From assembly GCF_002283555.1 (NCBI RefSeq), contig NZ_MVOI01000015.1:186001-250000 (forward strand): 64,000 nucleotides of DNA, written 5' to 3'. Below the pieces are notes generated by a model. It did not search any database, had not been told where the DNA came from, and worked only from the letters and a program-made list of their open reading frames with translations. The DNA comes from Rubrivirga sp. SAORIC476 (GTDB lineage: Bacteria > Bacteroidota > Rhodothermia > Rhodothermales > Rubricoccaceae). Position 1 is the first letter of the stretch. Every line of letters begins with the position of its first letter. This document shows, piece after piece, positions 1-64,000 of this stretch. The translations under genes were made by a program, and so were the position numbers.

Positions 1-1
1 C

Positions 2-514
2 TTTGAGCCCATCACGGGGCGCATCCACCAGCCGCCGCCGGTCCACCAGACCTTCGAGGCGCGCGGGTTCGTGGTGTGCTCCTTCGTGCCCCGCCTGTTC
101 GACTACCACCCGGACTCGATCCCGGCGCCGTACAACCACTCGAACATCGACTCGGACGAGGTGCTGTACTACGCCGAGGGCGACTTCATGTCGCGCAAGG
201 GCATCGGCCGGGGCAGCTTCACGCTCCACCCCGGTGGCATCCCGCACGGCCCGCACCCCGGCACCACCGAGGCGAGCATCGGCGCCAGAGAGACGCACGA
301 GCTGGCGGTCATGGTGGACACCTTCGCGCCGCTCAAGCTGACCAAGCAGGCGCTCGCCATCGAGTCGCCGGACTACGTGCTGTCCTGGCAACCCGAGAAG
401 CACGGTCACCCGCTCCCGGACGCGGCCCCCATCCCGCCGGGCGCGACGATCTCGGGCGACGGCGCCGCGGGGGCGCTCCCCGACTCGCCGCCCCTCGACG
501 CCGCGCGCGGCTGA
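2..514 (+). CDS. hmgA: homogentisate 1,2-dioxygenase, C-terminal part (cut by window start)
   Basis: Open at the left edge, with frame starting at base 2; about 170 C-terminal residues remain. The visible part carries the family core: a cupin stretch with PRLFDYHPDSIPAPYNHSN, then NIDSDEVLYY and a Gly-Pro-His motif (HPGGIPHGPHPG). The His and Glu of the first stretch and the His of the last correspond to the iron ligands known for this family. The enzyme opens the ring of homogentisate to maleylacetoacetate in tyrosine and phenylalanine breakdown, in the cytoplasm. The last 30 residues are a Pro/Ala-rich tail. A strong hairpin terminator follows 28 bases after the stop. The identity is firm; the length of the missing N-terminus cannot be seen. 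Confidence 0.93.
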   Translation, partial: FEPITGRIHQPPPVHQTFEARGFVVCSFVPRLFDYHPDSIPAPYNHSNIDSDEVLYYAEGDFMSRKGIGRGSFTLHPGGIPHGPHPGTTEASIGARETHELAVMVDTFAPLKLTKQALAIESPDYVLSWQPEKHGHPLPDAAPIPPGATISGDGAAGALPDSPPLDAARG

Positions 515-542
515 CCGCCTCGGCACGAACGCTGACGGACCC

Positions 543-576
543 GCGCGGGCCGCTTCCTCCGGGGAGCGGCCCGCGC
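543..576 (+). terminator. intrinsic terminator after hmgA
   Basis: A perfect 12-bp stem (GCGCGGGCCGCT pairing with AGCGGCCCGCGC) closes a 10-base loop and is followed by CCGTTTGTCT. It lies just downstream of the hmgA stop and ahead of the next gene. Confidence 0.75.
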
Positions 577-664
577 CCGTTTGTCTGCTCCCCAAGGAGA
601 CGCGGCGTGGCGGGCACCGCGCCGCGCCGCCCTCCGTGAGACGGCTCCCTCTCCCCTCCTCTCC

Positions 665-1294
665 ATGACCGTTCTCGTAGCAGGTGCCCACGGCGCCGTC
701 GGACAGCACGTTGTCCAGATCCTCGCTGAGGCCGGGCACCACGTGCTGGCCCTCATCCGCAATGCCGATCAGAGCGCGCTGCTCCGCACCCTCGGCGGCC
801 ACCCCATCGTGGGCGACCTCACCGGCGACGTGTCGGACGCCCCCTCGGGATGCGACGCGGTGATCTTCGCGGCTGGCTCTGGCGGAGACGCCGTGGAAGC
901 GGTGGACCGCGACGGTGCCATCCAGTTGATCGACGCCGCCGTGACGCACAGCGTCCGCCGGTTCGTGATGCTGAGTTCCATCGGCGCCGATGCTCCGGAA
1001 GAGGCCGACCAGCTGCAGGACTACCTCCGCGCCAAGCACGAGGCGGACCAGCACCTTCTCGACAGCGGGCTCACCTACACCATCCTGCGCCCGACGACCC
1101 TCACGAACGGCGCGGGAGTCGGCACGGCTACGTTCGCAGCGTCCCTCGATCTGAAAGAAGGCTCCAGCGAGGTCGCTCGGGAGGACGTGGCTGCGGCACT
1201 CGCCGCCATCGTGACGATCTCGGAGACCGAGCACGCCGTCATCGAGATGACCGCCGGCCCGACCCCGATCCGCGAGGGACTGGCAGCGACCTGA
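665..1294 (+). CDS. atypical SDR, NAD(P)H-binding protein
   Basis: A 209-residue protein of the atypical short-chain dehydrogenase type (NAD(P)-binding, YwnB/NmrA-like). The glycine-rich dinucleotide motif AGAHGAVG lies at residues 5-12. A YLRAK stretch near residue 122 fits the YxxxK active-site pattern, and LSSIGAD precedes it. The ATG at 665 is chosen because it begins the Rossmann strand at once and follows a CTCCCCTCCTCTCC leader; an in-frame TTG at 581 would add a low-complexity Arg/Ala tail overlapping the upstream terminator. It sits alone, between two hairpins. Substrate unknown; a sugar-nucleotide or flavin-linked oxidoreductase or a redox sensor are all possible. Confidence 0.85.
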   Translation: MTVLVAGAHGAVGQHVVQILAEAGHHVLALIRNADQSALLRTLGGHPIVGDLTGDVSDAPSGCDAVIFAAGSGGDAVEAVDRDGAIQLIDAAVTHSVRRFVMLSSIGADAPEEADQLQDYLRAKHEADQHLLDSGLTYTILRPTTLTNGAGVGTATFAASLDLKEGSSEVAREDVAAALAAIVTISETEHAVIEMTAGPTPIREGLAAT

Positions 1295-1309
1295 TCCTCC
1301 GAAACGAGA

Positions 1310-1346
1310 CTCGCCCGTCCCGGGGTACCAAGCCGGGACGGGCGAG
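1310..1346. terminator. bidirectional hairpin terminator between convergent genes
   Basis: A perfect 14-bp stem (CTCGCCCGTCCCGG with CCGGGACGGGCGAG) and a 9-base loop lie 15 bases after the SDR stop. On the minus strand it is followed by a T-containing tail (TCTCGTTTCGG), so it could also stop the patatin-like gene, although that gene ends 235 bases away. Confidence 0.7.
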
Positions 1347-1450
1347 CAGTAGGGCCGGGCGGGCAGCAGCGAGTGCCTCGGCTGATCAGTGCCATTCCCA
1401 GCCCCGTGCCAGTCCGTGCCCGCACCATACGGACCAGCCCTGGGTCATCC

Positions 1451-1470
1451 TGGGACGACATGGGACGACA
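1451..1470 (+). repeat. 10-bp direct repeat in an intergenic gap
   Basis: TGGGACGACA occurs twice in immediate succession in the 286-base gap between the SDR and the patatin-like gene. Apart from this and the hairpin at 1310-1346 I see nothing in the gap. Confidence 0.5.
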
Positions 1471-1580
1471 GTGAAACGCCCTCTCGTCGGATCGTCTCGA
1501 TCTGATCCACGGCAGCGGCTGGGTCGGGTGCCCGGTATCTGCACGCACGATGCGCTCTGGACGCGACGGCCTGGGTGGCC

Positions 1581-4151
1581 TCACTTGAGCATTCGAATCC
1601 CCCAGTACACCAACCCGCCGACATCGTGGAGCCCGATCGTGAGGTACGGCTGCCGGAGCATCCTCGTCGGAACGTCTGACGCACCGGCCCACTGCGGCGC
1701 GAACGGGGTCGCCTCGACGCCCACCGACAGGACGTGGCCGAGCCGCAGGTACGCCTCTCCACCCGTCCCGTACCCCTGGTCGAATGCCTGCGTCGCGCGA
1801 ACGTGGTGGGCCCGAAACCCGAGCGCGACCCAGGGCGCCTTGAGGGGAAACTCGACGCCCACATGGGCGCTCATCGACGGAAGCGTCTGGTCGCCCTCCC
1901 GATCGACGCGAGTGCTCCGGAGAGGGGCTAGTTCGAGGGACAACAGAGCCCAGGGCATCCGGTACGACGCACCCCAGGTGGCATACTGGGCTCCCGTCGA
2001 CAGGACGGCCCGTGTGGGCAGCCCCAGGCGGTATGCGAGCCGCCCGAAGCGGTGGCGGCCGTTGTAGGTGCCGCCGTGGAGCCCGTCTCCGTACTCAGGC
2101 ACTGCAGACCGATTCACCTGGAGACCCCGACGCCGCTCCGCGATGTACACGTTGAGCACCGCCATGGCTGCGTTCGTCGCCTTCTTCCCGTAGCCTGTCT
2201 CGTAGACACGCCGGAAGTTGAGAACCTCTGACATCATCCCCTGCAGAAACGGTGTCGGGGCGCCGACGAGGTCTCGCAGGTGCCTAGCATCGCACGGCTC
2301 GTCGTCGCATTCGGCCGCCACCGCCTCGACCGCCCTCATCGCAACGGAGTCGCGGCGGATGCCCACTACCAGACTGTCGAACCACGCGTCTGTCCCTCGC
2401 TGCCGGATCGCGATGTCGAGAATCGCGTCGATGATGAGTGCCCGGTGATCCCTCCGCATGGATCCGCCATCGCCTTGTGGCTCCCCTCGGCCCACATCCC
2501 CAAACTCCTCCTGGAGCAGCCGACTGGCGACGGCCCCGGCGACGGAGTCGGCGGCCCAGAGGCCGGAGTTCTTGATGAGGGTGCGTGCCCGCCCACCCAC
2601 GTCGGCGATTTGCGAGCGCTCTCGCTCTGAAGCGAGCGCGCGGGCGGCGAAGACGTACCCGTCGTAGACGCCGACGTAGAAGTCGAACTCACGGAACGGA
2701 CGTGCCAGGAACGCCCCGAAGGCGCCGAGCGTCGAGCCGACGATCGGAAATGCCCGGTCGGTGTTGACGATCCAGGCCTGCTCCTGGGATTCGAGATCCC
2801 GGCCGATGCTCTCGATCTCGTACTGTCGCCCCGTCGTCAGGAAGTTGGTCCCGAGGCGGACGAGGTTGTCGAACGCGTTGGCGGGCTCCACAGGCCGCGG
2901 CTGGATCTGATTCTCGTACCACGCGACCCGGGTGTCGTCGGGATCCGTAAAGAGGATCACGGTACGATCCCAGGCGAGCGACTCGGGCCTCTGCCCTGAA
3001 CATGATGGCGCGTAGCTGGTGGCCTTTCGCTCCCGCTCTTCCAGATGCTCGCGCAGGTTCAGGGCCACTCCGAGCGGGTTGTTGTCGAACACGCCGCCGT
3101 CCACGTACCACCTCCGGTCCCGGTCACGGGAATGCTCCGAAGGCCATCCGTGGGCGTCGAGAGCGAGGGAGATGTCGAGTTCCATGGGCGCCCAGGCATA
3201 GGGGAAGGCCGCCGACGCCAACGTGATGTCTCGGACGCGATTCATGTTCTCCTCCGCGCGCTCCCGAGCGTCGCGGACCTCCTCAGCGCCCTCCCAACAC
3301 ACCGATGCTCGCGTCGAGTCGACCGGAGCCCTGCCACGGGTGGCGAGGGTTGCGAGCCTGGGGTGTACAAGGGACCCGAACCCACGCCGACTCGCGGAGA
3401 GAGAGGTGTCGGAAGGAAACGGGAACGGCTCATAGGCCAGTCCTCCGCCAGCCAGCGGCGCCGCCTGCATCAACAACGCACTTCGGACCGACTCGACCGT
3501 GAGCCGCCCGTCCTCGGAGAGGTCGACATCCCGAGGCACCACCTCGGTCAGCATAAACCCCGTGGCGACCGGCCGCTGAAGCGTCGCACTGCTGTCGCGA
3601 AACGATGCCCTGACCATCGCAAAGACGCTGTCGCGCATGTACCGCCTGCTCAGCGCCGACTCGACGTCCGGCACGCACCCGGTGCCGTCCCGGCATGGAG
3701 GCAGGAGTTCCCGAAGACCCACCGTCGTCCACACCCGCCAGTACAGACTGTTTTGTGGCGGCGCGAGCGAGTCGCTGGAGAGGGACCATTCCGCCGCCGC
3801 GAGCAGGGAGTTCACGCCGCCGGCCGACGCCCCCGTCGCGATGATGAGTTCGTGGGGATCAAGTCCCAGATCGCGACCGTCGCGCTGCAACCGCAGCAGG
3901 TTGAGAACGGCCCAGTTGACCCCCGCCTGGTACGCTCCTTTGCTAATGCCTCCGCCAGACACGACGATGAGGGGTCGCAAGGTGGCATCCCTCGCCGTAT
4001 CCGGGGCCGCCTCGGGCACACCTTCGTTGCCGACGCTCCGAGCTGCCTCCTCAAGCTGCTTGACGGACTGAGCCTTCGCGGACATCGGAACGCCCGCGAG
4101 AAGACATGCCATGAGCAGACCCAATACAGATGTGCGAGCCCTACCGATCAT
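1581..4151 (-). CDS. exported patatin-like phospholipase with a long C-terminal extension
   Basis: An 856-residue protein. Residues 1-28 form a signal peptide ending in AKAQS. The patatin lipase core follows: oxyanion glycines GGGISKG at 66-72, nucleophile GASAG with Ser109, and DGG with Asp351 in a VDGGVFDNNP motif. Both members of the Ser-Asp dyad are therefore present and an esterase or lipase activity is likely. The last ~200 residues are rich in alternating aromatic and small residues and end in short beta-like strands, which could be an outer-membrane barrel or anchor (inference). The ATG at 4151 is preferred because an ideal TATAAT sits at 4224-4229 and an upstream in-frame ATG at 4223 would lie in it; the ATG at 4175 is the alternative. 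It stands alone between convergent and divergent neighbours. Confidence 0.85.
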   Translation of the reverse strand: MIGRARTSVLGLLMACLLAGVPMSAKAQSVKQLEEAARSVGNEGVPEAAPDTARDATLRPLIVVSGGGISKGAYQAGVNWAVLNLLRLQRDGRDLGLDPHELIIATGASAGGVNSLLAAAEWSLSSDSLAPPQNSLYWRVWTTVGLRELLPPCRDGTGCVPDVESALSRRYMRDSVFAMVRASFRDSSATLQRPVATGFMLTEVVPRDVDLSEDGRLTVESVRSALLMQAAPLAGGGLAYEPFPFPSDTSLSASRRGFGSLVHPRLATLATRGRAPVDSTRASVCWEGAEEVRDARERAEENMNRVRDITLASAAFPYAWAPMELDISLALDAHGWPSEHSRDRDRRWYVDGGVFDNNPLGVALNLREHLEERERKATSYAPSCSGQRPESLAWDRTVILFTDPDDTRVAWYENQIQPRPVEPANAFDNLVRLGTNFLTTGRQYEIESIGRDLESQEQAWIVNTDRAFPIVGSTLGAFGAFLARPFREFDFYVGVYDGYVFAARALASERERSQIADVGGRARTLIKNSGLWAADSVAGAVASRLLQEEFGDVGRGEPQGDGGSMRRDHRALIIDAILDIAIRQRGTDAWFDSLVVGIRRDSVAMRAVEAVAAECDDEPCDARHLRDLVGAPTPFLQGMMSEVLNFRRVYETGYGKKATNAAMAVLNVYIAERRRGLQVNRSAVPEYGDGLHGGTYNGRHRFGRLAYRLGLPTRAVLSTGAQYATWGASYRMPWALLSLELAPLRSTRVDREGDQTLPSMSAHVGVEFPLKAPWVALGFRAHHVRATQAFDQGYGTGGEAYLRLGHVLSVGVEATPFAPQWAGASDVPTRMLRQPYLTIGLHDVGGLVYWGIRMLK

Positions 4152-4223
4152 GGAGCCGTACAGTAAGTGGATCATGCGCCGACAATAGCATGCTGCGCCC
4201 TGTCCCCGCAAGTCTCTGTACAC

Positions 4224-4229
4224 ATTATA
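4224..4229 (-). promoter_or_regulatory. TATAAT -10-like element for the patatin-like gene
   Basis: A consensus TATAAT on the minus strand, unusual in this GC-rich window, lies 72 bases upstream of the chosen start. No convincing TTGACA is seen 16-18 bases further upstream. Confidence 0.45.
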
Positions 4230-4364
4230 GATCGGCCGCCAGCACGTGCTCCTGAAAGAGGATTGCGGCTCATGCGGAGTTGCATGTCGCGGGACTGGGG
4301 AGGCTCCGAGCCGGCAGTCACGTTGCCCTTCAGTCCACCCCGTTCAGGCTCTGTCGTCGCCCGC

Positions 4365-4370
4365 TAGCTT
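4365..4370 (+). promoter_or_regulatory. TAGCTT -7-like promoter element
   Basis: TAGCTT lies 22 bases before the ATG of the acyl-CoA synthetase and is followed by a pyrimidine-rich leader. It belongs to the window-wide TA(G/C)CTT series. Confidence 0.5.
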
Positions 4371-4392
4371 GAGTCTCCCTCCTCAGCTCCCC

Positions 4393-6378
<1,986 letters not shown>

Positions 6379-6387
6379 CCCAGCCCC

Positions 6388-8148
6388 TCAACGCGTCTCT
6401 GCCCCCACGCAGGTCGCCCCCGGCTCGCAGACGAACGACGCGCCGGGCTCCACGACCAGCCCGCCCGCGAAGGTCACCGTCGCGCCCTGCCACACGCGCA
6501 GCGTCGCCCCGGCGGTAACGCGCACCGGCTGTCGAAACGTCCACCCTGACATCTCCGCGCCCATCCACGAGTCGGCCGAGAGCACCACCTCGGGCTGCTG
6601 GCGCACATCGGCGACCACGTCGAAGGCCATCGAGCGGTCGGCGTCACCCGTGTAGCGGACGTTCGTGAGGGCGAACCAGTGGGGCTCGACGCCCTGCGGG
6701 TAGAGCGTGTAGCCGCTCACGTTCGGCCGCGTCCACGGCGTCATCTGGACCGCCGAGCCCTCGGGCGTCAGCATGTCCCGGGACCACGTCGCGTACGGGT
6801 CGGCGCAGCCCTCCGAGGTGCCGTCGCACCGCGTCCCGCTGCGGAGGAACCGGTTCGAGGGCGGTGCGACGTCGTAGCGGTAGCTCCCTGCCGGCCCGGT
6901 CGGCGAGCCGTGGCTGAGCGTCGCCAGCAGGCCCGTCGCGGGGAGGTCGCGCCAGACGAGGCCGTAGAACGGGTCCTCCAGATCCCAGGGCGGGAAGCGG
7001 TCGAAGAAGTTGGTCCGCTGGCGGTTCTCGATGGAGAGCGTGTCGGCCCCGGAGCCCGGCCGGAGCGCGATCAGCACCACCTCGCCCGAGCCGTAGAGCG
7101 GACGCACGACGACCCCCACTGTGTCGCGCGACGGGTCGATCACCGTGCGCCGCGCCCAGCCCATGCGCCGCAACTCGTGGCCCGAGAGCGTCAGCGTGAG
7201 GTCGTAGTTGGACGACTCGTAGGGCCGCCCGCCCCGGGCGCCGCCGCCACACATCCGGTTGTAGATGCAGGCGAACGCCCCCCCACCTTCCGGCACCTCG
7301 AACGGCACATCGTTGCTCACGGCCACGCGGCCCCGCGCGGGAGGCGGTGTGATCATGGCTGTGTGACCCATGTCGAACAAGATGTGGCCGTACTCGTGGA
7401 TCAGCGTTGCCACTGACCGCTGGCCGCCGATCCAGTTGATGGCTCCCGACCCGCGGCTCCCCATGTCGACCGTCAGCGTGGCGTCGCCACGTCCCACCGT
7501 CAGCGTGGGCGCCGGGCGCCCGAACGTCCGTGCGGCCGGGCTGTTGACGCCACTCAGGCTGGCGACGCCGCCCGTGACGTTCACGCCGGGGTCGCGTCGG
7601 ACGATCAGCATGAGGTGATCCAACTCGCCGTCTCGGTTGGCATCGAACCGGGTGATGTCGAAGGAGCGGTCGGCGACGAGCGCATCCAAGAGTTCGGCCA
7701 CGAGGTAGCCGTAGCCGCTCCCCTGCCCCGCGCGGTAGGCCGTGGACGGTCGCGACGGCGTGTACACGACCGGCTCGCGGCGGCGGCGCGGCCAGACCTC
7801 GCCCGTCAGGATGTGCGGACCGGCAGGCCCGGTGTGCGACTGCCAGAAGAAGTAGGCCGAGAGCGACGGGTGATCCAGCCTCAGCGCGGCCGTCACGTCG
7901 GCCGGGTCCGCCTCGACGAGCGCGTGGCCCCAGTCGGGAATGCGCTCGGCACCGCGCCGTCCATCGATGGGCCACTCGGGCGCTCCCGCCGTGTCGTCGG
8001 AGAAGCGGACGAACACCACGAGTGCGTGGACCGAGTCGGCGAACGCGATCGTCGGCGTGCGACTCGCCGTCCGCCCCGGCTGGGCTCCCGAGGCGGACGC
8101 TCCGAGCAGCACGCTCAGTGCGAGAACGACGGCACGGGCGACAGACAT
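6388..8148 (-). CDS. secreted M6-type zinc metalloprotease
   Basis: A 586-residue exported protein. The signal peptide covers residues 1-22 (MSVARAVVLALSVLLGASAS). The zinc motif HEYGH is at 251-255, followed by a second Gly-His at 261-262. Before it lies FDANRDGELDH, the acidic EF-hand-like element common in immune-inhibitor-A (M6) proteases. The spacing after HExxH departs from the usual M6 HExxHxxG pattern, so the third ligand is uncertain. The C-terminus is beta-rich and has no clear T9SS sorting domain. The ATG at 8148 gives a clean signal peptide and lies 22 bases from a TACGTT element. It is 52 bases downstream of the MATE gene on the same strand, so read-through is possible. Confidence 0.75.
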   Translation of the reverse strand: MSVARAVVLALSVLLGASASGAQPGRTASRTPTIAFADSVHALVVFVRFSDDTAGAPEWPIDGRRGAERIPDWGHALVEADPADVTAALRLDHPSLSAYFFWQSHTGPAGPHILTGEVWPRRRREPVVYTPSRPSTAYRAGQGSGYGYLVAELLDALVADRSFDITRFDANRDGELDHLMLIVRRDPGVNVTGGVASLSGVNSPAARTFGRPAPTLTVGRGDATLTVDMGSRGSGAINWIGGQRSVATLIHEYGHILFDMGHTAMITPPPARGRVAVSNDVPFEVPEGGGAFACIYNRMCGGGARGGRPYESSNYDLTLTLSGHELRRMGWARRTVIDPSRDTVGVVVRPLYGSGEVVLIALRPGSGADTLSIENRQRTNFFDRFPPWDLEDPFYGLVWRDLPATGLLATLSHGSPTGPAGSYRYDVAPPSNRFLRSGTRCDGTSEGCADPYATWSRDMLTPEGSAVQMTPWTRPNVSGYTLYPQGVEPHWFALTNVRYTGDADRSMAFDVVADVRQQPEVVLSADSWMGAEMSGWTFRQPVRVTAGATLRVWQGATVTFAGGLVVEPGASFVCEPGATCVGAETR

Positions 8149-8170
8149 GCGGGCGGGGGGAGACGGCCTC

Positions 8171-8176
8171 AACGTA
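8171..8176 (-). promoter_or_regulatory. TACGTT -7-like element for the metalloprotease
   Basis: On the minus strand TACGTT lies 22 bases upstream of the metalloprotease ATG, at the same spacing as several TAGCTT elements here. Confidence 0.4.
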
Positions 8177-8200
8177 GCCCGAGACGCCTCTCGCGTGCCG

Positions 8201-9622
8201 CTACGGGTCGAAGCGGCGTCCCACGGTGGACTCGGTCACCGCCTGCTCCTCGACGCCCTCGTCCCCGGTCGGCGTGCGGAGCACCTGGAGGAACCAGACG
8301 ACTGCGACGACCGCGCCGCCCGCGTACGAGATCGGGAAGGCCCACCAGATGCCGTCGGTGCCGAGCCCGGCGGACGACGACAGGAGCCACGCGACCGGGA
8401 AGCGCAGCACCCACAGGCTGGCGATGGAGATGAGCATCGAGACGTAGGTCCGCCCGGCGCCGCTGAAGCCGCCGCCGATCACCACCTGCACGCCGATCAG
8501 GCCCCACGCGGGCGCCATGATGCGGAGGAAGCGCGCGCCGTCGGTGATGACCTGCGGCTCGGTGGGCACGAACGCGGCCACGAGCGGCTCGGCGAACGCG
8601 AACGCCAGCACGCCCGCCGCCGTCATCGTGCCGAACGCGATCCAGGCGCCGACGGTGGTCGTCTGCCGAGCCCGGAGCCGCTGCCCAGCCCCCACGTTCT
8701 GCCCGACGACCGTGGACGTGGCGATCCCCAGCCCGAGCGCGGGAATGAGGACGAACGAGAAGATCCGCGTGCCGACGCCGTACGCCGCCACAGCGTCGCT
8801 CCCGAACCCAGCCACGAGCGTCACGAGCACCGTCAGCCCGAGGGCGCGCATGGCCTGGTCCACGGACGCCGGGAAGCCGAGCCGCCCGATCCGCCGGGCG
8901 ATGTCGAGGTCAGGCGTGAGGTCCGCCCAGCGAATGCGGACCGGGCGCCGCCCGGTGAAGAGGAGCCACGCGCCCACGATCGCCGCCAGCCCCTGCGTGC
9001 CGATGGTCGCCGCCGCCGCCCCGGCCACGCCCATCGCCGGGACCGGCCCCCAGCCCAGAATGAACAGGGGGTCCAGGACCAGGTTGAGCAGCACTGTCCC
9101 GCCGACAATGTAGAGCGGCGTCTTGACGTCGCCCACGCCTCGCAAGAGCGCCTGGAACACGAAGTAGCCGAACACGAACGGCAGGCCGAGGTAGCTCAAG
9201 CGGAGGTACGCGGTGGCCGGGGCGAGCACGCCCACCTCGGCGCCCATGCCGCGGAGGAGCGGCTCGGCGAGCGCGAACCCGGCCCCGGCGAGGAGCACGG
9301 ACAGCATCAGCACGATGGCGTACGTCTGCCCGGCCACGTAGTCGACCTGCCGGGCATCGCCGCGGCCCTCCGCCTGCGCCACCAGGATCGTCCCTGCGAT
9401 GGTCATGCCGCCCGCGACGGCGATGAACAGAAAGATGACCGGGAAGCTGAACGACACTGCGGCGACCGCGTCCGCCCCCAGCCGCCCCACCCAGAACGTG
9501 TCGGTCAGCTGGTAGAACGTCTGAAACACGTTCGCCAGGACGACCGGGCCGGCCAACCGCATCAGCGCCCCAGCGATGGGACCCTGCAGGATAGCGTCAG
9601 AAGGGCGGGGCGTATCGGACAC
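8201..9622 (-). CDS. MATE family efflux transporter
   Basis: A 473-residue polytopic membrane protein with about 12 hydrophobic segments in two homologous halves. The N-terminus PIAGALMRLAGPVVLANVF followed by TFWVGRLGADAVAAV is the typical MatE repeat start. Proteins of this family export cationic drugs or metabolites in exchange for sodium or protons across the inner membrane. The start is GTG, after a pyrimidine-rich leader. It is followed at 52 bases by the metalloprotease. Substrate unknown. Confidence 0.9.
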   Translation of the reverse strand: MSDTPRPSDAILQGPIAGALMRLAGPVVLANVFQTFYQLTDTFWVGRLGADAVAAVSFSFPVIFLFIAVAGGMTIAGTILVAQAEGRGDARQVDYVAGQTYAIVLMLSVLLAGAGFALAEPLLRGMGAEVGVLAPATAYLRLSYLGLPFVFGYFVFQALLRGVGDVKTPLYIVGGTVLLNLVLDPLFILGWGPVPAMGVAGAAAATIGTQGLAAIVGAWLLFTGRRPVRIRWADLTPDLDIARRIGRLGFPASVDQAMRALGLTVLVTLVAGFGSDAVAAYGVGTRIFSFVLIPALGLGIATSTVVGQNVGAGQRLRARQTTTVGAWIAFGTMTAAGVLAFAFAEPLVAAFVPTEPQVITDGARFLRIMAPAWGLIGVQVVIGGGFSGAGRTYVSMLISIASLWVLRFPVAWLLSSSAGLGTDGIWWAFPISYAGGAVVAVVWFLQVLRTPTGDEGVEEQAVTESTVGRRFDP

Positions 9623-9696
9623 AGGGAGTGGAGAAAGAGGGCGCCAACCCCGCGGACCGAATCACGGTTCGCGCGCCGCGGCACCGTCCAGGGTCT

Positions 9697-9729
9697 CCGC
9701 CTCGGCGCCGAGGCGGGGCTCAGCCCCGC
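9697..9729. repeat. compound GC palindrome
   Basis: CCGCCTCGGCGCCGAGGCGG is a perfect 20-base palindrome at 9697-9716. Its right arm overlaps a second inverted repeat (GCGGGGCT and AGCCCCGC, 9713-9729). It lies in the gap between the glycine-zipper gene and the MATE gene and resembles palindromes at 54030 and 17665. Confidence 0.6.
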
Positions 9730-9755
9730 TCGCGGAGCGTCGCGCAACACAGAGA

Positions 9756-9785
9756 AGGGGCGCCGAGCCGATGCCCGACGCCCCT
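9756..9785 (-). terminator. terminator of the glycine-zipper gene
   Basis: On the minus strand AGGGGCG and CGCCCCT form a 7-bp stem with a 16-base loop, followed by TTCTCTGTGTT. It starts 20 bases after the stop of the glycine-zipper gene. Confidence 0.55.
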
Positions 9786-9805
9786 CCTGAATCCGACCGT
9801 GGTCG

Positions 9806-10351
9806 CTAGCGCGTCACCGGGTCGTTGTAGTACACGTTCTCCGCGCCGTACGTGTCGTACTGCTGGCGAACGTAGTCGCGGTCCTCGTCGCGGGGGTGGA
9901 CCCCCATCACGACGCGGCCGTCCTCGATGTCCTTCTGGTAGGCATGAGCGGTCTCCTCGGGGATGCCGGCTCCGACGAGGGCGCCGAGCAGGCTGCCACC
10001 TGCACCACCCGCGCCGGCACCGGCCAGCGCACCGGCCAGCGGACCGGCGATGGCGCCGATGCCCGGGATCAGGACGGCGCCGCCGATGCCTGCGATGGCA
10101 CCGATCACGCCGCCCGCCGTGCCACCGACGGCCGCGCCGACGCCCGCGCCTTCCATAGCCTTCGAGCCTTCCTTGATCTCGATCTGGTCGACATCGCGGT
10201 CGTAGTAGTGCTTCTTCGTGTCCTCCGACATGATGACGTGGATGTCGTCGTCGGTGTAGCCGCGCTCGCGGAGGTCGGCGTACGCCCGGTCGGCGGTCTC
10301 GTAGTCGCGGTAGGAGCCCGTCAGGAGCGGGCGGTCATTGTAGTCAGACAT
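9806..10351 (-). CDS. glycine-zipper stress-type protein
   Basis: A 181-residue protein with three parts. Residues 1-65 are a small alpha/beta domain (GSYRDYETADRAYADLRERGY) like that of general stress protein 17M/YflT-type proteins. Residues ~68-130 are an uninterrupted Gly/Ala-rich glycine-zipper region able to insert in or associate with membranes. The end is an acidic, Tyr-rich tail. No signal peptide is seen. Such proteins are often induced by osmotic or general stress (family knowledge); the role here is unknown. The start follows a long CT-rich leader (CTCCCCCTCTCATT). Hairpins lie on both sides, so it is probably monocistronic. Confidence 0.75.
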   Translation of the reverse strand: MSDYNDRPLLTGSYRDYETADRAYADLRERGYTDDDIHVIMSEDTKKHYYDRDVDQIEIKEGSKAMEGAGVGAAVGGTAGGVIGAIAGIGGAVLIPGIGAIAGPLAGALAGAGAGGAGGSLLGALVGAGIPEETAHAYQKDIEDGRVVMGVHPRDEDRDYVRQQYDTYGAENVYYNDPVTR

Positions 10352-10514
10352 AATGAGAGGGGGAGTGAGAAAGGGAGTGCTGAAAGGGCCAAACCGCGCC
10401 TCCAGTTCCTCCAGGGGCCCCGATCAAGCCTTCCCCCACCCCCCCCTCGGGGCAGGTCGCACATGCATCTCAGGGGACGGCGGAGGGGATCGCCTGGGGC
10501 CTCACCCTCTCCTC

Positions 10515-13500
10515 TTAACCCTCCGGTTCCGCCCGCGGCAGACGGACCGTAAAGGTGGTGCCTGTGTCCCCAGTCTCGAACGAGATCGTTCCTCCCGCTG
10601 CCTCGACGGCGCGCTTCGAGATTGCCAGCCCCAGCCCCATGCCGCTGGTCTTGGTCGAGAAGCTGGGCTGGAAGACGCTGTCCTGGATCTCCGTCGGGAT
10701 GCCCGTGCCGTCGTCGATCACGCGCGCCTCGGCTGCGCCGTCGACGAGGACGGTGCGGAGGACGACGCGGCCGGGCTCGGGGCGGTCCGGGATGGCCTGG
10801 AGGGCGTTGGTGAGCAGGTTGACGAGCACGCGCCGCAGTTCCTCGCGGTCGGCGCGGATGGGGAGCGGGTCGGGTGAGAGATCGACCTCGAAGGCGGCCC
10901 GGCCGCTGTCTGCCAGAGGCCCCTCGAAGAGCGCCGCCGCCTCACGCGCCACGTCCGACAGGTCGAGCGGCTCCGGGTGGCGCATCGGCATGCGGGCGAA
11001 GCGCGAGAAGTCGGACGCGATGCGGTCGAGCGTCTCGATCTGGTCGATCAGCATGCCGGTGGTTCGCTCGAACTGGCCCGCGAAGCGGACATCCTCCGGG
11101 GGCGCCTCGTCGCCGGGGCGGTGGAAGACCCGCTGGAGGTGCTGCACGGACAGCTTCATCGGCATGAGCGGGTTCTTGATCTCGTGCGCCACCTGCCGCG
11201 CCATCGTGCTCCAGGCGAGTTCGCGCTCCTGCTCGGCGAGCTGGCGGCGGCTCTCCGCGAGTGCCTTCTGCATCCCGTTGAACGTCTCCACCAGCTCCCC
11301 GACCTCGTCGCGCGTCTCGACCGGGATCGGCTCTTCGGCCTCTCCGGCGCCGACCGCCCGCAAGCCCTCACGGAGACGGCCGAACGGACGGGTGAGTTGG
11401 CTCGCGAGAACGTAGGCGATGGCGAGGATGGCGGCCATCAGCGCCAGCAGGCCGCCGAAGAGGTAAGCCACGTAGCGCGACCGGCCCGCCTCGATGCCCG
11501 CCTGCTCGGAGAGGGTCGGGATGGCGAGCGCCTCGGCCGGCCGGCCCTCGGCGTCGGGCAGGGCGAGGTAGCCCGTCGTGTAGGCGAACGTGCCGATGCG
11601 GTCGTCGGAGAACGAGAACGGCTGGTCGTCGAGGAAGAGGGCGCGGTACACCGAGCCCGGCAGGCGCGGCTCGATGAGGCGCTGGCGGACGAGTTGGCGG
11701 CGGCTGGACGCCACGAGGTCGGCCCCGCGGTAGAGGTGCACGTCGACGCCGAGGGCAGCCGAGACGGCGTCGAGGCGGGTGCCCTCGGGGGCCTCGGGCT
11801 CGGCGGCGAACACGGCCGCGGCGCGCGTCAGCCGCTGGCGGAGGGCGTCTCGCACCGCCTCTCGGTTCTGCTCCACGATCACGAACTGACCGACGACGCC
11901 CGTCAGGGCCACGCTCGCCACACCGACCACGAGGAACCGGTTCAGCACGCGGTCGCGGAAGCGGGTCCGCGACACCGGCAACAACCCGGCCCGGCGGCGC
12001 GCCACGAGGCCGATGCCGAACACGATCGCTCCCAGCGCCAGCCCGGCGAGACTCAGGCGGAGCAGCACGAAGAGGGCGTCCAGCCGGTCGGGCGCGGGGG
12101 CGCGGACGGCGACTACGTCCTGGGCGTCGTCGCCCTGGCGCTCGTAGTAGGCCAGCGTGGGGCGGCCGTCGAGCATCTCGGGGCGGCGGTAGGCGCGGGC
12201 CCGCTCCGAGAGCGCCGCGTAGACCGTCGAGTCGATGCGCAGCGGCGCCGGGCCGCGCTGTCGGACGAGCACGCCGTCGTCGTACTCGGCGTAGCCGAGC
12301 GCCTCGTCGTCCAGCCCGAACAGGCCGGTCGGGGCGAGGACGCGCGGGAAGGGCGTCTCGGTCGGGAAGCGGGTCGTGCGAGGGGTGACGCGGAGGTAGA
12401 GCCACGCGGCCGTCTCGTCGCCGTCGCGGATCGGGCCGATGGCGGCGGTCCGGCGCAGGCCCCGGCGCTCGGCGACGGGCACCTGGAGGCGGAGGAAACG
12501 AGGTTGCTCCTCGCGGTCGGCGAAGGCCCGGCGCGTGGCCGCGTACCCCAGCCCGTCGTTGCCACCGGTCGCGCCGCGCTCGACGTAGCTCCCCAGCGTA
12601 TCGCCCGCGGGCGCCACGATCCGGAGCTCCGTCGCCACGTCAGCGAGGGAGCCGAGAAGCGAACTCGACACGAGGCCCGACGCGATGGCGTCGACCGCAC
12701 GGCGCGACGAGTCGGCTGCGACGGGGTCGGCGCCGCGGGCCGAGTCGGCCAGGGCGACGGCATCGAGCAGGGCCGGGCCGAGGGCGTCGTCGGCCTGCGC
12801 CTCGTCGAACACCTGGTCGATGGCGGCCGTGACGCGGTCGTCGCGATTGTCGGAGAACGCGAAGGCGGCATCGGCGAGGAGCAGGCCCGTGCGCTCGCGC
12901 AGCGGCTCCTGCATCGTCCCGTAGAGGATCGGCGCGAGCAGGAGCACGCCGAACAGGACGCCACGGAACGTCACGGGCGAGGCCCACCGCGTGGAGCCGC
13001 CTGAGAGGAACACGGCGAGGGCCACGCCGACGCCCGCCAGCGCGACCATCGGAACGAGAGGGACGCGCGCCAGCGCCCCCAGCGCGGCGGCGACCCCGAG
13101 GGCGATGCCACCCGCGAGCCATGCGGCCGTGCCGCGTCTACGCCCCAGCGCGAGGCGGACCGGAGCTGCGATGAGGAGCGCGGCAGCACCGAGGACCGCG
13201 ACCAGACCGGCGAGCACCGCTACCATCGGGCCGCTCACAAGCGGCCCGGCCTGATCGGCGTACGGGATCGTGGCGTCGAGAACGGCCTGGCGGACCCAGC
13301 GCGCGGCGACCCACAGTGCGGCAGGCGTCACGAGGGCCACCCCGAACACCGACGCGCCCGGCATCCACCGAGGGCGAGGTGCTCGTCGCGAGGCGGCAGC
13401 ACGGGACGCCAGGGTCAGCGTCGCCGTCGCCACGGCCAGCACGAGCAGGCCCGAGAGCGCGAGGTCGCCAGGGGACCGGAGCGCCCCCCACCCGAAGTCA

Positions 13501-14477
13501 GAGGCGAGCAGCGCCGGGTCGAAGAGCAGCGCCGGGCGACGGGTCCCATCCAGCCAGCGGACCGGCACGTCGACGGCGAGGAGCCCGTAGCGGACGGCGA
13601 CCGTCGCCCCCAGCAGCGCGCCCCACGCGGCGACAGGGCGCCCCCACCCGGCCGTGCCCGATTCGGCATTGCGGATCGCCCGCAGGAACACCGCGACGAG
13701 ACCGGCGAGCAGCCACCCCACCATCAGCACTCCCCAGACCGCGGCCACGCTCTGCGCCTCACGCCGCCGTTCCGACGCCAGTGCCTCCACCGACGGCACC
13801 CCCACCTCGACGACCCCGAGAGGGGTCCCATCCGGACCGGTCAGCACCGCTCCCGGCGGGGTGCTCCCGAAGCGGACGAGAAACGGAACGGGGGCCGAGG
13901 CCCTCCAGGAGTCCGCGATGTCGTAATCCTGCAGGTACCGGTTGCGGACAGGCACGGCCGCCTGGACGAGTTGGACGACGCGCACGGCGCCCGCGAGAGC
14001 GCCGTCGACACGCACGGGCACCCACACCACGAGCGCGCTCCGGTTGGCGTCGTCCCGGACGATGCGCGTCCGCAGCGTGTCGGGCGGGACGCCACCGAGG
14101 CGGGGGAAGTCGGGACCGTCCCAGGCGACGACGCGGCCGTCGAGGGCGACGACCTCGATCGAGACACGGTCTGGGCGGCGCTGGCGCGCGAGTGCGTCGA
14201 GGGCCGCGGGGTCCACCCCCGCTTCGGTCAGCGCCGCGACCACCTCGGGGCGGGCCGCGACGGCGTTTGCCTGCCGCCGCATTCCGTCGACGAGCGCTGC
14301 GATCTCGCCCCGCACGTACGTCGCCGTCTCCGCCCGTGCCCGCGCGACGTCCGACGGTCCGACGGAGGTGGCGCGGATCTCGCCGACGCCCAGCGTCGCG
14401 GCCAGCAACGCCGCGAGGACGAGAGCCACGCCGACGAACACGACGAGGCGGCGGGAGCGGACGCGAGGACGGGCCAA
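10515..14477 (-). CDS. very large multi-pass sensor histidine kinase (NtrY-like)
   Basis: A 1320-residue membrane kinase. TM1 is at ~11-30, followed by an extracytoplasmic region, then a cluster of hydrophobic segments between ~245 and 530, a further periplasmic part, more membrane segments near 800-880 and ~1005-1030, a HAMP domain at ~1030-1075, and a kinase core. The core has the phospho-acceptor His1098 in VAHEIKNP, an N box near 1220, DDGTGIP at ~1255, and MGLGLAISK. The HAMP and core resemble NtrY. It therefore senses something at the envelope and phosphorylates a response regulator, but no regulator is adjacent, making it an orphan. The start is TTG, supported by a TAGCTT element 22 bases upstream and by the Arg-rich stretch before TM1. 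Twice the usual kinase length. Confidence 0.88.
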   Translation of the reverse strand: MARPRVRSRRLVVFVGVALVLAALLAATLGVGEIRATSVGPSDVARARAETATYVRGEIAALVDGMRRQANAVAARPEVVAALTEAGVDPAALDALARQRRPDRVSIEVVALDGRVVAWDGPDFPRLGGVPPDTLRTRIVRDDANRSALVVWVPVRVDGALAGAVRVVQLVQAAVPVRNRYLQDYDIADSWRASAPVPFLVRFGSTPPGAVLTGPDGTPLGVVEVGVPSVEALASERRREAQSVAAVWGVLMVGWLLAGLVAVFLRAIRNAESGTAGWGRPVAAWGALLGATVAVRYGLLAVDVPVRWLDGTRRPALLFDPALLASDFGWGALRSPGDLALSGLLVLAVATATLTLASRAAASRRAPRPRWMPGASVFGVALVTPAALWVAARWVRQAVLDATIPYADQAGPLVSGPMVAVLAGLVAVLGAAALLIAAPVRLALGRRRGTAAWLAGGIALGVAAALGALARVPLVPMVALAGVGVALAVFLSGGSTRWASPVTFRGVLFGVLLLAPILYGTMQEPLRERTGLLLADAAFAFSDNRDDRVTAAIDQVFDEAQADDALGPALLDAVALADSARGADPVAADSSRRAVDAIASGLVSSSLLGSLADVATELRIVAPAGDTLGSYVERGATGGNDGLGYAATRRAFADREEQPRFLRLQVPVAERRGLRRTAAIGPIRDGDETAAWLYLRVTPRTTRFPTETPFPRVLAPTGLFGLDDEALGYAEYDDGVLVRQRGPAPLRIDSTVYAALSERARAYRRPEMLDGRPTLAYYERQGDDAQDVVAVRAPAPDRLDALFVLLRLSLAGLALGAIVFGIGLVARRRAGLLPVSRTRFRDRVLNRFLVVGVASVALTGVVGQFVIVEQNREAVRDALRQRLTRAAAVFAAEPEAPEGTRLDAVSAALGVDVHLYRGADLVASSRRQLVRQRLIEPRLPGSVYRALFLDDQPFSFSDDRIGTFAYTTGYLALPDAEGRPAEALAIPTLSEQAGIEAGRSRYVAYLFGGLLALMAAILAIAYVLASQLTRPFGRLREGLRAVGAGEAEEPIPVETRDEVGELVETFNGMQKALAESRRQLAEQERELAWSTMARQVAHEIKNPLMPMKLSVQHLQRVFHRPGDEAPPEDVRFAGQFERTTGMLIDQIETLDRIASDFSRFARMPMRHPEPLDLSDVAREAAALFEGPLADSGRAAFEVDLSPDPLPIRADREELRRVLVNLLTNALQAIPDRPEPGRVVLRTVLVDGAAEARVIDDGTGIPTEIQDSVFQPSFSTKTSGMGLGLAISKRAVEAAGGTISFETGDTGTTFTVRLPRAEPEG

Positions 14478-14499
14478 GGACGAGGCGGGAGGTGCCGCG

Positions 14500-14505
14500 A
14501 AGCTA
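14500..14505 (-). promoter_or_regulatory. TAGCTT -7-like element for the histidine kinase
   Basis: TAGCTT on the minus strand lies 22 bases upstream of the TTG start, which supports that start choice. Confidence 0.5.
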
Positions 14506-14541
14506 GAGCCAGTCGGCCCGCACGTCCGGCCTCACGTGTGC

Positions 14542-14982
14542 CTACCGCCCACTCGTGCGGACGACCGGCCGCTGGTCGATGCGGATCGAGGACAGCTCCC
14601 AGTCCTCACCCACGAGCCGGTGCAGGACCCGCACGTTGAGCGGGGCACCACCCGACCGAGGCCAGTAGCGGCCTGTCGCGCTCTGCCCGTCGTCGCTGGA
14701 CGAGGGCGATGAGAAGGCGACGCGGTCCGGCGGGTAGCGGCGGAAGAAGTCGCGCAGCACGTGCTCGGCCTGGGCCCGGCGGAACATGCCGCCTTGCCCG
14801 AACAGCACGATCTCGACCCGGCCGGGCGCGTCCACGAGCACGGCGTCCGGGTCGGCGCGCTCGAGGCCCGCTACGACTCGCTCCAGCACATCGTCCTGAG
14901 AAGGCACCGGGGCACCACCGCCGAGGAAGACGGTCAGCAGGAGGAGCGCGGCGGCGCGTGTGACCAGGGGAGCGAATCGCAT
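14542..14982 (-). CDS. DUF4783-type secreted NTF2-like protein
   Basis: A 146-residue protein with a signal peptide (residues 1-25, MRFAPLVTRAAALLLLTVFL). A compact alpha/beta domain follows whose pattern (RAEHVLRDFFRRYPPDRVAF, then GRYW and LVGEDWELSSIRI at the end) matches the DUF4783 family of small NTF2-fold periplasmic proteins known from Bacteroidota. Function unknown. The ATG at 14982 is used because it begins the signal peptide; an upstream in-frame start at 15123 would cover the promoter-like TACCTTTTG at 15022-15027. It precedes the histidine kinase on the same strand by 64 bases. Confidence 0.7.
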   Translation of the reverse strand: MRFAPLVTRAAALLLLTVFLGGGAPVPSQDDVLERVVAGLERADPDAVLVDAPGRVEIVLFGQGGMFRRAQAEHVLRDFFRRYPPDRVAFSSPSSSDDGQSATGRYWPRSGGAPLNVRVLHRLVGEDWELSSIRIDQRPVVRTSGR

Positions 14983-15021
14983 AGACGCGGACAAGGGGGA
15001 CCCGACGACCGGACGAAGCAA

Positions 15022-15027
15022 AAGGTA
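15022..15027 (-). promoter_or_regulatory. TACCTT(TTG) -7-like element for the DUF4783 gene
   Basis: The minus strand reads TACCTTTTG, 39 bases upstream of the ATG. This is the closest match in the window to the TAnnTTTG element known from Bacteroidota promoters. Confidence 0.5.
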
Positions 15028-15119
15028 GGCCGCGCGCTGTGCCCCCGCCAACGCCCTTCCTGAAGCCGGTCGCCCGCCAGCGCCGACGCCGGAGCCGGAC
15101 ACCCTGTCGCGTGCGGTGG

Positions 15120-17588
15120 TCACGCGAGGTCGACCACCGTGACGCCATCGCCTCCGCGGTCGGGGGGCGCGACGGCGTAGGCTGCCACGTCGGGACGCCC
15201 GGCGAGTTGCCGGTGGATGGCCGCCCGGAGCGCGCCCGTTCCCTTGCCGTGAAGGATCTCGACGGACGGGACGCCACCGACCAGCGCCTCGTCCACGAAC
15301 CGCTGGACTTCCGACAGCGCCTCGTCGACGCGCTGGCCGCGCAGGTCGATGCGGATGCGAGCCGTCGAGACGGCGGCCGTCCGGGACTCGCCGTGCCGCG
15401 CCTTGCCGGGCGTCCGCGCGAACGCCTTGCCGGGCTTCATCGGCCCCCCGACTTTCGTGAGCCGCTTCGCGTCGACGCGACTCTGGAGCGCGCCGAGCGC
15501 GATCAGGGCCTCGCCGGAGTCGAGCGCGAGCACCTCGCCGACCGGGCCGTCGGTGTCGAGGCGGACATGGTCGCCGACCGCGATCGGCCCCGCCTCGGTG
15601 GCACCGTCGCCGGACTGGCGGCGGGCGCGGCCGGAGACCTTGCGCTCAACTTTTTTCTTGCGCCGACGGACGACCTCGCGGGCCTCCTCCAGCTTCTCGC
15701 GTGCTTCCTTGGTCGCCTCCCGCTCCGCACCCGCCTCCTTGATCTCGCGGACGGTGTTCTCGACCGCCGCGTTGGCGTCAGCGAGGATGCGGTCGGCCTC
15801 GGCGAGCGCCTGAGCGCGGCGGTTCTCAGCGTCGGCGCGGAGGCGGTCGAGCCGCTGCGCGTAGTCGGCCTGGATGCGCTCGGCCTCCGCGAGCTTGGCC
15901 TCCGCCTCGGTGGCGCGACGGGTCGCCTGGGCGGTCCGGGTCTCGAACTCGGCGATGAGGTCTTCGAGGCGACTCTTGCCCTCCCCCACCAGACGCCGGG
16001 CATCGGCGACGACGGGCCGGTCGAGGCCGACGCGGTCGGCGATCTCGAAGGCGTACGACGAGCCCGGCACGCCCGCCCGGAAGCGGTACGTGGGGCGGAG
16101 CTCGGCGCGGTCGAACTCCATCGACCCGTTGGCGACGCCGTCGGTGTCGTGCGCGAACGCCTTCAGCGCGCCGATGTGGGTCGTGACGACGGTCAGCGCC
16201 TTCCGCTTCGTGAGGCGTGCGAGCACGGCCTCAGCCAGCGCGCCGCCCTCGGCCGGGTCGGTGCCCGTGCCCGCCTCGTCGATCAAGCAGAGCGAGCGGT
16301 CGTCGGCCGCCTCCATCATCTTGCGGACGTTGGTGAGGTGGCTCGTGAAGGTCGAAAGGTCGTCCTGGATCGACTGCTGGTCGCCCAGATCCACGAACAG
16401 CGCCGTCGGCAGCGGCAGGCGCGTGCCGGGCGCGGCGGGGACGGGCAGTCCGTGCGCCACCATCAGCGACAGCAGCCCGACGGTCTTCATGGCGACCGAC
16501 TTGCCGCCCGCGTTCGGACCGGTGATGACGAGCGTGTGGGCCTCCTCGCCCAACGTCAGGTCCAGCGGCACGACCGCGGGGGGCACGCCCGCCGGGCGCT
16601 CGGCCTCGGGGAGGCGAGCAGCCTCGGCCACGCGGAGCTGGAGGACCGGGTGCCGCGCTTGGAGGAGCCGGAGCGCGCCGCCCACGCCCACCTCGGGCAC
16701 GATGGCGTCGAGGTCGGCGGAGAGGCGGCCGACGGCCGCGAGCGCGTCGAGATGGCCGACCGCATCGAGCGACCGCTCGATGTCGCGACGGTGGTGGCGG
16801 ACGTGACCGCTCAACCCCTGCAGGATGCGCTGGATCTCGCGCCCCCGCTCCAGCTCGATCTCGCGGATCTCGTTGTTGAGCGCCAGCACCGACGCAGGCT
16901 CGATGTAGACCGTCTGCCCCGTCGCCGAGACATCGTGGACGAAGCCCTCCACCTTCCGCTTGGCCTCGGCGCGGACCGGAATCACCGCGCGCCCGCCTCG
17001 GATGGTCGGCTGCTCCTCGGTCGCGTAGCCCCGCGAGATCGCCTCCCGGAGCGCGGCCTGGACCGTCGACCGCAACCGTCCCTGGCGACTGGCCAGCTCG
17101 CGCGAGATGCGGAGCAGCTCCGGACTCGCGTCGTCGCGGACGTGCCCGTCGTCGCCGATGGCCTGGCGGATGCGGTCCTCCAGTGCCTTCAACACGGAGA
17201 TGCGCGCCGCGATGCCCCAGAGCGCGGGGGCCTCGGCGCGGCGGCGGTGGAGGTGGTCGTGCAGCCCCCGCCCGACCTCCAGCACGCGGGCAACGGCCAG
17301 CAGCGCGTCCCCGTCGACGGCGGCGTCCTTGGGCTGGACGCGTCGCAGCACGCCCTCCAGCCGGTCGATCTCGCGAACCGGCGGCGCCTCGCCGGAGCGG
17401 ACGAGGTCGGTCATCTCCCCTGCCCGCCCCAGCCGCCCGCGGACGATCTCGGGATCGGACGAGGCGGCCAGCGTCGTCAGCCGGTCGCGGCCGTAGGGCG
17501 TGCGCGCCAGCCCCACGAGGCGGTCGCGAACGGTGTCGAAGCCGAGCCGTCGGTCGGCGTCGGGCGGAGTGAGGAGCACATCGGGCAT
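15120..17588 (-). CDS. mutS2: endonuclease MutS2
   Basis: An 822-residue MutS2. An N-terminal MutS-like core (RLGFDTVRDRLVGLA) is followed by the ATPase with Walker A TGPNAGGKS (~350-358) and Walker B SLCLIDEAGTGTDP. A long charged coiled coil spans ~500-640. A KOW/SH3-like stretch follows, and a C-terminal Smr nuclease domain starts with RIDLRGQRVDEAL and contains ILHGKGTGALR. Known members suppress recombination or split stalled ribosomes, acting on branched DNA or collided ribosomes in the cytoplasm. The ATG at 17588 places the start where homologs begin; an upstream in-frame start at 17642 would add 18 residues. The stop is 137 bases from the DUF4783 start. Confidence 0.93.
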   Translation of the reverse strand: MPDVLLTPPDADRRLGFDTVRDRLVGLARTPYGRDRLTTLAASSDPEIVRGRLGRAGEMTDLVRSGEAPPVREIDRLEGVLRRVQPKDAAVDGDALLAVARVLEVGRGLHDHLHRRRAEAPALWGIAARISVLKALEDRIRQAIGDDGHVRDDASPELLRISRELASRQGRLRSTVQAALREAISRGYATEEQPTIRGGRAVIPVRAEAKRKVEGFVHDVSATGQTVYIEPASVLALNNEIREIELERGREIQRILQGLSGHVRHHRRDIERSLDAVGHLDALAAVGRLSADLDAIVPEVGVGGALRLLQARHPVLQLRVAEAARLPEAERPAGVPPAVVPLDLTLGEEAHTLVITGPNAGGKSVAMKTVGLLSLMVAHGLPVPAAPGTRLPLPTALFVDLGDQQSIQDDLSTFTSHLTNVRKMMEAADDRSLCLIDEAGTGTDPAEGGALAEAVLARLTKRKALTVVTTHIGALKAFAHDTDGVANGSMEFDRAELRPTYRFRAGVPGSSYAFEIADRVGLDRPVVADARRLVGEGKSRLEDLIAEFETRTAQATRRATEAEAKLAEAERIQADYAQRLDRLRADAENRRAQALAEADRILADANAAVENTVREIKEAGAEREATKEAREKLEEAREVVRRRKKKVERKVSGRARRQSGDGATEAGPIAVGDHVRLDTDGPVGEVLALDSGEALIALGALQSRVDAKRLTKVGGPMKPGKAFARTPGKARHGESRTAAVSTARIRIDLRGQRVDEALSEVQRFVDEALVGGVPSVEILHGKGTGALRAAIHRQLAGRPDVAAYAVAPPDRGGDGVTVVDLA

Positions 17589-17664
17589 GGGCGAGCCAAC
17601 GCGCGAGTCGGTCCGCGGTGCCGCCGAGGCGGGTGCGTTCACGCCAAAACCGCCCTGCCGACCC

Positions 17665-17690
17665 GGCCCGCCTCGGCATCGAGGCGGGCC
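17665..17690 (-). terminator. palindromic hairpin after the nucleotidyltransferase gene
   Basis: GGCCCGCCTCG and CGAGGCGGGCC form an 11-bp stem around a 4-base loop, 24 bases after the nucleotidyltransferase stop and ahead of mutS2. It can act as a terminator. It also carries the CCGCCTCG/CGAGGCGG arms seen in other intergenic palindromes here. Confidence 0.5.
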
Positions 17691-17714
17691 CTCCGACTCG
17701 CTGGCTGTCGGCGC

Positions 17715-18716
17715 CTACACCTCGGGTCCGACGGTCGCGTGGTCGCCGATGTTGAGAATGCCCGCGAAGCCACGCACGTCCGCATGGTGGCCCACCAGCG
17801 AGCCATCCAGCGCCGAGCCCTCGATGGACGCATCCGGGAACACGATCGTGTTGCGCACGGCCGACTCCGAGATCGTCGAGCCGGCGTGGATGGCCGCGTA
17901 CGGCCCGACGACCGAGTCGCGAATCACCGCGCCCTCGCCGATGAACACCGGCTCGATGACCTGGCTGTTCTCCAACGTGCCCTCCTTGCGGTTCTCGCCC
18001 TCCTTGCCGAGCACGATCTGGGACGTCTCGCGAATCGCGGGGATGGTGCCACAGTCGAGCCACTCGGTCACGCGCGCCGTCTTGAACGTCGCGCCGTCCT
18101 TCAGCATCCGGTCGAGGGCGTCGGTGAGCTGGAACTCGTCGCCTTTGCCGGTGATGTTGTTGTCCATGAGGTACTGGATCTCGCGCGCGAGCCGCTCGCC
18201 CTCCTTGACGTAGTAGATGCCGACGATGGCCTCGTTGGAGATGGGCGTGTCCGGCTTCTCGACGAAGTCCGTGATCCGCTCGCCGTCCTTCACGACGACC
18301 CCGAAGCGGGACGGATCGTCGACCTCCATGACCCAGACGACCGCGTCCGCGTCGAGGTCGGGGGCCTGATCCATCACAAAGAGGGTGTCGGCGAAGACGA
18401 GCACGCACTCGCCGTCCAGCTTGTCGCCCGCCTGCGCGATGGCGTGGGCCGTACCGAGGGCGCGGTCCTGGACGCCGAACGACGCCGCGATGCCGAACCG
18501 CTCACAGATCGCCGTCAGTTGGTCCTTGACCTCGTCCCCGAAGTCGGGGCCGAGCACGAAGACGGCCTCCTCGAAATCACCGATGGCCTCAGCGAACGTC
18601 TCGACGATGCGCTCGACCATCGTCCGCCCGACGACGGGGAGCAGCGGCTTCGGGGTGACGTGGGTGTGGGGGCGCAGGCGTGTGCCGCGGCCAGCCATGG
18701 GGACGATCAGCTTCAT
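17715..18716 (-). CDS. sugar-1-phosphate nucleotidyltransferase
   Basis: A 333-residue enzyme. The N-terminal half is a nucleotidyltransferase fold with the activator/triphosphate loop PMAGRGTRLRP at residues 6-16 and the lysine motif VTPKPLLPV. The sugar-binding region FVEKPDTP follows near 155. From about residue 245 a hexapeptide-repeat left-handed beta-helix follows (IGEGAVIRDSVVGPYAAIH). This architecture is that of glucose-1-phosphate thymidylyl- or uridylyltransferase-like and mannose-1-phosphate guanylyltransferase-like enzymes. It makes an NDP-sugar for surface polysaccharides and may supply the wbp-like cluster 3 kb away. The exact nucleotide and sugar cannot be read from sequence. 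The start follows the CT-rich leader common here. Confidence 0.85.
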   Translation of the reverse strand: MKLIVPMAGRGTRLRPHTHVTPKPLLPVVGRTMVERIVETFAEAIGDFEEAVFVLGPDFGDEVKDQLTAICERFGIAASFGVQDRALGTAHAIAQAGDKLDGECVLVFADTLFVMDQAPDLDADAVVWVMEVDDPSRFGVVVKDGERITDFVEKPDTPISNEAIVGIYYVKEGERLAREIQYLMDNNITGKGDEFQLTDALDRMLKDGATFKTARVTEWLDCGTIPAIRETSQIVLGKEGENRKEGTLENSQVIEPVFIGEGAVIRDSVVGPYAAIHAGSTISESAVRNTIVFPDASIEGSALDGSLVGHHADVRGFAGILNIGDHATVGPEV

Positions 18717-19028
18717 CGGGGGGAGTCGAACGAGTGAGGAGGAGTCCGCCGAGGACGGCGGCGAGGGTCTACCTACGAGGCGCACGCGCTCTCGATCCCA
18801 TGCACGTGCGCCCAGCCTGCGAGGCGGTGTGACCTCGCGCCGCGCAGGCGCGGCCTGAGAAACGCCCACCGCGGGCGACGCTCCGTCTAGGAAAGTCTCC
18901 GCCGTGCTGCCTCGGAAGGCCCATTTTCGGTTCAGAACGGCTCGGAACGGAACTTGACGGGGACTGGGAGCAGTACACGGGCTTCCACTCGATCCCGTCC
19001 CCGTCCCCCCTCTCACTCCCCCACCACG
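18717..19028. other. 312-base divergent intergenic region
   Basis: It separates the nucleotidyltransferase (minus) from the OmpA-like lipoprotein (plus). The plus-side leader is strongly pyrimidine-rich (CCCCCCTCTCACTCCCCC). A GAACGG direct repeat spaced by 10 bases lies at 18935-18950, followed by a TTGACG at 18954. No gene or clear -7 element is seen. Confidence 0.4.
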
Positions 19029-19700
19029 ATGAAGCTCTCTTCTCTCAAATACACGCTGGCCGCCGGCCTGATGCTCGCGTTCGGCCTGACCACGACCGGC
19101 TGCAACAACACCGCTCGCGGCGCCGTCGGCGGCGCGGGTGTCGGCGGCGTCGTCGGCGGCGTCATCGGCCGGGCGACCGGCAACACGGCGCGCGGCGCCA
19201 TCATCGGTGCGGCCGTCGGCGGCACTGCTGGTGCCATCATCGGTCGCCAGATGGACAAGCAGGCGGGCGAACTCGACGACGAGCTCGAGAACGCCGACGT
19301 CACGCCCATCCCGGGCGAGGACGGTGAGACGGCTGGCATCGCCATCCGCTTCGACAACGCGCTCCTGTTCGACCTCGGCCAGGCCACGCTCCGCTCCGGC
19401 GTCCGTGCGGACCTGACGGACCTCGCGTCCAGCCTCCGCAACTACCCGGATCACGATGCCGTGATCGTGGGCCACGCGTCCACCGACGGTTCGGCTGCCA
19501 CCAACATGAGCCTCTCGGAGCGCCGCGCTGCGGCCGTCGAGGACTTCCTGGTCGGCCAGGGCGTCTCTGCCGTCCGCCTGCAGGCTTACGGTCGGGGTGA
19601 GAACGAGCCCCTCGCTGGCATCCCGGGCGAGTCGCCCGAGAACCGCCGCGTCGAGATCGCCATCTACCCGAGCGAGTCGTACCGCCAGAGCCTCCAGTAG
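19029..19700 (+). CDS. OmpA-family lipoprotein with glycine zipper
   Basis: A 223-residue lipoprotein. The signal peptide ends in the lipobox LTTTGC (Cys ~24). A glycine-zipper segment spans residues ~30-78, followed by an OmpA-like peptidoglycan-binding domain (RFDNALLFDLGQATLRSG, then GHASTDGSAATNMSLSERRAAAV and GENEP, ending NRRVEIAIYP). It is expected to be anchored by lipid to the outer membrane and tether it to peptidoglycan, like YiaD. The ATG at 19029 is chosen for the signal peptide and CT-rich leader. A perfect hairpin terminator follows. Confidence 0.9.
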   Translation: MKLSSLKYTLAAGLMLAFGLTTTGCNNTARGAVGGAGVGGVVGGVIGRATGNTARGAIIGAAVGGTAGAIIGRQMDKQAGELDDELENADVTPIPGEDGETAGIAIRFDNALLFDLGQATLRSGVRADLTDLASSLRNYPDHDAVIVGHASTDGSAATNMSLSERRAAAVEDFLVGQGVSAVRLQAYGRGENEPLAGIPGESPENRRVEIAIYPSESYRQSLQ

Positions 19701-19742
19701 GCTTCGGCCGGCCGGTCCGGGCGTCCCCGACGCCCCCGGCGC

Positions 19743-19748
19743 TAGCTT
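19743..19748 (+). promoter_or_regulatory. TAGCTT element ahead of the LOG gene
   Basis: TAGCTT directly abuts the terminator stem at 19749, 57 bases before the LOG start. If used, the transcript would start inside the hairpin of the upstream gene. Weaker than the other members of the series because of its distance. Confidence 0.3.
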
Positions 19749-19782
19749 CGCGGCCCCCGATGCTCCGGCGTCGGGGGCCGCG
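19749..19782 (+). terminator. terminator after the OmpA-like lipoprotein
   Basis: A perfect 12-bp stem (CGCGGCCCCCGA with TCGGGGGCCGCG) and a 10-base loop, followed by TCCGTTTC. Its geometry is the same as that of the terminator at 543-576. Confidence 0.75.
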
Positions 19783-19805
19783 TCCGTTTCAGCCCTCCCG
19801 CCCCG

Positions 19806-20537
19806 ATGCCTGACTCCACCCCCACCGACACCCCGTTCTCCGCCGACCGCCCGATGTCGCCTCGCGACATGGCGCGCTGGCAGGAGAGCCGGATCAAAGA
19901 CACGTGGCGGGTCTTCCGCATCATGAGCGAGTTCGTCGAGGGCTTCGAGCGCCTCGGCACCATCGGCCCGAGCGTGTCCGTGTTCGGCTCCGCCCGGACG
20001 CCCGAGGGCACGCCCTACTACGACCTCGCGATCGCAGTGGGCAAGGAGCTCGCCGACCGCGGCTATGCCGTCATCACGGGGGGTGGGCCGGGCATCATGC
20101 AGGCGGCCAACGAGGGCGCACACAAGGCGGGCGGCGTCTCGGTCGGCCTCAACATCGCGCTCCCCCACGAGCAGCACGTCAACCCGTACGTGGACCCGGC
20201 GCACGACATCACGTTCGAGTTCTTCTTTGCGCGTAAGACGATGTTCGTGAAGTACGCCCAGGGCTACATCGTGCTGCCGGGCGGCTTCGGGACGATGGAC
20301 GAGCTGTTCGAGAGCCTGACGCTGATCCAGACCCGCAAGACGGCCCACTTCCCGGTCGTCCTGATGGGCTCCGCGTACTGGGGCGGGCTTCTGGACTGGA
20401 TCCGCGGCACCCTGCTGGAGGGCGGCTACATCTCCGTTGACGACCCCGACCTGATGGTGCTCACCGACGACCCGGTGGAGGCCGTCGACGTGATCGACCG
20501 ATTCTGCGCCGAGGCGGGGATCTCGACCAACTTCTGA
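19806..20537 (+). CDS. LOG family protein (nucleoside 5'-monophosphate phosphoribohydrolase-like)
   Basis: A 243-residue Rossmann-like protein of the LOG/TIGR00730 type. SVFGSAR lies near residue 58, TGGGPGIMQAANEGA follows near 92, and the signature PGGFGTMDE is near 158. These motifs bind and cleave AMP-type nucleotides to base and ribose 5-phosphate in characterised members. The ~45-residue N-terminal extension matches the longer bacterial group. It is preceded by a terminator and followed by another independent gene. Biological substrate not known. Confidence 0.88.
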   Translation: MPDSTPTDTPFSADRPMSPRDMARWQESRIKDTWRVFRIMSEFVEGFERLGTIGPSVSVFGSARTPEGTPYYDLAIAVGKELADRGYAVITGGGPGIMQAANEGAHKAGGVSVGLNIALPHEQHVNPYVDPAHDITFEFFFARKTMFVKYAQGYIVLPGGFGTMDELFESLTLIQTRKTAHFPVVLMGSAYWGGLLDWIRGTLLEGGYISVDDPDLMVLTDDPVEAVDVIDRFCAEAGISTNF

Positions 20538-20642
20538 CCCGTCGGACCGCGGCCTCTGGCGGACAGTGAGGTCCACTCCGCCGGACGCCGGGGCGCACGA
20601 ATCGTCCCGCATTGCCGTTCCCACAGCCTGGCACGGCCTCTG

Positions 20643-20648
20643 TAGCTT
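20643..20648 (+). promoter_or_regulatory. TAGCTT -7-like element for the TPR gene
   Basis: TAGCTT lies 39 bases upstream of the ATG. The leader in between is CT-rich. Confidence 0.5.
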
Positions 20649-20687
20649 CCCGACTGGTTCTCCCCCCGCCACTCACCCCCTTTTAGA

Positions 20688-21551
20688 ATGTCTCGTTTCG
20701 CTCTGCTCGCCGTCCTCGCGTTCGGCTTCGCCGCCACAGCCTCGGCCCAGACCGACCCGATGGAGGTGCCTGCCACGGCCGTCGACACGGTCGCCACTGA
20801 CTCGACCGAGGCGGTCATCGAGCTCGATCCGGAGCGCGCCCGCGAGCTATACGACGAGGGCGTCGCATCCCTCCGTGGTCAGGACTACGATGCGTCGCTC
20901 CTCAAGTTTGAGGAGGCGCTCGTCTACAACCCCTCGTACGCCGCTGCGGGTCTGGGCCGCGCCCAGTCGATGGCCGCTCTGCGTCGGCTCGAGGAGGCGC
21001 GTGGCGCCTTCGAGGAGGCCATCGCGATGGCCAACGCTTCGAGCGCCTCCACGGCTGCCGACGTCCGGTCGACGGCCGAGCGTCAACTCGCGCAGGTGAA
21101 CGCTGCGCTGGAGGCTCGTGCCGCCGCCGCTGCTGCGGCCGAGCAGGCCAACGCCGCCGCCGCCGGTGCGCAGGCCACGGCCGACAAGGTCCAGCAGGCG
21201 ACCCAGATGCTCTCGGGCAATGACATCACCGAGGCGCAGGCGACCGACGCGTACGCCCTCCTGGAGCAGGCTCGCATGGATGGCTACGACGCCAACCTCG
21301 TCGCCTTCTACTACGCCAAGGCCCTCAATGCCATGGGCCGCGGTGCCGATGCCGTGCCCTACGCGCAGACGGCCATCGACAGCGCCGACGCGACCGGCGA
21401 CAACTCGGGGCTCTACATCCAGCTCGGTCTCGCGCACATGGGCGCCGGCAACAGCGACGAGGCCCGCGCCGCTTTCGAGGCCATCACCGAGGGCCAGTCC
21501 TGGCACGGCTGGGCGCAGCACTACATCGGTCAGCTCGACGCTGAGGGCTGA
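20688..21551 (+). CDS. exported TPR-repeat protein
   Basis: A 287-residue protein with a signal peptide (residues 1-21, ending ASAQ). TPR-like helical pairs follow (ARELYDEGVASLRGQDYDASLLKFEEAL and its follow-up), then an Ala/Gln-rich helical stretch at ~140-175, then more TPR units to the end. It is probably a periplasmic scaffold for protein-protein contacts. No enzymatic motif is present. It has its own promoter-like element and a strong hairpin after the stop, so it is likely transcribed alone. Confidence 0.8.
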   Translation: MSRFALLAVLAFGFAATASAQTDPMEVPATAVDTVATDSTEAVIELDPERARELYDEGVASLRGQDYDASLLKFEEALVYNPSYAAAGLGRAQSMAALRRLEEARGAFEEAIAMANASSASTAADVRSTAERQLAQVNAALEARAAAAAAAEQANAAAAGAQATADKVQQATQMLSGNDITEAQATDAYALLEQARMDGYDANLVAFYYAKALNAMGRGADAVPYAQTAIDSADATGDNSGLYIQLGLAHMGAGNSDEARAAFEAITEGQSWHGWAQHYIGQLDAEG

Positions 21552-21570
21552 ACCGACCCGCTCAACACCA

Positions 21571-21606
21571 CAGCGCCGCGCTGGAGATCTCTCCGGCGCG
21601 GCGCTG
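21571..21606. terminator. bidirectional terminator
   Basis: CAGCGCCGCGC and GCGCGGCGCTG make a perfect 11-bp stem with a 14-base loop that is itself partly self-complementary. It lies between the convergent TPR gene and the 46-residue gene. Confidence 0.65.
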
Positions 21607-21625
21607 GTCGTTCAGGAGGGAGTGC

Positions 21626-21766
21626 TCAGACGATCCGGCGGTTGCCGAGCCACCAGATCACCGCCAGCAGCAAGACCGGCGCGATGAAGCTGACGATCAC
21701 CATCCATTCGAGACCGACCCCGTAACCTTCGGGGGTGGGCGCGAGCAGGGCGAGGAGAAGGGGCAT
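21626..21766 (-). CDS. 46-residue single-pass membrane protein
   Basis: A short ORF encoding 46 residues. A small N-terminal segment precedes one strong membrane helix (residues ~22-41, MVIVSFIAPVLLLAVIWWLG) and a positive tail GNRRIV, which suggests the C-terminus is cytoplasmic. No family is recognised. Support for its being real: a TAGCTT element 25 bases upstream on the same strand (21792-21797), a terminator hairpin after it, and no competing gene on either strand. It faces away from the wbpD-like gene across overlapping promoters. Confidence 0.5.
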   Translation of the reverse strand: MPLLLALLAPTPEGYGVGLEWMVIVSFIAPVLLLAVIWWLGNRRIV

Positions 21767-21779
21767 CGGTGCAGGGGGG

Positions 21780-21785
21780 TAGCTT
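21780..21785 (+). promoter_or_regulatory. TAGCTT -7-like element for the wbpD-like gene
   Basis: TAGCTT lies 38 bases before the GTG start of the acetyltransferase. It forms an inverted repeat with the minus-strand element at 21792-21797. Confidence 0.5.
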
Positions 21786-21791
21786 GAGGAG

Positions 21792-21797
21792 AAGCTA
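21792..21797 (-). promoter_or_regulatory. TAGCTT -7-like element for the 46-residue gene
   Basis: TAGCTT on the minus strand lies 25 bases before the ATG at 21766. Together with the plus-strand copy it gives GTAGCTTGAGGAGAAGCTAC. Confidence 0.5.
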
Positions 21798-21823
21798 CGC
21801 CCCACCTCCGCCAACGATCCGCC

Positions 21824-22582
21824 GTGTCCATCGCCTCTACCGCCCAGATCCACCCCACCGCCCAGGTCGCCGGCGACGCCGAGGTGGGTCACTTCGCCGT
21901 GATCGGGGCCGACGTGGAGATCGGAGGTGGGGCCGTGATCGGCCACCACGTCGTGATCCACGACGGCAGCCGGGTGGGCGCGAGCGTCCGCGTGGACGAC
22001 CACGCCGTGATCGGCAAGCGGCCGATGCGGTCGCTGCGGAGCGCGACGACCTCGGCAGCCGAGATCGGCCCCGCCGTCGTCGGGGAGGGCTCGCTGATCG
22101 GGACGGGCGCGGTCGTCTACCGGGGCGCGACGCTGGGCGCTCGGGTTCTCGTGGCCGACTACGCGACGGTCCGCGAACGGGTCACGGTGGGCGACGAGAC
22201 CATCGTCGGGCGCGGCGTCGCCATCGAGAACGACACGACGGTCGGCGCGCGGTGCAAGCTGGAGACGAACGCCTACCTCACAGCCTACTCGACCGTCGAG
22301 GACGACGTGTTCGTGGCGCCGGGCGTGCTCACGAGCAACGACGACTACATCGGCCGGACGGAGGCGCGCAAGGCGGCGTTCGCGGGGCCGACGATCCGCC
22401 AAGGCGCCCGCCTCGGGGTCGGGGCCGTCGTGCTGCCGGGCCGCGAGGTCGAGGCCGAGGCCGTCGTCGGCGCGGGCGCGGTGCTGACGGGGACGGCGCC
22501 CGGGGGGCGCGTGTCGGTCGGCGTCCCGGCCCGCGACGTGCGGGCGGTCGCGCCGGAGCAGTTGCGCGAGAACGGGGGCTGA
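21824..22582 (+). CDS. hexapeptide-repeat N-acetyltransferase (WbpD-like)
   Basis: A 252-residue left-handed beta-helix acyltransferase built of hexapeptide repeats almost from the first residue (IHPTAQVAGDAEVGHFAVIG) to the end (GGRVSVGVPARDVRAV). A loop around DDYIGR is like that of the UDP-2-acetamido-3-amino-glucuronate N-acetyltransferase WbpD. With the following aminotransferase and oxidoreductase it forms the D-E-B set that turns a UDP-GlcNAc-uronate into its 2,3-diacetamido form (pathway known from Pseudomonas; assignment here is inference). The start is GTG; no ATG lies nearby. A TAGCTT element is 38 bases upstream. Confidence 0.8.
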   Translation: MSIASTAQIHPTAQVAGDAEVGHFAVIGADVEIGGGAVIGHHVVIHDGSRVGASVRVDDHAVIGKRPMRSLRSATTSAAEIGPAVVGEGSLIGTGAVVYRGATLGARVLVADYATVRERVTVGDETIVGRGVAIENDTTVGARCKLETNAYLTAYSTVEDDVFVAPGVLTSNDDYIGRTEARKAAFAGPTIRQGARLGVGAVVLPGREVEAEAVVGAGAVLTGTAPGGRVSVGVPARDVRAVAPEQLRENGG

Positions 22583-22640
22583 CGCGGGGGCATTCCGAGC
22601 GGCCCCGGCGCGCTTCACCGTGCGTCCCCAGAGCACCGGC

Positions 22641-22646
22641 TACCTT
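22641..22646 (+). promoter_or_regulatory. TACCTT -7-like element before the aminotransferase
   Basis: TACCTT lies 29 bases before the ATG of the WbpE-like aminotransferase. This suggests an internal promoter inside the sugar cluster. Confidence 0.4.
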
Positions 22647-22675
22647 CGAGCCGACGCCACCCGCCCCCCCACGGA

Positions 22676-23815
22676 ATGTCCCTCCAGATGGTCGATCTGC
22701 GCGCGCAGATCGAGGCCACCCGCCCCGAGATCGACGCGGCCCTTGCCGCCGTGCTGGACCGAGGCGCCTTCGTCCGCGGCCCCTTCGTCGCTGCCTTCGA
22801 GGAGGAACTGGCGGCCTACGTCACCGGGCTCGGCGCCGAACACGAGGTCCATGCATTGGGCGTCGCCAACGGGACGGACGCGCTCCAGATCGCGCTGATG
22901 GCGCTCGGCGTGGGCGTCGGCGACGAGGTGATCTGCCCGGCGTTCACGTTCGTCGCCACCGCCGAGGCCGCCGCGCTGCTCGGCGCGACGCCCGTCTTCG
23001 CGGACATCGACCCGGACACATTCAACCTCGACCCGGCGGGCGTCGAGGCCGCGATCACGGAGCGCACGAAGGCCGTCGTTCCGGTCCACCTGTTTGGCCA
23101 ATGCGCCGACATGACGGCGTTGCGGACCGTCTGCGACGCGCACGGCCTCCCCCTCGTCGAGGACATGGCCCAGGCGGTCGGCGCGACGTGGAGCGGACGC
23201 CCGGCGGGCACGCTCGGCGCCCTCGGGACGCTCTCGTTCTATCCGTCCAAGAACCTCGGTGCGTTCGGCGACGGCGGCGCCATCCTGACGACCGACGCCG
23301 CGCTGGCCGACCGCGTCCGCCAGATCGCGAATCACGGGGCGGCGAAGAAGTACCACCACACGGCGGTGGGCGTGAACAGCCGGCTGGACGCGATGCAGGC
23401 CGCGATCCTGTCCGTCCACCTGCGCCACCTGCCCGTCTGGACCGACGCCCGTCGCGCGGCGGCGTCCCTGTACGACGAGGCGTTCGCCGAGGTGGACGAG
23501 GTCGTCCGTCCCGTCCGCCGGGACGAGGCGCGGCACGTCTTCCACCAGTACACCCTGCGCGTCCCCGCCGGGGCCCGCGACGCGATCGCGGCCGACCTGA
23601 GAGCCCGTGGCGTGCCGACGATGATCTACTACCCGGAGCCGCTCCACGTCATGGAGCCGTACCGTGCCGACGTGCACCTGCCCGAGACCGACCGCGCGTG
23701 CGCCGAGGTGCTCTCGCTCCCGATGCACCCCCACCTCTCCCCCGCCGACGTGACGCGCGTCGCCGACGCCGTCCGCGCGTCGCTGGCGTCGGTCCTCCCC
23801 GCCGTCGCGGCCTAG
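22676..23815 (+). CDS. DegT/DnrJ/EryC1/StrS aminotransferase (WbpE-like)
   Basis: A 379-residue PLP enzyme of the sugar aminotransferase family. MVDLRAQIEATRPEID starts the protein, GVANGTDALQIAL lies near 65, and FYPSKNLGAFGDGG contains the Schiff-base Lys192. In the WbpE pathway it transfers an amino group from glutamate to C3 of the UDP-3-keto-uronate made by the neighbouring dehydrogenase. It lies 93 bases after the acetyltransferase and 11 bases before the oxidoreductase, so the last two are clearly one unit. The first ATG is used; a second at codon 5 is equally plausible. Confidence 0.9.
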   Translation: MSLQMVDLRAQIEATRPEIDAALAAVLDRGAFVRGPFVAAFEEELAAYVTGLGAEHEVHALGVANGTDALQIALMALGVGVGDEVICPAFTFVATAEAAALLGATPVFADIDPDTFNLDPAGVEAAITERTKAVVPVHLFGQCADMTALRTVCDAHGLPLVEDMAQAVGATWSGRPAGTLGALGTLSFYPSKNLGAFGDGGAILTTDAALADRVRQIANHGAAKKYHHTAVGVNSRLDAMQAAILSVHLRHLPVWTDARRAAASLYDEAFAEVDEVVRPVRRDEARHVFHQYTLRVPAGARDAIAADLRARGVPTMIYYPEPLHVMEPYRADVHLPETDRACAEVLSLPMHPHLSPADVTRVADAVRASLASVLPAVAA

Positions 23816-23826
23816 CCCCTCCCGCT

Positions 23827-24855
23827 GTGTCCTCGTTCGCCTTCACCGACTCCGTCCGCCTCGGCCAGATCGGCGTCGGCCGGTGGGGGCGCAACCTGCT
23901 CCGCAACCTGGCGGCGCTGCCCGCGGCCGACGTCGCCGCCGTGTGCGACCCGTCGGACCCCGCCCTCGCCGAGGCGGCCCGGCTCGTCCCCAACGCCCGC
24001 GCCACACGCAACGCGGACGCTGTCCTGGGAGATGACGCCATCGAGGCGGTCGTGATCGCGACCGAGACGCCGCTCCACTTCGAGATGGCCGAGGCGGCGC
24101 TCCTCGCGGGCAAGCACGTGTTCGTCGAGAAGCCGCTCGCCCAGACTGTCGCGCAGGCCGAGCGGCTGGTGGCGCTGGCCGACGAGCGCGGCCGGACGCT
24201 GATGGTGGGCCACCTGCTGCGCTACCACCCGGCGTTCCGCCACGTCGAGGAGTTGGCCGAGGCGGGCGCCCTGGGCGACCTGCGCTACCTCTACAGCGTC
24301 CGCGTCAACCTGGGCGTGGTACGGCAGAAGGAGAACGCCTTCGACAGCCTGGCGCCGCACGACCTGGCCGTGGCGCGGGCCCTCCTGGGCGAGGCGACCG
24401 CGGTGACGGCGCAGGGCCGGGCGTTCCTCCAAGAGGGCGTCGAGGACGTGGTGTTCGCGACCGTCGAGTACGGCGGCGGCACCCTCGCCCACATCCACGC
24501 CTCCTGGCTCGACCCCCACAAGGTCCGCCGGACGACGCTCGTCGGCAGCCAGAAGATGGCCGTCGTGGACGACATGGAGCCGGCCGAGAAGCTCCGCGTC
24601 TACGACAAGGGCGTCGACACCGTGGCCGGGTCGGCCGACCTCGCCGGGACGCTCGCAGTCCGCACGGGCGAGATCGCGGTCCCCTTCCTCCCCCCCGCCG
24701 AGCCGCTGCGGCTGGAGATGGAGGAGTTCCTGTCCGCCATCCGCCAGCACCGCCCGGCCCGCACGGACGGCGTCGACGGGCTGGAGGTCGTCCGCGTGCT
24801 GGACGCCGCGCGCGTGTCGCTCCGGGAAGGACGGCGCGTCGAGATCACTCGCTGA
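23827..24855 (+). CDS. Gfo/Idh/MocA oxidoreductase (WbpB-like)
   Basis: A 342-residue NAD(P)-dependent oxidoreductase. The Rossmann motif GQIGVGRWGRNLL is near residue 13 and the family EKPLAQT motif near 100. The C-terminal domain contains DSLAPHDLAVA. In the WbpB role it oxidises C3 of UDP-GlcNAc-uronate and regenerates its cofactor for the aminotransferase step. It starts with GTG 11 bases after the aminotransferase stop and closes the cluster. WbpA (the 6-dehydrogenase) and any epimerase are not in the window. A related pathway using another NDP-sugar would fit equally well. Confidence 0.85.
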   Translation: MSSFAFTDSVRLGQIGVGRWGRNLLRNLAALPAADVAAVCDPSDPALAEAARLVPNARATRNADAVLGDDAIEAVVIATETPLHFEMAEAALLAGKHVFVEKPLAQTVAQAERLVALADERGRTLMVGHLLRYHPAFRHVEELAEAGALGDLRYLYSVRVNLGVVRQKENAFDSLAPHDLAVARALLGEATAVTAQGRAFLQEGVEDVVFATVEYGGGTLAHIHASWLDPHKVRRTTLVGSQKMAVVDDMEPAEKLRVYDKGVDTVAGSADLAGTLAVRTGEIAVPFLPPAEPLRLEMEEFLSAIRQHRPARTDGVDGLEVVRVLDAARVSLREGRRVEITR

Positions 24856-24863
24856 CTGCCCCC

Positions 24864-24879
24864 GCCTCGACACCGAGGC
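24864..24879. terminator. short hairpin between convergent genes
   Basis: GCCTCG and CGAGGC pair around ACAC in the 27-base gap between the oxidoreductase and the aminotransferase. It is short but well placed for a bidirectional terminator and again uses the CCTCG/CGAGG arms. Confidence 0.35.
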
Positions 24880-24882
24880 CGG

Positions 24883-26058
24883 CTACCCGAAGGCGTCGAC
24901 CAGCCGGTCGCAGGCCTCGTCCAGGACGGAGGCCTCCTTGGCGTAGCAGAACCGCAGGTGCCCGTCGCCGTCGGCCGGGTCGGCGAAGAACGACGGGCCG
25001 GGGACGCAGGCGACGCCCGCGGTCTCGATCAGCGTCGTCGTGGCCGTGCGCGCGTTCTCGAAGCCGGGCGTGCCCAGGCGGTCGCCGAGGCCGGCCAAGA
25101 CGTAGTAGGCCCCCTCGGGCGGATCGGCGTCGAAGCCGCAGGCGCGGAGCGCGTCCACCATGCGCGTCCGCTTGGCCGTGTAGTCGGCCAGCATCTGGGT
25201 GTAGTAGGCCTCGGGCAGCGGGAGCGCGGCGGCCAGGCCGTGCTGGAGCGGGGCCGGGGCGCAGATCGTCGTCAGGTCGTTGACCAGCCCGATTTTCTCG
25301 GCCACCTCGGCGGGGGCCACGGCGTAGCCCAGCCGCCAGCCGGTCATGTTGAACGTCTTCGAGAAGCCCGACAGCGTGATCGTCCGCTCGTAGGCGCCGT
25401 CGCGGGAGGCGGGCGACAAGTGGCGGCGCCCGTCGTAGACCATGTGCTCGTAGATCTCGTCGGTGAGCACCCACAGGTCGTGCCGCTCCACCTCTGCGTA
25501 GAGGGCGGCCAGTTCATCCTCGGACCAGACCTTGCCCGACGGGTTGGCGGGCGTGCAGACGAGCACGGCCTTGGTGCGGTCGGCGATGGCATCGGCCAGC
25601 CGGTCGGGGTCGAACGTCCACCGCCCCCCGCCCTTCGTCAGCGGGACGGCCACGGGGCGGATGCCGTGGAGCCGCAGAATGCCTGCGTGGTAGCCGTAAA
25701 ACGGCTCGAACAGAATCACCTCGTCGCCCGGCTCGAACAGCGTCAGCACAGTCGCCAGGAACGCGCCCGTCGAGCCCGTCGACACGACCACCGACTCGGG
25801 CCCCTCGACCGGGATGCCGTTGAACGACATGGCCTTGTCGGCAATGGCTTCGCGGAGCGCCTGCGTTCCGTTGTAGGCCGTGTAGATCTGCGAGCCGTCG
25901 CGGAGCGCCGCCACCGTTGCCTCCACGATGGGCGTGGGCGTGGCCAGGTCACAGATCCCCTGCCCGAGGTTGATGCCTCCGACGCGGTTGACCTCGAAGG
26001 TGACCGCCCGGATGTCGGACTGGCGGAGGGCGTCGGTGCGGGCGGCGAGCGGCTTCAT
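24883..26058 (-). CDS. class I/II PLP aminotransferase
   Basis: A 391-residue fold-type I aminotransferase. VNRVGGINLGQGICDLATP is near residue 25, YTAYNGTQALREAIA follows, then CTPANPSGKVW, and SGFSKTFNMTGWRLGY with the PLP Lys234. The pattern is closest to the aspartate/methionine/kynurenine aminotransferase group. It probably moves amino groups from an amino acid to a 2-oxo acid in the cytoplasm; the preferred substrate cannot be told. A GATCTT element lies 22 bases upstream of the ATG. It is divergent from the DUF4139 gene. Confidence 0.88.
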   Translation of the reverse strand: MKPLAARTDALRQSDIRAVTFEVNRVGGINLGQGICDLATPTPIVEATVAALRDGSQIYTAYNGTQALREAIADKAMSFNGIPVEGPESVVVSTGSTGAFLATVLTLFEPGDEVILFEPFYGYHAGILRLHGIRPVAVPLTKGGGRWTFDPDRLADAIADRTKAVLVCTPANPSGKVWSEDELAALYAEVERHDLWVLTDEIYEHMVYDGRRHLSPASRDGAYERTITLSGFSKTFNMTGWRLGYAVAPAEVAEKIGLVNDLTTICAPAPLQHGLAAALPLPEAYYTQMLADYTAKRTRMVDALRACGFDADPPEGAYYVLAGLGDRLGTPGFENARTATTTLIETAGVACVPGPSFFADPADGDGHLRFCYAKEASVLDEACDRLVDAFG

Positions 26059-26080
26059 CGAGATCGGGGTCGGGTAGGAG

Positions 26081-26086
26081 AAGATC
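26081..26086 (-). promoter_or_regulatory. GATCTT -7-like element for the aminotransferase
   Basis: A one-base variant of the TA(G/C/T)CTT series at exactly 22 bases from the ATG. Confidence 0.35.
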
Positions 26087-26199
26087 GGTCACCCGCTCCC
26101 TCAACTCCGAACCATGAACCCTGAACTCTGAGCCCCGCACTCCCGGAGAGACTTTTCGGCCGGTCCGCGCGTCTTGTAGAGCGACCTTCCCCCTCCCCC

Positions 26200-27633
26200 A
26201 TGCGCCCCGTCCTCCTCGCCCTCGCCCTCCTCCTTGCCGTGCCTGCCGACGCCCAGTCGCCCGTCATCTCGACGCCCGAGAGCCGGGAGGCCGTCTCGCT
26301 GACCGTCTACAACGGCGGCTTCGCCGTCGTGCGCGAGGTCCGGCCGCTCATGCTGAGCCGGGGCGTGACGACGCTGCGGTTCGAGGGCGTGCCCTCCCAG
26401 ATCGACGCGACCAGCCTGTCGCTGGCCTCGCTCACCGACCCCGGCTCGCTGTCGGTGCTGGAGCAGAACTACCAGTACAACCTGATCGGCACCAACTCCG
26501 TCCTCGACGCGGCCGTCGGGCAGCGCATCCGGATCATCCGGCAGGTCGGCGAGAGCACGGTCGTGGACACGGGCGTGCTGCTGAGCCAGCCCAACCAGGG
26601 CCGCATCATCCGAACCGACGACGGGCGCGTGCTGGTCAACCCGGAGGGCACCATCGAGTTGCTGACGCTGCCCGAGGGGCTGCTGAGCCGCCCGTCGCTC
26701 CTGTGGCGGCTGGAGTCCGACCGCGCCGGCGAGCAGCGCGTCGAGGCGCGCTACCTCACCAACGGCATGACCTGGAAGGCCGACTACGTGGCTGTGGTCA
26801 ACGAGGCCGAGAACCGGGTCGACCTGACGGGCTGGGTGACGCTCCAGAACAACTCGGGCGCGACCTACCCGGACGCCACGCTCCAGTTGATCGCGGGCGA
26901 CGTGCGCCGCGTCCAGCCCAACCGTCCCGAGATGATGTACGACGCGATGGCCGAGGCCGCACCGGTCATGGCCCGCATGCAGTCGGCCCCGCAGCAGGAG
27001 GCCTTCTTCGAGTACCACCTGTACAGCTTCCCCAACCCGACCACCATCGCGGACCGGGAGACGAAGCAGCTCGAGCTGCTCTCGGCGGCCGATGTGGGCG
27101 TGAGCCGCCGGCTCATCTTCGACGGCAGCGGACAGTACTTCCCGTTCTACCGCGCCCCGCGGCCCGGCGCCGTCGGCAACGAGATGAGCGCGGCCGTCGT
27201 GCTGGAGGTCGAGAACGCCGAGACCAACAACATGGGGATGCCGCTCCCGGCGGGCATCGTCCGCGTCTACAAGGCGGACCGGCGCGGCAACCTGCAGTTC
27301 CTCGGCGAGGACCAGATCGACCACACGCCGCGCAACGAGACCGTCCGCCTCTACGTGGGCGACGCCTTCGACGTGGTCGGCACGCGGCGCGAGATGGGCA
27401 ACCGCCGCATCAACGACCGGACGCGCGAGATCACCGTCGAGGTGGAGGTCCGCAACCGGAAGGAGACCGCCACCGAGGTGGACGTGGTCGAGCGCGTCTT
27501 CTGGGGCGACTGGGAGATCACTGACTCGAACGTTGAGGCCACCCGCCTCGACGCCCGCACGGCCCAGTTCACGGTCCCGCTCGCGCCTGACGAGACCGTG
27601 ACGGTCCGCTACACGGCGCGGCTGCGGAACTAG
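26200..27633 (+). CDS. exported DUF4139 protein
   Basis: A 477-residue protein with a signal peptide (residues 1-19, ending ADA|QS). The N-terminal part (SLTVYNGGFAVVREVR) is followed by the central DUF4139 region (VEARYLTNGMTWKADYVAVV, then LTGWVTLQNNSGATYPDATLQL). The end is beta-sandwich-like and closes with VTVRYTARLRN. Proteins of this family are mostly beta structure and lie in the periplasm or at the surface; the function is not known. A CT-rich leader (CCTTCCCCCTCCCCC) precedes the ATG. Followed by the NamZ-like gene after 51 bases, possibly co-transcribed. Confidence 0.85.
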   Translation: MRPVLLALALLLAVPADAQSPVISTPESREAVSLTVYNGGFAVVREVRPLMLSRGVTTLRFEGVPSQIDATSLSLASLTDPGSLSVLEQNYQYNLIGTNSVLDAAVGQRIRIIRQVGESTVVDTGVLLSQPNQGRIIRTDDGRVLVNPEGTIELLTLPEGLLSRPSLLWRLESDRAGEQRVEARYLTNGMTWKADYVAVVNEAENRVDLTGWVTLQNNSGATYPDATLQLIAGDVRRVQPNRPEMMYDAMAEAAPVMARMQSAPQQEAFFEYHLYSFPNPTTIADRETKQLELLSAADVGVSRRLIFDGSGQYFPFYRAPRPGAVGNEMSAAVVLEVENAETNNMGMPLPAGIVRVYKADRRGNLQFLGEDQIDHTPRNETVRLYVGDAFDVVGTRREMGNRRINDRTREITVEVEVRNRKETATEVDVVERVFWGDWEITDSNVEATRLDARTAQFTVPLAPDETVTVRYTARLRN

Positions 27634-27684
27634 GGCGGGATGCGGGATGCAGAGGACGGGAGGGATGCGGCATCTTGCCCGTCC

Positions 27685-28998
27685 ATGCTGACCACCACAC
27701 GCCGGACGATGACGCTCTCCTCCCTCCTCCTGCTGCTTTCGCTGGCCGCCTGCCTCGGCGACGCGCCCCAGCCGTCCCCCCGCCCCCCGTCCGTCGTCCC
27801 CAGCCCCCCCGTCTCGACCGGCGCCCAGCGGCTGGTGGACGATGGATTCGGGACGCTCGACGGGATGCGGGTCGGGCTGGTGACGAACCACACGGCGCGG
27901 GTCGATACGGCGGACGGTGGGCCGGGGCACCTGATCGACCGGCTCCACGCGGCACCGAACGTGACCGTCGGGGCGCTGTTCGGGCCGGAGCATGGCATCC
28001 GCGGCGACGCCGAGGCGGGCGCAGGCGTCTCGGGCGGCGTCGACGCCACGACGGGCGCGCCGGTCTACAGCCTGTACGGCCGCTCGAAAAAGCCGACCCA
28101 GGCGCAGCTCCGCGGCCTGGACGTGCTCGTGTTCGACATGCAGGATGTTGGCGCGCGGTTCTACACCTACATCTCGACGATGGGCTACGCCATGCAGGCG
28201 GCCGCCGAGGCGGGCATCCCGTTCGTCGTGCTCGACCGACCCAACCCCATCGGCGACCGCGTCGAGGGGTTCCTGATGGAGACCGCCCACGAGTCGTTCG
28301 TCGGCCTGTTCCGGATCCCGGTCACGCACGGGCTGACGGTCGGCGAGCTGGCCCGGATGATCGTCGGCGAGGAGTTGATCGGGGGCGTCCGCGACCTTGA
28401 CCTGCGCGTGGTCGAGATGGCGGGCTATGCCCGCGGGATGGCCTGGGAGGACGCCGGGCTCCCGTGGGTACCGCCGTCGCCCAACATCCCCGACGTGGAG
28501 ACGGCGCGCGTCTACCCCGGCACGGCGCTCTTCGAGGGGACGACGGCGAGCGAGGGCCGCGGCACGCGCGTCCCGTTCACCCACGTCGGCGCCCCGTGGG
28601 CCGACGCCGACGTGCTGGCAGCGGAGTTGAACGGTGCCGGCCTGGCGGGCGTCCGCTTCGAGCCCGCGCGCTTCACGCCGGTCGACCTCCCCGGCCAGGC
28701 GACCAACCCGAAGTGGGAGGGCCGCGAGATCGGCGGCGTGCGCCTCATCGTCACCGACCCGGAGGCGTTCCTCCCCCTCGCGACCGGCGTCTACGTCGTG
28801 GACGCGATCTACCGGCAGGCCGGCTCGTCAGCCCGGCGCGACTTCTTCAAGGCCGACTGGATGGCGAAGCTGACGGGGTCGCATCGCCTCCGCCGCGCGC
28901 TCCAGTCCGGGACGCCGCCTGCCGAGGTCGTCGCCCAGTGGCGCACCGAGGCAGCGCTGTTCGACCAGACCGCGGCACCGTACCGGCTCTACGACTAA
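27685..28998 (+). CDS. DUF1343/NamZ-type exo-beta-N-acetylmuramidase lipoprotein
   Basis: A 437-residue protein. The lipobox SLAAC (Cys ~23) follows an N-terminal hydrophobic segment. The DUF1343 core is clear: VGLVTNHTARV, LFGPEHGIRGDAEAG, VFDMQDVGARFYTYISTM, VLDRPNPIGD, and PPSPNIPDVETA. Characterised NamZ enzymes release MurNAc from the non-reducing end of peptidoglycan fragments, so a cell-wall recycling role at the envelope is likely. The ATG at 27685 or 27709 gives the lipoprotein signal; an earlier in-frame ATG at 27640 overlaps the stop region of DUF4139 and looks less likely. It converges on the next gene with 6 bases between stops. Confidence 0.88.
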   Translation: MLTTTRRTMTLSSLLLLLSLAACLGDAPQPSPRPPSVVPSPPVSTGAQRLVDDGFGTLDGMRVGLVTNHTARVDTADGGPGHLIDRLHAAPNVTVGALFGPEHGIRGDAEAGAGVSGGVDATTGAPVYSLYGRSKKPTQAQLRGLDVLVFDMQDVGARFYTYISTMGYAMQAAAEAGIPFVVLDRPNPIGDRVEGFLMETAHESFVGLFRIPVTHGLTVGELARMIVGEELIGGVRDLDLRVVEMAGYARGMAWEDAGLPWVPPSPNIPDVETARVYPGTALFEGTTASEGRGTRVPFTHVGAPWADADVLAAELNGAGLAGVRFEPARFTPVDLPGQATNPKWEGREIGGVRLIVTDPEAFLPLATGVYVVDAIYRQAGSSARRDFFKADWMAKLTGSHRLRRALQSGTPPAEVVAQWRTEAALFDQTAAPYRLYD

Positions 28999-29004
28999 CC
29001 GCGC

Positions 29005-29622
29005 TCAGCCCGCGAGGTCGATCCGGACGAGCCGATAGGTTCCCTCGACCACGTCGAACGTGAGGATGACGGCCGACTCGGTCAGTGCCTCGTCCTCGCG
29101 CACGACGTTGCCGTCGCCGTCGTACCCCACCGTGACGGTGGCGACGCGCGCCGTCCCCTCCCGGCGGAAGTCCCGCGCCGTCAGCGCCAGGATGCCGTCG
29201 CGGAAGGGGCCCTCACCGAACGCCGCGTCGTACAGCATGGGGAAGTCCGCCTCGGGCAGCACGTCGGAGAAGGCCGTCCTGGCCCGGACGGCAGACCGGC
29301 CCTCGCGGACGGCCGCGAGAAACGCCGGGAAGGCCGTCCGGAAGTCGGGCGCGACCGGGGCCGCGGTGGCCTGGAGGGCGCTGTCGCGGGCGAGGCTGTC
29401 GCGACGGAGCGAGTCGGCCCGGAGGCTGTCCGGATGGAGCCGTGGGTCCGAGAACAGGCCGGAGTCGGCGTAGACGGTGTCGAGGGGCGCCCCTCGGCGC
29501 GCGCCGGGCAGCAGTTCGGAATCCGCCGGGGCCTCGGTGACCTCGATGCCCTGCGGCTTGTCGCCTCCGCAACCGCCGAGGAGCAGCGCGGCCAGCACGA
29601 GGAGGGCGCGCGGCACCGTCAC
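29005..29622 (-). CDS. small lipoprotein of unknown function
   Basis: A 205-residue lipoprotein: a GTG start, a hydrophobic signal, lipobox LLGGC (Cys ~17), a disordered linker with repeated DSLR/RDSLA elements (residues ~55-85), then a ~110-residue alpha/beta domain (FRTAFPAFLAAVREGRSAV to the end). No family is recognised. The start codon overlaps the stop of the DUF3098 gene as GTGA, so the two are translationally coupled. The domain could be NTF2-like (inference from its VREDEALTESAVILTFDVVEG end). Confidence 0.7.
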   Translation of the reverse strand: MTVPRALLVLAALLLGGCGGDKPQGIEVTEAPADSELLPGARRGAPLDTVYADSGLFSDPRLHPDSLRADSLRRDSLARDSALQATAAPVAPDFRTAFPAFLAAVREGRSAVRARTAFSDVLPEADFPMLYDAAFGEGPFRDGILALTARDFRREGTARVATVTVGYDGDGNVVREDEALTESAVILTFDVVEGTYRLVRIDLAG

Positions 29623-29933
29623 GCCTCGGCGGGCTCCGTCGAAGCAGCGGGCTCGGGGGCCACGTCGCGTGGAACGCCCCACAGCACGGCCGCGGCCACG
29701 CCCAGGTAGCCGCCCAGCAGCAGCAGCGGCGCCACGATCAGCGAGAGCGCGCTGTCGACCGGGTTGGCGCTCGTGGCGTTGTCGACCATCATGAGCGCGT
29801 AGCCGAGCACGATCAGGCCGACGGCGCCGAGCAGCATCCGGTAGTTGAGCCGGTCGAACGGCATCGTCGTGACGCCGCGCGTGGTGGTGCGGGGCGTCGG
29901 GGAGGGGGAGCGGCGCGTGGAGCGGGAGGCCAT
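29619..29933 (-). CDS. DUF3098 small membrane protein
   Basis: A 104-residue protein with a basic, Ser/Thr/Arg-rich N-terminus of ~25 residues. It then has FDRLNYRMLLGAVGLIVLGY (first membrane helix), a short loop NATSANPVDSALSL, and IVAPLLLLGGYLGVAAAVLW (second helix). This two-helix layout is the DUF3098 pattern of Bacteroidota. In other genomes of the phylum such genes often sit near cell-division genes (family knowledge); here it is coupled to a lipoprotein. The ATG at 29933 is chosen because TATCTTG lies 22 bases upstream; the earlier ATG at 29957 falls inside that element. Confidence 0.75.
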   Translation of the reverse strand: MASRSTRRSPSPTPRTTTRGVTTMPFDRLNYRMLLGAVGLIVLGYALMMVDNATSANPVDSALSLIVAPLLLLGGYLGVAAAVLWGVPRDVAPEPAASTEPAEA

Positions 29934-29955
29934 GAGGTCGGGAGCGTACGAACGC

Positions 29956-29961
29956 AAGATA
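29956..29961 (-). promoter_or_regulatory. TATCTT -7-like element for the DUF3098 operon
   Basis: The minus strand reads TATCTTG, 22 bases before the ATG at 29933. Confidence 0.5.
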
Positions 29962-30017
29962 ACGGTCCCCTCGTCCCAGCGATGTCACGGGCCTTTCCCG
30001 TCGAGCGCGAGGAGGCC

Positions 30018-30770
30018 TCACCCCCCCAGCCGCTTCTCGAGGTCCTTCCAGTAGCGGCGCGACGCCCTGAGCTCCGTCCCATCCCGCAGACGGACCCTCG
30101 CGTCGCCCGCCGCCGTCAGCCGCACGTCGCGGACGCGGTCCACCTGGACCAGCGTCGAGCGGTGGATGCGGACGAAGCGACGCCCGTCGAGCCGCGCCTC
30201 CAGCCCCGAGAGCGTGTCGCGCAGCAGGTGCTCGCGCGGGCCGACGTGGAGCGCGACGTAGTCGCCCGCCGCCTCGGCCCAGTCGAGGGCCTCGGTCGGC
30301 ACCACGACCAGCTTGTCGCCCGTCCGGACGAGGAGCCGGTCGATGCCCGGCGACGCGTGCTCGTCCAGCAACTGGCGGAGGCGCTCCGGGAGCGGCTCCC
30401 GAGAGCCGCAGTGCGCGCGGGCCTTATCGAGCGCCCGGAAGAATCGAGCGTCGTCGTACGGCTTCACGAGGTAGTCGATGGCCGCCGCGTCGAAGGCCCG
30501 GAGCGCGTGGTCGTCGAAGGCAGTCACGAAGACCGTCGCGGGCATCTTGTCCGGCCCGACGGCCTCGACCACGCCGAACCCGTCGAGGTGAGGCATCTGG
30601 ACGTCCAGAAACACGAGGTCCGGCGAGAGCCGGTGGATGGCATCGACCGCGGCCCGGCCATCGACCGCCTCCCACAGCAGGTCCACGTCCGCGACGCCGT
30701 CGAGCAGCATCCGGACCGTCTCGCGGGCGAGCGGCTCGTCGTCGGCGACCAGGGCGCGGAGGGCGCTCAC
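30018..30770 (-). CDS. LytTR-family response regulator
   Basis: A 250-residue regulator. The receiver domain has the acidic pair in VADDEPLA, phospho-Asp in VFLDVQMP (~55), and a conserved Lys in YLVKPY. A LytTR DNA-binding domain spans ~145-250 (DWAEAAGDYVALHV, RFVRIHRSTLVQVDRV). It activates target promoters as a phosphorylated dimer. Its GTG start overlaps the stop of the kinase gene (GTGA), so the two are one operon and surely partners. Target genes are not evident from the window. Confidence 0.93.
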   Translation of the reverse strand: MSALRALVADDEPLARETVRMLLDGVADVDLLWEAVDGRAAVDAIHRLSPDLVFLDVQMPHLDGFGVVEAVGPDKMPATVFVTAFDDHALRAFDAAAIDYLVKPYDDARFFRALDKARAHCGSREPLPERLRQLLDEHASPGIDRLLVRTGDKLVVVPTEALDWAEAAGDYVALHVGPREHLLRDTLSGLEARLDGRRFVRIHRSTLVQVDRVRDVRLTAAGDARVRLRDGTELRASRRYWKDLEKRLGG

Positions 30771-31903
30771 GGGTCGATGGGCAGCACGACCTCCGCGACC
30801 ATCCCGCCCCCGTCCCGCGGACGGAGGATGAGCGTCGCGGCGTCCCCGTAGAGCGCGTGGAGCCGCGCGCGGGTGTTGGCGAGGCCGACTCCCGTGGAGG
30901 GGCGAAGCCCGATGTTCGCCTCACTCTCCGCCCCCGGCCCGTCGTCCTCGACGGCCAGCCGGAGGCGCCCGCCCTCGACGGCCGCGCGGACCGTGATGCG
31001 CGCCGCCCCCGAGTGCGATGCGACGGCGTGCTTCACGGCGTTCTCGACCAGCGGCTGGAGCGTCCACGCCGGCACGCGGACGGCGCGCGCGGCCTCGTCC
31101 ACCTCCCACATGACCGTCAGCCGCGGGCCCACGCGGACGTTCTCCAGGGCGAGGTAGCGGTCCAGCATGTCCACCTCGCGGGCCAGCGGCACCTCGGTCG
31201 CGCCGTCGGTCTCGAAGCTCGACCGGAGCAGGTCGCCGAGTTGCCCGAGCATCGTGACCGCCTGGTCCGCCTCCCCCTTCCGCACCGTCGCGCCGACGGC
31301 GTGCAGGGCGTTGAACAGGAAGTGCGGGCGGACCTGCATCTTGAGTGCCCGCAGTTCGGCCTGCGCGAGGTCGGCTTCGAGGACGGCCTGGCGGCGCTCC
31401 CGCTCGCGGGCCCGAGCCATCGCCAACGCCACCCACGTCGAGGCCACGATCAGCCCGTAGGCGACCACGTTGACGGGAAACCGCAAGGCGTAGTGCGTCT
31501 CGAACGTCGCGAGCGTCCAGTCGCTCGGGAGCCCCGCGAATCGGAACGCGGCCACGTTGCCGGCCGCGTGGACGCCGAGCGCGACGGCGGCGCCCGCGAC
31601 GTGAGCCGCGACGATCTGCCACACTGGCTCCTGGGGTCCGACCCGAGCCGCCAGCCACACCACGGGCGGCGTCAGCAGCGCCCAGAGGAGCCAGTTGGGG
31701 AGGGTCGTCCACAGCGCGAGGCGCCACGCGACGGGCTCACCCGCGAGCGTCTGCTCGATCGAGATCTGGCCGAGCGCGATGACGGCGGGGACGGCCCACA
31801 ACGCCGCCACGACCACCGCCGCGCGGGTGTAGGGCCACGGAGCACGTGGCTCCTCCAGCGTGCGGGCGACAGAGACGGACGGAGCGGAGGCCGGAAGCGC
31901 CAT
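30767..31903 (-). CDS. LytS/AlgZ-like sensor histidine kinase
   Basis: A 378-residue kinase. Four hydrophobic segments lie between residues ~25 and 165, then a short coiled coil, then the His_kinase domain with the phospho-acceptor in MQVRPHFLFNALHAV. A HATPase follows with N box LVENAVKHAV, EDDGPG and STGVGLANTRARL. No periplasmic sensor domain is seen; the signal is probably read in the membrane. The ATG at 31903 begins MALPASAPS; an upstream in-frame start at 32023 would add a Pro/His-rich tail without support. Coupled to the LytTR regulator by a 4-base overlap. Confidence 0.92.
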   Translation of the reverse strand: MALPASAPSVSVARTLEEPRAPWPYTRAAVVVAALWAVPAVIALGQISIEQTLAGEPVAWRLALWTTLPNWLLWALLTPPVVWLAARVGPQEPVWQIVAAHVAGAAVALGVHAAGNVAAFRFAGLPSDWTLATFETHYALRFPVNVVAYGLIVASTWVALAMARARERERRQAVLEADLAQAELRALKMQVRPHFLFNALHAVGATVRKGEADQAVTMLGQLGDLLRSSFETDGATEVPLAREVDMLDRYLALENVRVGPRLTVMWEVDEAARAVRVPAWTLQPLVENAVKHAVASHSGAARITVRAAVEGGRLRLAVEDDGPGAESEANIGLRPSTGVGLANTRARLHALYGDAATLILRPRDGGGMVAEVVLPIDP

Positions 31904-32180
31904 GGCCACAGGATGTTCGGCCGCTGGCCCCGGTTCCAGATGGGGGCAAGAGGAAGCCGGCGTGAGCACGGCCCCACCCCGCCCGCCTCGGTGCCGGGGC
32001 CGACACGGTGCTGGAAGCGGCACCCGGCCGGTCCGAGCTGCCCCGAGTCACCGGCCCACGCCACCGCTCGGCCGCCTCGTCCCACCGCTCGCCGATTCGA
32101 AGGACCGAACCGCCCCTGACACACGGTTGAGCTCCCACCTTCGGCACCCGCCGACTCCTCTCCCCTCTCCTTCTTTCGCC

Positions 32181-32675
32181 ATGCGCCTCCGCAGTCTCCT
32201 CCTCGCCCTCCTCGCTCTTCCGCTGGCGGCCTCCGCCCAACACGACGACATCGTCGACATCGCCTCCGCCAACGACGACTTCTCGACGCTCGTCGCCGCC
32301 GTCCAGGCCGCCGACCTGGTCGACGTGCTCAAAAGCGACGGCCCGTTCACGGTGTTCGCGCCGACCAACGCCGCCTTCGCCCGCCTCGGCGACGACGCCA
32401 TCGAGCGGCTCCTCCGCCCCGAGAACCGCGCCCAACTGACGGCCATCCTGACGTATCACGTCGTGCCGGGCCGCTTCACGGCGGATCGGATCTCCGCCCT
32501 CGACGAACTCGAGACGGTCAACGGCGAGTCGCTGTCGCTCGGCGTCCGGGTCGACGACGCGGAACTGGTCGCGACCGACATCCGGGCGTCGAACGGCATC
32601 GTCCACGTCATCGACCGGGTGTTGATGCCGCGCGAGATGCCAGCCCCGGCCCGCCGCCGGTCCTCGCACCACTGA
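32181..32675 (+). CDS. secreted fasciclin-domain protein
   Basis: A 164-residue protein. The signal peptide (residues 1-19, MRLRSLLLALLALPLAASA) is followed by one FAS1 domain: DFSTLVAAVQAADLVDVL, FTVFAPTNAAFARL, YHVVPGRFTA, and the closing SNGIVHVIDRVLMP. FAS1 proteins act in cell-surface adhesion or matrix contacts. The last 10 residues are Arg/His-rich. A CT-rich leader precedes the ATG, and a CACCTT variant of the promoter hexamer lies 39 bases upstream. An attenuator-like hairpin terminator follows. Confidence 0.9.
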   Translation: MRLRSLLLALLALPLAASAQHDDIVDIASANDDFSTLVAAVQAADLVDVLKSDGPFTVFAPTNAAFARLGDDAIERLLRPENRAQLTAILTYHVVPGRFTADRISALDELETVNGESLSLGVRVDDAELVATDIRASNGIVHVIDRVLMPREMPAPARRRSSHH

Positions 32676-32698
32676 CCCTGGCCCCTCGGCCCGTCGAC

Positions 32699-32728
32699 GC
32701 GGGGCTCTCTCGGTAGGGAGAGTCCCGC
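32699..32728 (+). terminator. terminator after the fasciclin gene
   Basis: GCGGGGCTCTC pairs with GAGAGTCCCGC (11 bp with one G-U) around an 8-base loop and is followed by GGTTTCTCTGTG. Confidence 0.7.
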
Positions 32729-32915
32729 GGTTTCTCTGTGGGGTTCTCGATACACTCGTCACGGCGGGCGGGAGCGCGCTACGTCACCTCCGCCCACTGG
32801 CTCAACGGCGTGACCGAAGGGACGACGCAGTCCCCACCCGCGACCTGCAGCACCCCTGGCAAGCCATCAGAACGGCGTTCGAGTCGCCTCCTCCTTCCTT
32901 TCGACGGCCCATCTC

Positions 32916-34262
32916 ATGCGCCGACTGCTTCTCCTCGTTCTCCTCGCCTCAGCCGCAGCCGCCCAGCCACCCGACGGCCTGGCGGGGCGCTGGTCCGGGG
33001 CCGCGATCTACGATGGAACCACCCCGCGCCTCTTCGACCTCGAGTTCGCCGTCGACGGCGACCGCCTCGAAACGGTCCTGACGATGACGTACAACGGCCA
33101 CGAGCGCTTCGGGTACGACTTCACGTTCGCTGCCGAGGGCCCGCTCGACGGGGTCCTCACGAGCGGGCTCTTCGGCGAGATGCGCCTGCTCGTCGATCTC
33201 GACGAGGGGACGCTTCGGGGGACTGTCACCGCCGACGACGGGGCGGCGTCGCCCGTCTTCCTCCAGCGGATTCTCGACTACGACCTGCCGACGTACACGC
33301 TCGCTGAGGTCTCGTTCGTGGCGGGGGCCGACACCCTCGCGGGCGCTCTCATCCTGCCGGACGCGCCGCCCCCCTACCCGGCCGCCGTCATCGTCCCCGG
33401 CCGGGGCTTCGGGCAGACACGCGGTGCCGGGGCTGCCTGGGGCACGATACTGGCCCGCAACGGCATCGCCGCGCTCGTCTTCGACGCCCGTGGGACCGGC
33501 GCCTCGACCGGGGACGACTCGCTCACGACCGGCGCCCAGCGCGTCGAGGACCTCAGCGCCGCGCTCGACCTCCTCCGGGCACGTCCAGAGATCCGTCCCG
33601 ATGCCGTCGGCGTCCTCTCCAACAGCGCGGGCGGCTGGGTCACGCCTCTCGCCCTCGCAGGTCGCGACGACGTGGCGTTCTGGGTCTCGCTCGTCGGCCC
33701 GGCCGAGTCGCTGGCCGACCAGCAGGGGCACACCACGACGGGCCTGATGCGCCGGTCGGACCAGACGTTCTCCGAGGCCGACTATCAGGCGGCGTTCGAC
33801 TTCCAGTCGGCCCTCGTCCGCCTCGCGTGGCGAGACGCTCCGTGGACCGAGATGGAGCCCCTCGTGGCCGAGGCCCGCGATCAGCCGTGGGCCGAGTTCG
33901 CCCTGCTCCCCGAGGGCCCCGACGACGCCGACCTGCGCTACTACCGACTCCACGCAGCATACGAGACCGACGTCGCGCTCGCTCGCATCACCGCCCCGAC
34001 GTACGCGGTCTACGCCTCCGACGACTTCATCGTCAAACCATCGGAGAACATCCCCAAGCTGCGGGCGGCCTTCGCGGAGGCGGGCAACGAGGACCTCACA
34101 GTCGTGCTGCTCGAGGGCGCCAACCACTCCCTCGGACGGACCGGAGCGGTCGTCGGCGAGGGCGACTGGCCGCAGCGATGGACGCGACTCTGGACAAGGC
34201 CGCCAGAGCTGTACACGGGCGTCGTCGCCTGGGTCCGTGAGACCGTCGGACTGGCAGACTAG
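32916..34262 (+). CDS. exported alpha/beta hydrolase
   Basis: A 448-residue protein with a signal peptide (1-17). A beta-rich N-terminal domain of ~110 residues (GLAGRWSGAAIYDG) is often seen in this subfamily. The alpha/beta hydrolase domain follows: oxyanion region VIVPGRGFGQTRG, nucleophile in VLSNSAGGW, Asp in YASDDFIVK, and His in EGANHSLG. All three catalytic residues are present. It is likely a periplasmic esterase or peptidase of the YqiA/S9-related type; the substrate is unknown. Its TAG stop overlaps the stop of the convergent lipoprotein gene (CTAG). The 240-base upstream gap holds only the terminator and a CT-rich leader. Confidence 0.85.
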   Translation: MRRLLLLVLLASAAAAQPPDGLAGRWSGAAIYDGTTPRLFDLEFAVDGDRLETVLTMTYNGHERFGYDFTFAAEGPLDGVLTSGLFGEMRLLVDLDEGTLRGTVTADDGAASPVFLQRILDYDLPTYTLAEVSFVAGADTLAGALILPDAPPPYPAAVIVPGRGFGQTRGAGAAWGTILARNGIAALVFDARGTGASTGDDSLTTGAQRVEDLSAALDLLRARPEIRPDAVGVLSNSAGGWVTPLALAGRDDVAFWVSLVGPAESLADQQGHTTTGLMRRSDQTFSEADYQAAFDFQSALVRLAWRDAPWTEMEPLVAEARDQPWAEFALLPEGPDDADLRYYRLHAAYETDVALARITAPTYAVYASDDFIVKPSENIPKLRAAFAEAGNEDLTVVLLEGANHSLGRTGAVVGEGDWPQRWTRLWTRPPELYTGVVAWVRETVGLAD

Positions 34263-35422
34263 GCGCCGGGCGTCGGCCGTGCCGATCCCTCCTGCCCATC
34301 CGCGTAGCCGGTCATTTCGAGGAACCCGACGCCCGGCGTCGCGCCCGTCACGTCGACCGCGCCCTCCCAGTACCGGATGGTGGCGTCGAGTTCCTGCGCC
34401 TCGAACGCCGCCGTCACCTCCACCTCGATGCCCGCCTCGGGCACGCGGACGCGCCAGCGGGTCGGGTAAGCACCGCCACGCGGGCTCGTCCACGTGTCGA
34501 GCGGGGTCAACTCGAAGTCGGCCGCGTCGAGGCGCGTCTTGGTCCCGTCCACGGCGACCAGGGATCCTTCGGAGAGCGGGTCCTTCGAGCCATCCTCCCG
34601 GCGGAGCTGGTAGAGCATCAGGTCGCGGCCGTCGTCGAGGTGGAGCGCGAACCAGTCCCAGCCCACCTGCCCGGCACCCAGTGCCGAGGTGGACCACTCG
34701 CGGTCGAACCACGTCAGGCCCTCCACCGGGACCGCCTCGCCCCCAGGGAGGGTGATCGTGCCCGTCGTCGCCATGCGCGTCTGGGCGTAGTAGTAGCTCG
34801 CGTTGCCCGCGCCGACGCCCTTCTGGCTCAGCCCGCGGTCGCCCTGGAGCACGACCGGCTTGGTGGGACGCGCGGTGAGGTCGAACGTCGCGCCGTCGGC
34901 GCTGCCGGTGAGACGCAGCGGCACCGCCCCGGTGGCGTCGCCGACGCCCGTCAGGCGGACCGGGCCGAGGTAGGCCGAGACGGGGTCGGCGGACGCGCCC
35001 GCCAGCCCGGCGGCCCCGCGTGCGAACCGCTCCTGCTCGTAGAACCGCTCGCCGGACACATCGCCGACGGCGACGTGGGCCATGTAGAGTTGGTCGGCCG
35101 CCCACCCCGACGCGCGGCCCGAGGCGACGGTGTCTGGCGACAGCGCCGAGCGGAAGACGGTGAACTGGATCCCGAAGCGCCGGTCCGTGCCGTCGGTCGC
35201 GCGGACGTTGCCGGTCACGTACCACCATTCGGCCTTGAAGCCCGGGTGCGGGCCGTGGTCCTGGGGGAAGACGAACTCGCGGACGAACTCGGCCCGATCG
35301 TAGCCCGTCGTGTCGCCGGACATGGCCTCGGCGACGGAGACGGTCGCGCCCACGGGACGGCGCGCGTCGGAGCACGCGGAGAGCGCCGGGAGGAGAAGGG
35401 CGAGCAGGAGAGCGGTACGCAC
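34259..35422 (-). CDS. AttH/CrtC-like lipocalin-type lipoprotein
   Basis: A 387-residue lipoprotein. The signal ends at lipobox ALSAC (Cys ~17). The AttH/carotenoid-hydratase-like double lipocalin fold is indicated by FKAEWWYVTGNVRATDG, FGIQFTVFRSAL, then LTWFDREWST and GWDWFALHLDDGRDLMLYQLR, and a final RYWEGAVDVTG. Members of this superfamily bind hydrophobic ligands, and CrtC hydrates carotenoids; the catalytic role here is not certain. The start is GTG. Its stop shares bases with the stop of the convergent hydrolase gene. Confidence 0.85.
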   Translation of the reverse strand: MRTALLLALLLPALSACSDARRPVGATVSVAEAMSGDTTGYDRAEFVREFVFPQDHGPHPGFKAEWWYVTGNVRATDGTDRRFGIQFTVFRSALSPDTVASGRASGWAADQLYMAHVAVGDVSGERFYEQERFARGAAGLAGASADPVSAYLGPVRLTGVGDATGAVPLRLTGSADGATFDLTARPTKPVVLQGDRGLSQKGVGAGNASYYYAQTRMATTGTITLPGGEAVPVEGLTWFDREWSTSALGAGQVGWDWFALHLDDGRDLMLYQLRREDGSKDPLSEGSLVAVDGTKTRLDAADFELTPLDTWTSPRGGAYPTRWRVRVPEAGIEVEVTAAFEAQELDATIRYWEGAVDVTGATPGVGFLEMTGYADGQEGSARPTPGA

Positions 35423-35591
35423 GATGCCGGGGGGAAGTCCTGTCCGTCAACGCCGGGACGCCGCGTCGCGGTTCGCCCTCCGCGCACGCTTCTCGCTCGT
35501 GGACAATCCCAACAAACACATGCTCCTCACCCATGACCCGGGGCCGTCACCACGCCACCCGAGCTTGGCGATCCACACCCCCCACCCGTCC

Positions 35592-35981
35592 ATGACTCTG
35601 CTCGAACGCGCCCAGCACCTCCAAGACCTCGCCTCCTCCGGCGAGACCATCTTCGAGGCCATCGACACCTACTACGCCGACGACGTCGAAGTCGTCGAAG
35701 CCACCGGCGAGACCTTTCACGGCCGCGAGACCCAGGCGGGCCGCGTCCAGGAGTGGATCGAGTCGGTCGAAGCCATCCACGGCGGCGGCCTGACCGCCAT
35801 CGCCGCCCACGAGACCGCCGAGGGGACCGGCGTCGTGTTCGCCGAGACGACCACAGACGTGACGTTCAAGGGCGCGCCCCGGACTCAGTTCGACGAGGTC
35901 GCCGTCCAGCGCTGGGAAGGCGGCAAGGTGGTCCACGAGCGGTTCTACTACCCGACCGCGGGAATGAACGACGGCGCATAG
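35592..35981 (+). CDS. NTF2-like/SnoaL-type protein
   Basis: A 129-residue cytoplasmic protein: an N-terminal helix (MTLLERAQHLQDLASSGETIFEAIDTYYADDVEVVEATG in pattern), then FHGRETQAGRVQEWIESV, and three beta strands ending in VQRWEGGKVVHERFYYP. This is a cone-shaped NTF2-like fold as in SnoaL proteins, which may be ligand-binding or isomerase-like. The ATG at 35592 has a GAGCTT variant of the promoter hexamer 25 bases upstream. Not linked to neighbours. Confidence 0.8.
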   Translation: MTLLERAQHLQDLASSGETIFEAIDTYYADDVEVVEATGETFHGRETQAGRVQEWIESVEAIHGGGLTAIAAHETAEGTGVVFAETTTDVTFKGAPRTQFDEVAVQRWEGGKVVHERFYYPTAGMNDGA

Positions 35982-36040
35982 GGCACAACCCGGCGCGTGG
36001 CGCGGCGTAGACTGCGGCCCCTTACCCCGGCCCGCCCGTC

Positions 36041-36457
36041 ATGCGTACGCTGATCGCCCTCCTGTTCCTCCTCGTCATCCTCGGCGTCCTGCTGGCGACG
36101 CAGGACGCCAACCTGACCAACGAGGTCCGCCTCGCGCTGCCCTTCGTCGATGTCGACTGGACCGGACCGGTCCTGTGGATGATCGGCGGCTTCTTCGGGG
36201 CGGGCCTGGTGCTCGGCTACCTCGTCGCTCTGCCCGGCCGCGTCGGCGCGTCGCTGAAGGCGCGCAAGCTGGAGAAGCAACTCCCCAAGACCAGCACCGT
36301 CACGCCGACCGCGAGCGGCGCCGCGTCGCCCGCGCCGACGGCCCGCAAGGGCACCGCGCCCACCGAGGCGGACGAAATGCAGCGACTCGCCGACGAGGTC
36401 GCCCGACGCACCGAGGCGGTCCAGCAGACCAACCCGCCGCCGCCGCCGACCGTCTGA
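36041..36457 (+). CDS. LapA-domain (DUF1049) membrane protein
   Basis: A 138-residue protein. TM1 is at ~2-20 (LIALLFLLVILGVLLATQ), then the DANLTNEVRLALPF motif, TM2 at ~42-65 (VLWMIGGFFGAGLVLGYLVAL), a basic helix (SLKARKLEKQL) and a Pro/Thr-rich cytoplasmic tail. The pattern is that of LapA, which in enterics helps coordinate lipopolysaccharide assembly; the role in this lineage is inference. Its stop overlaps the corA start as TGATG, so it is coupled to the magnesium transporter gene. Confidence 0.85.
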   Translation: MRTLIALLFLLVILGVLLATQDANLTNEVRLALPFVDVDWTGPVLWMIGGFFGAGLVLGYLVALPGRVGASLKARKLEKQLPKTSTVTPTASGAASPAPTARKGTAPTEADEMQRLADEVARRTEAVQQTNPPPPPTV

Positions 36458-37599
36458 TGCCGCCGCCCGGCCCGCGCGTCCGCAGCCGCCTCGTCGACCG
36501 GGCCTCGCACACGCTCGGTCGCGCACCCGGCGTCCCGGTCCCCGCCCACCCGGACACTCCCCCGGCGCGACTCTCGGCCTTCCGCTACGACGCCGACCGC
36601 GTCGAGGCGTTCGACGACCTCTCGCCTGCCGAGGCGCGCGCGCTGGCCGACGGGTCCGGCGTGACGTGGCTCAATGTGGACGGCGTCGCGGACGCGGAGA
36701 CGGTCAGCGCAGTCGGGCACGCCTTCGGGCTGCACCCGCTGGTGATCGAGGACCTCGTCCACGTGGGGCAGCGCCCGAAGCTGGAGCTCTACGACTCGCC
36801 CGCGGCGCCCGAGGTGACGCATGTGTTCGTCGTCGCCAAGATGATCCAGGCGACCGAGACGGACGTGACAGAGGCGTACTGCGACGTCGACTCCGGCGCA
36901 GCCGGGCACGTGATCGAACAGGTGGGGCTGGTGCTCGGCCCTGGCTGGGTGCTCTCGTTCCAGGAGGTCACGGGAGACGTGTTCGAGCCGCTCCGCGAGC
37001 GTCTCCGCACGAGCGCCGGGCGCGTCCGCACCGTCGGGGCGGACTACCTCCTCTACGCGTTGCTCGACCTGATCGTGGACCACGTCTTCGTGACGCTGGA
37101 GCGCGTCGGGGATGCCATCGAGACGCTGGAGGAGCGCGCCCTCGACACCCCCTCCCCGAAGGTCCAGGCTGCGCTCTCGGGCCTGCGCCGGGAGGTCGCG
37201 GTGCTGCGCCGCGCCATCTGGCCGCTCCGCGAGGTGCTGGCGGCGCTCCAGCGCGAGGATGTCCCGTACGTCCAGCCCTCCACACGCCCCTACCTGCGCG
37301 ACGCCTACGACCACCTGGTGCAAATCGTGGAAGTGGTCGAGTCCCTCCGCGACGTGCTCGGCTCCGTGTCGGACCTGTACCTGTCGTCGCTCGGAATGCG
37401 CCAGAACGAAGTCATGAAGGTGCTCACGGTCGTCGGCACGCTGTTCCTCCCACTCGGCTTTCTGACGGGCCTCTACGGAATGAACTTCGACGTGATGCCG
37501 GAGCTGCACTGGCGCTACGGCTACTTCGCGCTCCTCGGCGTGATGGCGCTGATCGCCGTCGGCACGCTGGCCTACTTCCGCCGCAAGGGGTGGATCTAG
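36457..37599 (+). CDS. corA: CorA-family magnesium/cobalt transporter
   Basis: A 380-residue CorA. A cytoplasmic alpha/beta funnel begins after ~35 residues (WLNVDGVADAETV, GLHPLVIEDLVHVGQRPKLE). A long stalk helix contains the PLREVLAAL region. Two C-terminal membrane helices follow, with the selectivity signature YGMNFD between them and the typical basic end YFRRKGWI. It forms a pentameric channel for Mg2+ in the inner membrane. The ATG overlaps the lapA stop. A hairpin terminator follows. Confidence 0.94.
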   Translation: MPPPGPRVRSRLVDRASHTLGRAPGVPVPAHPDTPPARLSAFRYDADRVEAFDDLSPAEARALADGSGVTWLNVDGVADAETVSAVGHAFGLHPLVIEDLVHVGQRPKLELYDSPAAPEVTHVFVVAKMIQATETDVTEAYCDVDSGAAGHVIEQVGLVLGPGWVLSFQEVTGDVFEPLRERLRTSAGRVRTVGADYLLYALLDLIVDHVFVTLERVGDAIETLEERALDTPSPKVQAALSGLRREVAVLRRAIWPLREVLAALQREDVPYVQPSTRPYLRDAYDHLVQIVEVVESLRDVLGSVSDLYLSSLGMRQNEVMKVLTVVGTLFLPLGFLTGLYGMNFDVMPELHWRYGYFALLGVMALIAVGTLAYFRRKGWI

Positions 37600-37623
37600 G
37601 GATCAGGGCTCGTACGTCTCGAC

Positions 37624-37645
37624 GACGGCCCCCATCGGGGCCGTC
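37624..37645. terminator. terminator between corA and the FG-GAP gene
   Basis: GACGGCCCC and GGGGCCGTC form a 9-bp stem with a 4-base loop, followed on the plus strand by a T-rich run (CTCGTCTCGTTCGTCTTCTC). Confidence 0.7.
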
Positions 37646-37669
37646 CTCGTCTCGTTCGTCTTCTCTCCT

Positions 37670-39835
37670 CTACCGCACCCGCGTGAACGGCACCGTCTGG
37701 ACGCCCTGGCGCGTCTGCAACTGGGCCAGGTACACGCCCGAGGCCGCGGGCTGGCCGTCCGCCTCGGTGCCGTCCCAGGCCGCCTGGCCGGACGAGAGGA
37801 GCACGTCCGCCACGCGCCGCCCACGCACGTCGTACACGACGACCTCCCCCTGCGCCGACGGCGCCCGGAACGAGACCGCGCCCGTGGAGGGGTTCGGGGT
37901 CACACGCAGGCCGAGGTCGGGAGACGGTGCGGGCTCGGCCCACGTCCCCCCGCTGCCGCGCCAGAAGAGAACGCCCCCGGCCGACGTGCCCGCGAGGATC
38001 TCTGGCCGACCGTCTCCGTCGAGGTCGCCCAGCGTGGGCGTGGTCCGGCGCCGACCGGCGACGACCGACTCGGCAGCCTCGAACATGGGCGCGGTCGGGG
38101 TGCCGACGTTCTGATACACCAGGATCTCGCCCTGAGCCGTGCCCAGCAGCAGGTCGAGGTCGCCGTCCCCGTCGAGGTCGGACAGCGCCGGCGCAGCGTC
38201 GCCATCGAGGCGCTCGGGGATGCCGACGGCGACGCGGAAGGCCTCATCGTCGGCGGTCGGGGCGCCATTCGACTCCGTGGCGAAGCTCGGGACCGCGGAC
38301 GTGCCGACGTTGCGGTACACGCGGACGCGTCCACTGGAGGCCCCGCCGATCAGGTCGAGGTCGCCGTCACCGTCGAGGTCGCCCAGCGTGCCGCGGGCGT
38401 ACTGCCCCGTGTCGACGCCCTCGAAGCGGTCGTCCTCGCGATCGAAGGCAGGCGCGCGGGCTGAGCCCGTGTTGCGTAGGAAGGCGAACCGCCCGTTGAA
38501 GCCGCCGACCAGCAGGTCGAGGTCGCCGTCGCCGTCGAGGTCGCCGAAGACGGGCGCGTAGGCGCCGAAGTCGTACGCCAGTTCCAACCAGTCGTCGTCC
38601 GCCAGTTCGAAGGCCGGAGCGGACGCCGTGCCGACGTTCTCGTAGCGGACGAGGTTGGCGCGCGACGTGTCGTCGGGGTCGAGTTCGTTGCCGAGCACCA
38701 GGTCGAGGTCGCCGTCGCCGTCGAGGTCGGCGAGCGCGACGGTGGTGCGCTGCCCGAGGTCGAGGCCGTCGATCAGGCGGTCGGTGCGGAGCCGGAGGTC
38801 GGGCGCCTCGGCCGTGCCCTCGTTCTCGAACGCGATCAGGTTGGAGACGGCCGTCCGCGCCTGGAAGCAGAGGCCGCGCTGGACGCCGACGAGCAGGTCG
38901 AGGTCGCCGTCGCCTTCGAGGTCGCCGTAGGTCGGCGCGTTGTAGCCGCCGGACGAGAGCGGCTGGCCGACCGGGAAGCGCTCCGACGCGAGCGTGAGCT
39001 GCGGGTCGGTCGGCGTGCCGCGGTTGAGGAAGTAGAAGAGGCTCGGCGCGAAGAAGTCGCCCCAGAACAGCTCCGGTGCGTCGTCGCCGTTGAGGTCGGC
39101 CAGGGCGATCGCGTTGGCGCCGTGCATGGAGCCCCGCTGCGGGAGGTCGGCTCCGCCGGCCTCCCGGCTGGGCGTGGCGCGGCCCGCCGCCGGGGCGCAC
39201 TGCGGGTTCTCCTCGTAGATGACGATGTCCTGGTACCGGTCGGTCAGGAAGCTGAACACCGGCACGCCGTTCGCGTCGACGCCCTCGTTCTGGTAGGTCG
39301 TGATGGTGCCGATGTCGGCCTTGCCCGCGAACAGGTCCGCGTCGCCGTCGCCGTCGATGTCGCCGAGCGCGGGGATGGACGAGTCCTCGATGTTGACCGG
39401 CTCGCCGGCCGCGTCGCGCAGGAGCGCCGCGCCGACTTCGAACTGAGCCGCCTGGGGGGTCCCCACGTTGCGCCAGTAGCGGACGCGCCCCGGGTCGCCC
39501 CGCGTCAGCAGGTCGTAGTCGCCGTCGCCATCGAGGTCGGCGAAGGTGGACCAGTTGCCGGGCTCGATGCCGCCCAGGCGGTCGGTCTGCCAGACCCACC
39601 GGTCGCCGTCGCGGCGGAAGACCTGCAGCCCGGCCCCCCCGACGTTGACGATCAGGTCCGCGTCGCCATCCGCATCGATGTCGAGGAGCGTCGGGCGCGG
39701 CTCGAAGAAGCCACCGACGAACGGCGACTCGACCTCCACGCCATCGAGCATGACGGGGAACGGGGTCGCCTCCCGGGTGAACGTCTGGGCGGCCAGCGGC
39801 GTGGCGACGAGGAGGGCGAGAACGAGAAAGCGCAT
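37670..39835 (-). CDS. secreted FG-GAP/VCBS repeat protein with T9SS sorting domain
   Basis: A 721-residue protein. The signal peptide (1-16) is followed by a chain of about ten FG-GAP/VCBS repeats, each with a calcium-binding DLDGDGDLDL-type loop (for example DIDADGDADL, DLDGDGDYDL). Together they probably form a beta-propeller. The last ~75 residues are a type A T9SS sorting domain: RVTPNPSTGAVSF, VVVYDVRGRRV, then DGQPAASGVYLAQL. It is therefore expected to be exported by the Sec system, crossed over the outer membrane by T9SS, and placed on the surface. Only 9 of ~650 residues before the tail look like a distinct domain. A terminator separates it from corA. Confidence 0.92.
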   Translation of the reverse strand: MRFLVLALLVATPLAAQTFTREATPFPVMLDGVEVESPFVGGFFEPRPTLLDIDADGDADLIVNVGGAGLQVFRRDGDRWVWQTDRLGGIEPGNWSTFADLDGDGDYDLLTRGDPGRVRYWRNVGTPQAAQFEVGAALLRDAAGEPVNIEDSSIPALGDIDGDGDADLFAGKADIGTITTYQNEGVDANGVPVFSFLTDRYQDIVIYEENPQCAPAAGRATPSREAGGADLPQRGSMHGANAIALADLNGDDAPELFWGDFFAPSLFYFLNRGTPTDPQLTLASERFPVGQPLSSGGYNAPTYGDLEGDGDLDLLVGVQRGLCFQARTAVSNLIAFENEGTAEAPDLRLRTDRLIDGLDLGQRTTVALADLDGDGDLDLVLGNELDPDDTSRANLVRYENVGTASAPAFELADDDWLELAYDFGAYAPVFGDLDGDGDLDLLVGGFNGRFAFLRNTGSARAPAFDREDDRFEGVDTGQYARGTLGDLDGDGDLDLIGGASSGRVRVYRNVGTSAVPSFATESNGAPTADDEAFRVAVGIPERLDGDAAPALSDLDGDGDLDLLLGTAQGEILVYQNVGTPTAPMFEAAESVVAGRRRTTPTLGDLDGDGRPEILAGTSAGGVLFWRGSGGTWAEPAPSPDLGLRVTPNPSTGAVSFRAPSAQGEVVVYDVRGRRVADVLLSSGQAAWDGTEADGQPAASGVYLAQLQTRQGVQTVPFTRVR
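37990..39690 (-). repeat. intragenic near-identical repeat units encoding DxDGDGD loops
   Basis: The plus strand shows repeated copies of CAGGTCGAGGTCGCCGTC followed by a second CCGTCGAGGTCG, near 38150, 38350, 38515, 38700 and 38895, with more diverged copies near 39335, 39510 and 39655. Spacing is about 165-200 bases, one per protein repeat. Close DNA identity could support recombination between units. Confidence 0.75.
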
Positions 39836-39916
39836 GAAGTCAGGCAGAGTCAGCGGGTCGGCCCACCTCGCCGGGGCGGCGGAGGGGCCGGGAGAACGAC
39901 CGAGGCGGGCGGCGGC

Positions 39917-41560
39917 CTACATGTCGCCGTGGTCCATGCCCTCGTGATCCATCGAGCCGTGGTCCATCTCACTGTGGTCCATGCCCCCGTGGTCCATCGC
40001 GGGCTGGATCATGACCGGCTCCAGGCCGGACGGGTACGCACCCAGTTGGACGACGCCGAGCACCTCGCCGGTCGGCGAGAACGCAGCCACGTTGCCGAAC
40101 GACGCCGCGCCGAGCGGCTCGCGGTCGCCTTCGCCCGGCGGCATGAACAGGAAGGGGGGCGTCCAGGCGCCGTTCAGGTTGGACGACGTGACGAAGAAGC
40201 GCGTCCCGTCCATGGCCGGGGCCGGGCTGTGGGGCTGGCTGAGCGGCCCCGCGGGCGCCCCGGCATCGACCGTGCGGACGAGGGCGCGCGTCTCGGCGTT
40301 GAGAATCGTGACCGTGTCGCCCCGCTGGTCGGGGATCAGGAGCGACGTGCCGTCGTGGTTGGCATGCGCGTGGTACGGGCCATCGCCGGCCGGGTAGGCC
40401 GCGTCGAACGTCAGCGTGCCATCCTCGGCCAGTGACAGGAAGAGCACCTCGTCGGTCGACCGCGACGTGAGCGTGACCGTGTACGGGTACCCGGCCATCG
40501 AGCCATGGTCCATGCCGCTGTGCCCCATCCCCGCGTGGTGGACGCCGAGGATGCTGAAGTGGATGAACTCACGCGGCGCCCCGTCGGACGGGATGGCGAG
40601 GAGGGCGAGGTCGCCGGTGGCGGTGTCGTAGACCAGCGCGCGGCTCTCGGCCTGCGTGCCGGTCAGTTCAGCCGTGATCGCGAAGCGCCCGTCGGGCGTC
40701 GCCGTCATCGCGTGCGGCACGTTGAACGGCGTGTCGATGACCTCCATCGCCATCGTCTCGCGGTCGAGGATGCCGAAGCCGTTCGCGAGCGGGTCGGAGA
40801 GCGTCGAGCGGCCGACGAAGATGCGGTTGGAGGACGGGTCGAGCGACATCATGCCCGGCGTCGCGAAAACGCCCGCCTCGGTGCGTCCGAGGAGCGACTC
40901 ATCCGGGTCCTTCGACAGGTCCAGGCTGACCTTCGCGACGACGCCCGCCGAGACGAGCGAGACGTAGGCCGTCCGGCCGTCGGGCTCGAAGGCGAAGTGG
41001 TGCGGGCCGTAGGGCGCGCTGGGAATGCCGATCGCGTCGAAGTCGATCCGGCGGATGAGACGCAGCGTCTCGGCGTCGATCAGCGCGATGTAGTTCTCGG
41101 CCTGGACGCCCGCCAGCATCACGTGTTCGGCGTCGGCGAAGGGGATCACGTCGCCATCCTTGGCACCGCCCTCGATCCAGCGCGCGAGGTAGCGGACCTC
41201 GTCATCCTCCAGCGTCCGCAGGTTGGGCATCGGGATCGCCACCGAGTCGGGCAGGTCGCGAACGAGGCGAAGCATCAGGCTGCCCTCGGCGTCGAACGGG
41301 ACCACGAAGCCGCTCGGGCCCGCCATCACCACGTCCATCAGGTCGTAGTCGGCCGGGTCGCCGGTGCCGCCCGCGGTCGGCGACAGGACGTTGCGCGCGG
41401 CCAGCAGCGGGCGCACGTACTGGTCGAAGTCGAGCGACTCGACGGCGTCGTAGTCGACCGTGGACGGGTCGAAGCCGGTCTGCGGGTCGATGGCGTTGCC
41501 TGCCGTGTCGCAAGCGACGAGCAGGAACGGGAGGACGAGAAGGAGGGAAAGACGGGACAT
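39917..41560 (-). CDS. YncE-like beta-propeller lipoprotein with haem-less cytochrome-like domain and Met/His tail
   Basis: A 547-residue lipoprotein (lipobox LVAC, Cys17). Residues ~45-130 follow the PSCyt1-type cytochrome c domain (FDQYVRPLLAAR, then GSLMLRLV, IPMPNL, EVRYLARWIEGGA), but where CxxCH is expected there is RNVLSP, so covalent haem attachment is lost while the axial-type Met111 remains. Residues ~145-515 are a YncE-type propeller (ENYIALIDAETLRLIRRIDF, AVSPDG-like units). The protein contains an internal HHAGMGHSGMDHG and ends with five MDH units (MDHGGMDHSEMDHGSMDHE), typical of copper-binding tails. A periplasmic or outer-membrane metal-binding or electron-transfer-derived role is likely; exact role unknown. 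The first ATG with a lipoprotein signal is used. Confidence 0.8.
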   Translation of the reverse strand: MSRLSLLLVLPFLLVACDTAGNAIDPQTGFDPSTVDYDAVESLDFDQYVRPLLAARNVLSPTAGGTGDPADYDLMDVVMAGPSGFVVPFDAEGSLMLRLVRDLPDSVAIPMPNLRTLEDDEVRYLARWIEGGAKDGDVIPFADAEHVMLAGVQAENYIALIDAETLRLIRRIDFDAIGIPSAPYGPHHFAFEPDGRTAYVSLVSAGVVAKVSLDLSKDPDESLLGRTEAGVFATPGMMSLDPSSNRIFVGRSTLSDPLANGFGILDRETMAMEVIDTPFNVPHAMTATPDGRFAITAELTGTQAESRALVYDTATGDLALLAIPSDGAPREFIHFSILGVHHAGMGHSGMDHGSMAGYPYTVTLTSRSTDEVLFLSLAEDGTLTFDAAYPAGDGPYHAHANHDGTSLLIPDQRGDTVTILNAETRALVRTVDAGAPAGPLSQPHSPAPAMDGTRFFVTSSNLNGAWTPPFLFMPPGEGDREPLGAASFGNVAAFSPTGEVLGVVQLGAYPSGLEPVMIQPAMDHGGMDHSEMDHGSMDHEGMDHGDM

Positions 41561-41758
41561 CGGAACGGCGTGGGGGGCGGAGAGCGAACGCAAGACCGTC
41601 CGCTCGGTTCGAGTGTAACGCAAGCCGATGCGCCGAGCGTGCCGGGAGACCTTGCACGACGCGGCCGGGGCGAGGCCAGAGCGGAACCGCCCCTGGTCTG
41701 GCGACAGACGGAGGCACGAAACACGTCGGCGGGTCGGGCGACGAGCGTCGCGGCCCGG

Positions 41759-41764
41759 TAGCTT
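41759..41764 (+). promoter_or_regulatory. TAGCTT -7-like element for the LD-carboxypeptidase/purNH operon
   Basis: TAGCTT lies 21 bases before the GTG start of the first gene of the operon. Confidence 0.5.
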
Positions 41765-41785
41765 CCAGCGTCTCCCCCGGTCGCC

Positions 41786-42721
41786 GTGTCCCTCCCCCGC
41801 CCGCTCTCGCCATCCGGCCGTGTCGCCGTGGTCGCACCCGCCAGCGCGGCGCTGGACGCCGCCGACGCGGCCACCGGGCTCGCCGCGCTCCGCGCCCGCG
41901 GCCTCCAGGTCGACGTCGCCGATGTGACCGGCGGGCCCATCGCCTACCTCTCCGGGTCCGACGCCGCTCGTGCCGGCGCCCTCAACGCCGCCCTCCGCCG
42001 CGACGACGTGGACGCCCTCGTGTGCCTCCGGGGCGGCTACGGCCTGCTCCGGATCCTCGACCGGATCGACTACGAAGCCGCTCGCGCGCACCCCAAGCTG
42101 ATCGTCGGCTACTCCGACATCACCGCGCTCCACCTCGCCCTCTGGACGGAGGCCGGGCTGACGGGCGTTTCCGGTCCGATGGTCGCTTCCGACTGGGCGA
42201 AGGGGCTCGACGCCGACACCGAGGCGGACTTCTGGCGCGTCGTCGGCGGGGACGCCGGGTACGACGTGCGCGGCCCGGGCGGCGAGGCGCTGACGCCGCT
42301 GGCCGAGGGCGAGACCGAGGGCGTGCTGCTCGGCGGCAACCTCGCGCTCGTCACGGCGCTGCTCGGCACCCCCTACCTCCCCGACCTGACCGGCGCGATC
42401 CTGTTCGTCGAGGACGTGGGCGAGGCGCCGTACCGGATCGACGGGATGCTCGCCCGCCTCCGCCTCGCGGGGGTGCTGGAGCGACTCGGCGGGCTGGTGT
42501 TCGGGCTGTTCACCGACGCCGACGTGCCGCCCGACCGGCCGACGTTCTCGGTCGACGAGGTGCTGGCGCAGTACGCGCCGTACGTCGGTGGGCCGGTGGC
42601 GAGCGGGCTCGTGTATGGGCATGTGCCGCGCAAGAGCACCCTGCCGGTCGGCGTCCGCGCCCGGCTGACGTGCGACGACCGCGCGGCCACGCTCCACGTG
42701 CTCGACTCCGTCACGGGATGA
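41786..42721 (+). CDS. LD-carboxypeptidase (S66 family)
   Basis: A 311-residue serine peptidase of the S66 (LdcA/MccF) family. GRVAVVAPASA lies at the start. The nucleophile is in LIVGYSDITALH (Ser ~111). The catalytic Glu is in FVEDVGEAPYRIDGML and the catalytic His in YGHVPRKSTLPVG. It removes the terminal D-alanine from tetrapeptides in peptidoglycan recycling, in the cytoplasm. GTG start, supported by TAGCTT. The stop overlaps the SemiSWEET ATG (ATGA), so this gene leads a four-gene overlapped operon with purN and purH. Confidence 0.92.
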   Translation: MSLPRPLSPSGRVAVVAPASAALDAADAATGLAALRARGLQVDVADVTGGPIAYLSGSDAARAGALNAALRRDDVDALVCLRGGYGLLRILDRIDYEAARAHPKLIVGYSDITALHLALWTEAGLTGVSGPMVASDWAKGLDADTEADFWRVVGGDAGYDVRGPGGEALTPLAEGETEGVLLGGNLALVTALLGTPYLPDLTGAILFVEDVGEAPYRIDGMLARLRLAGVLERLGGLVFGLFTDADVPPDRPTFSVDEVLAQYAPYVGGPVASGLVYGHVPRKSTLPVGVRARLTCDDRAATLHVLDSVTG

Positions 42722-42978
42722 CCGGCATCACGCTTCTCGGCCTCGCCGCCGCAGCCTGCACGACGGCCTCCTTCATTCCCCAGGTCGTGAAGGCGTGGCG
42801 GTCCGGCTCGTCGGCGGATCTCTCCCTGGGGATGTACGTCCTCATCACGCTCGGCATCGGGCTCTGGCTGGTCTACGGCCTCCTGGTGCGCGACCTCCCC
42901 ATCATCGCGGCCAACGCGGTCACGCTCGTGCTGGTCGCCTCGCTCTTGGTCCACATCCTCCGCACCCGGCCCCGCTGA
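42718..42978 (+). CDS. SemiSWEET-type sugar transporter subunit
   Basis: An 86-residue three-helix membrane protein. Helix 1 is LLGLAAAACTTASFIPQVVKAW with the PQ motif; then SADLSLGMYVLITLGIGLWLVYGLL, and the third helix IIAANAVTLVLVASLLVHIL. It matches bacterial SemiSWEETs, which dimerise into a sugar uniporter. Its ATG overlaps the stop of the peptidase and its stop overlaps the purN ATG (TGATG). Sugar preference cannot be told. Confidence 0.9.
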   Translation: MTGITLLGLAAAACTTASFIPQVVKAWRSGSSADLSLGMYVLITLGIGLWLVYGLLVRDLPIIAANAVTLVLVASLLVHILRTRPR

Positions 42979-43607
42979 TGCGCCTCGCCTTCTTCGCCTC
43001 CGGCGGCGGCTCCAACGTCGGCGCGATCCTGGACGCCATCGACGCGGGGGCGCTCCGCGCTGAGCCGGTGCTCCTCATCAGCGACCGACCCGGGTGCGGG
43101 GCTCTCGCCCGCGCCGAGGCGCGCGGCCTCCCGACCGAGGTGATCGCGCCGCTCTCCGACGAGACCCACTTCTCAGACGCCCTCCTCGACGCCCTCGCCC
43201 GCGCCGAGGCCGACACGGTGGCGCTGGCGGGCTACCTCCGCAAGATCCCCGCGCCCGTCGTGTGGGCCTTCCGCGACCGCATCCTGAACGTCCACCCGTC
43301 GCTGCTGCCCGCGTTCGGCGGGACCGGGTGGTACGGGAGGCGCGTCCACCAGGGCGTGCTCGACGCCGGGTGCCGCGTCTCCGGCGCCACGGTCCACCTC
43401 GTCGACGACCAATACGACACCGGGCCGATCGTGCTGCAGGAGGCCGTCCGCGTCCAGCCCGACGACACCGCCGAGACGCTGGCCGCGCGCGTCCTCGCCG
43501 TCGAGCACCGCCTCTTCCCCGACGCCCTCGCCCTCCTCGCCGACGGCCGCCTCCGCGTGGCCGACGGCCGCGTTTCCCTCCTCTCCACCCCGCCCTCCGC
43601 CCCGTGA
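42978..43607 (+). CDS. purN: phosphoribosylglycinamide formyltransferase
   Basis: A 209-residue GART. The N-terminal FFASGGGSNVGAIL binds the phosphate of GAR. ILNVHPSLLPAFGG contains the catalytic Asn-His, and VSGATVHLVDDQYDTGPIV holds the catalytic Asp. It transfers a formyl group from 10-formyl-THF to GAR in purine synthesis. The loop after the HPSLLP motif (GGTGWYGRRVHQ) is the variant common in Bacteroidota. The ATG overlaps the SemiSWEET stop, and the stop overlaps purH (GTGA). Confidence 0.95.
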   Translation: MRLAFFASGGGSNVGAILDAIDAGALRAEPVLLISDRPGCGALARAEARGLPTEVIAPLSDETHFSDALLDALARAEADTVALAGYLRKIPAPVVWAFRDRILNVHPSLLPAFGGTGWYGRRVHQGVLDAGCRVSGATVHLVDDQYDTGPIVLQEAVRVQPDDTAETLAARVLAVEHRLFPDALALLADGRLRVADGRVSLLSTPPSAP

Positions 43608-45211
43608 TCGCTGTCAAGGACCTCCCCGACCCGCCCGACCGCGCGCCCGTGCGCCGCGCTCTCCTCTCCGTCAGCGACAAGACCGGCCTGGCCGACCTCG
43701 GGCAACGGCTCCACGCGCTCGGCGTCGAGATGCTGTCGACCGGCGGCACCGCCCGCGCGCTTCGCGAGGCGGGCGTGCCGGTGACCGACGTGGCCGACGC
43801 GACCGGCTTCCCGGAGATCCTCGGCGGGCGCGTCAAGAGCCTCCACCCGGCCATCCACGGCGGCATCCTGGCGCGACGCACCGACCCGGAGGATCTGGCC
43901 GAGCTGGCCGAGCACGGCATCGGCGCCATCGACCTGGTGGTCGTCAACCTGTACCCGTTCCGCGAAGCCACGAAGGGTGGCGCGACGGACGCGGTCGCGG
44001 CCGAGAACGTCGACATCGGCGGGCCGGGCATGCTGCGCGCGGCGGCCAAGAACTTCGCCTCCGTCGCCGCGGTCGTGGACCCGGCCGACTACGACGCCGT
44101 CGCCGACGAACTGGAGGCGCACGACGGGACGCTCGCGATGGCGACCCGGCGCCGACTCGCGGGCGCGGCGTTCGCCCACACGGCCGACTACGACACCGCC
44201 ATCGCGGCGTTCTTCGCCCAGGACTCGGCCGCCTCGGCCTCCGCAGACGCCGAGGCAAAGGCCCTGCCCGCCTCATTCACAGTCGACCTGTCGAAGGCAG
44301 GCGAGGACTTGCGCTACGGCGAAAACCCTCACCAGCGCGCCGCGCTCTACGGCGACGCCTCGGAACGCTACGACGTGCTCCACGGCAAAGCGCTGTCGTT
44401 CAACAACCTGATCGACCTGACGGCGGCGCTCGACCTGATCGCCGAGTTCGACGGCGGACGGCCGACGGTCGCCATCCTGAAGCACACCAACCCGTGCGGC
44501 GTCGGGCAGGCCGAGACGCTGGCCGAGGCCTACGCGAAGGCGTTCGCCACCGACCGCCAGAGCCCGTTCGGCGGCATCGTGGTGGTCAACCAACCGCTGG
44601 ACCGGGCGACGGCCGAGGCCATCGACGCGGTGTTCACCGAGATCATCATCGCGCCGTCGTTCGAGGAGGGCGTGCTCGATTTCCTGATGCAGAAGGCCAA
44701 CCGCCGCCTCGTCCGCGCCGACCTGTCCGCCTCGGGCACGGGACCGACCGTGCGGACGGTCGCGGGCGGGCTCCTCGTCCAGGACCGCGACGCGACGCTG
44801 GCTGCCGACGTGCGTGACGGGTGGACGGTGCCGACCGAGCGCCAGCCGTCCGAGCGCGAGTGGGCCGACCTCGACTTCGCCTGGCGCGTCTGCAAGCACG
44901 TCAAGTCGAACGCCATCGTCTACGCCAAGGACGGCGCGACGCTCGGCATCGGTGCGGGGCAGATGAGCCGCATCGACGCGTCGGAGATCGCGGTCTCGAA
45001 GGGCGCCAAGTCGGCGCTCGACTTCGCCGGCTGCGTGGTCGCCTCGGACGCTTTCTTCCCCTTCGCCGACGGCCTCGAAGCCGCCGCCGAGGCGGGCGCG
45101 ACCGCGGCCGTCCAGCCGGGCGGGAGCGTCCGCGACGACGAGGTGATCGCGGCGGCGAACGCGCGCGGCGTGGCGATGGCCTTCACCGGCACCCGGCACT
45201 TCCGGCACTGA
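43604..45211 (+). CDS. purH: bifunctional AICAR formyltransferase/IMP cyclohydrolase
   Basis: A 535-residue PurH. The IMP cyclohydrolase domain is N-terminal ([58 protein letters not shown]). The AICAR transformylase domain holds [25 protein letters not shown], and [19 protein letters not shown]. It carries out the last two steps of IMP synthesis. GTG start, within GTGA overlapping the purN stop; the operon ends here. A weak hairpin lies ~80 bases downstream. Confidence 0.96.
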
Positions 45212-45289
45212 CCCAGAACCGAGCACGGGCCGCGGACCGAGCGCGTCGCCACGGCCTCCGAGCCTGCCCGTTTCCCCGCCTCCACTAAC

Positions 45290-45317
45290 CCCCGACTGCG
45301 GCGTGCTCCGGTCGGGG
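45290..45317 (+). terminator. weak hairpin after purH
   Basis: CCCCGAC and GTCGGGG form a 7-bp stem with a 14-base loop, about 80 bases after the purH stop and without a T-run. Possible operon terminator. Confidence 0.3.
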
Positions 45318-45380
45318 CGGCGTCCGGGTCCTCCCTGAAAAATCAAGGGCGATCGGGACAGGAACGCTCGGGGCCCTCGT

Positions 45381-45386
45381 TAGCTT
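45381..45386 (+). promoter_or_regulatory. TAGCTT -7-like element for mreB
   Basis: TAGCTT lies in the 250-base purH-mreB gap, about 117 bases before the GTG chosen as mreB start. This implies a leader of around 110 bases. Confidence 0.45.
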
Positions 45387-45503
45387 AATCCTGCGCGCGA
45401 TTTGTCCCCTGGGGCTCCTGGATGGAGGAGGTTCTAGCAAATCACACGCCTCTCTCTGCTATTGACCGGTGCTTCGGCGCCGCCCGACCTCCCCCTCTCT
45501 CTC

Positions 45504-46514
45504 GTGCTCAACCCGTTCTCGGTCGACGTCGCCATCGACCTCGGCACCGCCAACACGCTCATCCACGTCCGCGACAAGGGCATCGTGCTCAATGAGCCCT
45601 CCATCGTCGCCATCGACCGCCGCAGTGGCAAGCCGGTCGCCATCGGCACCGAGGCGCTGATGATGCACGAGCGGACGCACAAGGACATCGAGACCATCCG
45701 GCCGCTCAACGACGGCGTCATCGCGGACTTCTCGGTGGCCGACGCCCTCATCCGCGGCTTCATCCGCCGCATCAAGCCGGGCTGGCTGACCAGCATCGGG
45801 CGGATGGTGATCTGCGTGCCGAGCGGGATTACGGAGGTCGAGCGCCGCGCCGTCAAGGACGCCGCCCAGAACGCGGGCGCCCGTCAGGTGATGCTCATCG
45901 ACGAGCCCATGGCGGCAGCCATCGGCATCGGACTGAACGTCCAGGAGCCGGTCGGCAACATGATCGTGGACATCGGCGGCGGCACGACCGAGATCGCGGT
46001 GATCGCGCTCAACGGCATCGTCGTGGACGAGTCGATCCGCGTCGGTGGCAACGAGCTCGACGAGGCGGTGATGCAGTACTTCAAGAAGCACCACAACCTG
46101 CTCATCGGGCAGCGGACGGCCGAGCGGATCAAGTGCGAGATCGGGTCGGCTCAGAAGCTGGACCCCGAGTTGGAGCTCTCGGTCAAGGGGCGCGACCTCG
46201 TGACGGGCGTCCCGAAGACGCGCGTCGTGTCCTCGGAGGACGTGCGCGAGGCGCTGCGGCCCAGCGTCAACCAGATCGCCGCGGCCGTCGTCCGCGCCCT
46301 GGAGCGGACGCCCCCGGAGCTCGGCGGCGACGTGCTGGAGCGCGGCATCATGCTCACCGGCGGCGGCGCGCTGCTGAAGGGCCTCGACGAGTACCTCCGC
46401 GAGCGCACCGAGCTGCCGGTCTTCTCGGCCGAGGACCCCCTGACGGCGGTCGTCCGGGGCACGGGCGCGGTGCTGGAGGACATCGACGGCTACATGCCGG
46501 TGCTGAGCAACTAG
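45504..46514 (+). CDS. mreB: rod-shape-determining protein MreB
   Basis: A 336-residue bacterial actin. SVDVAIDLGTANTLIHV is the first phosphate loop, VCVPSG-like VICVPSGITEVE follows, then DIGGGTTEIAVIAL, and LTGGGALLKGLDEYL near the end. It forms membrane-bound filaments that guide lateral wall synthesis. The GTG at 45504 is preferred because it follows CCTCCCCCTCTCTCTC and places the start where homologs begin. An in-frame TTG at 45462 would add 14 residues. It is followed by a hairpin and then mreC. An SD-like GGAGGAGG at 45424 has no start at a useful distance. Confidence 0.95.
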   Translation: MLNPFSVDVAIDLGTANTLIHVRDKGIVLNEPSIVAIDRRSGKPVAIGTEALMMHERTHKDIETIRPLNDGVIADFSVADALIRGFIRRIKPGWLTSIGRMVICVPSGITEVERRAVKDAAQNAGARQVMLIDEPMAAAIGIGLNVQEPVGNMIVDIGGGTTEIAVIALNGIVVDESIRVGGNELDEAVMQYFKKHHNLLIGQRTAERIKCEIGSAQKLDPELELSVKGRDLVTGVPKTRVVSSEDVREALRPSVNQIAAAVVRALERTPPELGGDVLERGIMLTGGGALLKGLDEYLRERTELPVFSAEDPLTAVVRGTGAVLEDIDGYMPVLSN

Positions 46515-46531
46515 GGATCCGGACCGGGCAC

Positions 46532-46562
46532 CCGAGGGCTCACCGTGAGCGGGGGCCCTCGG
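46532..46562 (+). terminator. hairpin between mreB and mreC
   Basis: CCGAGGGC and GCCCTCGG form an 8-bp outer stem, with GCTCAC/GTGAGC able to pair inside, followed by TTCTGAGG. Probably a partial terminator that lowers mreC expression relative to mreB. Confidence 0.55.
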
Positions 46563-46658
46563 TTCTGAGGTGCGGATTCCTCCGAGCGCTGAACCCTCCG
46601 CCCCGTCGGGAGTAGGTCCCCCCTCGTCTCCTCTCCCACCTTCTCCCCTTCTCTCCGG

Positions 46659-47555
46659 ATGGCCCTCGCGCAGCAGATCTGGGAGCGGACCCGTGACTAC
46701 GTCGTATTCGGGACCCTCCTCCTGATCGGGGTGGTGATCTTCGTCGGCCGCAACGGACCGGCCCTGCGCGCAGCCCGCGCTGCGAGCCTCGCGGTGACGG
46801 CCCCGGTCGAGGGCGTCTTCGAGCGCGCCGCGCGCTTCCGTCAGTCGCTGGAGGAGAACGAGCGGCTCCGGATGGAGACGGCCGACCTCTCCGCCGACGT
46901 GGCCCGTCTCCGCGAGGCCGCGGCCGAGAACGCCCAGCTTCGCGCGCTTCTCCAGTTCGAGGACACGACCACCATCCGACGCGTGGTCGGGCGTGTGGTG
47001 GCGAAGGACATCACCGAGCAGTCCAACCTGCTGACGATCGACGTAGGCGAGCGGGACTCGGTGGAGATCGGGATGCCGGTCATCAACGAGCGGGGGATCG
47101 TCGGCCGGGTGATCCTGACCAACGACCGGTACGCGGTCGTGATGCCGCATCAGAACACCCAGTTCCGGGTGCCCGCCTCCATCGAGGAGTTGGGTCGCGA
47201 GGGCGTCGTCCGGTGGGACGGCGCGTCATTCGACAAGCTGACGATGGAGTACGTCGTCAAGACGGAGCCGGTCGAGCGCGGCATGCTGGTGGTGACGAGC
47301 CCCTTCTCCGGCGTCTTCCCGGCAGGCATCTCGGTCGGCCGCGTGGACACCGCCTACGCGGCGGCAGGTCGGAACGACTACGTGATCCAGCTCGAGCCGG
47401 CCGCCCCGATCTCCGAGGTCGGCTACGTGTACGTGCTCCTGACGCGGCCCGACCCGGAGCAGGCGATCTTGGAGGCCCAGGCGCGCGACTCGCTCGGCAT
47501 CGAGCGGGCGACCTCCGCCCTCGACGCGCAACTGGAGGCGGCGACCGAGGAGTAG
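46659..47555 (+). CDS. mreC: rod-shape-determining protein MreC
   Basis: A 298-residue MreC. One N-terminal membrane helix (DYVVFGTLLLIGVVIFVGR), a coiled coil at ~60-100 (LEENERLRMETADLSADVARL), then the two beta-barrel subdomains (RVVAKDITEQSNLLTIDVGERDSVE; INERGIVGRVI; VTSPFSGVFPAGISVGRV). It links MreB inside to the wall synthases outside. A long CT-rich leader precedes the ATG. mreD, pbpA and rodA do not follow; a PBP4-type gene does instead. Confidence 0.93.
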   Translation: MALAQQIWERTRDYVVFGTLLLIGVVIFVGRNGPALRAARAASLAVTAPVEGVFERAARFRQSLEENERLRMETADLSADVARLREAAAENAQLRALLQFEDTTTIRRVVGRVVAKDITEQSNLLTIDVGERDSVEIGMPVINERGIVGRVILTNDRYAVVMPHQNTQFRVPASIEELGREGVVRWDGASFDKLTMEYVVKTEPVERGMLVVTSPFSGVFPAGISVGRVDTAYAAAGRNDYVIQLEPAAPISEVGYVYVLLTRPDPEQAILEAQARDSLGIERATSALDAQLEAATEE

Positions 47556-47636
47556 CCCCGGCTCCCCGCGGCCGGGCGCCCCGTCGGTACGATCCCGTTT
47601 CCTCTCTCCGTTCTGACGCCTCCCGTCGGTCTCCCC

Positions 47637-49139
47637 ATGCCTGTTCGCTTTCGTTCCGCTGCCCGCTGGGCCGTCCTCCTCATCGCCCTGGTCGCCGTCC
47701 GCGCGGACGCGCAGACGACGTCGACGCGGGCCGGGCTCGCTGAGTTGATCACCGAGGCGCTCGATGCGAGCGCGTTCAACGACGCGTACTGGGGCGCCTA
47801 CGTCGTCAACCTGTCGAACGGCGAGGTGCTCTACGACCGCAACGCCGAGCGGCGCTTCATCCCGGCGAGTAACATGAAGCTGCTCTCGACCGCCGCCGCG
47901 CTCGACGCCCTGGGCCCGGACTTCCAGTATGCCACGCGCCTCTACGCCGACGGCCCGATCCAGAACGGCACGCTGCTCGGAGCGCTCGTCGTCCGCGGCG
48001 CGGGCGACCCGTCGTTCGGCGGCCGCTTCCGCGACGGGGACGCGCTGGGCGTCTTCCGCCAGTGGGCCGACAGCCTCCGCGCGCTGGGAATCCGCCGGGT
48101 GGAGGGGCCTGTCGTGGGCGACGACGACGTGTTCGACAACGTCCCGCTGGGGCAGGGCTGGCAGTGGGACGACCTGAAGTGGTACTACGGCGCCGAGATC
48201 TCAGGCCTGCAGTTCAACGAGGGCACGGTCCACGTCGAGGTGCGCGGCACGTCGCCGGGACAGCCCGCCCGCATCGTCGCCGAGCCCGACTACGGGTACG
48301 TCCGCTTCGTGAACCGCTCCACCACGACCGCGGGCGGCAGCATCCGCGAAGGCTACGACCGCGCCCTCGGCGACAACGTGTTCACGGTCACCGCCAGCGT
48401 CCCGGCCGGGCGGACCGAGACCGAGGACCTCTCCATCGTCAACCCGACCGACTACTTCTCCTCGACGCTCATCGGCGTGTTGCGTGACCACGGCATCGAG
48501 GTCGCCGGCGAGGCCGTGGACGTAGACGAGTGGGGGCGCCGCCCGCGCTACGAGATGCTCACCCGCGTCGCGACCCACATCTCGCCATCACTGGCGGAGA
48601 TCGTCCAGCAGACCAACGAGGACTCGAACAACCTCTACGCGGAGCACCTGCTCCGCACGATGGGCGCGTACGTCTACCGCGGCACCGACCTGCCGACCGG
48701 CTCCGCGTTCGCGGGCTTCGAAGCCACCAAGCCCTTTCTGCAGCGCCTCGGCGTCGACCCGGAGAGCTTCCGCGTGGCGGACGGCTCGGGGCTCTCGGCC
48801 CTCAACCGACTCACGCCCTTCGGCCTGGTGAGCATCCTTCGGGGCATGCACGAGCACCCGGACCGCGCCACGCGTGAGGCCTTCGAGGCCTCACTGCCGG
48901 TGGGCGGCTACACAGGGACACTCCGCAACCGCTACCGCTCTGGGGACGCTCGCGGCAACGTCCGCGCCAAGACCGGTTACATCTCCGGCGCGCGCACGCT
49001 CTCCGGCTACGTCACCTCCGAGCGTGGCGATGTGCTGGCGTTCTCGCTGCTCTGCAACAACTACACGACGTCCACGAGCCGCGTCAACCAGGCCCAGGAC
49101 CAGATCGTGGAACTGCTGGCGGACTACGAAGGGCGGTAG
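47637..49139 (+). CDS. dacB: D-alanyl-D-alanine carboxypeptidase/endopeptidase (PBP4, S13)
   Basis: A 500-residue secreted peptidase. The signal peptide (1-24) ends ADAQ. The S13 core has SxxK as SNMK with nucleophile Ser78 and Lys81, SxN as Ser330-Asn-Asn in EDSNNLYAEHLL, and KTG at 445-447 (RAKTGYISGARTL). The large insertion between SxxK and SxN is typical of PBP4. It trims peptidoglycan stem peptides and cuts cross-links in the periplasm. It follows mreC by 81 bases, which fits a shared cell-wall role. Confidence 0.93.
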   Translation: MPVRFRSAARWAVLLIALVAVRADAQTTSTRAGLAELITEALDASAFNDAYWGAYVVNLSNGEVLYDRNAERRFIPASNMKLLSTAAALDALGPDFQYATRLYADGPIQNGTLLGALVVRGAGDPSFGGRFRDGDALGVFRQWADSLRALGIRRVEGPVVGDDDVFDNVPLGQGWQWDDLKWYYGAEISGLQFNEGTVHVEVRGTSPGQPARIVAEPDYGYVRFVNRSTTTAGGSIREGYDRALGDNVFTVTASVPAGRTETEDLSIVNPTDYFSSTLIGVLRDHGIEVAGEAVDVDEWGRRPRYEMLTRVATHISPSLAEIVQQTNEDSNNLYAEHLLRTMGAYVYRGTDLPTGSAFAGFEATKPFLQRLGVDPESFRVADGSGLSALNRLTPFGLVSILRGMHEHPDRATREAFEASLPVGGYTGTLRNRYRSGDARGNVRAKTGYISGARTLSGYVTSERGDVLAFSLLCNNYTTSTSRVNQAQDQIVELLADYEGR

Positions 49140-49237
49140 TGAGTAAAGAGTGAAGGGTGAAGGGCCGCCCCATCCGCGTGCGTCTTCGCGCGTCGGCTTC
49201 CGTCTGACCCACTCTGTATCCATCACTCCGCACTCGC

Positions 49238-49783
49238 ATGACTCCCATCCACGCCACGACCGTCCTCGGCGTTCTCCACAACGGCCGCGTCGCCCTCGGC
49301 TCCGACGGGCAGGCCACCATGGGCGACACCGTGATGAAGCACAAGGCGCAGAAGGTGCGCCCGCTCTACGGCGGCAAGCTGCTGTGCGGCTTCGCAGGGT
49401 CCACCGCGGACGCGTTCACGCTCTTCGAGCGCTTCGAGGCCAAGCTGGAGCAGTACGGCGGCAACACCGTCCGCGCGGCCGTCGAACTGGCCAAGGACTG
49501 GCGCACGGACCGCTACCTGCGGCGGCTGGAGGCGCTTCTGGCCGTCGCCGCGCCGGACCGCCTGCTGCTGGTCTCCGGCACCGGCGACGTGATCGAGCCC
49601 GACGACCCGATCCTGGCCATCGGCTCGGGCGGCAGCTACGCCCTCGCGGCGGGCCGTGCCATGATGAAGCACGCGCCGGAGCTCTCGGCCAAGGAGATGG
49701 TCGAGGAGGGCCTCCGCATCGCGGGCGAGATCTGCATCTACACCAACCTCAACACGACCGTCTTGGAGTTGGAGGCCGAGTAG
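49238..49783 (+). CDS. hslV: ATP-dependent protease subunit HslV
   Basis: A 181-residue proteasome-like subunit. The short propeptide MTPIHA precedes Thr7, the catalytic N-terminal nucleophile of the mature subunit (TTVLGV). Further motifs: [39 protein letters not shown], and [15 protein letters not shown]. It forms the double-hexamer peptidase that works with HslU. Unusually hslU is not adjacent: it lies 2.7 kb away beyond three other genes. It converges on the TetR gene with 12 bases between stops. Confidence 0.96.
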
Positions 49784-49795
49784 CTCGACGGCCGG

Positions 49796-50416
49796 TCAGC
49801 CCACGCGTAGCCCCGCCGACGGCGCCTCGTGCAACACCAGGGCGCGCAGCGTAGACAGGTAGGCCACCACGTCGAACCGCTCCGGGTCCATCACGACCTG
49901 GAGCGCACAGCCCTCGATGAACCCGGTCGCGACGGCGGCCAGTGACTCGGGGGTCACGCCGGGGTACCGCTCGGGCTCGCTCTCGATGGCCGCCGACGTG
50001 AGAGGCACGTACGCCTCCCGGTAGTCGCTCAGCGCCTTCCGAATCCGGGTCTGGACCTCTGCATGCTGGGTCCCCATCACCCAGAAGTCGATGAGCAGGG
50101 CGACGCGGTTCCTGTTGGCGGGCAGTCCCTCGACATCGCGCTCGATGGTCCGGAGGAGGCGCAGGACCGGCGATGCCTCTTCCATCCCTGCCCGGTCGGG
50201 CGCCAGCACGGTCGTCTCCAGCAGGCGGTCCAGCAGCGCGAGCACCAGGCCCTCCCGGGAGACGAAGTGGAAGAAGACGAGTCCGTTGCTGACTCCGGCT
50301 TCCTTGGCCACGGCTCGGGTGGTGAGCCCCCCGAGGCGGTCGCGGGCGGCCACGCGGTAGGCGGCGGCCAGCACCTCCTCTCGGCGCTGGTCTTCGGGGA
50401 CTTTGGGACCGGGCAT
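49796..50416 (-). CDS. TetR/AcrR family transcriptional regulator
   Basis: A 206-residue repressor-type protein. An N-terminal helix-turn-helix (REEVLAAAYRVAARDRLGGLTTRAVAKEAGVSNGLVFFHF, residues ~11-50) is followed by a helical ligand domain (LRTIERDVEGLPANRNRVALLIDF, ending LSTLRALVLHEAP). The ligand is unknown. It is divergent from an SDR-like gene, and the 86-base gap holds two near-identical 16-bp operators, so autoregulation plus control of that gene is likely. It interrupts hslV and hslU. Confidence 0.92.
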   Translation of the reverse strand: MPGPKVPEDQRREEVLAAAYRVAARDRLGGLTTRAVAKEAGVSNGLVFFHFVSREGLVLALLDRLLETTVLAPDRAGMEEASPVLRLLRTIERDVEGLPANRNRVALLIDFWVMGTQHAEVQTRIRKALSDYREAYVPLTSAAIESEPERYPGVTPESLAAVATGFIEGCALQVVMDPERFDVVAYLSTLRALVLHEAPSAGLRVG

Positions 50417-50437
50417 GGGACGTTTTCGAGGAGAGTA

Positions 50438-50453
50438 TTGACCAGGCGCTCAA
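50438..50453. promoter_or_regulatory. TetR-type operator 1
   Basis: TTGACCAGGCGCTCAA is an inverted repeat with one mismatch, flanked by A/T symmetry (ATTGA...TCAAT). Its centre is 31 bases from the centre of operator 2, about three helical turns. Confidence 0.65.
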
Positions 50454-50468
50454 TGTAGCCTATCCTCA

Positions 50469-50484
50469 TTGAGCAACCGCTCAA
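50469..50484. promoter_or_regulatory. TetR-type operator 2
   Basis: TTGAGCAACCGCTCAA is a perfect 6-4-6 inverted repeat. It lies 18 bases before the start of the SDR-like gene and shares the TTGA-GC/GCTCAA half-sites with operator 1. Confidence 0.7.
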
Positions 50485-50502
50485 CAGATTTCTTTCGACG
50501 CC

Positions 50503-51207
50503 ATGCCTCCTCTCTCCTCCACACCGCTTCGGGGCGACGGCCAGGCGGGCCCGCTCCCGCGTCTCGCTCGCTCCCGCACGCTGCCGAGGCTGGGCCCCGG
50601 ACCGACCGTTCTGGTGATCGGGTACCCTTCCCGTGCGTCCGCGCGCATCGTCGAGGAGGTGCTGGCATCCGACACGCGCACAGTGGCCTGCGTCGTCACC
50701 CAGGATCGGATGGCAGAGGCGCGATCGCTTCGCGAGGCGGACCAGGGGGCCGGGCGGCTGCACCTGTTCGCGGGCTCCGCGGCTCTGCCGGGCCTCGGCC
50801 TTCCCCACACCGCCTGGCGCATTCTCGACACGGCCGAGGAGATCTACGGCGTCGCGTCGGCCGCGGAGATCGCCACGGGGCACATTCAGGACTTCGCCGC
50901 CGAGTGCCCGCGGCTCCGGGCCCTGCACCTGATCGCCACGGATTCGGACTCCCGCGCTACGCCGCCGTCGGGGACGCTCTGGGGTTCGCTCCGCCGCACG
51001 GTCGCCGCCCTGGCCGCACAGAGCCGGGCCCGCTCCGCCGTCGGCACGCTGACGTCGATGTGGTCCCGCATGGTGACTGGGATCGCCCGTAGCAGCCCGA
51101 TCGCTCGTCCCCTGCGCTCCTGGAAGGACCTCATCGAGCTGGACATCGAGGCGGCCCTGTCGTGGGAGGACATCGAGCGCGACCTCCGGCCCGGACGCGG
51201 CACCTGA
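50503..51207 (+). CDS. unrecognised protein, possibly a degraded extended SDR (acyl-CoA reductase-like)
   Basis: A 234-residue protein without a firm family. Residues ~35-60 (PTVLVIGYPSRASARIVEEVL) look like the first strand-turn-helix of a Rossmann fold whose glycine motif is damaged. LHLFAGSAALPGLGLPHTAW and ILDTAEEIYGVASAAE resemble the region after the cofactor motif in fatty acyl-CoA or thioester reductases (male-sterility SDRs). No YxxxK active site is visible. The C-terminus has ELDIEAALSWEDIERDL. A degenerate or regulatory SDR is my inference. Two TetR-type operators lie at its start, so its expression is probably induced by a ligand. Confidence 0.55.
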   Translation: MPPLSSTPLRGDGQAGPLPRLARSRTLPRLGPGPTVLVIGYPSRASARIVEEVLASDTRTVACVVTQDRMAEARSLREADQGAGRLHLFAGSAALPGLGLPHTAWRILDTAEEIYGVASAAEIATGHIQDFAAECPRLRALHLIATDSDSRATPPSGTLWGSLRRTVAALAAQSRARSAVGTLTSMWSRMVTGIARSSPIARPLRSWKDLIELDIEAALSWEDIERDLRPGRGT

Positions 51208-51328
51208 CGTTCAGATGGGCCGAAGGGGCGCACGCGACGGCAGCCCCGGTCCGCTCACTGGCGCGGTGGTACACACCGTCCGGGTCCCACGCTGGAGCAG
51301 AGTCGGGTCGCCTACGGCCTGCGCGCCG

Positions 51329-51334
51329 TAGTTT
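51329..51334 (+). promoter_or_regulatory. TAGTTT(TC) -7-like element for the NYN gene
   Basis: TAGTTTTC lies 48 bases before the ATG and fits TAnnTTTG well, in a GC-rich intergenic stretch. Confidence 0.4.
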
Positions 51335-51382
51335 TCGGCGGCGCGCCACTCTTCGCGCGCGACTGTTCCCAGCCATCGACCC

Positions 51383-52309
51383 ATGTCTGAAATCGTACCG
51401 GAGGGCCCGGAGGGCGCTCGGCAGGCCGCCGTCCTCGTCGACTACCAGAACCTCCACCACTACCTCAAGGGCCGCATCGGCCGGGATGGCTCCACGGCAG
51501 ACCTCGCGGGTCACCTCTTCAAGGCCCTCCGCGACCGCCTCGCCGCCGACGACACGCGCCTCGTGCGGGGTCGCGCCTACGCCGACTTCGGTGGCCTCGA
51601 CGACCACACGCGCCACGTCCAGCGGAGCCTCTACCTGCACGCCATCGAGCCGGTCTACGTCCCGGCCACGATGCACCGCAACACGACCGACCTCCAGCTC
51701 GCCGTCGACGCCATCGAGATGCGCGACCGGCATCCGGAGGTCACGACCTTCGTGCTGCTCGCGGGCGACCGCGACTACGCGCCCGTGGTGACGGCGCTGC
51801 TGGCGCACGGCCGCCGCGTGATGGTGGTCGGCTTCAAGGAGCACCTCTCGCCGTACCTGCTGGAGCACACCGACGCCGGGGAGTTCGTCGACGCCGCCGA
51901 GTTGCTCCCCGCCAACGCGCTGGTGCCCGAGATCGAGGTCGGCACGGCCATCCAGACCACCGAGTTCTCGGCGATCCAGGACCCGGCCTACGAGATCGAC
52001 TACGACGCGCTGGAGGTCGTGGAGAAGTTCTTCGGTCAGTACGAGGAGATCTACCTGACGCCCCTGCTCCGCCGGCTCTCCGACGAGATCGGCGAAGTCG
52101 AGGGCCACGATCCGAAGTCGCTCGTGGCCGACCTGGAGGAGTGCGGCGCGGTCCGCCTGGAGCGCCGCAAGGGCATGCCCTACGACTACACCGTGCTGCT
52201 GGTCAACGGCGAGCACCCGGCCGTGATCGAGGTCCGCGAGGAGATCCACGGTGCCCGGGTGGTGGCCACCGATGACGGGCTGCCCTTCGACGACGACGCG
52301 GAGATCTAG
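51383..52309 (+). CDS. NYN-domain (PIN-like) putative nuclease with C-terminal winged-helix region
   Basis: A 308-residue protein. The NYN domain at ~14-165 has the acidic residues VLVDYQNLHHYL (Asp19), YADFGGLDD, TDLQLAVDAIEM and LAGDRDYAPVV, the pattern of the metal-binding pocket of NYN/LabA RNases. Residues ~195-285 (DYDALEVVEKFFGQYEEIYLTPLLRRLSDE...) look like a winged helix similar to the OST-HTH type, which would bind nucleic acid. It is probably an RNA-processing or RNA-surveillance factor. It lies between the TetR pair and hslU, in the same direction as hslU. Confidence 0.8.
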   Translation: MSEIVPEGPEGARQAAVLVDYQNLHHYLKGRIGRDGSTADLAGHLFKALRDRLAADDTRLVRGRAYADFGGLDDHTRHVQRSLYLHAIEPVYVPATMHRNTTDLQLAVDAIEMRDRHPEVTTFVLLAGDRDYAPVVTALLAHGRRVMVVGFKEHLSPYLLEHTDAGEFVDAAELLPANALVPEIEVGTAIQTTEFSAIQDPAYEIDYDALEVVEKFFGQYEEIYLTPLLRRLSDEIGEVEGHDPKSLVADLEECGAVRLERRKGMPYDYTVLLVNGEHPAVIEVREEIHGARVVATDDGLPFDDDAEI

Positions 52310-52454
52310 AGCGGTCGCGCGGTCCGCGGCGCGCCCAGGCCCCGCGAAACACGAAACGCGCAACAAGACCGCCGACCGCTCAGGCTTCCGGCCTCGCTTC
52401 CGCATCCCCACGCGGCCCCGGGGCGTAGTCGGCGCCACCAACGCAGACTCCCTC

Positions 52455-53900
52455 ATGGACTCCCTCCTGACCCTCCCTGCCAACGCCCAGACCGAGGTGG
52501 ACGACCTCGCCGGGCTGACGCCTCTCCAGATCGTCGCCGAGCTCGACAAGTACATCGTCGGCCAGGGCGACGCCAAGCGCTCGGTCGCCATCGCGCTCCG
52601 CAACCGCTGGCGCCGCCTCCACGCCGACCCGGCGCTCCGCGACGAGATCACGCCCGCCAACATCATCCTCATCGGGCCGACGGGCGTCGGCAAGACGGAG
52701 ATCGCGCGGCGGCTGGCCAAGCTGACCGGCGCGCCGTTCGTCAAGGTCGAGGCGACCAAGTTCACGGAGGTCGGCTACGTGGGTCGCGATGTGGAATCGA
52801 TGATCCGCGACCTCATGGATCTCGCGGTGGCGCAGGCGCGCGACGCCCAGGCCGAGCGCGTCCAGGGGCCCGCCCGCGAGCAGGCCGAAGAGCGCCTCCT
52901 GGACCTCCTCGTCCCGCCGACGAAGCCCGCCTCGGCGCCCGCCTTCGGCTTCCCGATGGGCGGCGCGCAGCCCGCCACGCCGCAACCGCCCTCGGAGGAC
53001 GAGGAGCACCGCCAGCGGACGCGCGAGCGCTTCCGCGAGTGGATCAAGGACGGCACCCTCGACGACCGCGAGGTCGAGATCGACGTGTCGCTCGACAAGA
53101 CCACCAACCTCCAGATGTTCGGCCCGATGGGGCTCGAAGAGATGGGCATCAACCTCCAGGAGATGCTCGGGGGGATGGGCAAGAAGCGCCAGAAGCGCCG
53201 CGTCAAGGTGCCCGAGGCGCTCGACCTGCTCGCCCAGGAGGAGGCTCAGAAGCTGATCGACGGCGAGGCCGCCAAGATGGACGCGCTCTCGCGCGTCGAG
53301 CAGGCGGGTATCGTGTTCATCGACGAGATCGACAAGGTGGCCGGGCGCCAGCAGGCGGGCGGAGGCTCCGGCCCGGACGTGTCCCGCGAGGGCGTCCAGC
53401 GCGACCTCCTCCCCATCGTCGAGGGCTCGACGGTGATGACGAAGCACGGATCGGTCAAGACCGACCACATCCTGTTCATCGCCTCCGGCGCGTTCCACGT
53501 CTCCAAACCGTCGGACCTGATCCCGGAGCTCCAGGGCCGCTTCCCGATCCGCGTGGAGCTCGAATCGCTCTCGGAGGACGACTTCGTGCAGATCCTCACC
53601 GCCCCCGAGAACGCGCTGCTGAAGCAGTACGGGGCGCTGTTCGGCTCCGAGGGCTTCACGCTCACGTTCACCGACGGCGCCGTGCGCGCCATCGCCCGGA
53701 CGGCCGCGCAGGTCAACGAGGAGGTCGAGAACATCGGCGCCCGCCGCCTGCACACCATCCTGACGACGCTCCTGGAGGACCTCCTCTTCGAGGTCCCCGA
53801 CGGCCCGCACGGCGACGCCGTCGAGATCACCGAGCAGCACGTGGAGGACAAGCTGGCGGGCGTGGTCAAGAACCGCGACCTGAGCCAGTACATCCTGTAG
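52455..53900 (+). CDS. hslU: ATP-dependent protease ATPase subunit HslU
   Basis: A 481-residue AAA+ unfoldase. LTPLQIVAELDKYIVGQGDAKRSVAIALRNRWRR is near the start; Walker A GPTGVGKT at 74-81; FVKVEATKFTEVGYVGRDVESMIRDL; the I domain inserted at ~120-260; Walker B FIDEID at 288-293; sensor 2 region GARRLHT; and the C-terminal tail ending KNRDLSQYIL that inserts into HslV. It unfolds substrates for HslV. The ATG at 52455 is used; upstream in-frame sequence has no support. It has no adjacent hslV. Confidence 0.96.
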   Translation: MDSLLTLPANAQTEVDDLAGLTPLQIVAELDKYIVGQGDAKRSVAIALRNRWRRLHADPALRDEITPANIILIGPTGVGKTEIARRLAKLTGAPFVKVEATKFTEVGYVGRDVESMIRDLMDLAVAQARDAQAERVQGPAREQAEERLLDLLVPPTKPASAPAFGFPMGGAQPATPQPPSEDEEHRQRTRERFREWIKDGTLDDREVEIDVSLDKTTNLQMFGPMGLEEMGINLQEMLGGMGKKRQKRRVKVPEALDLLAQEEAQKLIDGEAAKMDALSRVEQAGIVFIDEIDKVAGRQQAGGGSGPDVSREGVQRDLLPIVEGSTVMTKHGSVKTDHILFIASGAFHVSKPSDLIPELQGRFPIRVELESLSEDDFVQILTAPENALLKQYGALFGSEGFTLTFTDGAVRAIARTAAQVNEEVENIGARRLHTILTTLLEDLLFEVPDGPHGDAVEITEQHVEDKLAGVVKNRDLSQYIL

Positions 53901-53903
53901 TGC

Positions 53904-53956
53904 CACGACGCGTCCACGCAGAAGGAGGCGAGGCGCGTAGCGTGTGGCGCGTCGTG
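53904..53956. repeat. long inverted repeat after hslU
   Basis: CACGACGCG at 53904-53912 pairs with CGCGTCGTG at 53948-53956, with an inner CACGC/GCGTG pairing. It forms a stem-loop in the 154-base gap before the flippase gene. There is no T-run, so a terminator role is uncertain. Confidence 0.45.
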
Positions 53957-54029
53957 TGGCGCGGCTCGGGCTTCTCGGCGCGCCACCTGCCTGTCGTCCG
54001 GGCGGTCTGGCCTCCTGCCTCGAGCCCCC

Positions 54030-54049
54030 CCGCCTCGGCCCCGAGGCGG
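54030..54049. repeat. GC palindrome abutting the flippase start
   Basis: CCGCCTCGGCCCCGAGGCGG has perfect 9-base arms and ends 5 bases before the ATG at 54055. In RNA it would fold over the ribosome landing site. It has the same arms as the palindrome at 9697-9716. Confidence 0.55.
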
Positions 54050-54054
54050 AGGGC

Positions 54055-55482
54055 ATGAGTCGAACGCGAGCCCTGGCCGACCGCGTGCGTGCGCTCGCCG
54101 CGGGGCGGTCGCTCCGCAACGTGCTGACGCTCGTCACCGGCGCGACGGCGGCGCAGGCGCTCCTGTTCGCCGCGCGGCCCGTCCTGACGCGGCTCTACAC
54201 GCCCGAGGCGTTCGGCCTGCTGGGCGTGTTCATCGCCCCGGCCTACCTGCTGGCGATCCTCGCCACACTCCGCTACGACGACGCGATCGCGCTGCCGGCC
54301 GACCGCCGCGACGGCGCGGGCGTGTTTCTGCTCGCCGTGCTCGCCTCGGCCGGCACGGGCCTGCTGCTGCTGCTGGGCCTCCCGTTCCGCACCGACATCG
54401 CGAGCGCGCTCGGGACCCCGGAGCTGGCCGCGCTGCTGGTCTGCGTCCCCCCGGTCACCGCTGCGCTCGGCGTGGCGGCGGCGTCACGGACGTGGCTCGC
54501 GCGCGTCGAGCGCTACCGCGCGCTGTCGGTCGGCGTGCTGGTTCAGGCGGTCGTGGTGGTCGCGGTGCAGATCGGGCTGACGGACGCCGGGGCATGGGGC
54601 CTGGTGCTGGGAACGACGCTGGGCGCGGTCGCCCTGGCCGGGTTCGGCCTCGCGTTCTCGGCTCGCGGACTGGCCGAGGCGGGTGGGGCCGACCTCCGCG
54701 CGCTCGCGCGTCGCTTCCGCCGGTTCCCCCTGTTCGGCCTTCCGGCGTCGGGGCTCAGCCAGCTGTCGGTGCGTCTGCCGCCGCTGGTGCTGGTGAGTGC
54801 CTTCGGCCCCGCGGTGGTCGGCTACTTCACGGTCGCCATCGCCTCGGTGGCGGTGCCGGTGGCACTGGTGACGGACGCCGTCGGGCAGGTGTTCTACGTC
54901 CGGGCGGCCGAAGCCCACCGCGAGGACCAGCTCGGTCCGCTCGTGGAGCGCGTGTTCGCGCGGCTGGCCGCGTTCGCGGTATTCCCGGTGCTGGCGGTGG
55001 CCCTGCTCGGGCCCGACCTGTTCGCGGTCGTGTTCGGGGAGACCTGGCGGACGGCGGGCGAGTTCGCGCGCCTCCTCTCGCCGTGGCTGCTCCTGGCCGC
55101 CATCGCCCCCCCGCTGACGCGCGTGTTCGACGTGACCGAGCGGCAGCGCTCCGAGCTGGCCGTCGGCGCATGGACGGCGGTCCTGATCGGCCTCGCACTG
55201 GTTCTCGGCGCGTGGTGGGGCGAGGTCGGCCCCGCGCTCGGCGCGCTGGCCGTCGGTGGGACGCTGGCGCGCGTCGTCCAGCTCAGGTGGGTCGCGCACA
55301 TCGGAGGCGCCTCGGGAGCGCGCATGGTGGTCGACCTCGGGCGGAGCCTCGGCAGAGCCGGTCTGGCGCTGAGCCCTGCGACGCTCGCACTCGTGTGGGG
55401 AGGCCTGGGGTGGGGGCTGGCAGGTGCCGTCGTGGGCGGGCTCGGCTATGCGGCGTGGGCGCTGCCCGCTACAAACGACTGA
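54055..55482 (+). CDS. polysaccharide flippase (Wzx/MurJ-like oligosaccharide exporter)
   Basis: A 475-residue membrane protein with about 12-14 hydrophobic helices. The start RNVLTLVTGATAAQALLFAARPVLTRLYTPEAFG is typical of the oligosaccharide flippase (Polysacc_synt) family, as is FGPAVVGYFTVAI near the middle and LFAVVFGETWRTAGEFARLLSPW later. It flips lipid-linked sugars across the inner membrane for surface polysaccharide. It stands apart from the wbp-like cluster. The ATG follows a strong palindrome within 5 bases. A bidirectional terminator follows. Confidence 0.85.
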   Translation: MSRTRALADRVRALAAGRSLRNVLTLVTGATAAQALLFAARPVLTRLYTPEAFGLLGVFIAPAYLLAILATLRYDDAIALPADRRDGAGVFLLAVLASAGTGLLLLLGLPFRTDIASALGTPELAALLVCVPPVTAALGVAAASRTWLARVERYRALSVGVLVQAVVVVAVQIGLTDAGAWGLVLGTTLGAVALAGFGLAFSARGLAEAGGADLRALARRFRRFPLFGLPASGLSQLSVRLPPLVLVSAFGPAVVGYFTVAIASVAVPVALVTDAVGQVFYVRAAEAHREDQLGPLVERVFARLAAFAVFPVLAVALLGPDLFAVVFGETWRTAGEFARLLSPWLLLAAIAPPLTRVFDVTERQRSELAVGAWTAVLIGLALVLGAWWGEVGPALGALAVGGTLARVVQLRWVAHIGGASGARMVVDLGRSLGRAGLALSPATLALVWGGLGWGLAGAVVGGLGYAAWALPATND

Positions 55483-55514
55483 GGGGACGAGCGGGTCTCC
55501 CCCCTCGTCCCCTC
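55481..55514. terminator. bidirectional terminator between flippase and helicase
   Basis: GAGGGGACGAG and CTCGTCCCCTC form a perfect 11-bp stem with a 12-base loop. The first arm overlaps the flippase stop codon. Confidence 0.7.
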
Positions 55515-55537
55515 TCAAGCCGTCTGTCGAGACCGGA

Positions 55538-57160
55538 TCAGACCTTCTCGATGGCCGCCATGCGCTTGCCGAAGCGGTAGTCGCCCGACTGCGCCAGGAC
55601 CTGGTCGACGAAGTTGGCCGGCACGTCGACGAGCGTCTGCGTGTCGTTGATCAGGATCTTGCCGAGGGCGCGACCGGGGATGTCGGCCGTGCGCGCGATG
55701 GCGCTGACGACGTGCTTCGGGAGCACGCCCTCGTCCCGGCCCGCGTCGATCGCGAGGCGGACGTAGCCCTCCTCCCGCGCGTTGCGGTCGCGGCCGTGCG
55801 ACGGGCCGCGGCTCGGGCCGCTGTGGTGGCTCGGGCGGCGGTCGTGGACCGGCGAGATCGGCAGGATCGGCGCCTCGGCGCGGGCCTCGCGGGCGACGGC
55901 GAAGGCCGCCGCGGCGATCCGCATCGGGTCCTCGCCGGACGTCACAAGGTCGAGGACCAGCTTCCGGTCGATGTCCGTCGCGGCGTCGAGCGCCTCGGTG
56001 ACGGCCGTTGCCAGACGCTCCGTGCGGACCGCCTCGACTTCCTCCACGGAGGGCAGGTCGCAGAACGGGATGTCGCGCTTGGCGTAGCGCTCGACGCGGT
56101 GGAGCAGGCCGCGCTCACGGGGGTCGACCAGCGACAGCGCGGTGCCGTCGCGGCCCGCGCGCCCGGTCCGCCCGACGCGGTGCACGTAGGCCTCCGCGTC
56201 GATGGGCAGGTCCACGTTGAACACGTGCGAGACGTGGTCGATGTCGAGCCCGCGCGCCGCGACATCGGTGGCGACCAGGATGCGGACCTTCTGCTGCTTG
56301 AAGCGGCCCAGCACGGCCGTCCGCGCGCCCTGGCTCAGTTCGCCCGAGATCGGCTCGGCGGCGTAGCCCAGCTCCGTCAGGTCGGCGGCGAGGCGCGACG
56401 TGGCCTCGCGGGTGCGGACGAACGCGAGCGCGCTCGTCACGTCGTCGGTCTCGATCAGGCGAACGAGCGCGGAGAGCTTGTCGCTGCTGCGGACGAGGTA
56501 GGCGCGCTGCTCGATGGCCGCGGCCGTCCGGTCGCCCTCGGCGACGGCGATCGTCTCGGGGTCGTTCAGGTAGGTGCTCGCGATCTGGCGGATGCGCGAC
56601 GGCAGCGTGGCCGAGAGGAGCGCCGTCTGGCGGCCCTGCGGCGTCGCCTGGAGGATCGTCTCCAGGTCGTCGGCGAAGCCCATCGACAGCATCTCGTCGG
56701 CCTCGTCCAGGACGACGGTTTCGACGTGGCTGAGGTCGATGAGCCCCTGGTTCAAGAGGTCCACGAGGCGGCCCGGCGTGGCGACGACCACGTCGACGCC
56801 CTGCTGGAGGCGGCGCGTCTGCTTGTGGTACGGCTGGCCGCCCGTGATGGGCAGCGTGCGGACGTTGAGCGAGCGGCCGTACGTGAACACGGCACTCGAC
56901 ACCTGCACGGCGAGTTCGCGCGTCGGGGCGAGGACGAGGGCCCGGATATGGCCGCGATCCGCGTGGGCGCCCAGCTTGTGGAGGAGCGGCAGCGCGAAGG
57001 CGGCCGTCTTGCCGGTGCCCGTGCGGGCCTGGCCGATGGCGTCGCGGCCAGAGAGCAGGACCGGGATGAGTCCCTCCTGGATCGGCGTCGGCTGCTCGTA
57101 GCCGAGGTCGGCGACGGTGGCCGCGAGGTCGGCGTGGAGGGGGAGATCGGAGAACGTCAT
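55538..57160 (-). CDS. DEAD-box RNA helicase (DeaD/DbpA-like)
   Basis: A 540-residue helicase. Q motif region YEQPTPIQEGLIP, motif I ARTGTGKT at 45-52, motif II DEAD at 152-155, SAT near 184, VATDVAARGLDID and HRVGRTGRAG. After the two RecA domains there is a basic, Arg/Ser/His-rich linker (~445-465) and a C-terminal DbpA-like RNA-binding domain (EGYVRLAIDAGRDEGVLPKHVVSAIARTADIPGRALGKI). It remodels rRNA or mRNA, probably in ribosome assembly or cold adaptation. An unusually long leader region precedes it. Confidence 0.92.
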   Translation of the reverse strand: MTFSDLPLHADLAATVADLGYEQPTPIQEGLIPVLLSGRDAIGQARTGTGKTAAFALPLLHKLGAHADRGHIRALVLAPTRELAVQVSSAVFTYGRSLNVRTLPITGGQPYHKQTRRLQQGVDVVVATPGRLVDLLNQGLIDLSHVETVVLDEADEMLSMGFADDLETILQATPQGRQTALLSATLPSRIRQIASTYLNDPETIAVAEGDRTAAAIEQRAYLVRSSDKLSALVRLIETDDVTSALAFVRTREATSRLAADLTELGYAAEPISGELSQGARTAVLGRFKQQKVRILVATDVAARGLDIDHVSHVFNVDLPIDAEAYVHRVGRTGRAGRDGTALSLVDPRERGLLHRVERYAKRDIPFCDLPSVEEVEAVRTERLATAVTEALDAATDIDRKLVLDLVTSGEDPMRIAAAAFAVAREARAEAPILPISPVHDRRPSHHSGPSRGPSHGRDRNAREEGYVRLAIDAGRDEGVLPKHVVSAIARTADIPGRALGKILINDTQTLVDVPANFVDQVLAQSGDYRFGKRMAAIEKV

Positions 57161-57512
57161 GGAGCGAGCGCCACGAGGCGCGGAAGGTCGAGGCGGCGCC
57201 TCGGGAGCATGGGATGGCCGTCGTGGCCTCGGGCGTCGCCCGGTCCGCTTCCATGCTCAACCTCCCATCCATGAGAGTCCCCTTTCGGGGGGAGCCTGGG
57301 CCGACGGCCTCACGGCTCGCCGGGTCTGGGTCCCTATCGATACCAGACTAACGCCTCACTCCGCTGGCTGTGCGCGCCCCGGGTGACGACCGGACGAAGA
57401 CGCGGGGGAGGCACGAGTCCCCTGCCAGGCATTCGGGTCGTCACCTCCACAGCCAACTGGCCGCCGACCCACCGCCCACCGGTACCTTGGTCGTCCCCTC
57501 GCCTCCAGCCCG
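57161..57512. other. 352-base divergent region between the helicase and the FemAB/GNAT-like gene
   Basis: The helicase side holds several possible hairpins: CGAGGCG/CGCCTCG with a 1-base loop at 57189-57203, and CCCC-TTTC-GGGG near 57280. An AT-richer patch (CCTATCGATACCAGACTAACG) at ~57333-57353 may hold the helicase promoter, giving a leader of about 180 bases. The right end holds the TACCTT element of the next gene. No ORF is supported. Confidence 0.4.
57483..57488 (+). promoter_or_regulatory. TACCTT -7-like element for the FemAB/GNAT-like gene
   Basis: TACCTT lies 24 bases before the in-frame CTG at 57513, which agrees with the spacing elsewhere in the window. Confidence 0.45.
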
Positions 57513-58442
57513 CTGCACGCCCCCGACGACCCTCGCTACGCCGCGCTCTGGGACGCGAGCCCCGGGCGCACCGCGTTCGACCACCCGGACGCCGTGGCGG
57601 CGTTCTCTGACGCGTTCGGCCTGCACGCGCGGATCCTGGCCGTCGAGGAGGACGATGCGTGGACGGCTGCGGTGCCGGTCTACGAGAAGCGGCGCGGCCC
57701 GTTCGTGGCGTCGGCGCTGCCGCCGCTGTGCCCGGTCCACCGGCCGCTGCTGACCGTGCCGCTCGCCGAGGCCGCCTCGCACCGCCGCGACTCGCCGCTG
57801 GACGTCCTCCTCGCCCGCCTCGGCGCCGAGGTGGACCAGGCCATGCTCGCCCTGGCCGAGGACGACCTCCGCCCCTACGCCTGGGCCGGGTGGACCGTCA
57901 CGCCGCGCTCCACTTATCACCTGCCGCTCGATGGCGACGTGGCCGCGCGCTTCTCGTCCGACGTGCGCCGCCGCATCCGCCGCGACTCCGCGGACTACGA
58001 GGTCGTCGAGGACCCCGCGCTGGCGTCGGAGGCCGTCCGCCTGATCCATGCCTCGTACCGGCGCCACGACCTGGACCTCGGCCTCGACGAGGCGCGGATG
58101 ACCGGTCTCGCCGAGGCCTTTCAGCACGCCGGGCTGGCACGGACGGTCGCGGCCCGGCGCGATGGGGTCGTGGAGGCGGCCGTCGTGATCGCCACCGACG
58201 GGCGGACCGCGTTTTACTGGATTGCAGGCAGCATTCCTGGCCCGGCCATGACCGTGCTGCTCGGCCAGACGCTCCCCCGGCTGGCGGACGAGGGGCACAC
58301 GTTATTCGACTTCTGCGGCGCCAACACGCCGTCCGTGGCCGAGTTTAAGCGGCGGTTCGGGCCGGTGCTCGCCCCGGCGCCCCTCGCGCGGCTCCTCCCT
58401 CACCCGGTCCTCCGACTGGCCGACCGGCTTCGGGCTCGCTGA
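57513..58442 (+). CDS. FemAB/GNAT-like acyltransferase, probable CTG start
   Basis: About 309 residues of the BioF2/FemAB-like GNAT group. The N-terminus YAALWDASPGRTAFDHPDAVAAF corresponds to the conserved opening of this family and lies upstream of the first GTG (57594). No ATG, GTG or TTG is found upstream in frame, but a CTG at 57513 fits the promoter spacing. Later motifs: FSSDVRRRIRRDS, LGLDEARMTGLAEAF, and the closing TLFDFCGANTPSVAEFKRRFG, which matches the acetyltransferase end. It may add an amino acid or acyl group to a cell-surface molecule. A conservative start is the GTG at 57594. Confidence 0.7.
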   Translation: MHAPDDPRYAALWDASPGRTAFDHPDAVAAFSDAFGLHARILAVEEDDAWTAAVPVYEKRRGPFVASALPPLCPVHRPLLTVPLAEAASHRRDSPLDVLLARLGAEVDQAMLALAEDDLRPYAWAGWTVTPRSTYHLPLDGDVAARFSSDVRRRIRRDSADYEVVEDPALASEAVRLIHASYRRHDLDLGLDEARMTGLAEAFQHAGLARTVAARRDGVVEAAVVIATDGRTAFYWIAGSIPGPAMTVLLGQTLPRLADEGHTLFDFCGANTPSVAEFKRRFGPVLAPAPLARLLPHPVLRLADRLRAR

Positions 58443-58451
58443 CCGGCCCCG

Positions 58452-59165
58452 CTATCCGCTCGCCAGCGTGCGGGCGACGGCCTGGGCAGCGGCGAAGACC
58501 GGCGCGTCGAAATAGTAGAGCGCCAGAGCGGGGATGGACGTGTCGGCCCCGGCGAGTTCGGACACCGCGAGGTAGAGCGCGGTGATGGACAAACTGGGCT
58601 CGAGGTGATCGAGGGCCGGGTTCTTGTACCCGCCGGCGAAGATCTTCGCCGCGACGGGAGTCAGGTTGAGGATCGTCCCGTCGGCGCCGAGGTCGGGAGC
58701 CCGGTCGTTGAAGGCCAGGATCGCGTTGGCGTAGGTGTTGGCGATGGCCTCCAGCGACGCCCGCCGCTCCTCCGCATCGGAGGGGGTCTGTCCCAGCTGG
58801 GGCGAGAACGAGTGCAGGACGCGGCGCCCGGGGCCCGTGGACGTGTTGAAGATGGCGGAGCGCGGCTGGATGGCCGGGACCGGGGCGAGGTCTGGGAACG
58901 CGCCGTAGATCGCCCCACTGCCTCCGCCGCCCGAGGGCTTCCGCCCGGACCCGATTGCGCTGCCCGCCGGGTCCTGGATGGCGCCGCGTGGCGCCGTCTG
59001 CACGCCTCCGTGGATCAGCGAAAGCGCGTGGCTCAACGCACCCTCCGCACCGGCAGCCCCCAGCAGAGCCCTGGGGTCGGGAATGACGCGACCCGACGCG
59101 TCGAACAGGCCCTCAGACAGCGCCGGGACAGAGACGGGGTTGGCATCGAACTCGCGGATGGGCAT
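58452..59165 (-). CDS. candidate divergent macrodomain (ADP-ribose-binding) protein
   Basis: A 237-residue cytoplasmic protein without an obvious family. Three stretches follow the macrodomain order. SGGGGSGAIYGAF at 78-90 parallels the GGGGVxGAI ribose/phosphate loop. RRVLHSFSPQLG at 114-125 parallels the KxVIHxVGP strand. ILNLTPVAAKIFAGG at 165-179 parallels the PxIGxGIFG loop. The Asn of a usual NAAN motif is not evident. I infer an ADP-ribose or related nucleotide-binding fold, perhaps without hydrolase activity. The ATG at 59165 starts MPIREFDANPVS; an upstream in-frame start at 59729 is antisense to the GT2 gene. Convergent with the GNAT-like gene, 9 bases between stops. Confidence 0.55.
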   Translation of the reverse strand: MPIREFDANPVSVPALSEGLFDASGRVIPDPRALLGAAGAEGALSHALSLIHGGVQTAPRGAIQDPAGSAIGSGRKPSGGGGSGAIYGAFPDLAPVPAIQPRSAIFNTSTGPGRRVLHSFSPQLGQTPSDAEERRASLEAIANTYANAILAFNDRAPDLGADGTILNLTPVAAKIFAGGYKNPALDHLEPSLSITALYLAVSELAGADTSIPALALYYFDAPVFAAAQAVARTLASG

Positions 59166-59178
59166 GGTCGTGGGGAGA

Positions 59179-59221
59179 GGAGAGGGCAGGGCCGAGGGGA
59201 AAGGAGAGGGCAGGGCCGAGG
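59179..59221 (-). repeat. 24-base tandem repeat in the leader of the macrodomain-like gene
   Basis: GGAGAGGGCAGGGCCGAGG occurs at 59179-59197 and 59203-59221, a period of 24 bases, with a partial third copy toward the gene. On the transcript this is a CCTCGGCCCTGCCCTCTCC pyrimidine tract just before the ATG. Confidence 0.6.
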
Positions 59222-59325
59222 ATGGCGCGGAGTGGATAGGTACACCGGACGGGCTCCCCCAGGCGTCGGGGGGAGTCGCGCGGTCTTGACCGGCACCCCG
59301 GCGCGGCGTGTGGGATCTTTCGGCC

Positions 59326-60066
59326 ATGCCGCCCGCCGTCGCCCTCGTCCTGCCCGCCCTCAACGAGGCCGACAACCTCGCCGAGGCCGTGGCCCAGGCG
59401 ACGGCCGCACTCGACCGCGTCGACGGCGGCTGGGAGCTGGTCATCGTGGACGACGGCTCGACCGACGGCACGGCCGGGTTGGCCGACCGCCTCGCCGAGG
59501 CGGACGCCCGCGTCCGCGCCGTGCACCACCCTAAGAACCGCGGCAAGGGGGTCGCCTTGCGAACAGGCGTCGCGGCCACCACCGCGCCCGTCGTGGGCTG
59601 GACCGACGCCGATCTGCCGTTCGACATGGAGGCGCTGGGCCGCGCCGTCGCCCGCCTCGGCGAGACCGGCGCCGACCTCGTCGCGGGCGTCCGCACCAAC
59701 CGCGAGGAGTACTCGCTGCGCCGCCGCATCCTGTCGGGCGGCTACAACGCCCTCGTCCGCACCCTCCTCGGCGTCCCGATGGACGACGTCGGGTTCGCGC
59801 TCAAGATGATGCGCCGCGAGGTCTTCGACCGGGCCGACCTCCAGAGCGACGGCGGTTTCGTAGACGCCGAGTTGATGGCGTGGGCCCACCGGGCGGGTCT
59901 CCGTGTCGAGCGGGTGGGCGTCGCGTTCACGCCGCGCGTGGCGGGCGAGTCCACGATGGCGGGACCGGCGTCGGTGGCGGGCATCCTGCGCGACATGGTG
60001 CTGTTTCGGCTCGGGCGGCTCCGTCCCCGGACGGCCGCCCGACGCCCCCGTGGGGCCTCGGCATGA
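59326..60066 (+). CDS. family 2 glycosyltransferase (polyprenyl-phosphate sugar synthase-like)
   Basis: A 246-residue GT-A enzyme. VALVLPALNEADNLAEAV starts it, then VIVDDGSTDGTAGLADRL, GKGVALRTGV, and TDADLPFDMEAL as the DxD-type site. The late region VGFALKMMRREVFDRADL and ESTMAGPASVAGILRDM is typical of dolichol/undecaprenyl-phosphate sugar synthases. It probably charges a lipid carrier with a sugar on the cytoplasmic face. A GATCTT variant element lies only 6 bases before the ATG, so the mRNA may be leaderless. The stop overlaps the next ATG (ATGA). Confidence 0.88.
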   Translation: MPPAVALVLPALNEADNLAEAVAQATAALDRVDGGWELVIVDDGSTDGTAGLADRLAEADARVRAVHHPKNRGKGVALRTGVAATTAPVVGWTDADLPFDMEALGRAVARLGETGADLVAGVRTNREEYSLRRRILSGGYNALVRTLLGVPMDDVGFALKMMRREVFDRADLQSDGGFVDAELMAWAHRAGLRVERVGVAFTPRVAGESTMAGPASVAGILRDMVLFRLGRLRPRTAARRPRGASA

Positions 60067-61670
60067 TGGAGCGCGCCCGACGGCTCGGCCCGCCGGCGTT
60101 CGTGGTCGTGGCGCTGACGGTCGCGGCCTACCTCCGCGTCGGTTACGGGTACGGCACTGGCGACCACGAGGAACTGCTGCCCCAGTTGCTGCGCGCCCTC
60201 AACCCGACGCTGTTCTCGACCGACCCGTACCTGCTGAATGAAGAGGCCGGGTTCAGCGTCCGCTTCGTGTGGCTGGGGCTGCTCCGCGCGCTGTGCCTCG
60301 TGATGCCGCCGCCGGTGGCCGTGTTCGTGGTGAGCGTCGCGGCGTGGGCGGGCGTCAGTTGGGCGGCGTTCCGGCTGAGCATGACGCTGGTCCCCAGCCG
60401 AACCGCTGCGACGCTGGCCGTGCTCGCGTCGTACGCGACGATCTACTGGACGCCGGGCAGCAACGCGCTCATCTCGCCGACGCTGGCACCCGAGTCGATC
60501 GCGTGGGCCCCCGCGCTGCTGGCCGTCGCCGCGTTCCTGCGCGGGCGCCCGCTCGTCGCCGCCGCGCTCCTCGGCGTGACCGCGTGGATGCAGACCCTGA
60601 TGGGGCTCCAGATCGGGCTGCTGCTGGGCCTCGTCGCCCTCTGGCAGATGGCGGACGGCGCCCCGCTCCGCGCCCTCCGCGACGCCGTGACGTTCGGACT
60701 CGTGTTCGCCGTCGTCGCCGCCCCGATCCTCGTCCCGACGCTCTGGACGCAGGTCGGCGCCCCTCCGCTCCCCGACGACGGGCTGACGACGTTCACGGTG
60801 ACGGCGTGGCTCCGGCAGGCGCACCACTACCTGCTCTCGGCCCAGCCCCTCGGGGTGCTGGTCAAATTCGCGATCGTGATCGCGGTGGGCGTCGCCGGCC
60901 TGATCGCCCTCCGTCGGCGCGGCGAGCCGCCCGTCCAGCACCTCCGGACGACCGCGCGGATGCTGGCCGTGATCGCCGTGCTGGTGGCGGCCTACGTGGC
61001 AGGGACCGAGGGCGCGGAGAGCCTGACGGTCGCCAAGATGCAGTTCTTTCGCCTGACGCTGATCGCCAAGCTGGTGCTGCTGACGTGGACCTCGGGCGCG
61101 GCCGTGGCCGCAGTCCCGCCGAGGTGGCGAGAGGCGGCCGACCGGGCGTTCGACCGCCCCCGCCTCGGGTGGGCGACGGCCGGAGCCGTGGCGGCGCTAA
61201 CGGTCGCCGCCAGCGTGGCGGATGTGGGACGCCCCGGGGCGATGTGGCACCCGCGCGAGCACATCGGGACCGACCTGTACTGGACCGAGATGCAGATCCG
61301 GGCCTCTACTCCGCAGGACGCGCTCTTCCTCGTCCCGCCCTCCACCACTACGTTCCGGAGCCACGCGCTCCGATCGGTCGCGGTCAACTTCAAGCCGACC
61401 ACCTTCCGGGACGACAAGATGCACGAGTGGCTGGCGCGCATCCGGACGGTCGCCCCGGCGCCGCTGCCGGACCGCACCGGAGATGCTGTGATGGCGTGGC
61501 GCGCGTCGCTGGACAGCGCCTACTCCGTCCACACGCCCGCCGGGTGGGCCCGCCTCGGCGACACGTTCGGCGCCGACTACGCGCTCGTCGATCGGGAGCA
61601 GACGCCGACGCCCCCTCCAGGAGACCCCGTGATCGAACACGGGCGGTGGGCGGTGTACGCCCTGGAGTGA
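60063..61670 (+). CDS. polytopic membrane protein, GT-C/DUF6798-like
   Basis: A 535-residue membrane protein with about 11 hydrophobic helices, starting FVVVALTVAAYLRVGYGY and followed by an acidic GTGDHEELLPQL loop after helix 1, as seen in GT-C enzymes that use polyprenyl-phosphate sugars. A ~150-residue C-terminal domain outside the membrane follows (YWTEMQIRASTPQDALFLVPP...). Such C-termini occur in DUF6798 proteins. The ATGA overlap with the GT2 gene suggests the GT2 makes the donor and this protein uses it on the outer face (inference). Acceptor unknown. Confidence 0.7.
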   Translation: MMERARRLGPPAFVVVALTVAAYLRVGYGYGTGDHEELLPQLLRALNPTLFSTDPYLLNEEAGFSVRFVWLGLLRALCLVMPPPVAVFVVSVAAWAGVSWAAFRLSMTLVPSRTAATLAVLASYATIYWTPGSNALISPTLAPESIAWAPALLAVAAFLRGRPLVAAALLGVTAWMQTLMGLQIGLLLGLVALWQMADGAPLRALRDAVTFGLVFAVVAAPILVPTLWTQVGAPPLPDDGLTTFTVTAWLRQAHHYLLSAQPLGVLVKFAIVIAVGVAGLIALRRRGEPPVQHLRTTARMLAVIAVLVAAYVAGTEGAESLTVAKMQFFRLTLIAKLVLLTWTSGAAVAAVPPRWREAADRAFDRPRLGWATAGAVAALTVAASVADVGRPGAMWHPREHIGTDLYWTEMQIRASTPQDALFLVPPSTTTFRSHALRSVAVNFKPTTFRDDKMHEWLARIRTVAPAPLPDRTGDAVMAWRASLDSAYSVHTPAGWARLGDTFGADYALVDREQTPTPPPGDPVIEHGRWAVYALE

Positions 61671-61761
61671 CGGCGAGCCCCCCGACGAGAGGGAACGACG
61701 CCTGCCCGGACCCTGCCCCACCGGGCCATCGTTCGCAGGCTCCACTCTCCCTCCCCTTCTG

Positions 61762-62196
61762 ATGATGACTCGCACTGCCTCCGCCCACTGGTCCGGCGCC
61801 CTCTCCGACGGCTCCGGCGCCATCTCCACCGAGACGGGCACGCTCGACGAGACGCCCTATTCCTTCGACACCCGCTTCAAGGGGGAGGGCACCGGCACCA
61901 ACCCCGAGGAACTGCTCGGCGCGTCGCACGCCGCCTGCTTCACGATGCAGCTCTCCCACATGCTCGCCGAGGCAGGCCACCCACCTGCCAAGGCCGAGAC
62001 GACCGCCCAGGTCCATCTCCAGCAGGTCGAGGGCGGCTTCGAGATCCCCTCCATCCACCTCGTCCTCACAGCCGACGTGCCGGGCATGTCGGACGATGAG
62101 TTCCAGCAGATCGCGACGACCGCCAAGGAGACCTGCCCCCTTTCGAAGGTCCTCCGCGCCGCCGACATCACCCTCGAGGCGACGCTCTCGTCGTGA
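61762..62196 (+). CDS. OsmC-family peroxiredoxin-like protein
   Basis: A 144-residue OsmC protein. The two redox-active cysteines are in SHAACFTMQLSHML and TTAKETCPLSKVLR, the typical OsmC pair. It reduces organic hydroperoxides in the cytoplasm as a dimer. The middle strands HLQQVEGGFEIPSIHLVLTA fit. The ATG follows a CTCCACTCTCCCTCCCCTTC leader. The stop overlaps the thioesterase start (GTGA), making it the first gene of a three-gene set. Confidence 0.92.
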   Translation: MMTRTASAHWSGALSDGSGAISTETGTLDETPYSFDTRFKGEGTGTNPEELLGASHAACFTMQLSHMLAEAGHPPAKAETTAQVHLQQVEGGFEIPSIHLVLTADVPGMSDDEFQQIATTAKETCPLSKVLRAADITLEATLSS

Positions 62197-62942
62197 CCGA
62201 CGATCCGCTCGTGTGGTCCGAGCCGTTCTCGATCCGCGCCTACGAGGTAGGCCCGGACGAGACGGCCTCGGTCCTGACGGTCTGTGACCTGCTGCAGGAG
62301 GCCGCGGGCGAGCACGCCCGCGCGTCGGATCGGGAGGGCTTCCCGCTGCCCGACGGCGGCTGGGCGACCTGGGTCCTGTCGCGGCTGCGCGTCGTGATGC
62401 ACCGGCGCCCGGCGATGCGCGAGCAGATCGCGGTCGAGACGTGGCCGTCCGCGATGGACGGGCTCCGCGCCTCCCGCGACTTCCGCGTCACCGGCGCAGA
62501 CGGCGCCCTGCTGGCGGCCGCCACGAGCCTGTGGTTTCTGATCGACGTGGACCGCCGCCGCCCGGTGCGCCTCCCGGCTGCGATGGAAGGCTTCGCAGCG
62601 GCGGGCAAGTCCCGCGCCCTCACCTTCGACGAGCCGCCCGAGACCCCCACCCAGGTCGAGCACTCGACCCCCTTCGCCGTCCGCCGGTCCGACCTCGACC
62701 GCGTCGGGCACGCCAACAACGTGCGCTTCGTGGAGTGGATGCTCGAAGGGCTCCCCGACGATGCCGGGCTCCGCGAGGTGGAGGTGCTCTACCGGTCCGA
62801 GGCGGTGTACGGCGACAAGGTGGTCAGCGAGGCCGGTCCACTCATCGAAGGCCATCGATTCCACCAGCTTCGACGTGCGAGCGATGGCCGTACGTTGGCC
62901 CTCGCCCGTACCCTCTGGACGCCATGCTCCGCACCTTCCTGA
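62193..62942 (+). CDS. acyl-ACP thioesterase family protein
   Basis: A 249-residue double hot-dog protein. The first half has VCDLLQEAAGEHA, WVLSRLRVVMHRRPAMREQIAVETWPSAMDGLRASRDF; the second half has the catalytic-type motif DLDRVGHANNVRFVEWML with Asp, His and Asn as in FatA-type enzymes. It releases fatty acids from acyl-ACP. GTG start in a GTGA overlap with the osmC-like gene. Its end overlaps the rhodanese start by 19 bases. Confidence 0.9.
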   Translation: MTDDPLVWSEPFSIRAYEVGPDETASVLTVCDLLQEAAGEHARASDREGFPLPDGGWATWVLSRLRVVMHRRPAMREQIAVETWPSAMDGLRASRDFRVTGADGALLAAATSLWFLIDVDRRRPVRLPAAMEGFAAAGKSRALTFDEPPETPTQVEHSTPFAVRRSDLDRVGHANNVRFVEWMLEGLPDDAGLREVEVLYRSEAVYGDKVVSEAGPLIEGHRFHQLRRASDGRTLALARTLWTPCSAPS

Positions 62943-63304
62943 TCCTGGCCGTCGTCGCCGTCGGCCTCATCATCGCCTACACCACGCTCACCGGCGGCGA
63001 GTCGGTGCCCACACCCGACGCGGTCTCTGCGATCGCCCAGGGCGCCACGGTGGTCGATGTCCGCACGTCCGACGAGTTCGCCTCCGGCCACGTCGCAGGT
63101 GCCCTGCACGCCGACGTGATGGACGGCCAGTTCGAGCAGCGCATGGCAGCTCTCGACCCGTCCGAGCCGGTCTACCTGTACTGCGCCTCGGGCGTCCGCA
63201 GCGGCCGCGCGGCGGCGGTCCTGGAGGGCATGGGCTTCCAGACCGTCATCAACGCGGGCGGGTACAGCGATCTCGTCGAGGCGGGCGCGCCGGTCGAGCG
63301 CTGA
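62924..63304 (+). CDS. membrane-anchored rhodanese-domain protein
   Basis: A 126-residue protein. An N-terminal hydrophobic segment (FLILAVVAVGLIIAYTTL, ~4-22) is a signal anchor. One rhodanese domain follows with VVDVRTSDEFASGHVAGALH and the active-site Cys in YLYCASGVRSGRAA. It faces the periplasm and may transfer sulfur or act in thiol chemistry. A TACGTT element lies 27 bases upstream inside the thioesterase gene, so a separate promoter is possible besides read-through. Confidence 0.9.
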   Translation: MLRTFLILAVVAVGLIIAYTTLTGGESVPTPDAVSAIAQGATVVDVRTSDEFASGHVAGALHADVMDGQFEQRMAALDPSEPVYLYCASGVRSGRAAAVLEGMGFQTVINAGGYSDLVEAGAPVER

Positions 63305-63307
63305 CGC

Positions 63308-63976
63308 TCACCCTGCGGCCGGGGACGCCTCGGCCTCCAGGCGGGCCAGCACCTCCGCCGCCTCCTGCTGCCCCTCGTCCTGTTGGCGGACCACCAGGAT
63401 GGCGGCCACCGTCATCGCCACGATCAGCAGCACCGACAGCATGCTGAACACGACGTAGCCGGTCGAGGGCATCGCGGGTTCTGGGATCCGGCCATGGATG
63501 CGCTCGACGATGCCTGCGCTGAGCCAGGCCGCCCACCAGACCCCGAGCGGGAGGCGGCGCCCCACCTCGAAGAGGCGCGCGCTGTCGAGCGCCCGTGCAT
63601 CTCCCGAGTCGCGGATCTCGCCCATGATCTGAAACGGCACCCACAGGTTCATCACCGGGACGAAGTATCCCCCCGCGGCCCAGCCCGGGGTGCGATCCGC
63701 GGGCGCGCCGGAGAGGTCCGGGACGAGGCGGTACGCGGCCACCTTCCACGAGGCGAACGCGATGGCCGCGACCACGAAGGCGATCCCGATGACGATGTCG
63801 GGCGTTCGGCCCACGTAGAACGGGTTGAGCGCGTACCACGCCACACTGCCCAGCAGCGCCGCCAGGTAGACGCCGAGCAGAACGCTCGCCGTGGTCGCGA
63901 GGCGGTGCGCCTTGTCGAGGGCCTCGCGCGAAGGAGCGCGCCGGTTGCCGATGGAGCCGATCAGGAGGTCGCTCAC
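63308..63976 (-). CDS. DUF4328 membrane protein
   Basis: A 222-residue protein with five hydrophobic segments. A conserved stretch PGWAAGGYFVPVMNLWVPFQIMGEIRD near the middle is the hallmark of DUF4328 proteins. A short charged C-terminal tail (EEAAEVLARLEAEAS) lies in the cytoplasm. Function unknown. Its stop is 3 bases from that of the rhodanese gene, convergent with it. The start ATG lies 24 bases inside the window edge, so its promoter is not visible. Confidence 0.8.
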   Translation of the reverse strand: MSDLLIGSIGNRRAPSREALDKAHRLATTASVLLGVYLAALLGSVAWYALNPFYVGRTPDIVIGIAFVVAAIAFASWKVAAYRLVPDLSGAPADRTPGWAAGGYFVPVMNLWVPFQIMGEIRDSGDARALDSARLFEVGRRLPLGVWWAAWLSAGIVERIHGRIPEPAMPSTGYVVFSMLSVLLIVAMTVAAILVVRQQDEGQQEAAEVLARLEAEASPAAG

Positions 63977-64000
63977 AGCGCGATCGCGGTCGCGTTGAGG

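Follow-up and report, generated by a model that had tools for sequence, protein, structure and literature searches.

The window, the whole 64,000-nucleotide stretch of Rubrivirga sp. SAORIC476 DNA analyzed here, carries at 58452–59165 on the minus strand the gene for a putative divergent macrodomain protein. The reading frame opens with an ATG at 59165, contains no internal stops, ends with a stop codon finishing at 58452 and specifies 237 amino acids (aa). Its G+C content by codon position (0.69/0.56/0.89) resembles that of the adjacent genes; the values for an overlapping plus-strand frame are 0.88/0.66/0.65. The ATG is supported by the fact that two homologs, comparable in length and described below, begin in the same column of a three-protein alignment. 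The frame is a real gene. It is flanked by a GNAT/FemAB-like gene and a glycosyltransferase gene. A 24-base minisatellite (59160–59221; 2.6 copies, 89% match) covers its start codon and leader, and sits in the divergent intergenic region ahead of the glycosyltransferase gene.

An earlier note, made from the sequence alone, described a protein of no evident family in which three motifs – SGGGGSGAIYGAF, RRVLHSFSPQLG and TPVAAKIFAGG – follow one another in macrodomain order, and from which the NAAN-type Asn is missing. These observations are confirmed: the motifs are present in that order, the protein contains no NAAN, and no model from Pfam, NCBIfam, PHROGs or PADLOC recognizes it, even at permissive cut-offs. 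Single-sequence searches of genomes from the order (114), class (244) and phylum (395) found no relatives, and neither did searches of genome contigs, viral contigs, phages and plasmids. The matches returned (L002–L017, for example) were at chance level; on inspection L012, L090 and L004 were dismissed as local Gly-rich or low-complexity matches.

Relatives were found with a DNA pattern taken from the macrodomain reading: GGGxxGA[IVL], then [VIL]HxxxP, then ...[IV][FY][AGS]G, with the spacing of the 237-aa protein and some slack allowed. A near-identical version matches the window once, at the gene itself, and has no match in 100 shuffles. Against 85,000 genomes (257 Gb) the pattern gave two exact matches. 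One is a true homolog, an intact 243-aa protein from Lewinellaceae bacterium SD302 with 45% identity end to end; the other (L075) lies out of frame over a membrane-transport-like reading frame and was rejected. A two-sequence profile added a third member (253 aa, E 4.6e-60) in a genome from the same family as SD302. A partial repeat of the start of this third member (L117:2257–2472) precedes a stretch of N in its contig and is probably an assembly artefact. In viral contigs, neither degenerate-alignment scans with synthetic search rows nor profile-based scans found a relative; one set of pattern matches there was not in frame, and at another set of pattern loci a profile search found no relative. 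The protein family is very rare, and none of the family libraries searched has an entry for it.

Of particular interest is the pattern of conservation. Overall identity among the three members is only 44–46%, which argues that the motifs invariant in all of them are not chance: IQDPAGSAIGSG (bar the flank of its first two positions), GGG.SGAIY, R.LH..SP and IFAG. In the three-protein alignment these lie within a first invariant block, G.V..AP.G.IQDPAGSAIGSG..P.GGG.SGAIY..F..L.P.PAI, and a series of later ones: IFN, R.LH..SP.L, L...AN.Y.NA, N..P....IFAG, N..L.HL.PS....AL..A and Y..D.

The segments can be placed on the macrodomain plan, all on the minus strand. SLIHGGVQ (residues 49–56; 58998–59021) takes the position of the first strand, x-GDIT, in both PDB and hhalign alignments and may have a ligand role; the position of the adenine-binding Asp is Gly here and Ser or Ala in the homologs. 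The segment QDPAGSAIGSGRKPSGGGGSGAIY (residues 64–87; 58905–58976) is a remodelled loop 1, standing in place of NAAN...GGGxxGAI: QDPAGSAIGSG and GGG.SGAIY are invariant and align to NAANS..GGG.xGA, with DPAG falling on NAAN, and the loop is about six residues longer. RVLHSFSP (residues 115–122; 58800–58823) corresponds to the VIHxVGP strand, its invariant R.LH..SP aligning there. The loop 2 equivalent of G[VIA][YF]G is NLTPVAAKIFAGGY (residues 167–180; 58626–58667), with N..P....IFAG invariant; the aromatic F176 is kept, and the Gly that precedes it in the signature is replaced by K, R or A. This variation excludes the loop-2 Lys, to which the earlier note had drawn attention, as a conserved catalytic residue. 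Downstream are a family-specific N..L.HL.PS segment, NPALDHLEPS (residues 182–191; 58593–58622; N182, L185, H187, L188, P190 and S191 invariant), and LYYFDAP (residues 216–222; 58500–58520; Y217 and D220 invariant), which is probably the last core strand of the fold. That positions of loop 1, the strand and loop 2 are among the invariant ones is as expected for a ligand cleft.

Comparison with solved structures points in the same direction. When the 237-aa protein was searched against all PDB sequences with phmmer, the best four matches were alphavirus nsP3 macrodomains (E 0.0075–0.01), aligned across the strand-1, loop-1 and VIHxVGP segments; the next match was unrelated (E 0.32). Taken alone this result is only suggestive of a macrodomain fold. 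The SD302 homolog and the third member, searched singly, also found alphavirus macrodomains best (E 2e-4 and 0.034), and profiles found them at 1.1e-4 (two sequences) and 3.4e-5 (three sequences), the next match to the latter being unrelated (E 0.13). Reversed or column-shuffled versions of the three-sequence profile gave no PDB match at E≤10. Against 22 bacterial MacroD proteins, hhalign returned P 0.005, with a score that none of 300 column shuffles reached, in the expected register: GxVQ on GDIT, DPAGS on NAANS, GGGGSGAIY on GGGGVDGAIH and LHSYSP on IHTVGP. Against a broader MacroD set the score was weaker, only about fourth of 301. The C-terminal half alone gave the expected register, with 3 of 200 shuffles reaching its score; the N-terminal half alone gave a wrong register and no significance. 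Together these sequence comparisons make it very probable that the fold is that of a macrodomain, a superfamily whose proteins bind ADP-ribose tags or take them off, and the proposal of a divergent macrodomain is supported at this level.

Assignment to a macrodomain class is another matter. Pfam scans of the three proteins returned no match to PF01661 (Macro), even a weak one, and PF01661 matches nothing anywhere in the window's genome. An Asp in a 'GD' pair after strand 1 is common, although not universal, in the macrodomain superfamily. This adenine-coordinating Asp is absent from all three members (G/S/A), and is likewise absent from MavL, an active hydrolase (PMC10951314). The macrodomain classes (PMC7050489), the role of NAAN (PMC7729036) and the signatures of MacroD, PARG and DUF4804 proteins (PMC10951314, PMC6500376) have been described. 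Loop 1 of the family contains neither NAAN nor the MacroD signature Nx(6)GG[VLI]D, and has IQDPAGSAIGSG..P.GGG.SGAIY in their place; in loop 2, [KRA]IFAG retains the aromatic and aliphatic residues of G[VIA][YF]G without its first Gly. No QEE follows the GGG in any of the three members, as the PARG signature GGGx(6-8)QEE would have it, and the DUF4804/MavL catalytic loop WDxx[SA]xPGN[DE] is absent. The family is macrodomain-like by profile and lies outside the MacroD, PARG and DUF4804 classes.

The best-scoring solved relatives, the alphavirus nsP3 macrodomains (MacroD-type class; PDB 3gqe, 5mqx, 9zrf), present strand 1, the GGGxxGA[IL]Y of loop 1 and the (V/I)(L/I)H..xP strand in the order seen here. 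Identity to them is low, however. Their GD corresponds to G-[GSA] in the family and their NAAN to DPAG; the viral loop leads directly from NAAN to GGG, and the family carries a longer IGSG..P insert there. Bacterial MacroD and YmdB-type hydrolases (PF01661) resemble the family in the loop-2 aromatic and, weakly, by profile, the register being the same; it lacks their signatures in both loops. The MavL/Larg1 class (DUF4804, arginine-specific macrodomain hydrolases) is similarly divergent, patchy and devoid of the adenine Asp and of MacroD and PARG motifs; in contrast, the family protein is much smaller, lacks WDxx[SA]xPGN[DE] and has no Pfam match. DarG, an ALC1-like antitoxin macrodomain, is also an accessory bacterial macrodomain; unlike it, the family protein has no DarT partner and its sequence is dissimilar.

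The reading we prefer, with a probability of roughly 55%, is that of a stand-alone macrodomain-fold protein that binds ADP-ribose or an ADP-ribosylated substrate and acts as an (ADP-ribosyl)hydrolase with a different set of loop-1 residues. The ligand would lie in the usual macrodomain cleft. Its diphosphate and distal ribose would be held by two loops, the Gly-rich GGGxSGAIY and IFAG, and the ribose would be positioned by the loop-2 Phe; the ADP-ribose bond would then be cleaved by a residue of the new loop 1, for which D65 is the first candidate. Because conservation in the protein is among the highest in the diphosphate and ribose loops and at the arene, the ligand is probably of the ADP-ribose type. 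Hydrolase ('eraser') activity is an even proposition: the extension that stands in place of NAAN is invariant and contains an Asp, which favors an eraser with loop-1 residues unlike those of MacroD enzymes over a pure reader, and the invariance of this 12-residue loop argues for chemistry over mere binding. The altered chemistry anticipated in the earlier note keeps its basis in the lost NAAN, to which the lost adenine Asp is added, and forfeits that in the Lys; the note's interpretation as a whole is partly supported. More tentatively, the family may be a new class of macrodomain hydrolase, in which the loop that replaces NAAN bears a catalytic or ribose-coordinating residue, encoded by a lone accessory gene spread horizontally. 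Among environmental bacteria, the family would form an unrecognized, sharply defined branch of the macrodomain superfamily, one that has kept the ligand loops without the residues underlying the MacroD and PARG mechanisms. If active, it would provide a further catalytic solution for ADP-ribose removal, as did MavL, and would hint that its host bacteria, one of which has no ordinary macrodomain gene, contain an ADP-ribosylation substrate as yet unrecognized.

Several alternatives must be set against this hydrolase reading, and the macrodomain matches in the PDB come from one closely related viral clade. The protein could have no macrodomain at all and be an unrelated Gly-rich alpha/beta protein with a loop resembling macrodomain loop 1: AlphaFold models are too poor to reveal a three-layer alpha/beta/alpha macrodomain structure or another fold (pLDDT 36 from one sequence, 32 from two), Pfam finds nothing, and the significant PDB match covers mainly residues 49–147. 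Three motifs in register, a calibrated E of 3.4e-5 with clean decoys, and the fact that each member independently matches macrodomains first make this improbable. A reader or pseudo-enzyme, for which ADP-ribose (or O-acetyl-ADP-ribose) would be a ligand and not a substrate, deserves rather more weight, while still unlikely: macrodomains comprise readers as well as erasers (PMC7050489), and the family has lost the NAAN Asn and the MacroD and PARG signatures, with K, R or A for the loop-2 Gly. However, the strong invariance of the whole of IQDPAGSAIGSG suggests selected chemistry, and a lone single-domain protein would be an unusual setting for a reader.

The remaining alternatives turn largely on genomic setting. 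In one congener (G050) the two flanking genes are directly adjacent, 76 bp apart, and the macrodomain gene is missing; in two others (G048 and G049) different genes lie to the left of the glycosyltransferase, and a profile search found the family gene in none of the three. The SD302 and third-member genes lie amid unrelated neighbors, not those of the window. Since neighbors are not common to the homologs they carry little functional information; together with the empty or variable site, this marks the gene as accessory and its location as a variable spot, and it behaves as a gene moving between Bacteroidota-type genomes. Glycosyltransferase and acyltransferase genes adjoin it in the window, and this, with the rebuilt loop 1 and the G/S/A at the adenine-binding Asp, would suit a fold re-purposed for another nucleotide or sugar-nucleotide ligand, or for metabolite processing unrelated to ADP-ribosylation. 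We consider this somewhat less likely than a reader, given that those neighbors are absent beside the homologs and that MavL is active without the Asp. Patchy distribution and the empty site would also suit an antitoxin or immunity protein that reverses a toxin's ADP-ribosylation, as macrodomains do in DarTG (PMC7050489). Against such a DarG-like role, which the earlier note had raised, no ADP-ribosyltransferase, toxin or secretion gene was recognized beside any of the three family genes, and DarT was found neither beside the window's gene nor elsewhere in its genome; the idea has no support and is the least probable reading. The locus has further features: the variable insertion spot (58443–59325; L021, L068, L069) lies to the left of a conserved glycosyltransferase gene and in G048 includes a metallo-beta-lactamase-fold-like reading frame. 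At 59880–61670 in the window is a large membrane-protein-like reading frame with a C-terminal DUF6798 domain, which is kept beside the glycosyltransferase in congeners.
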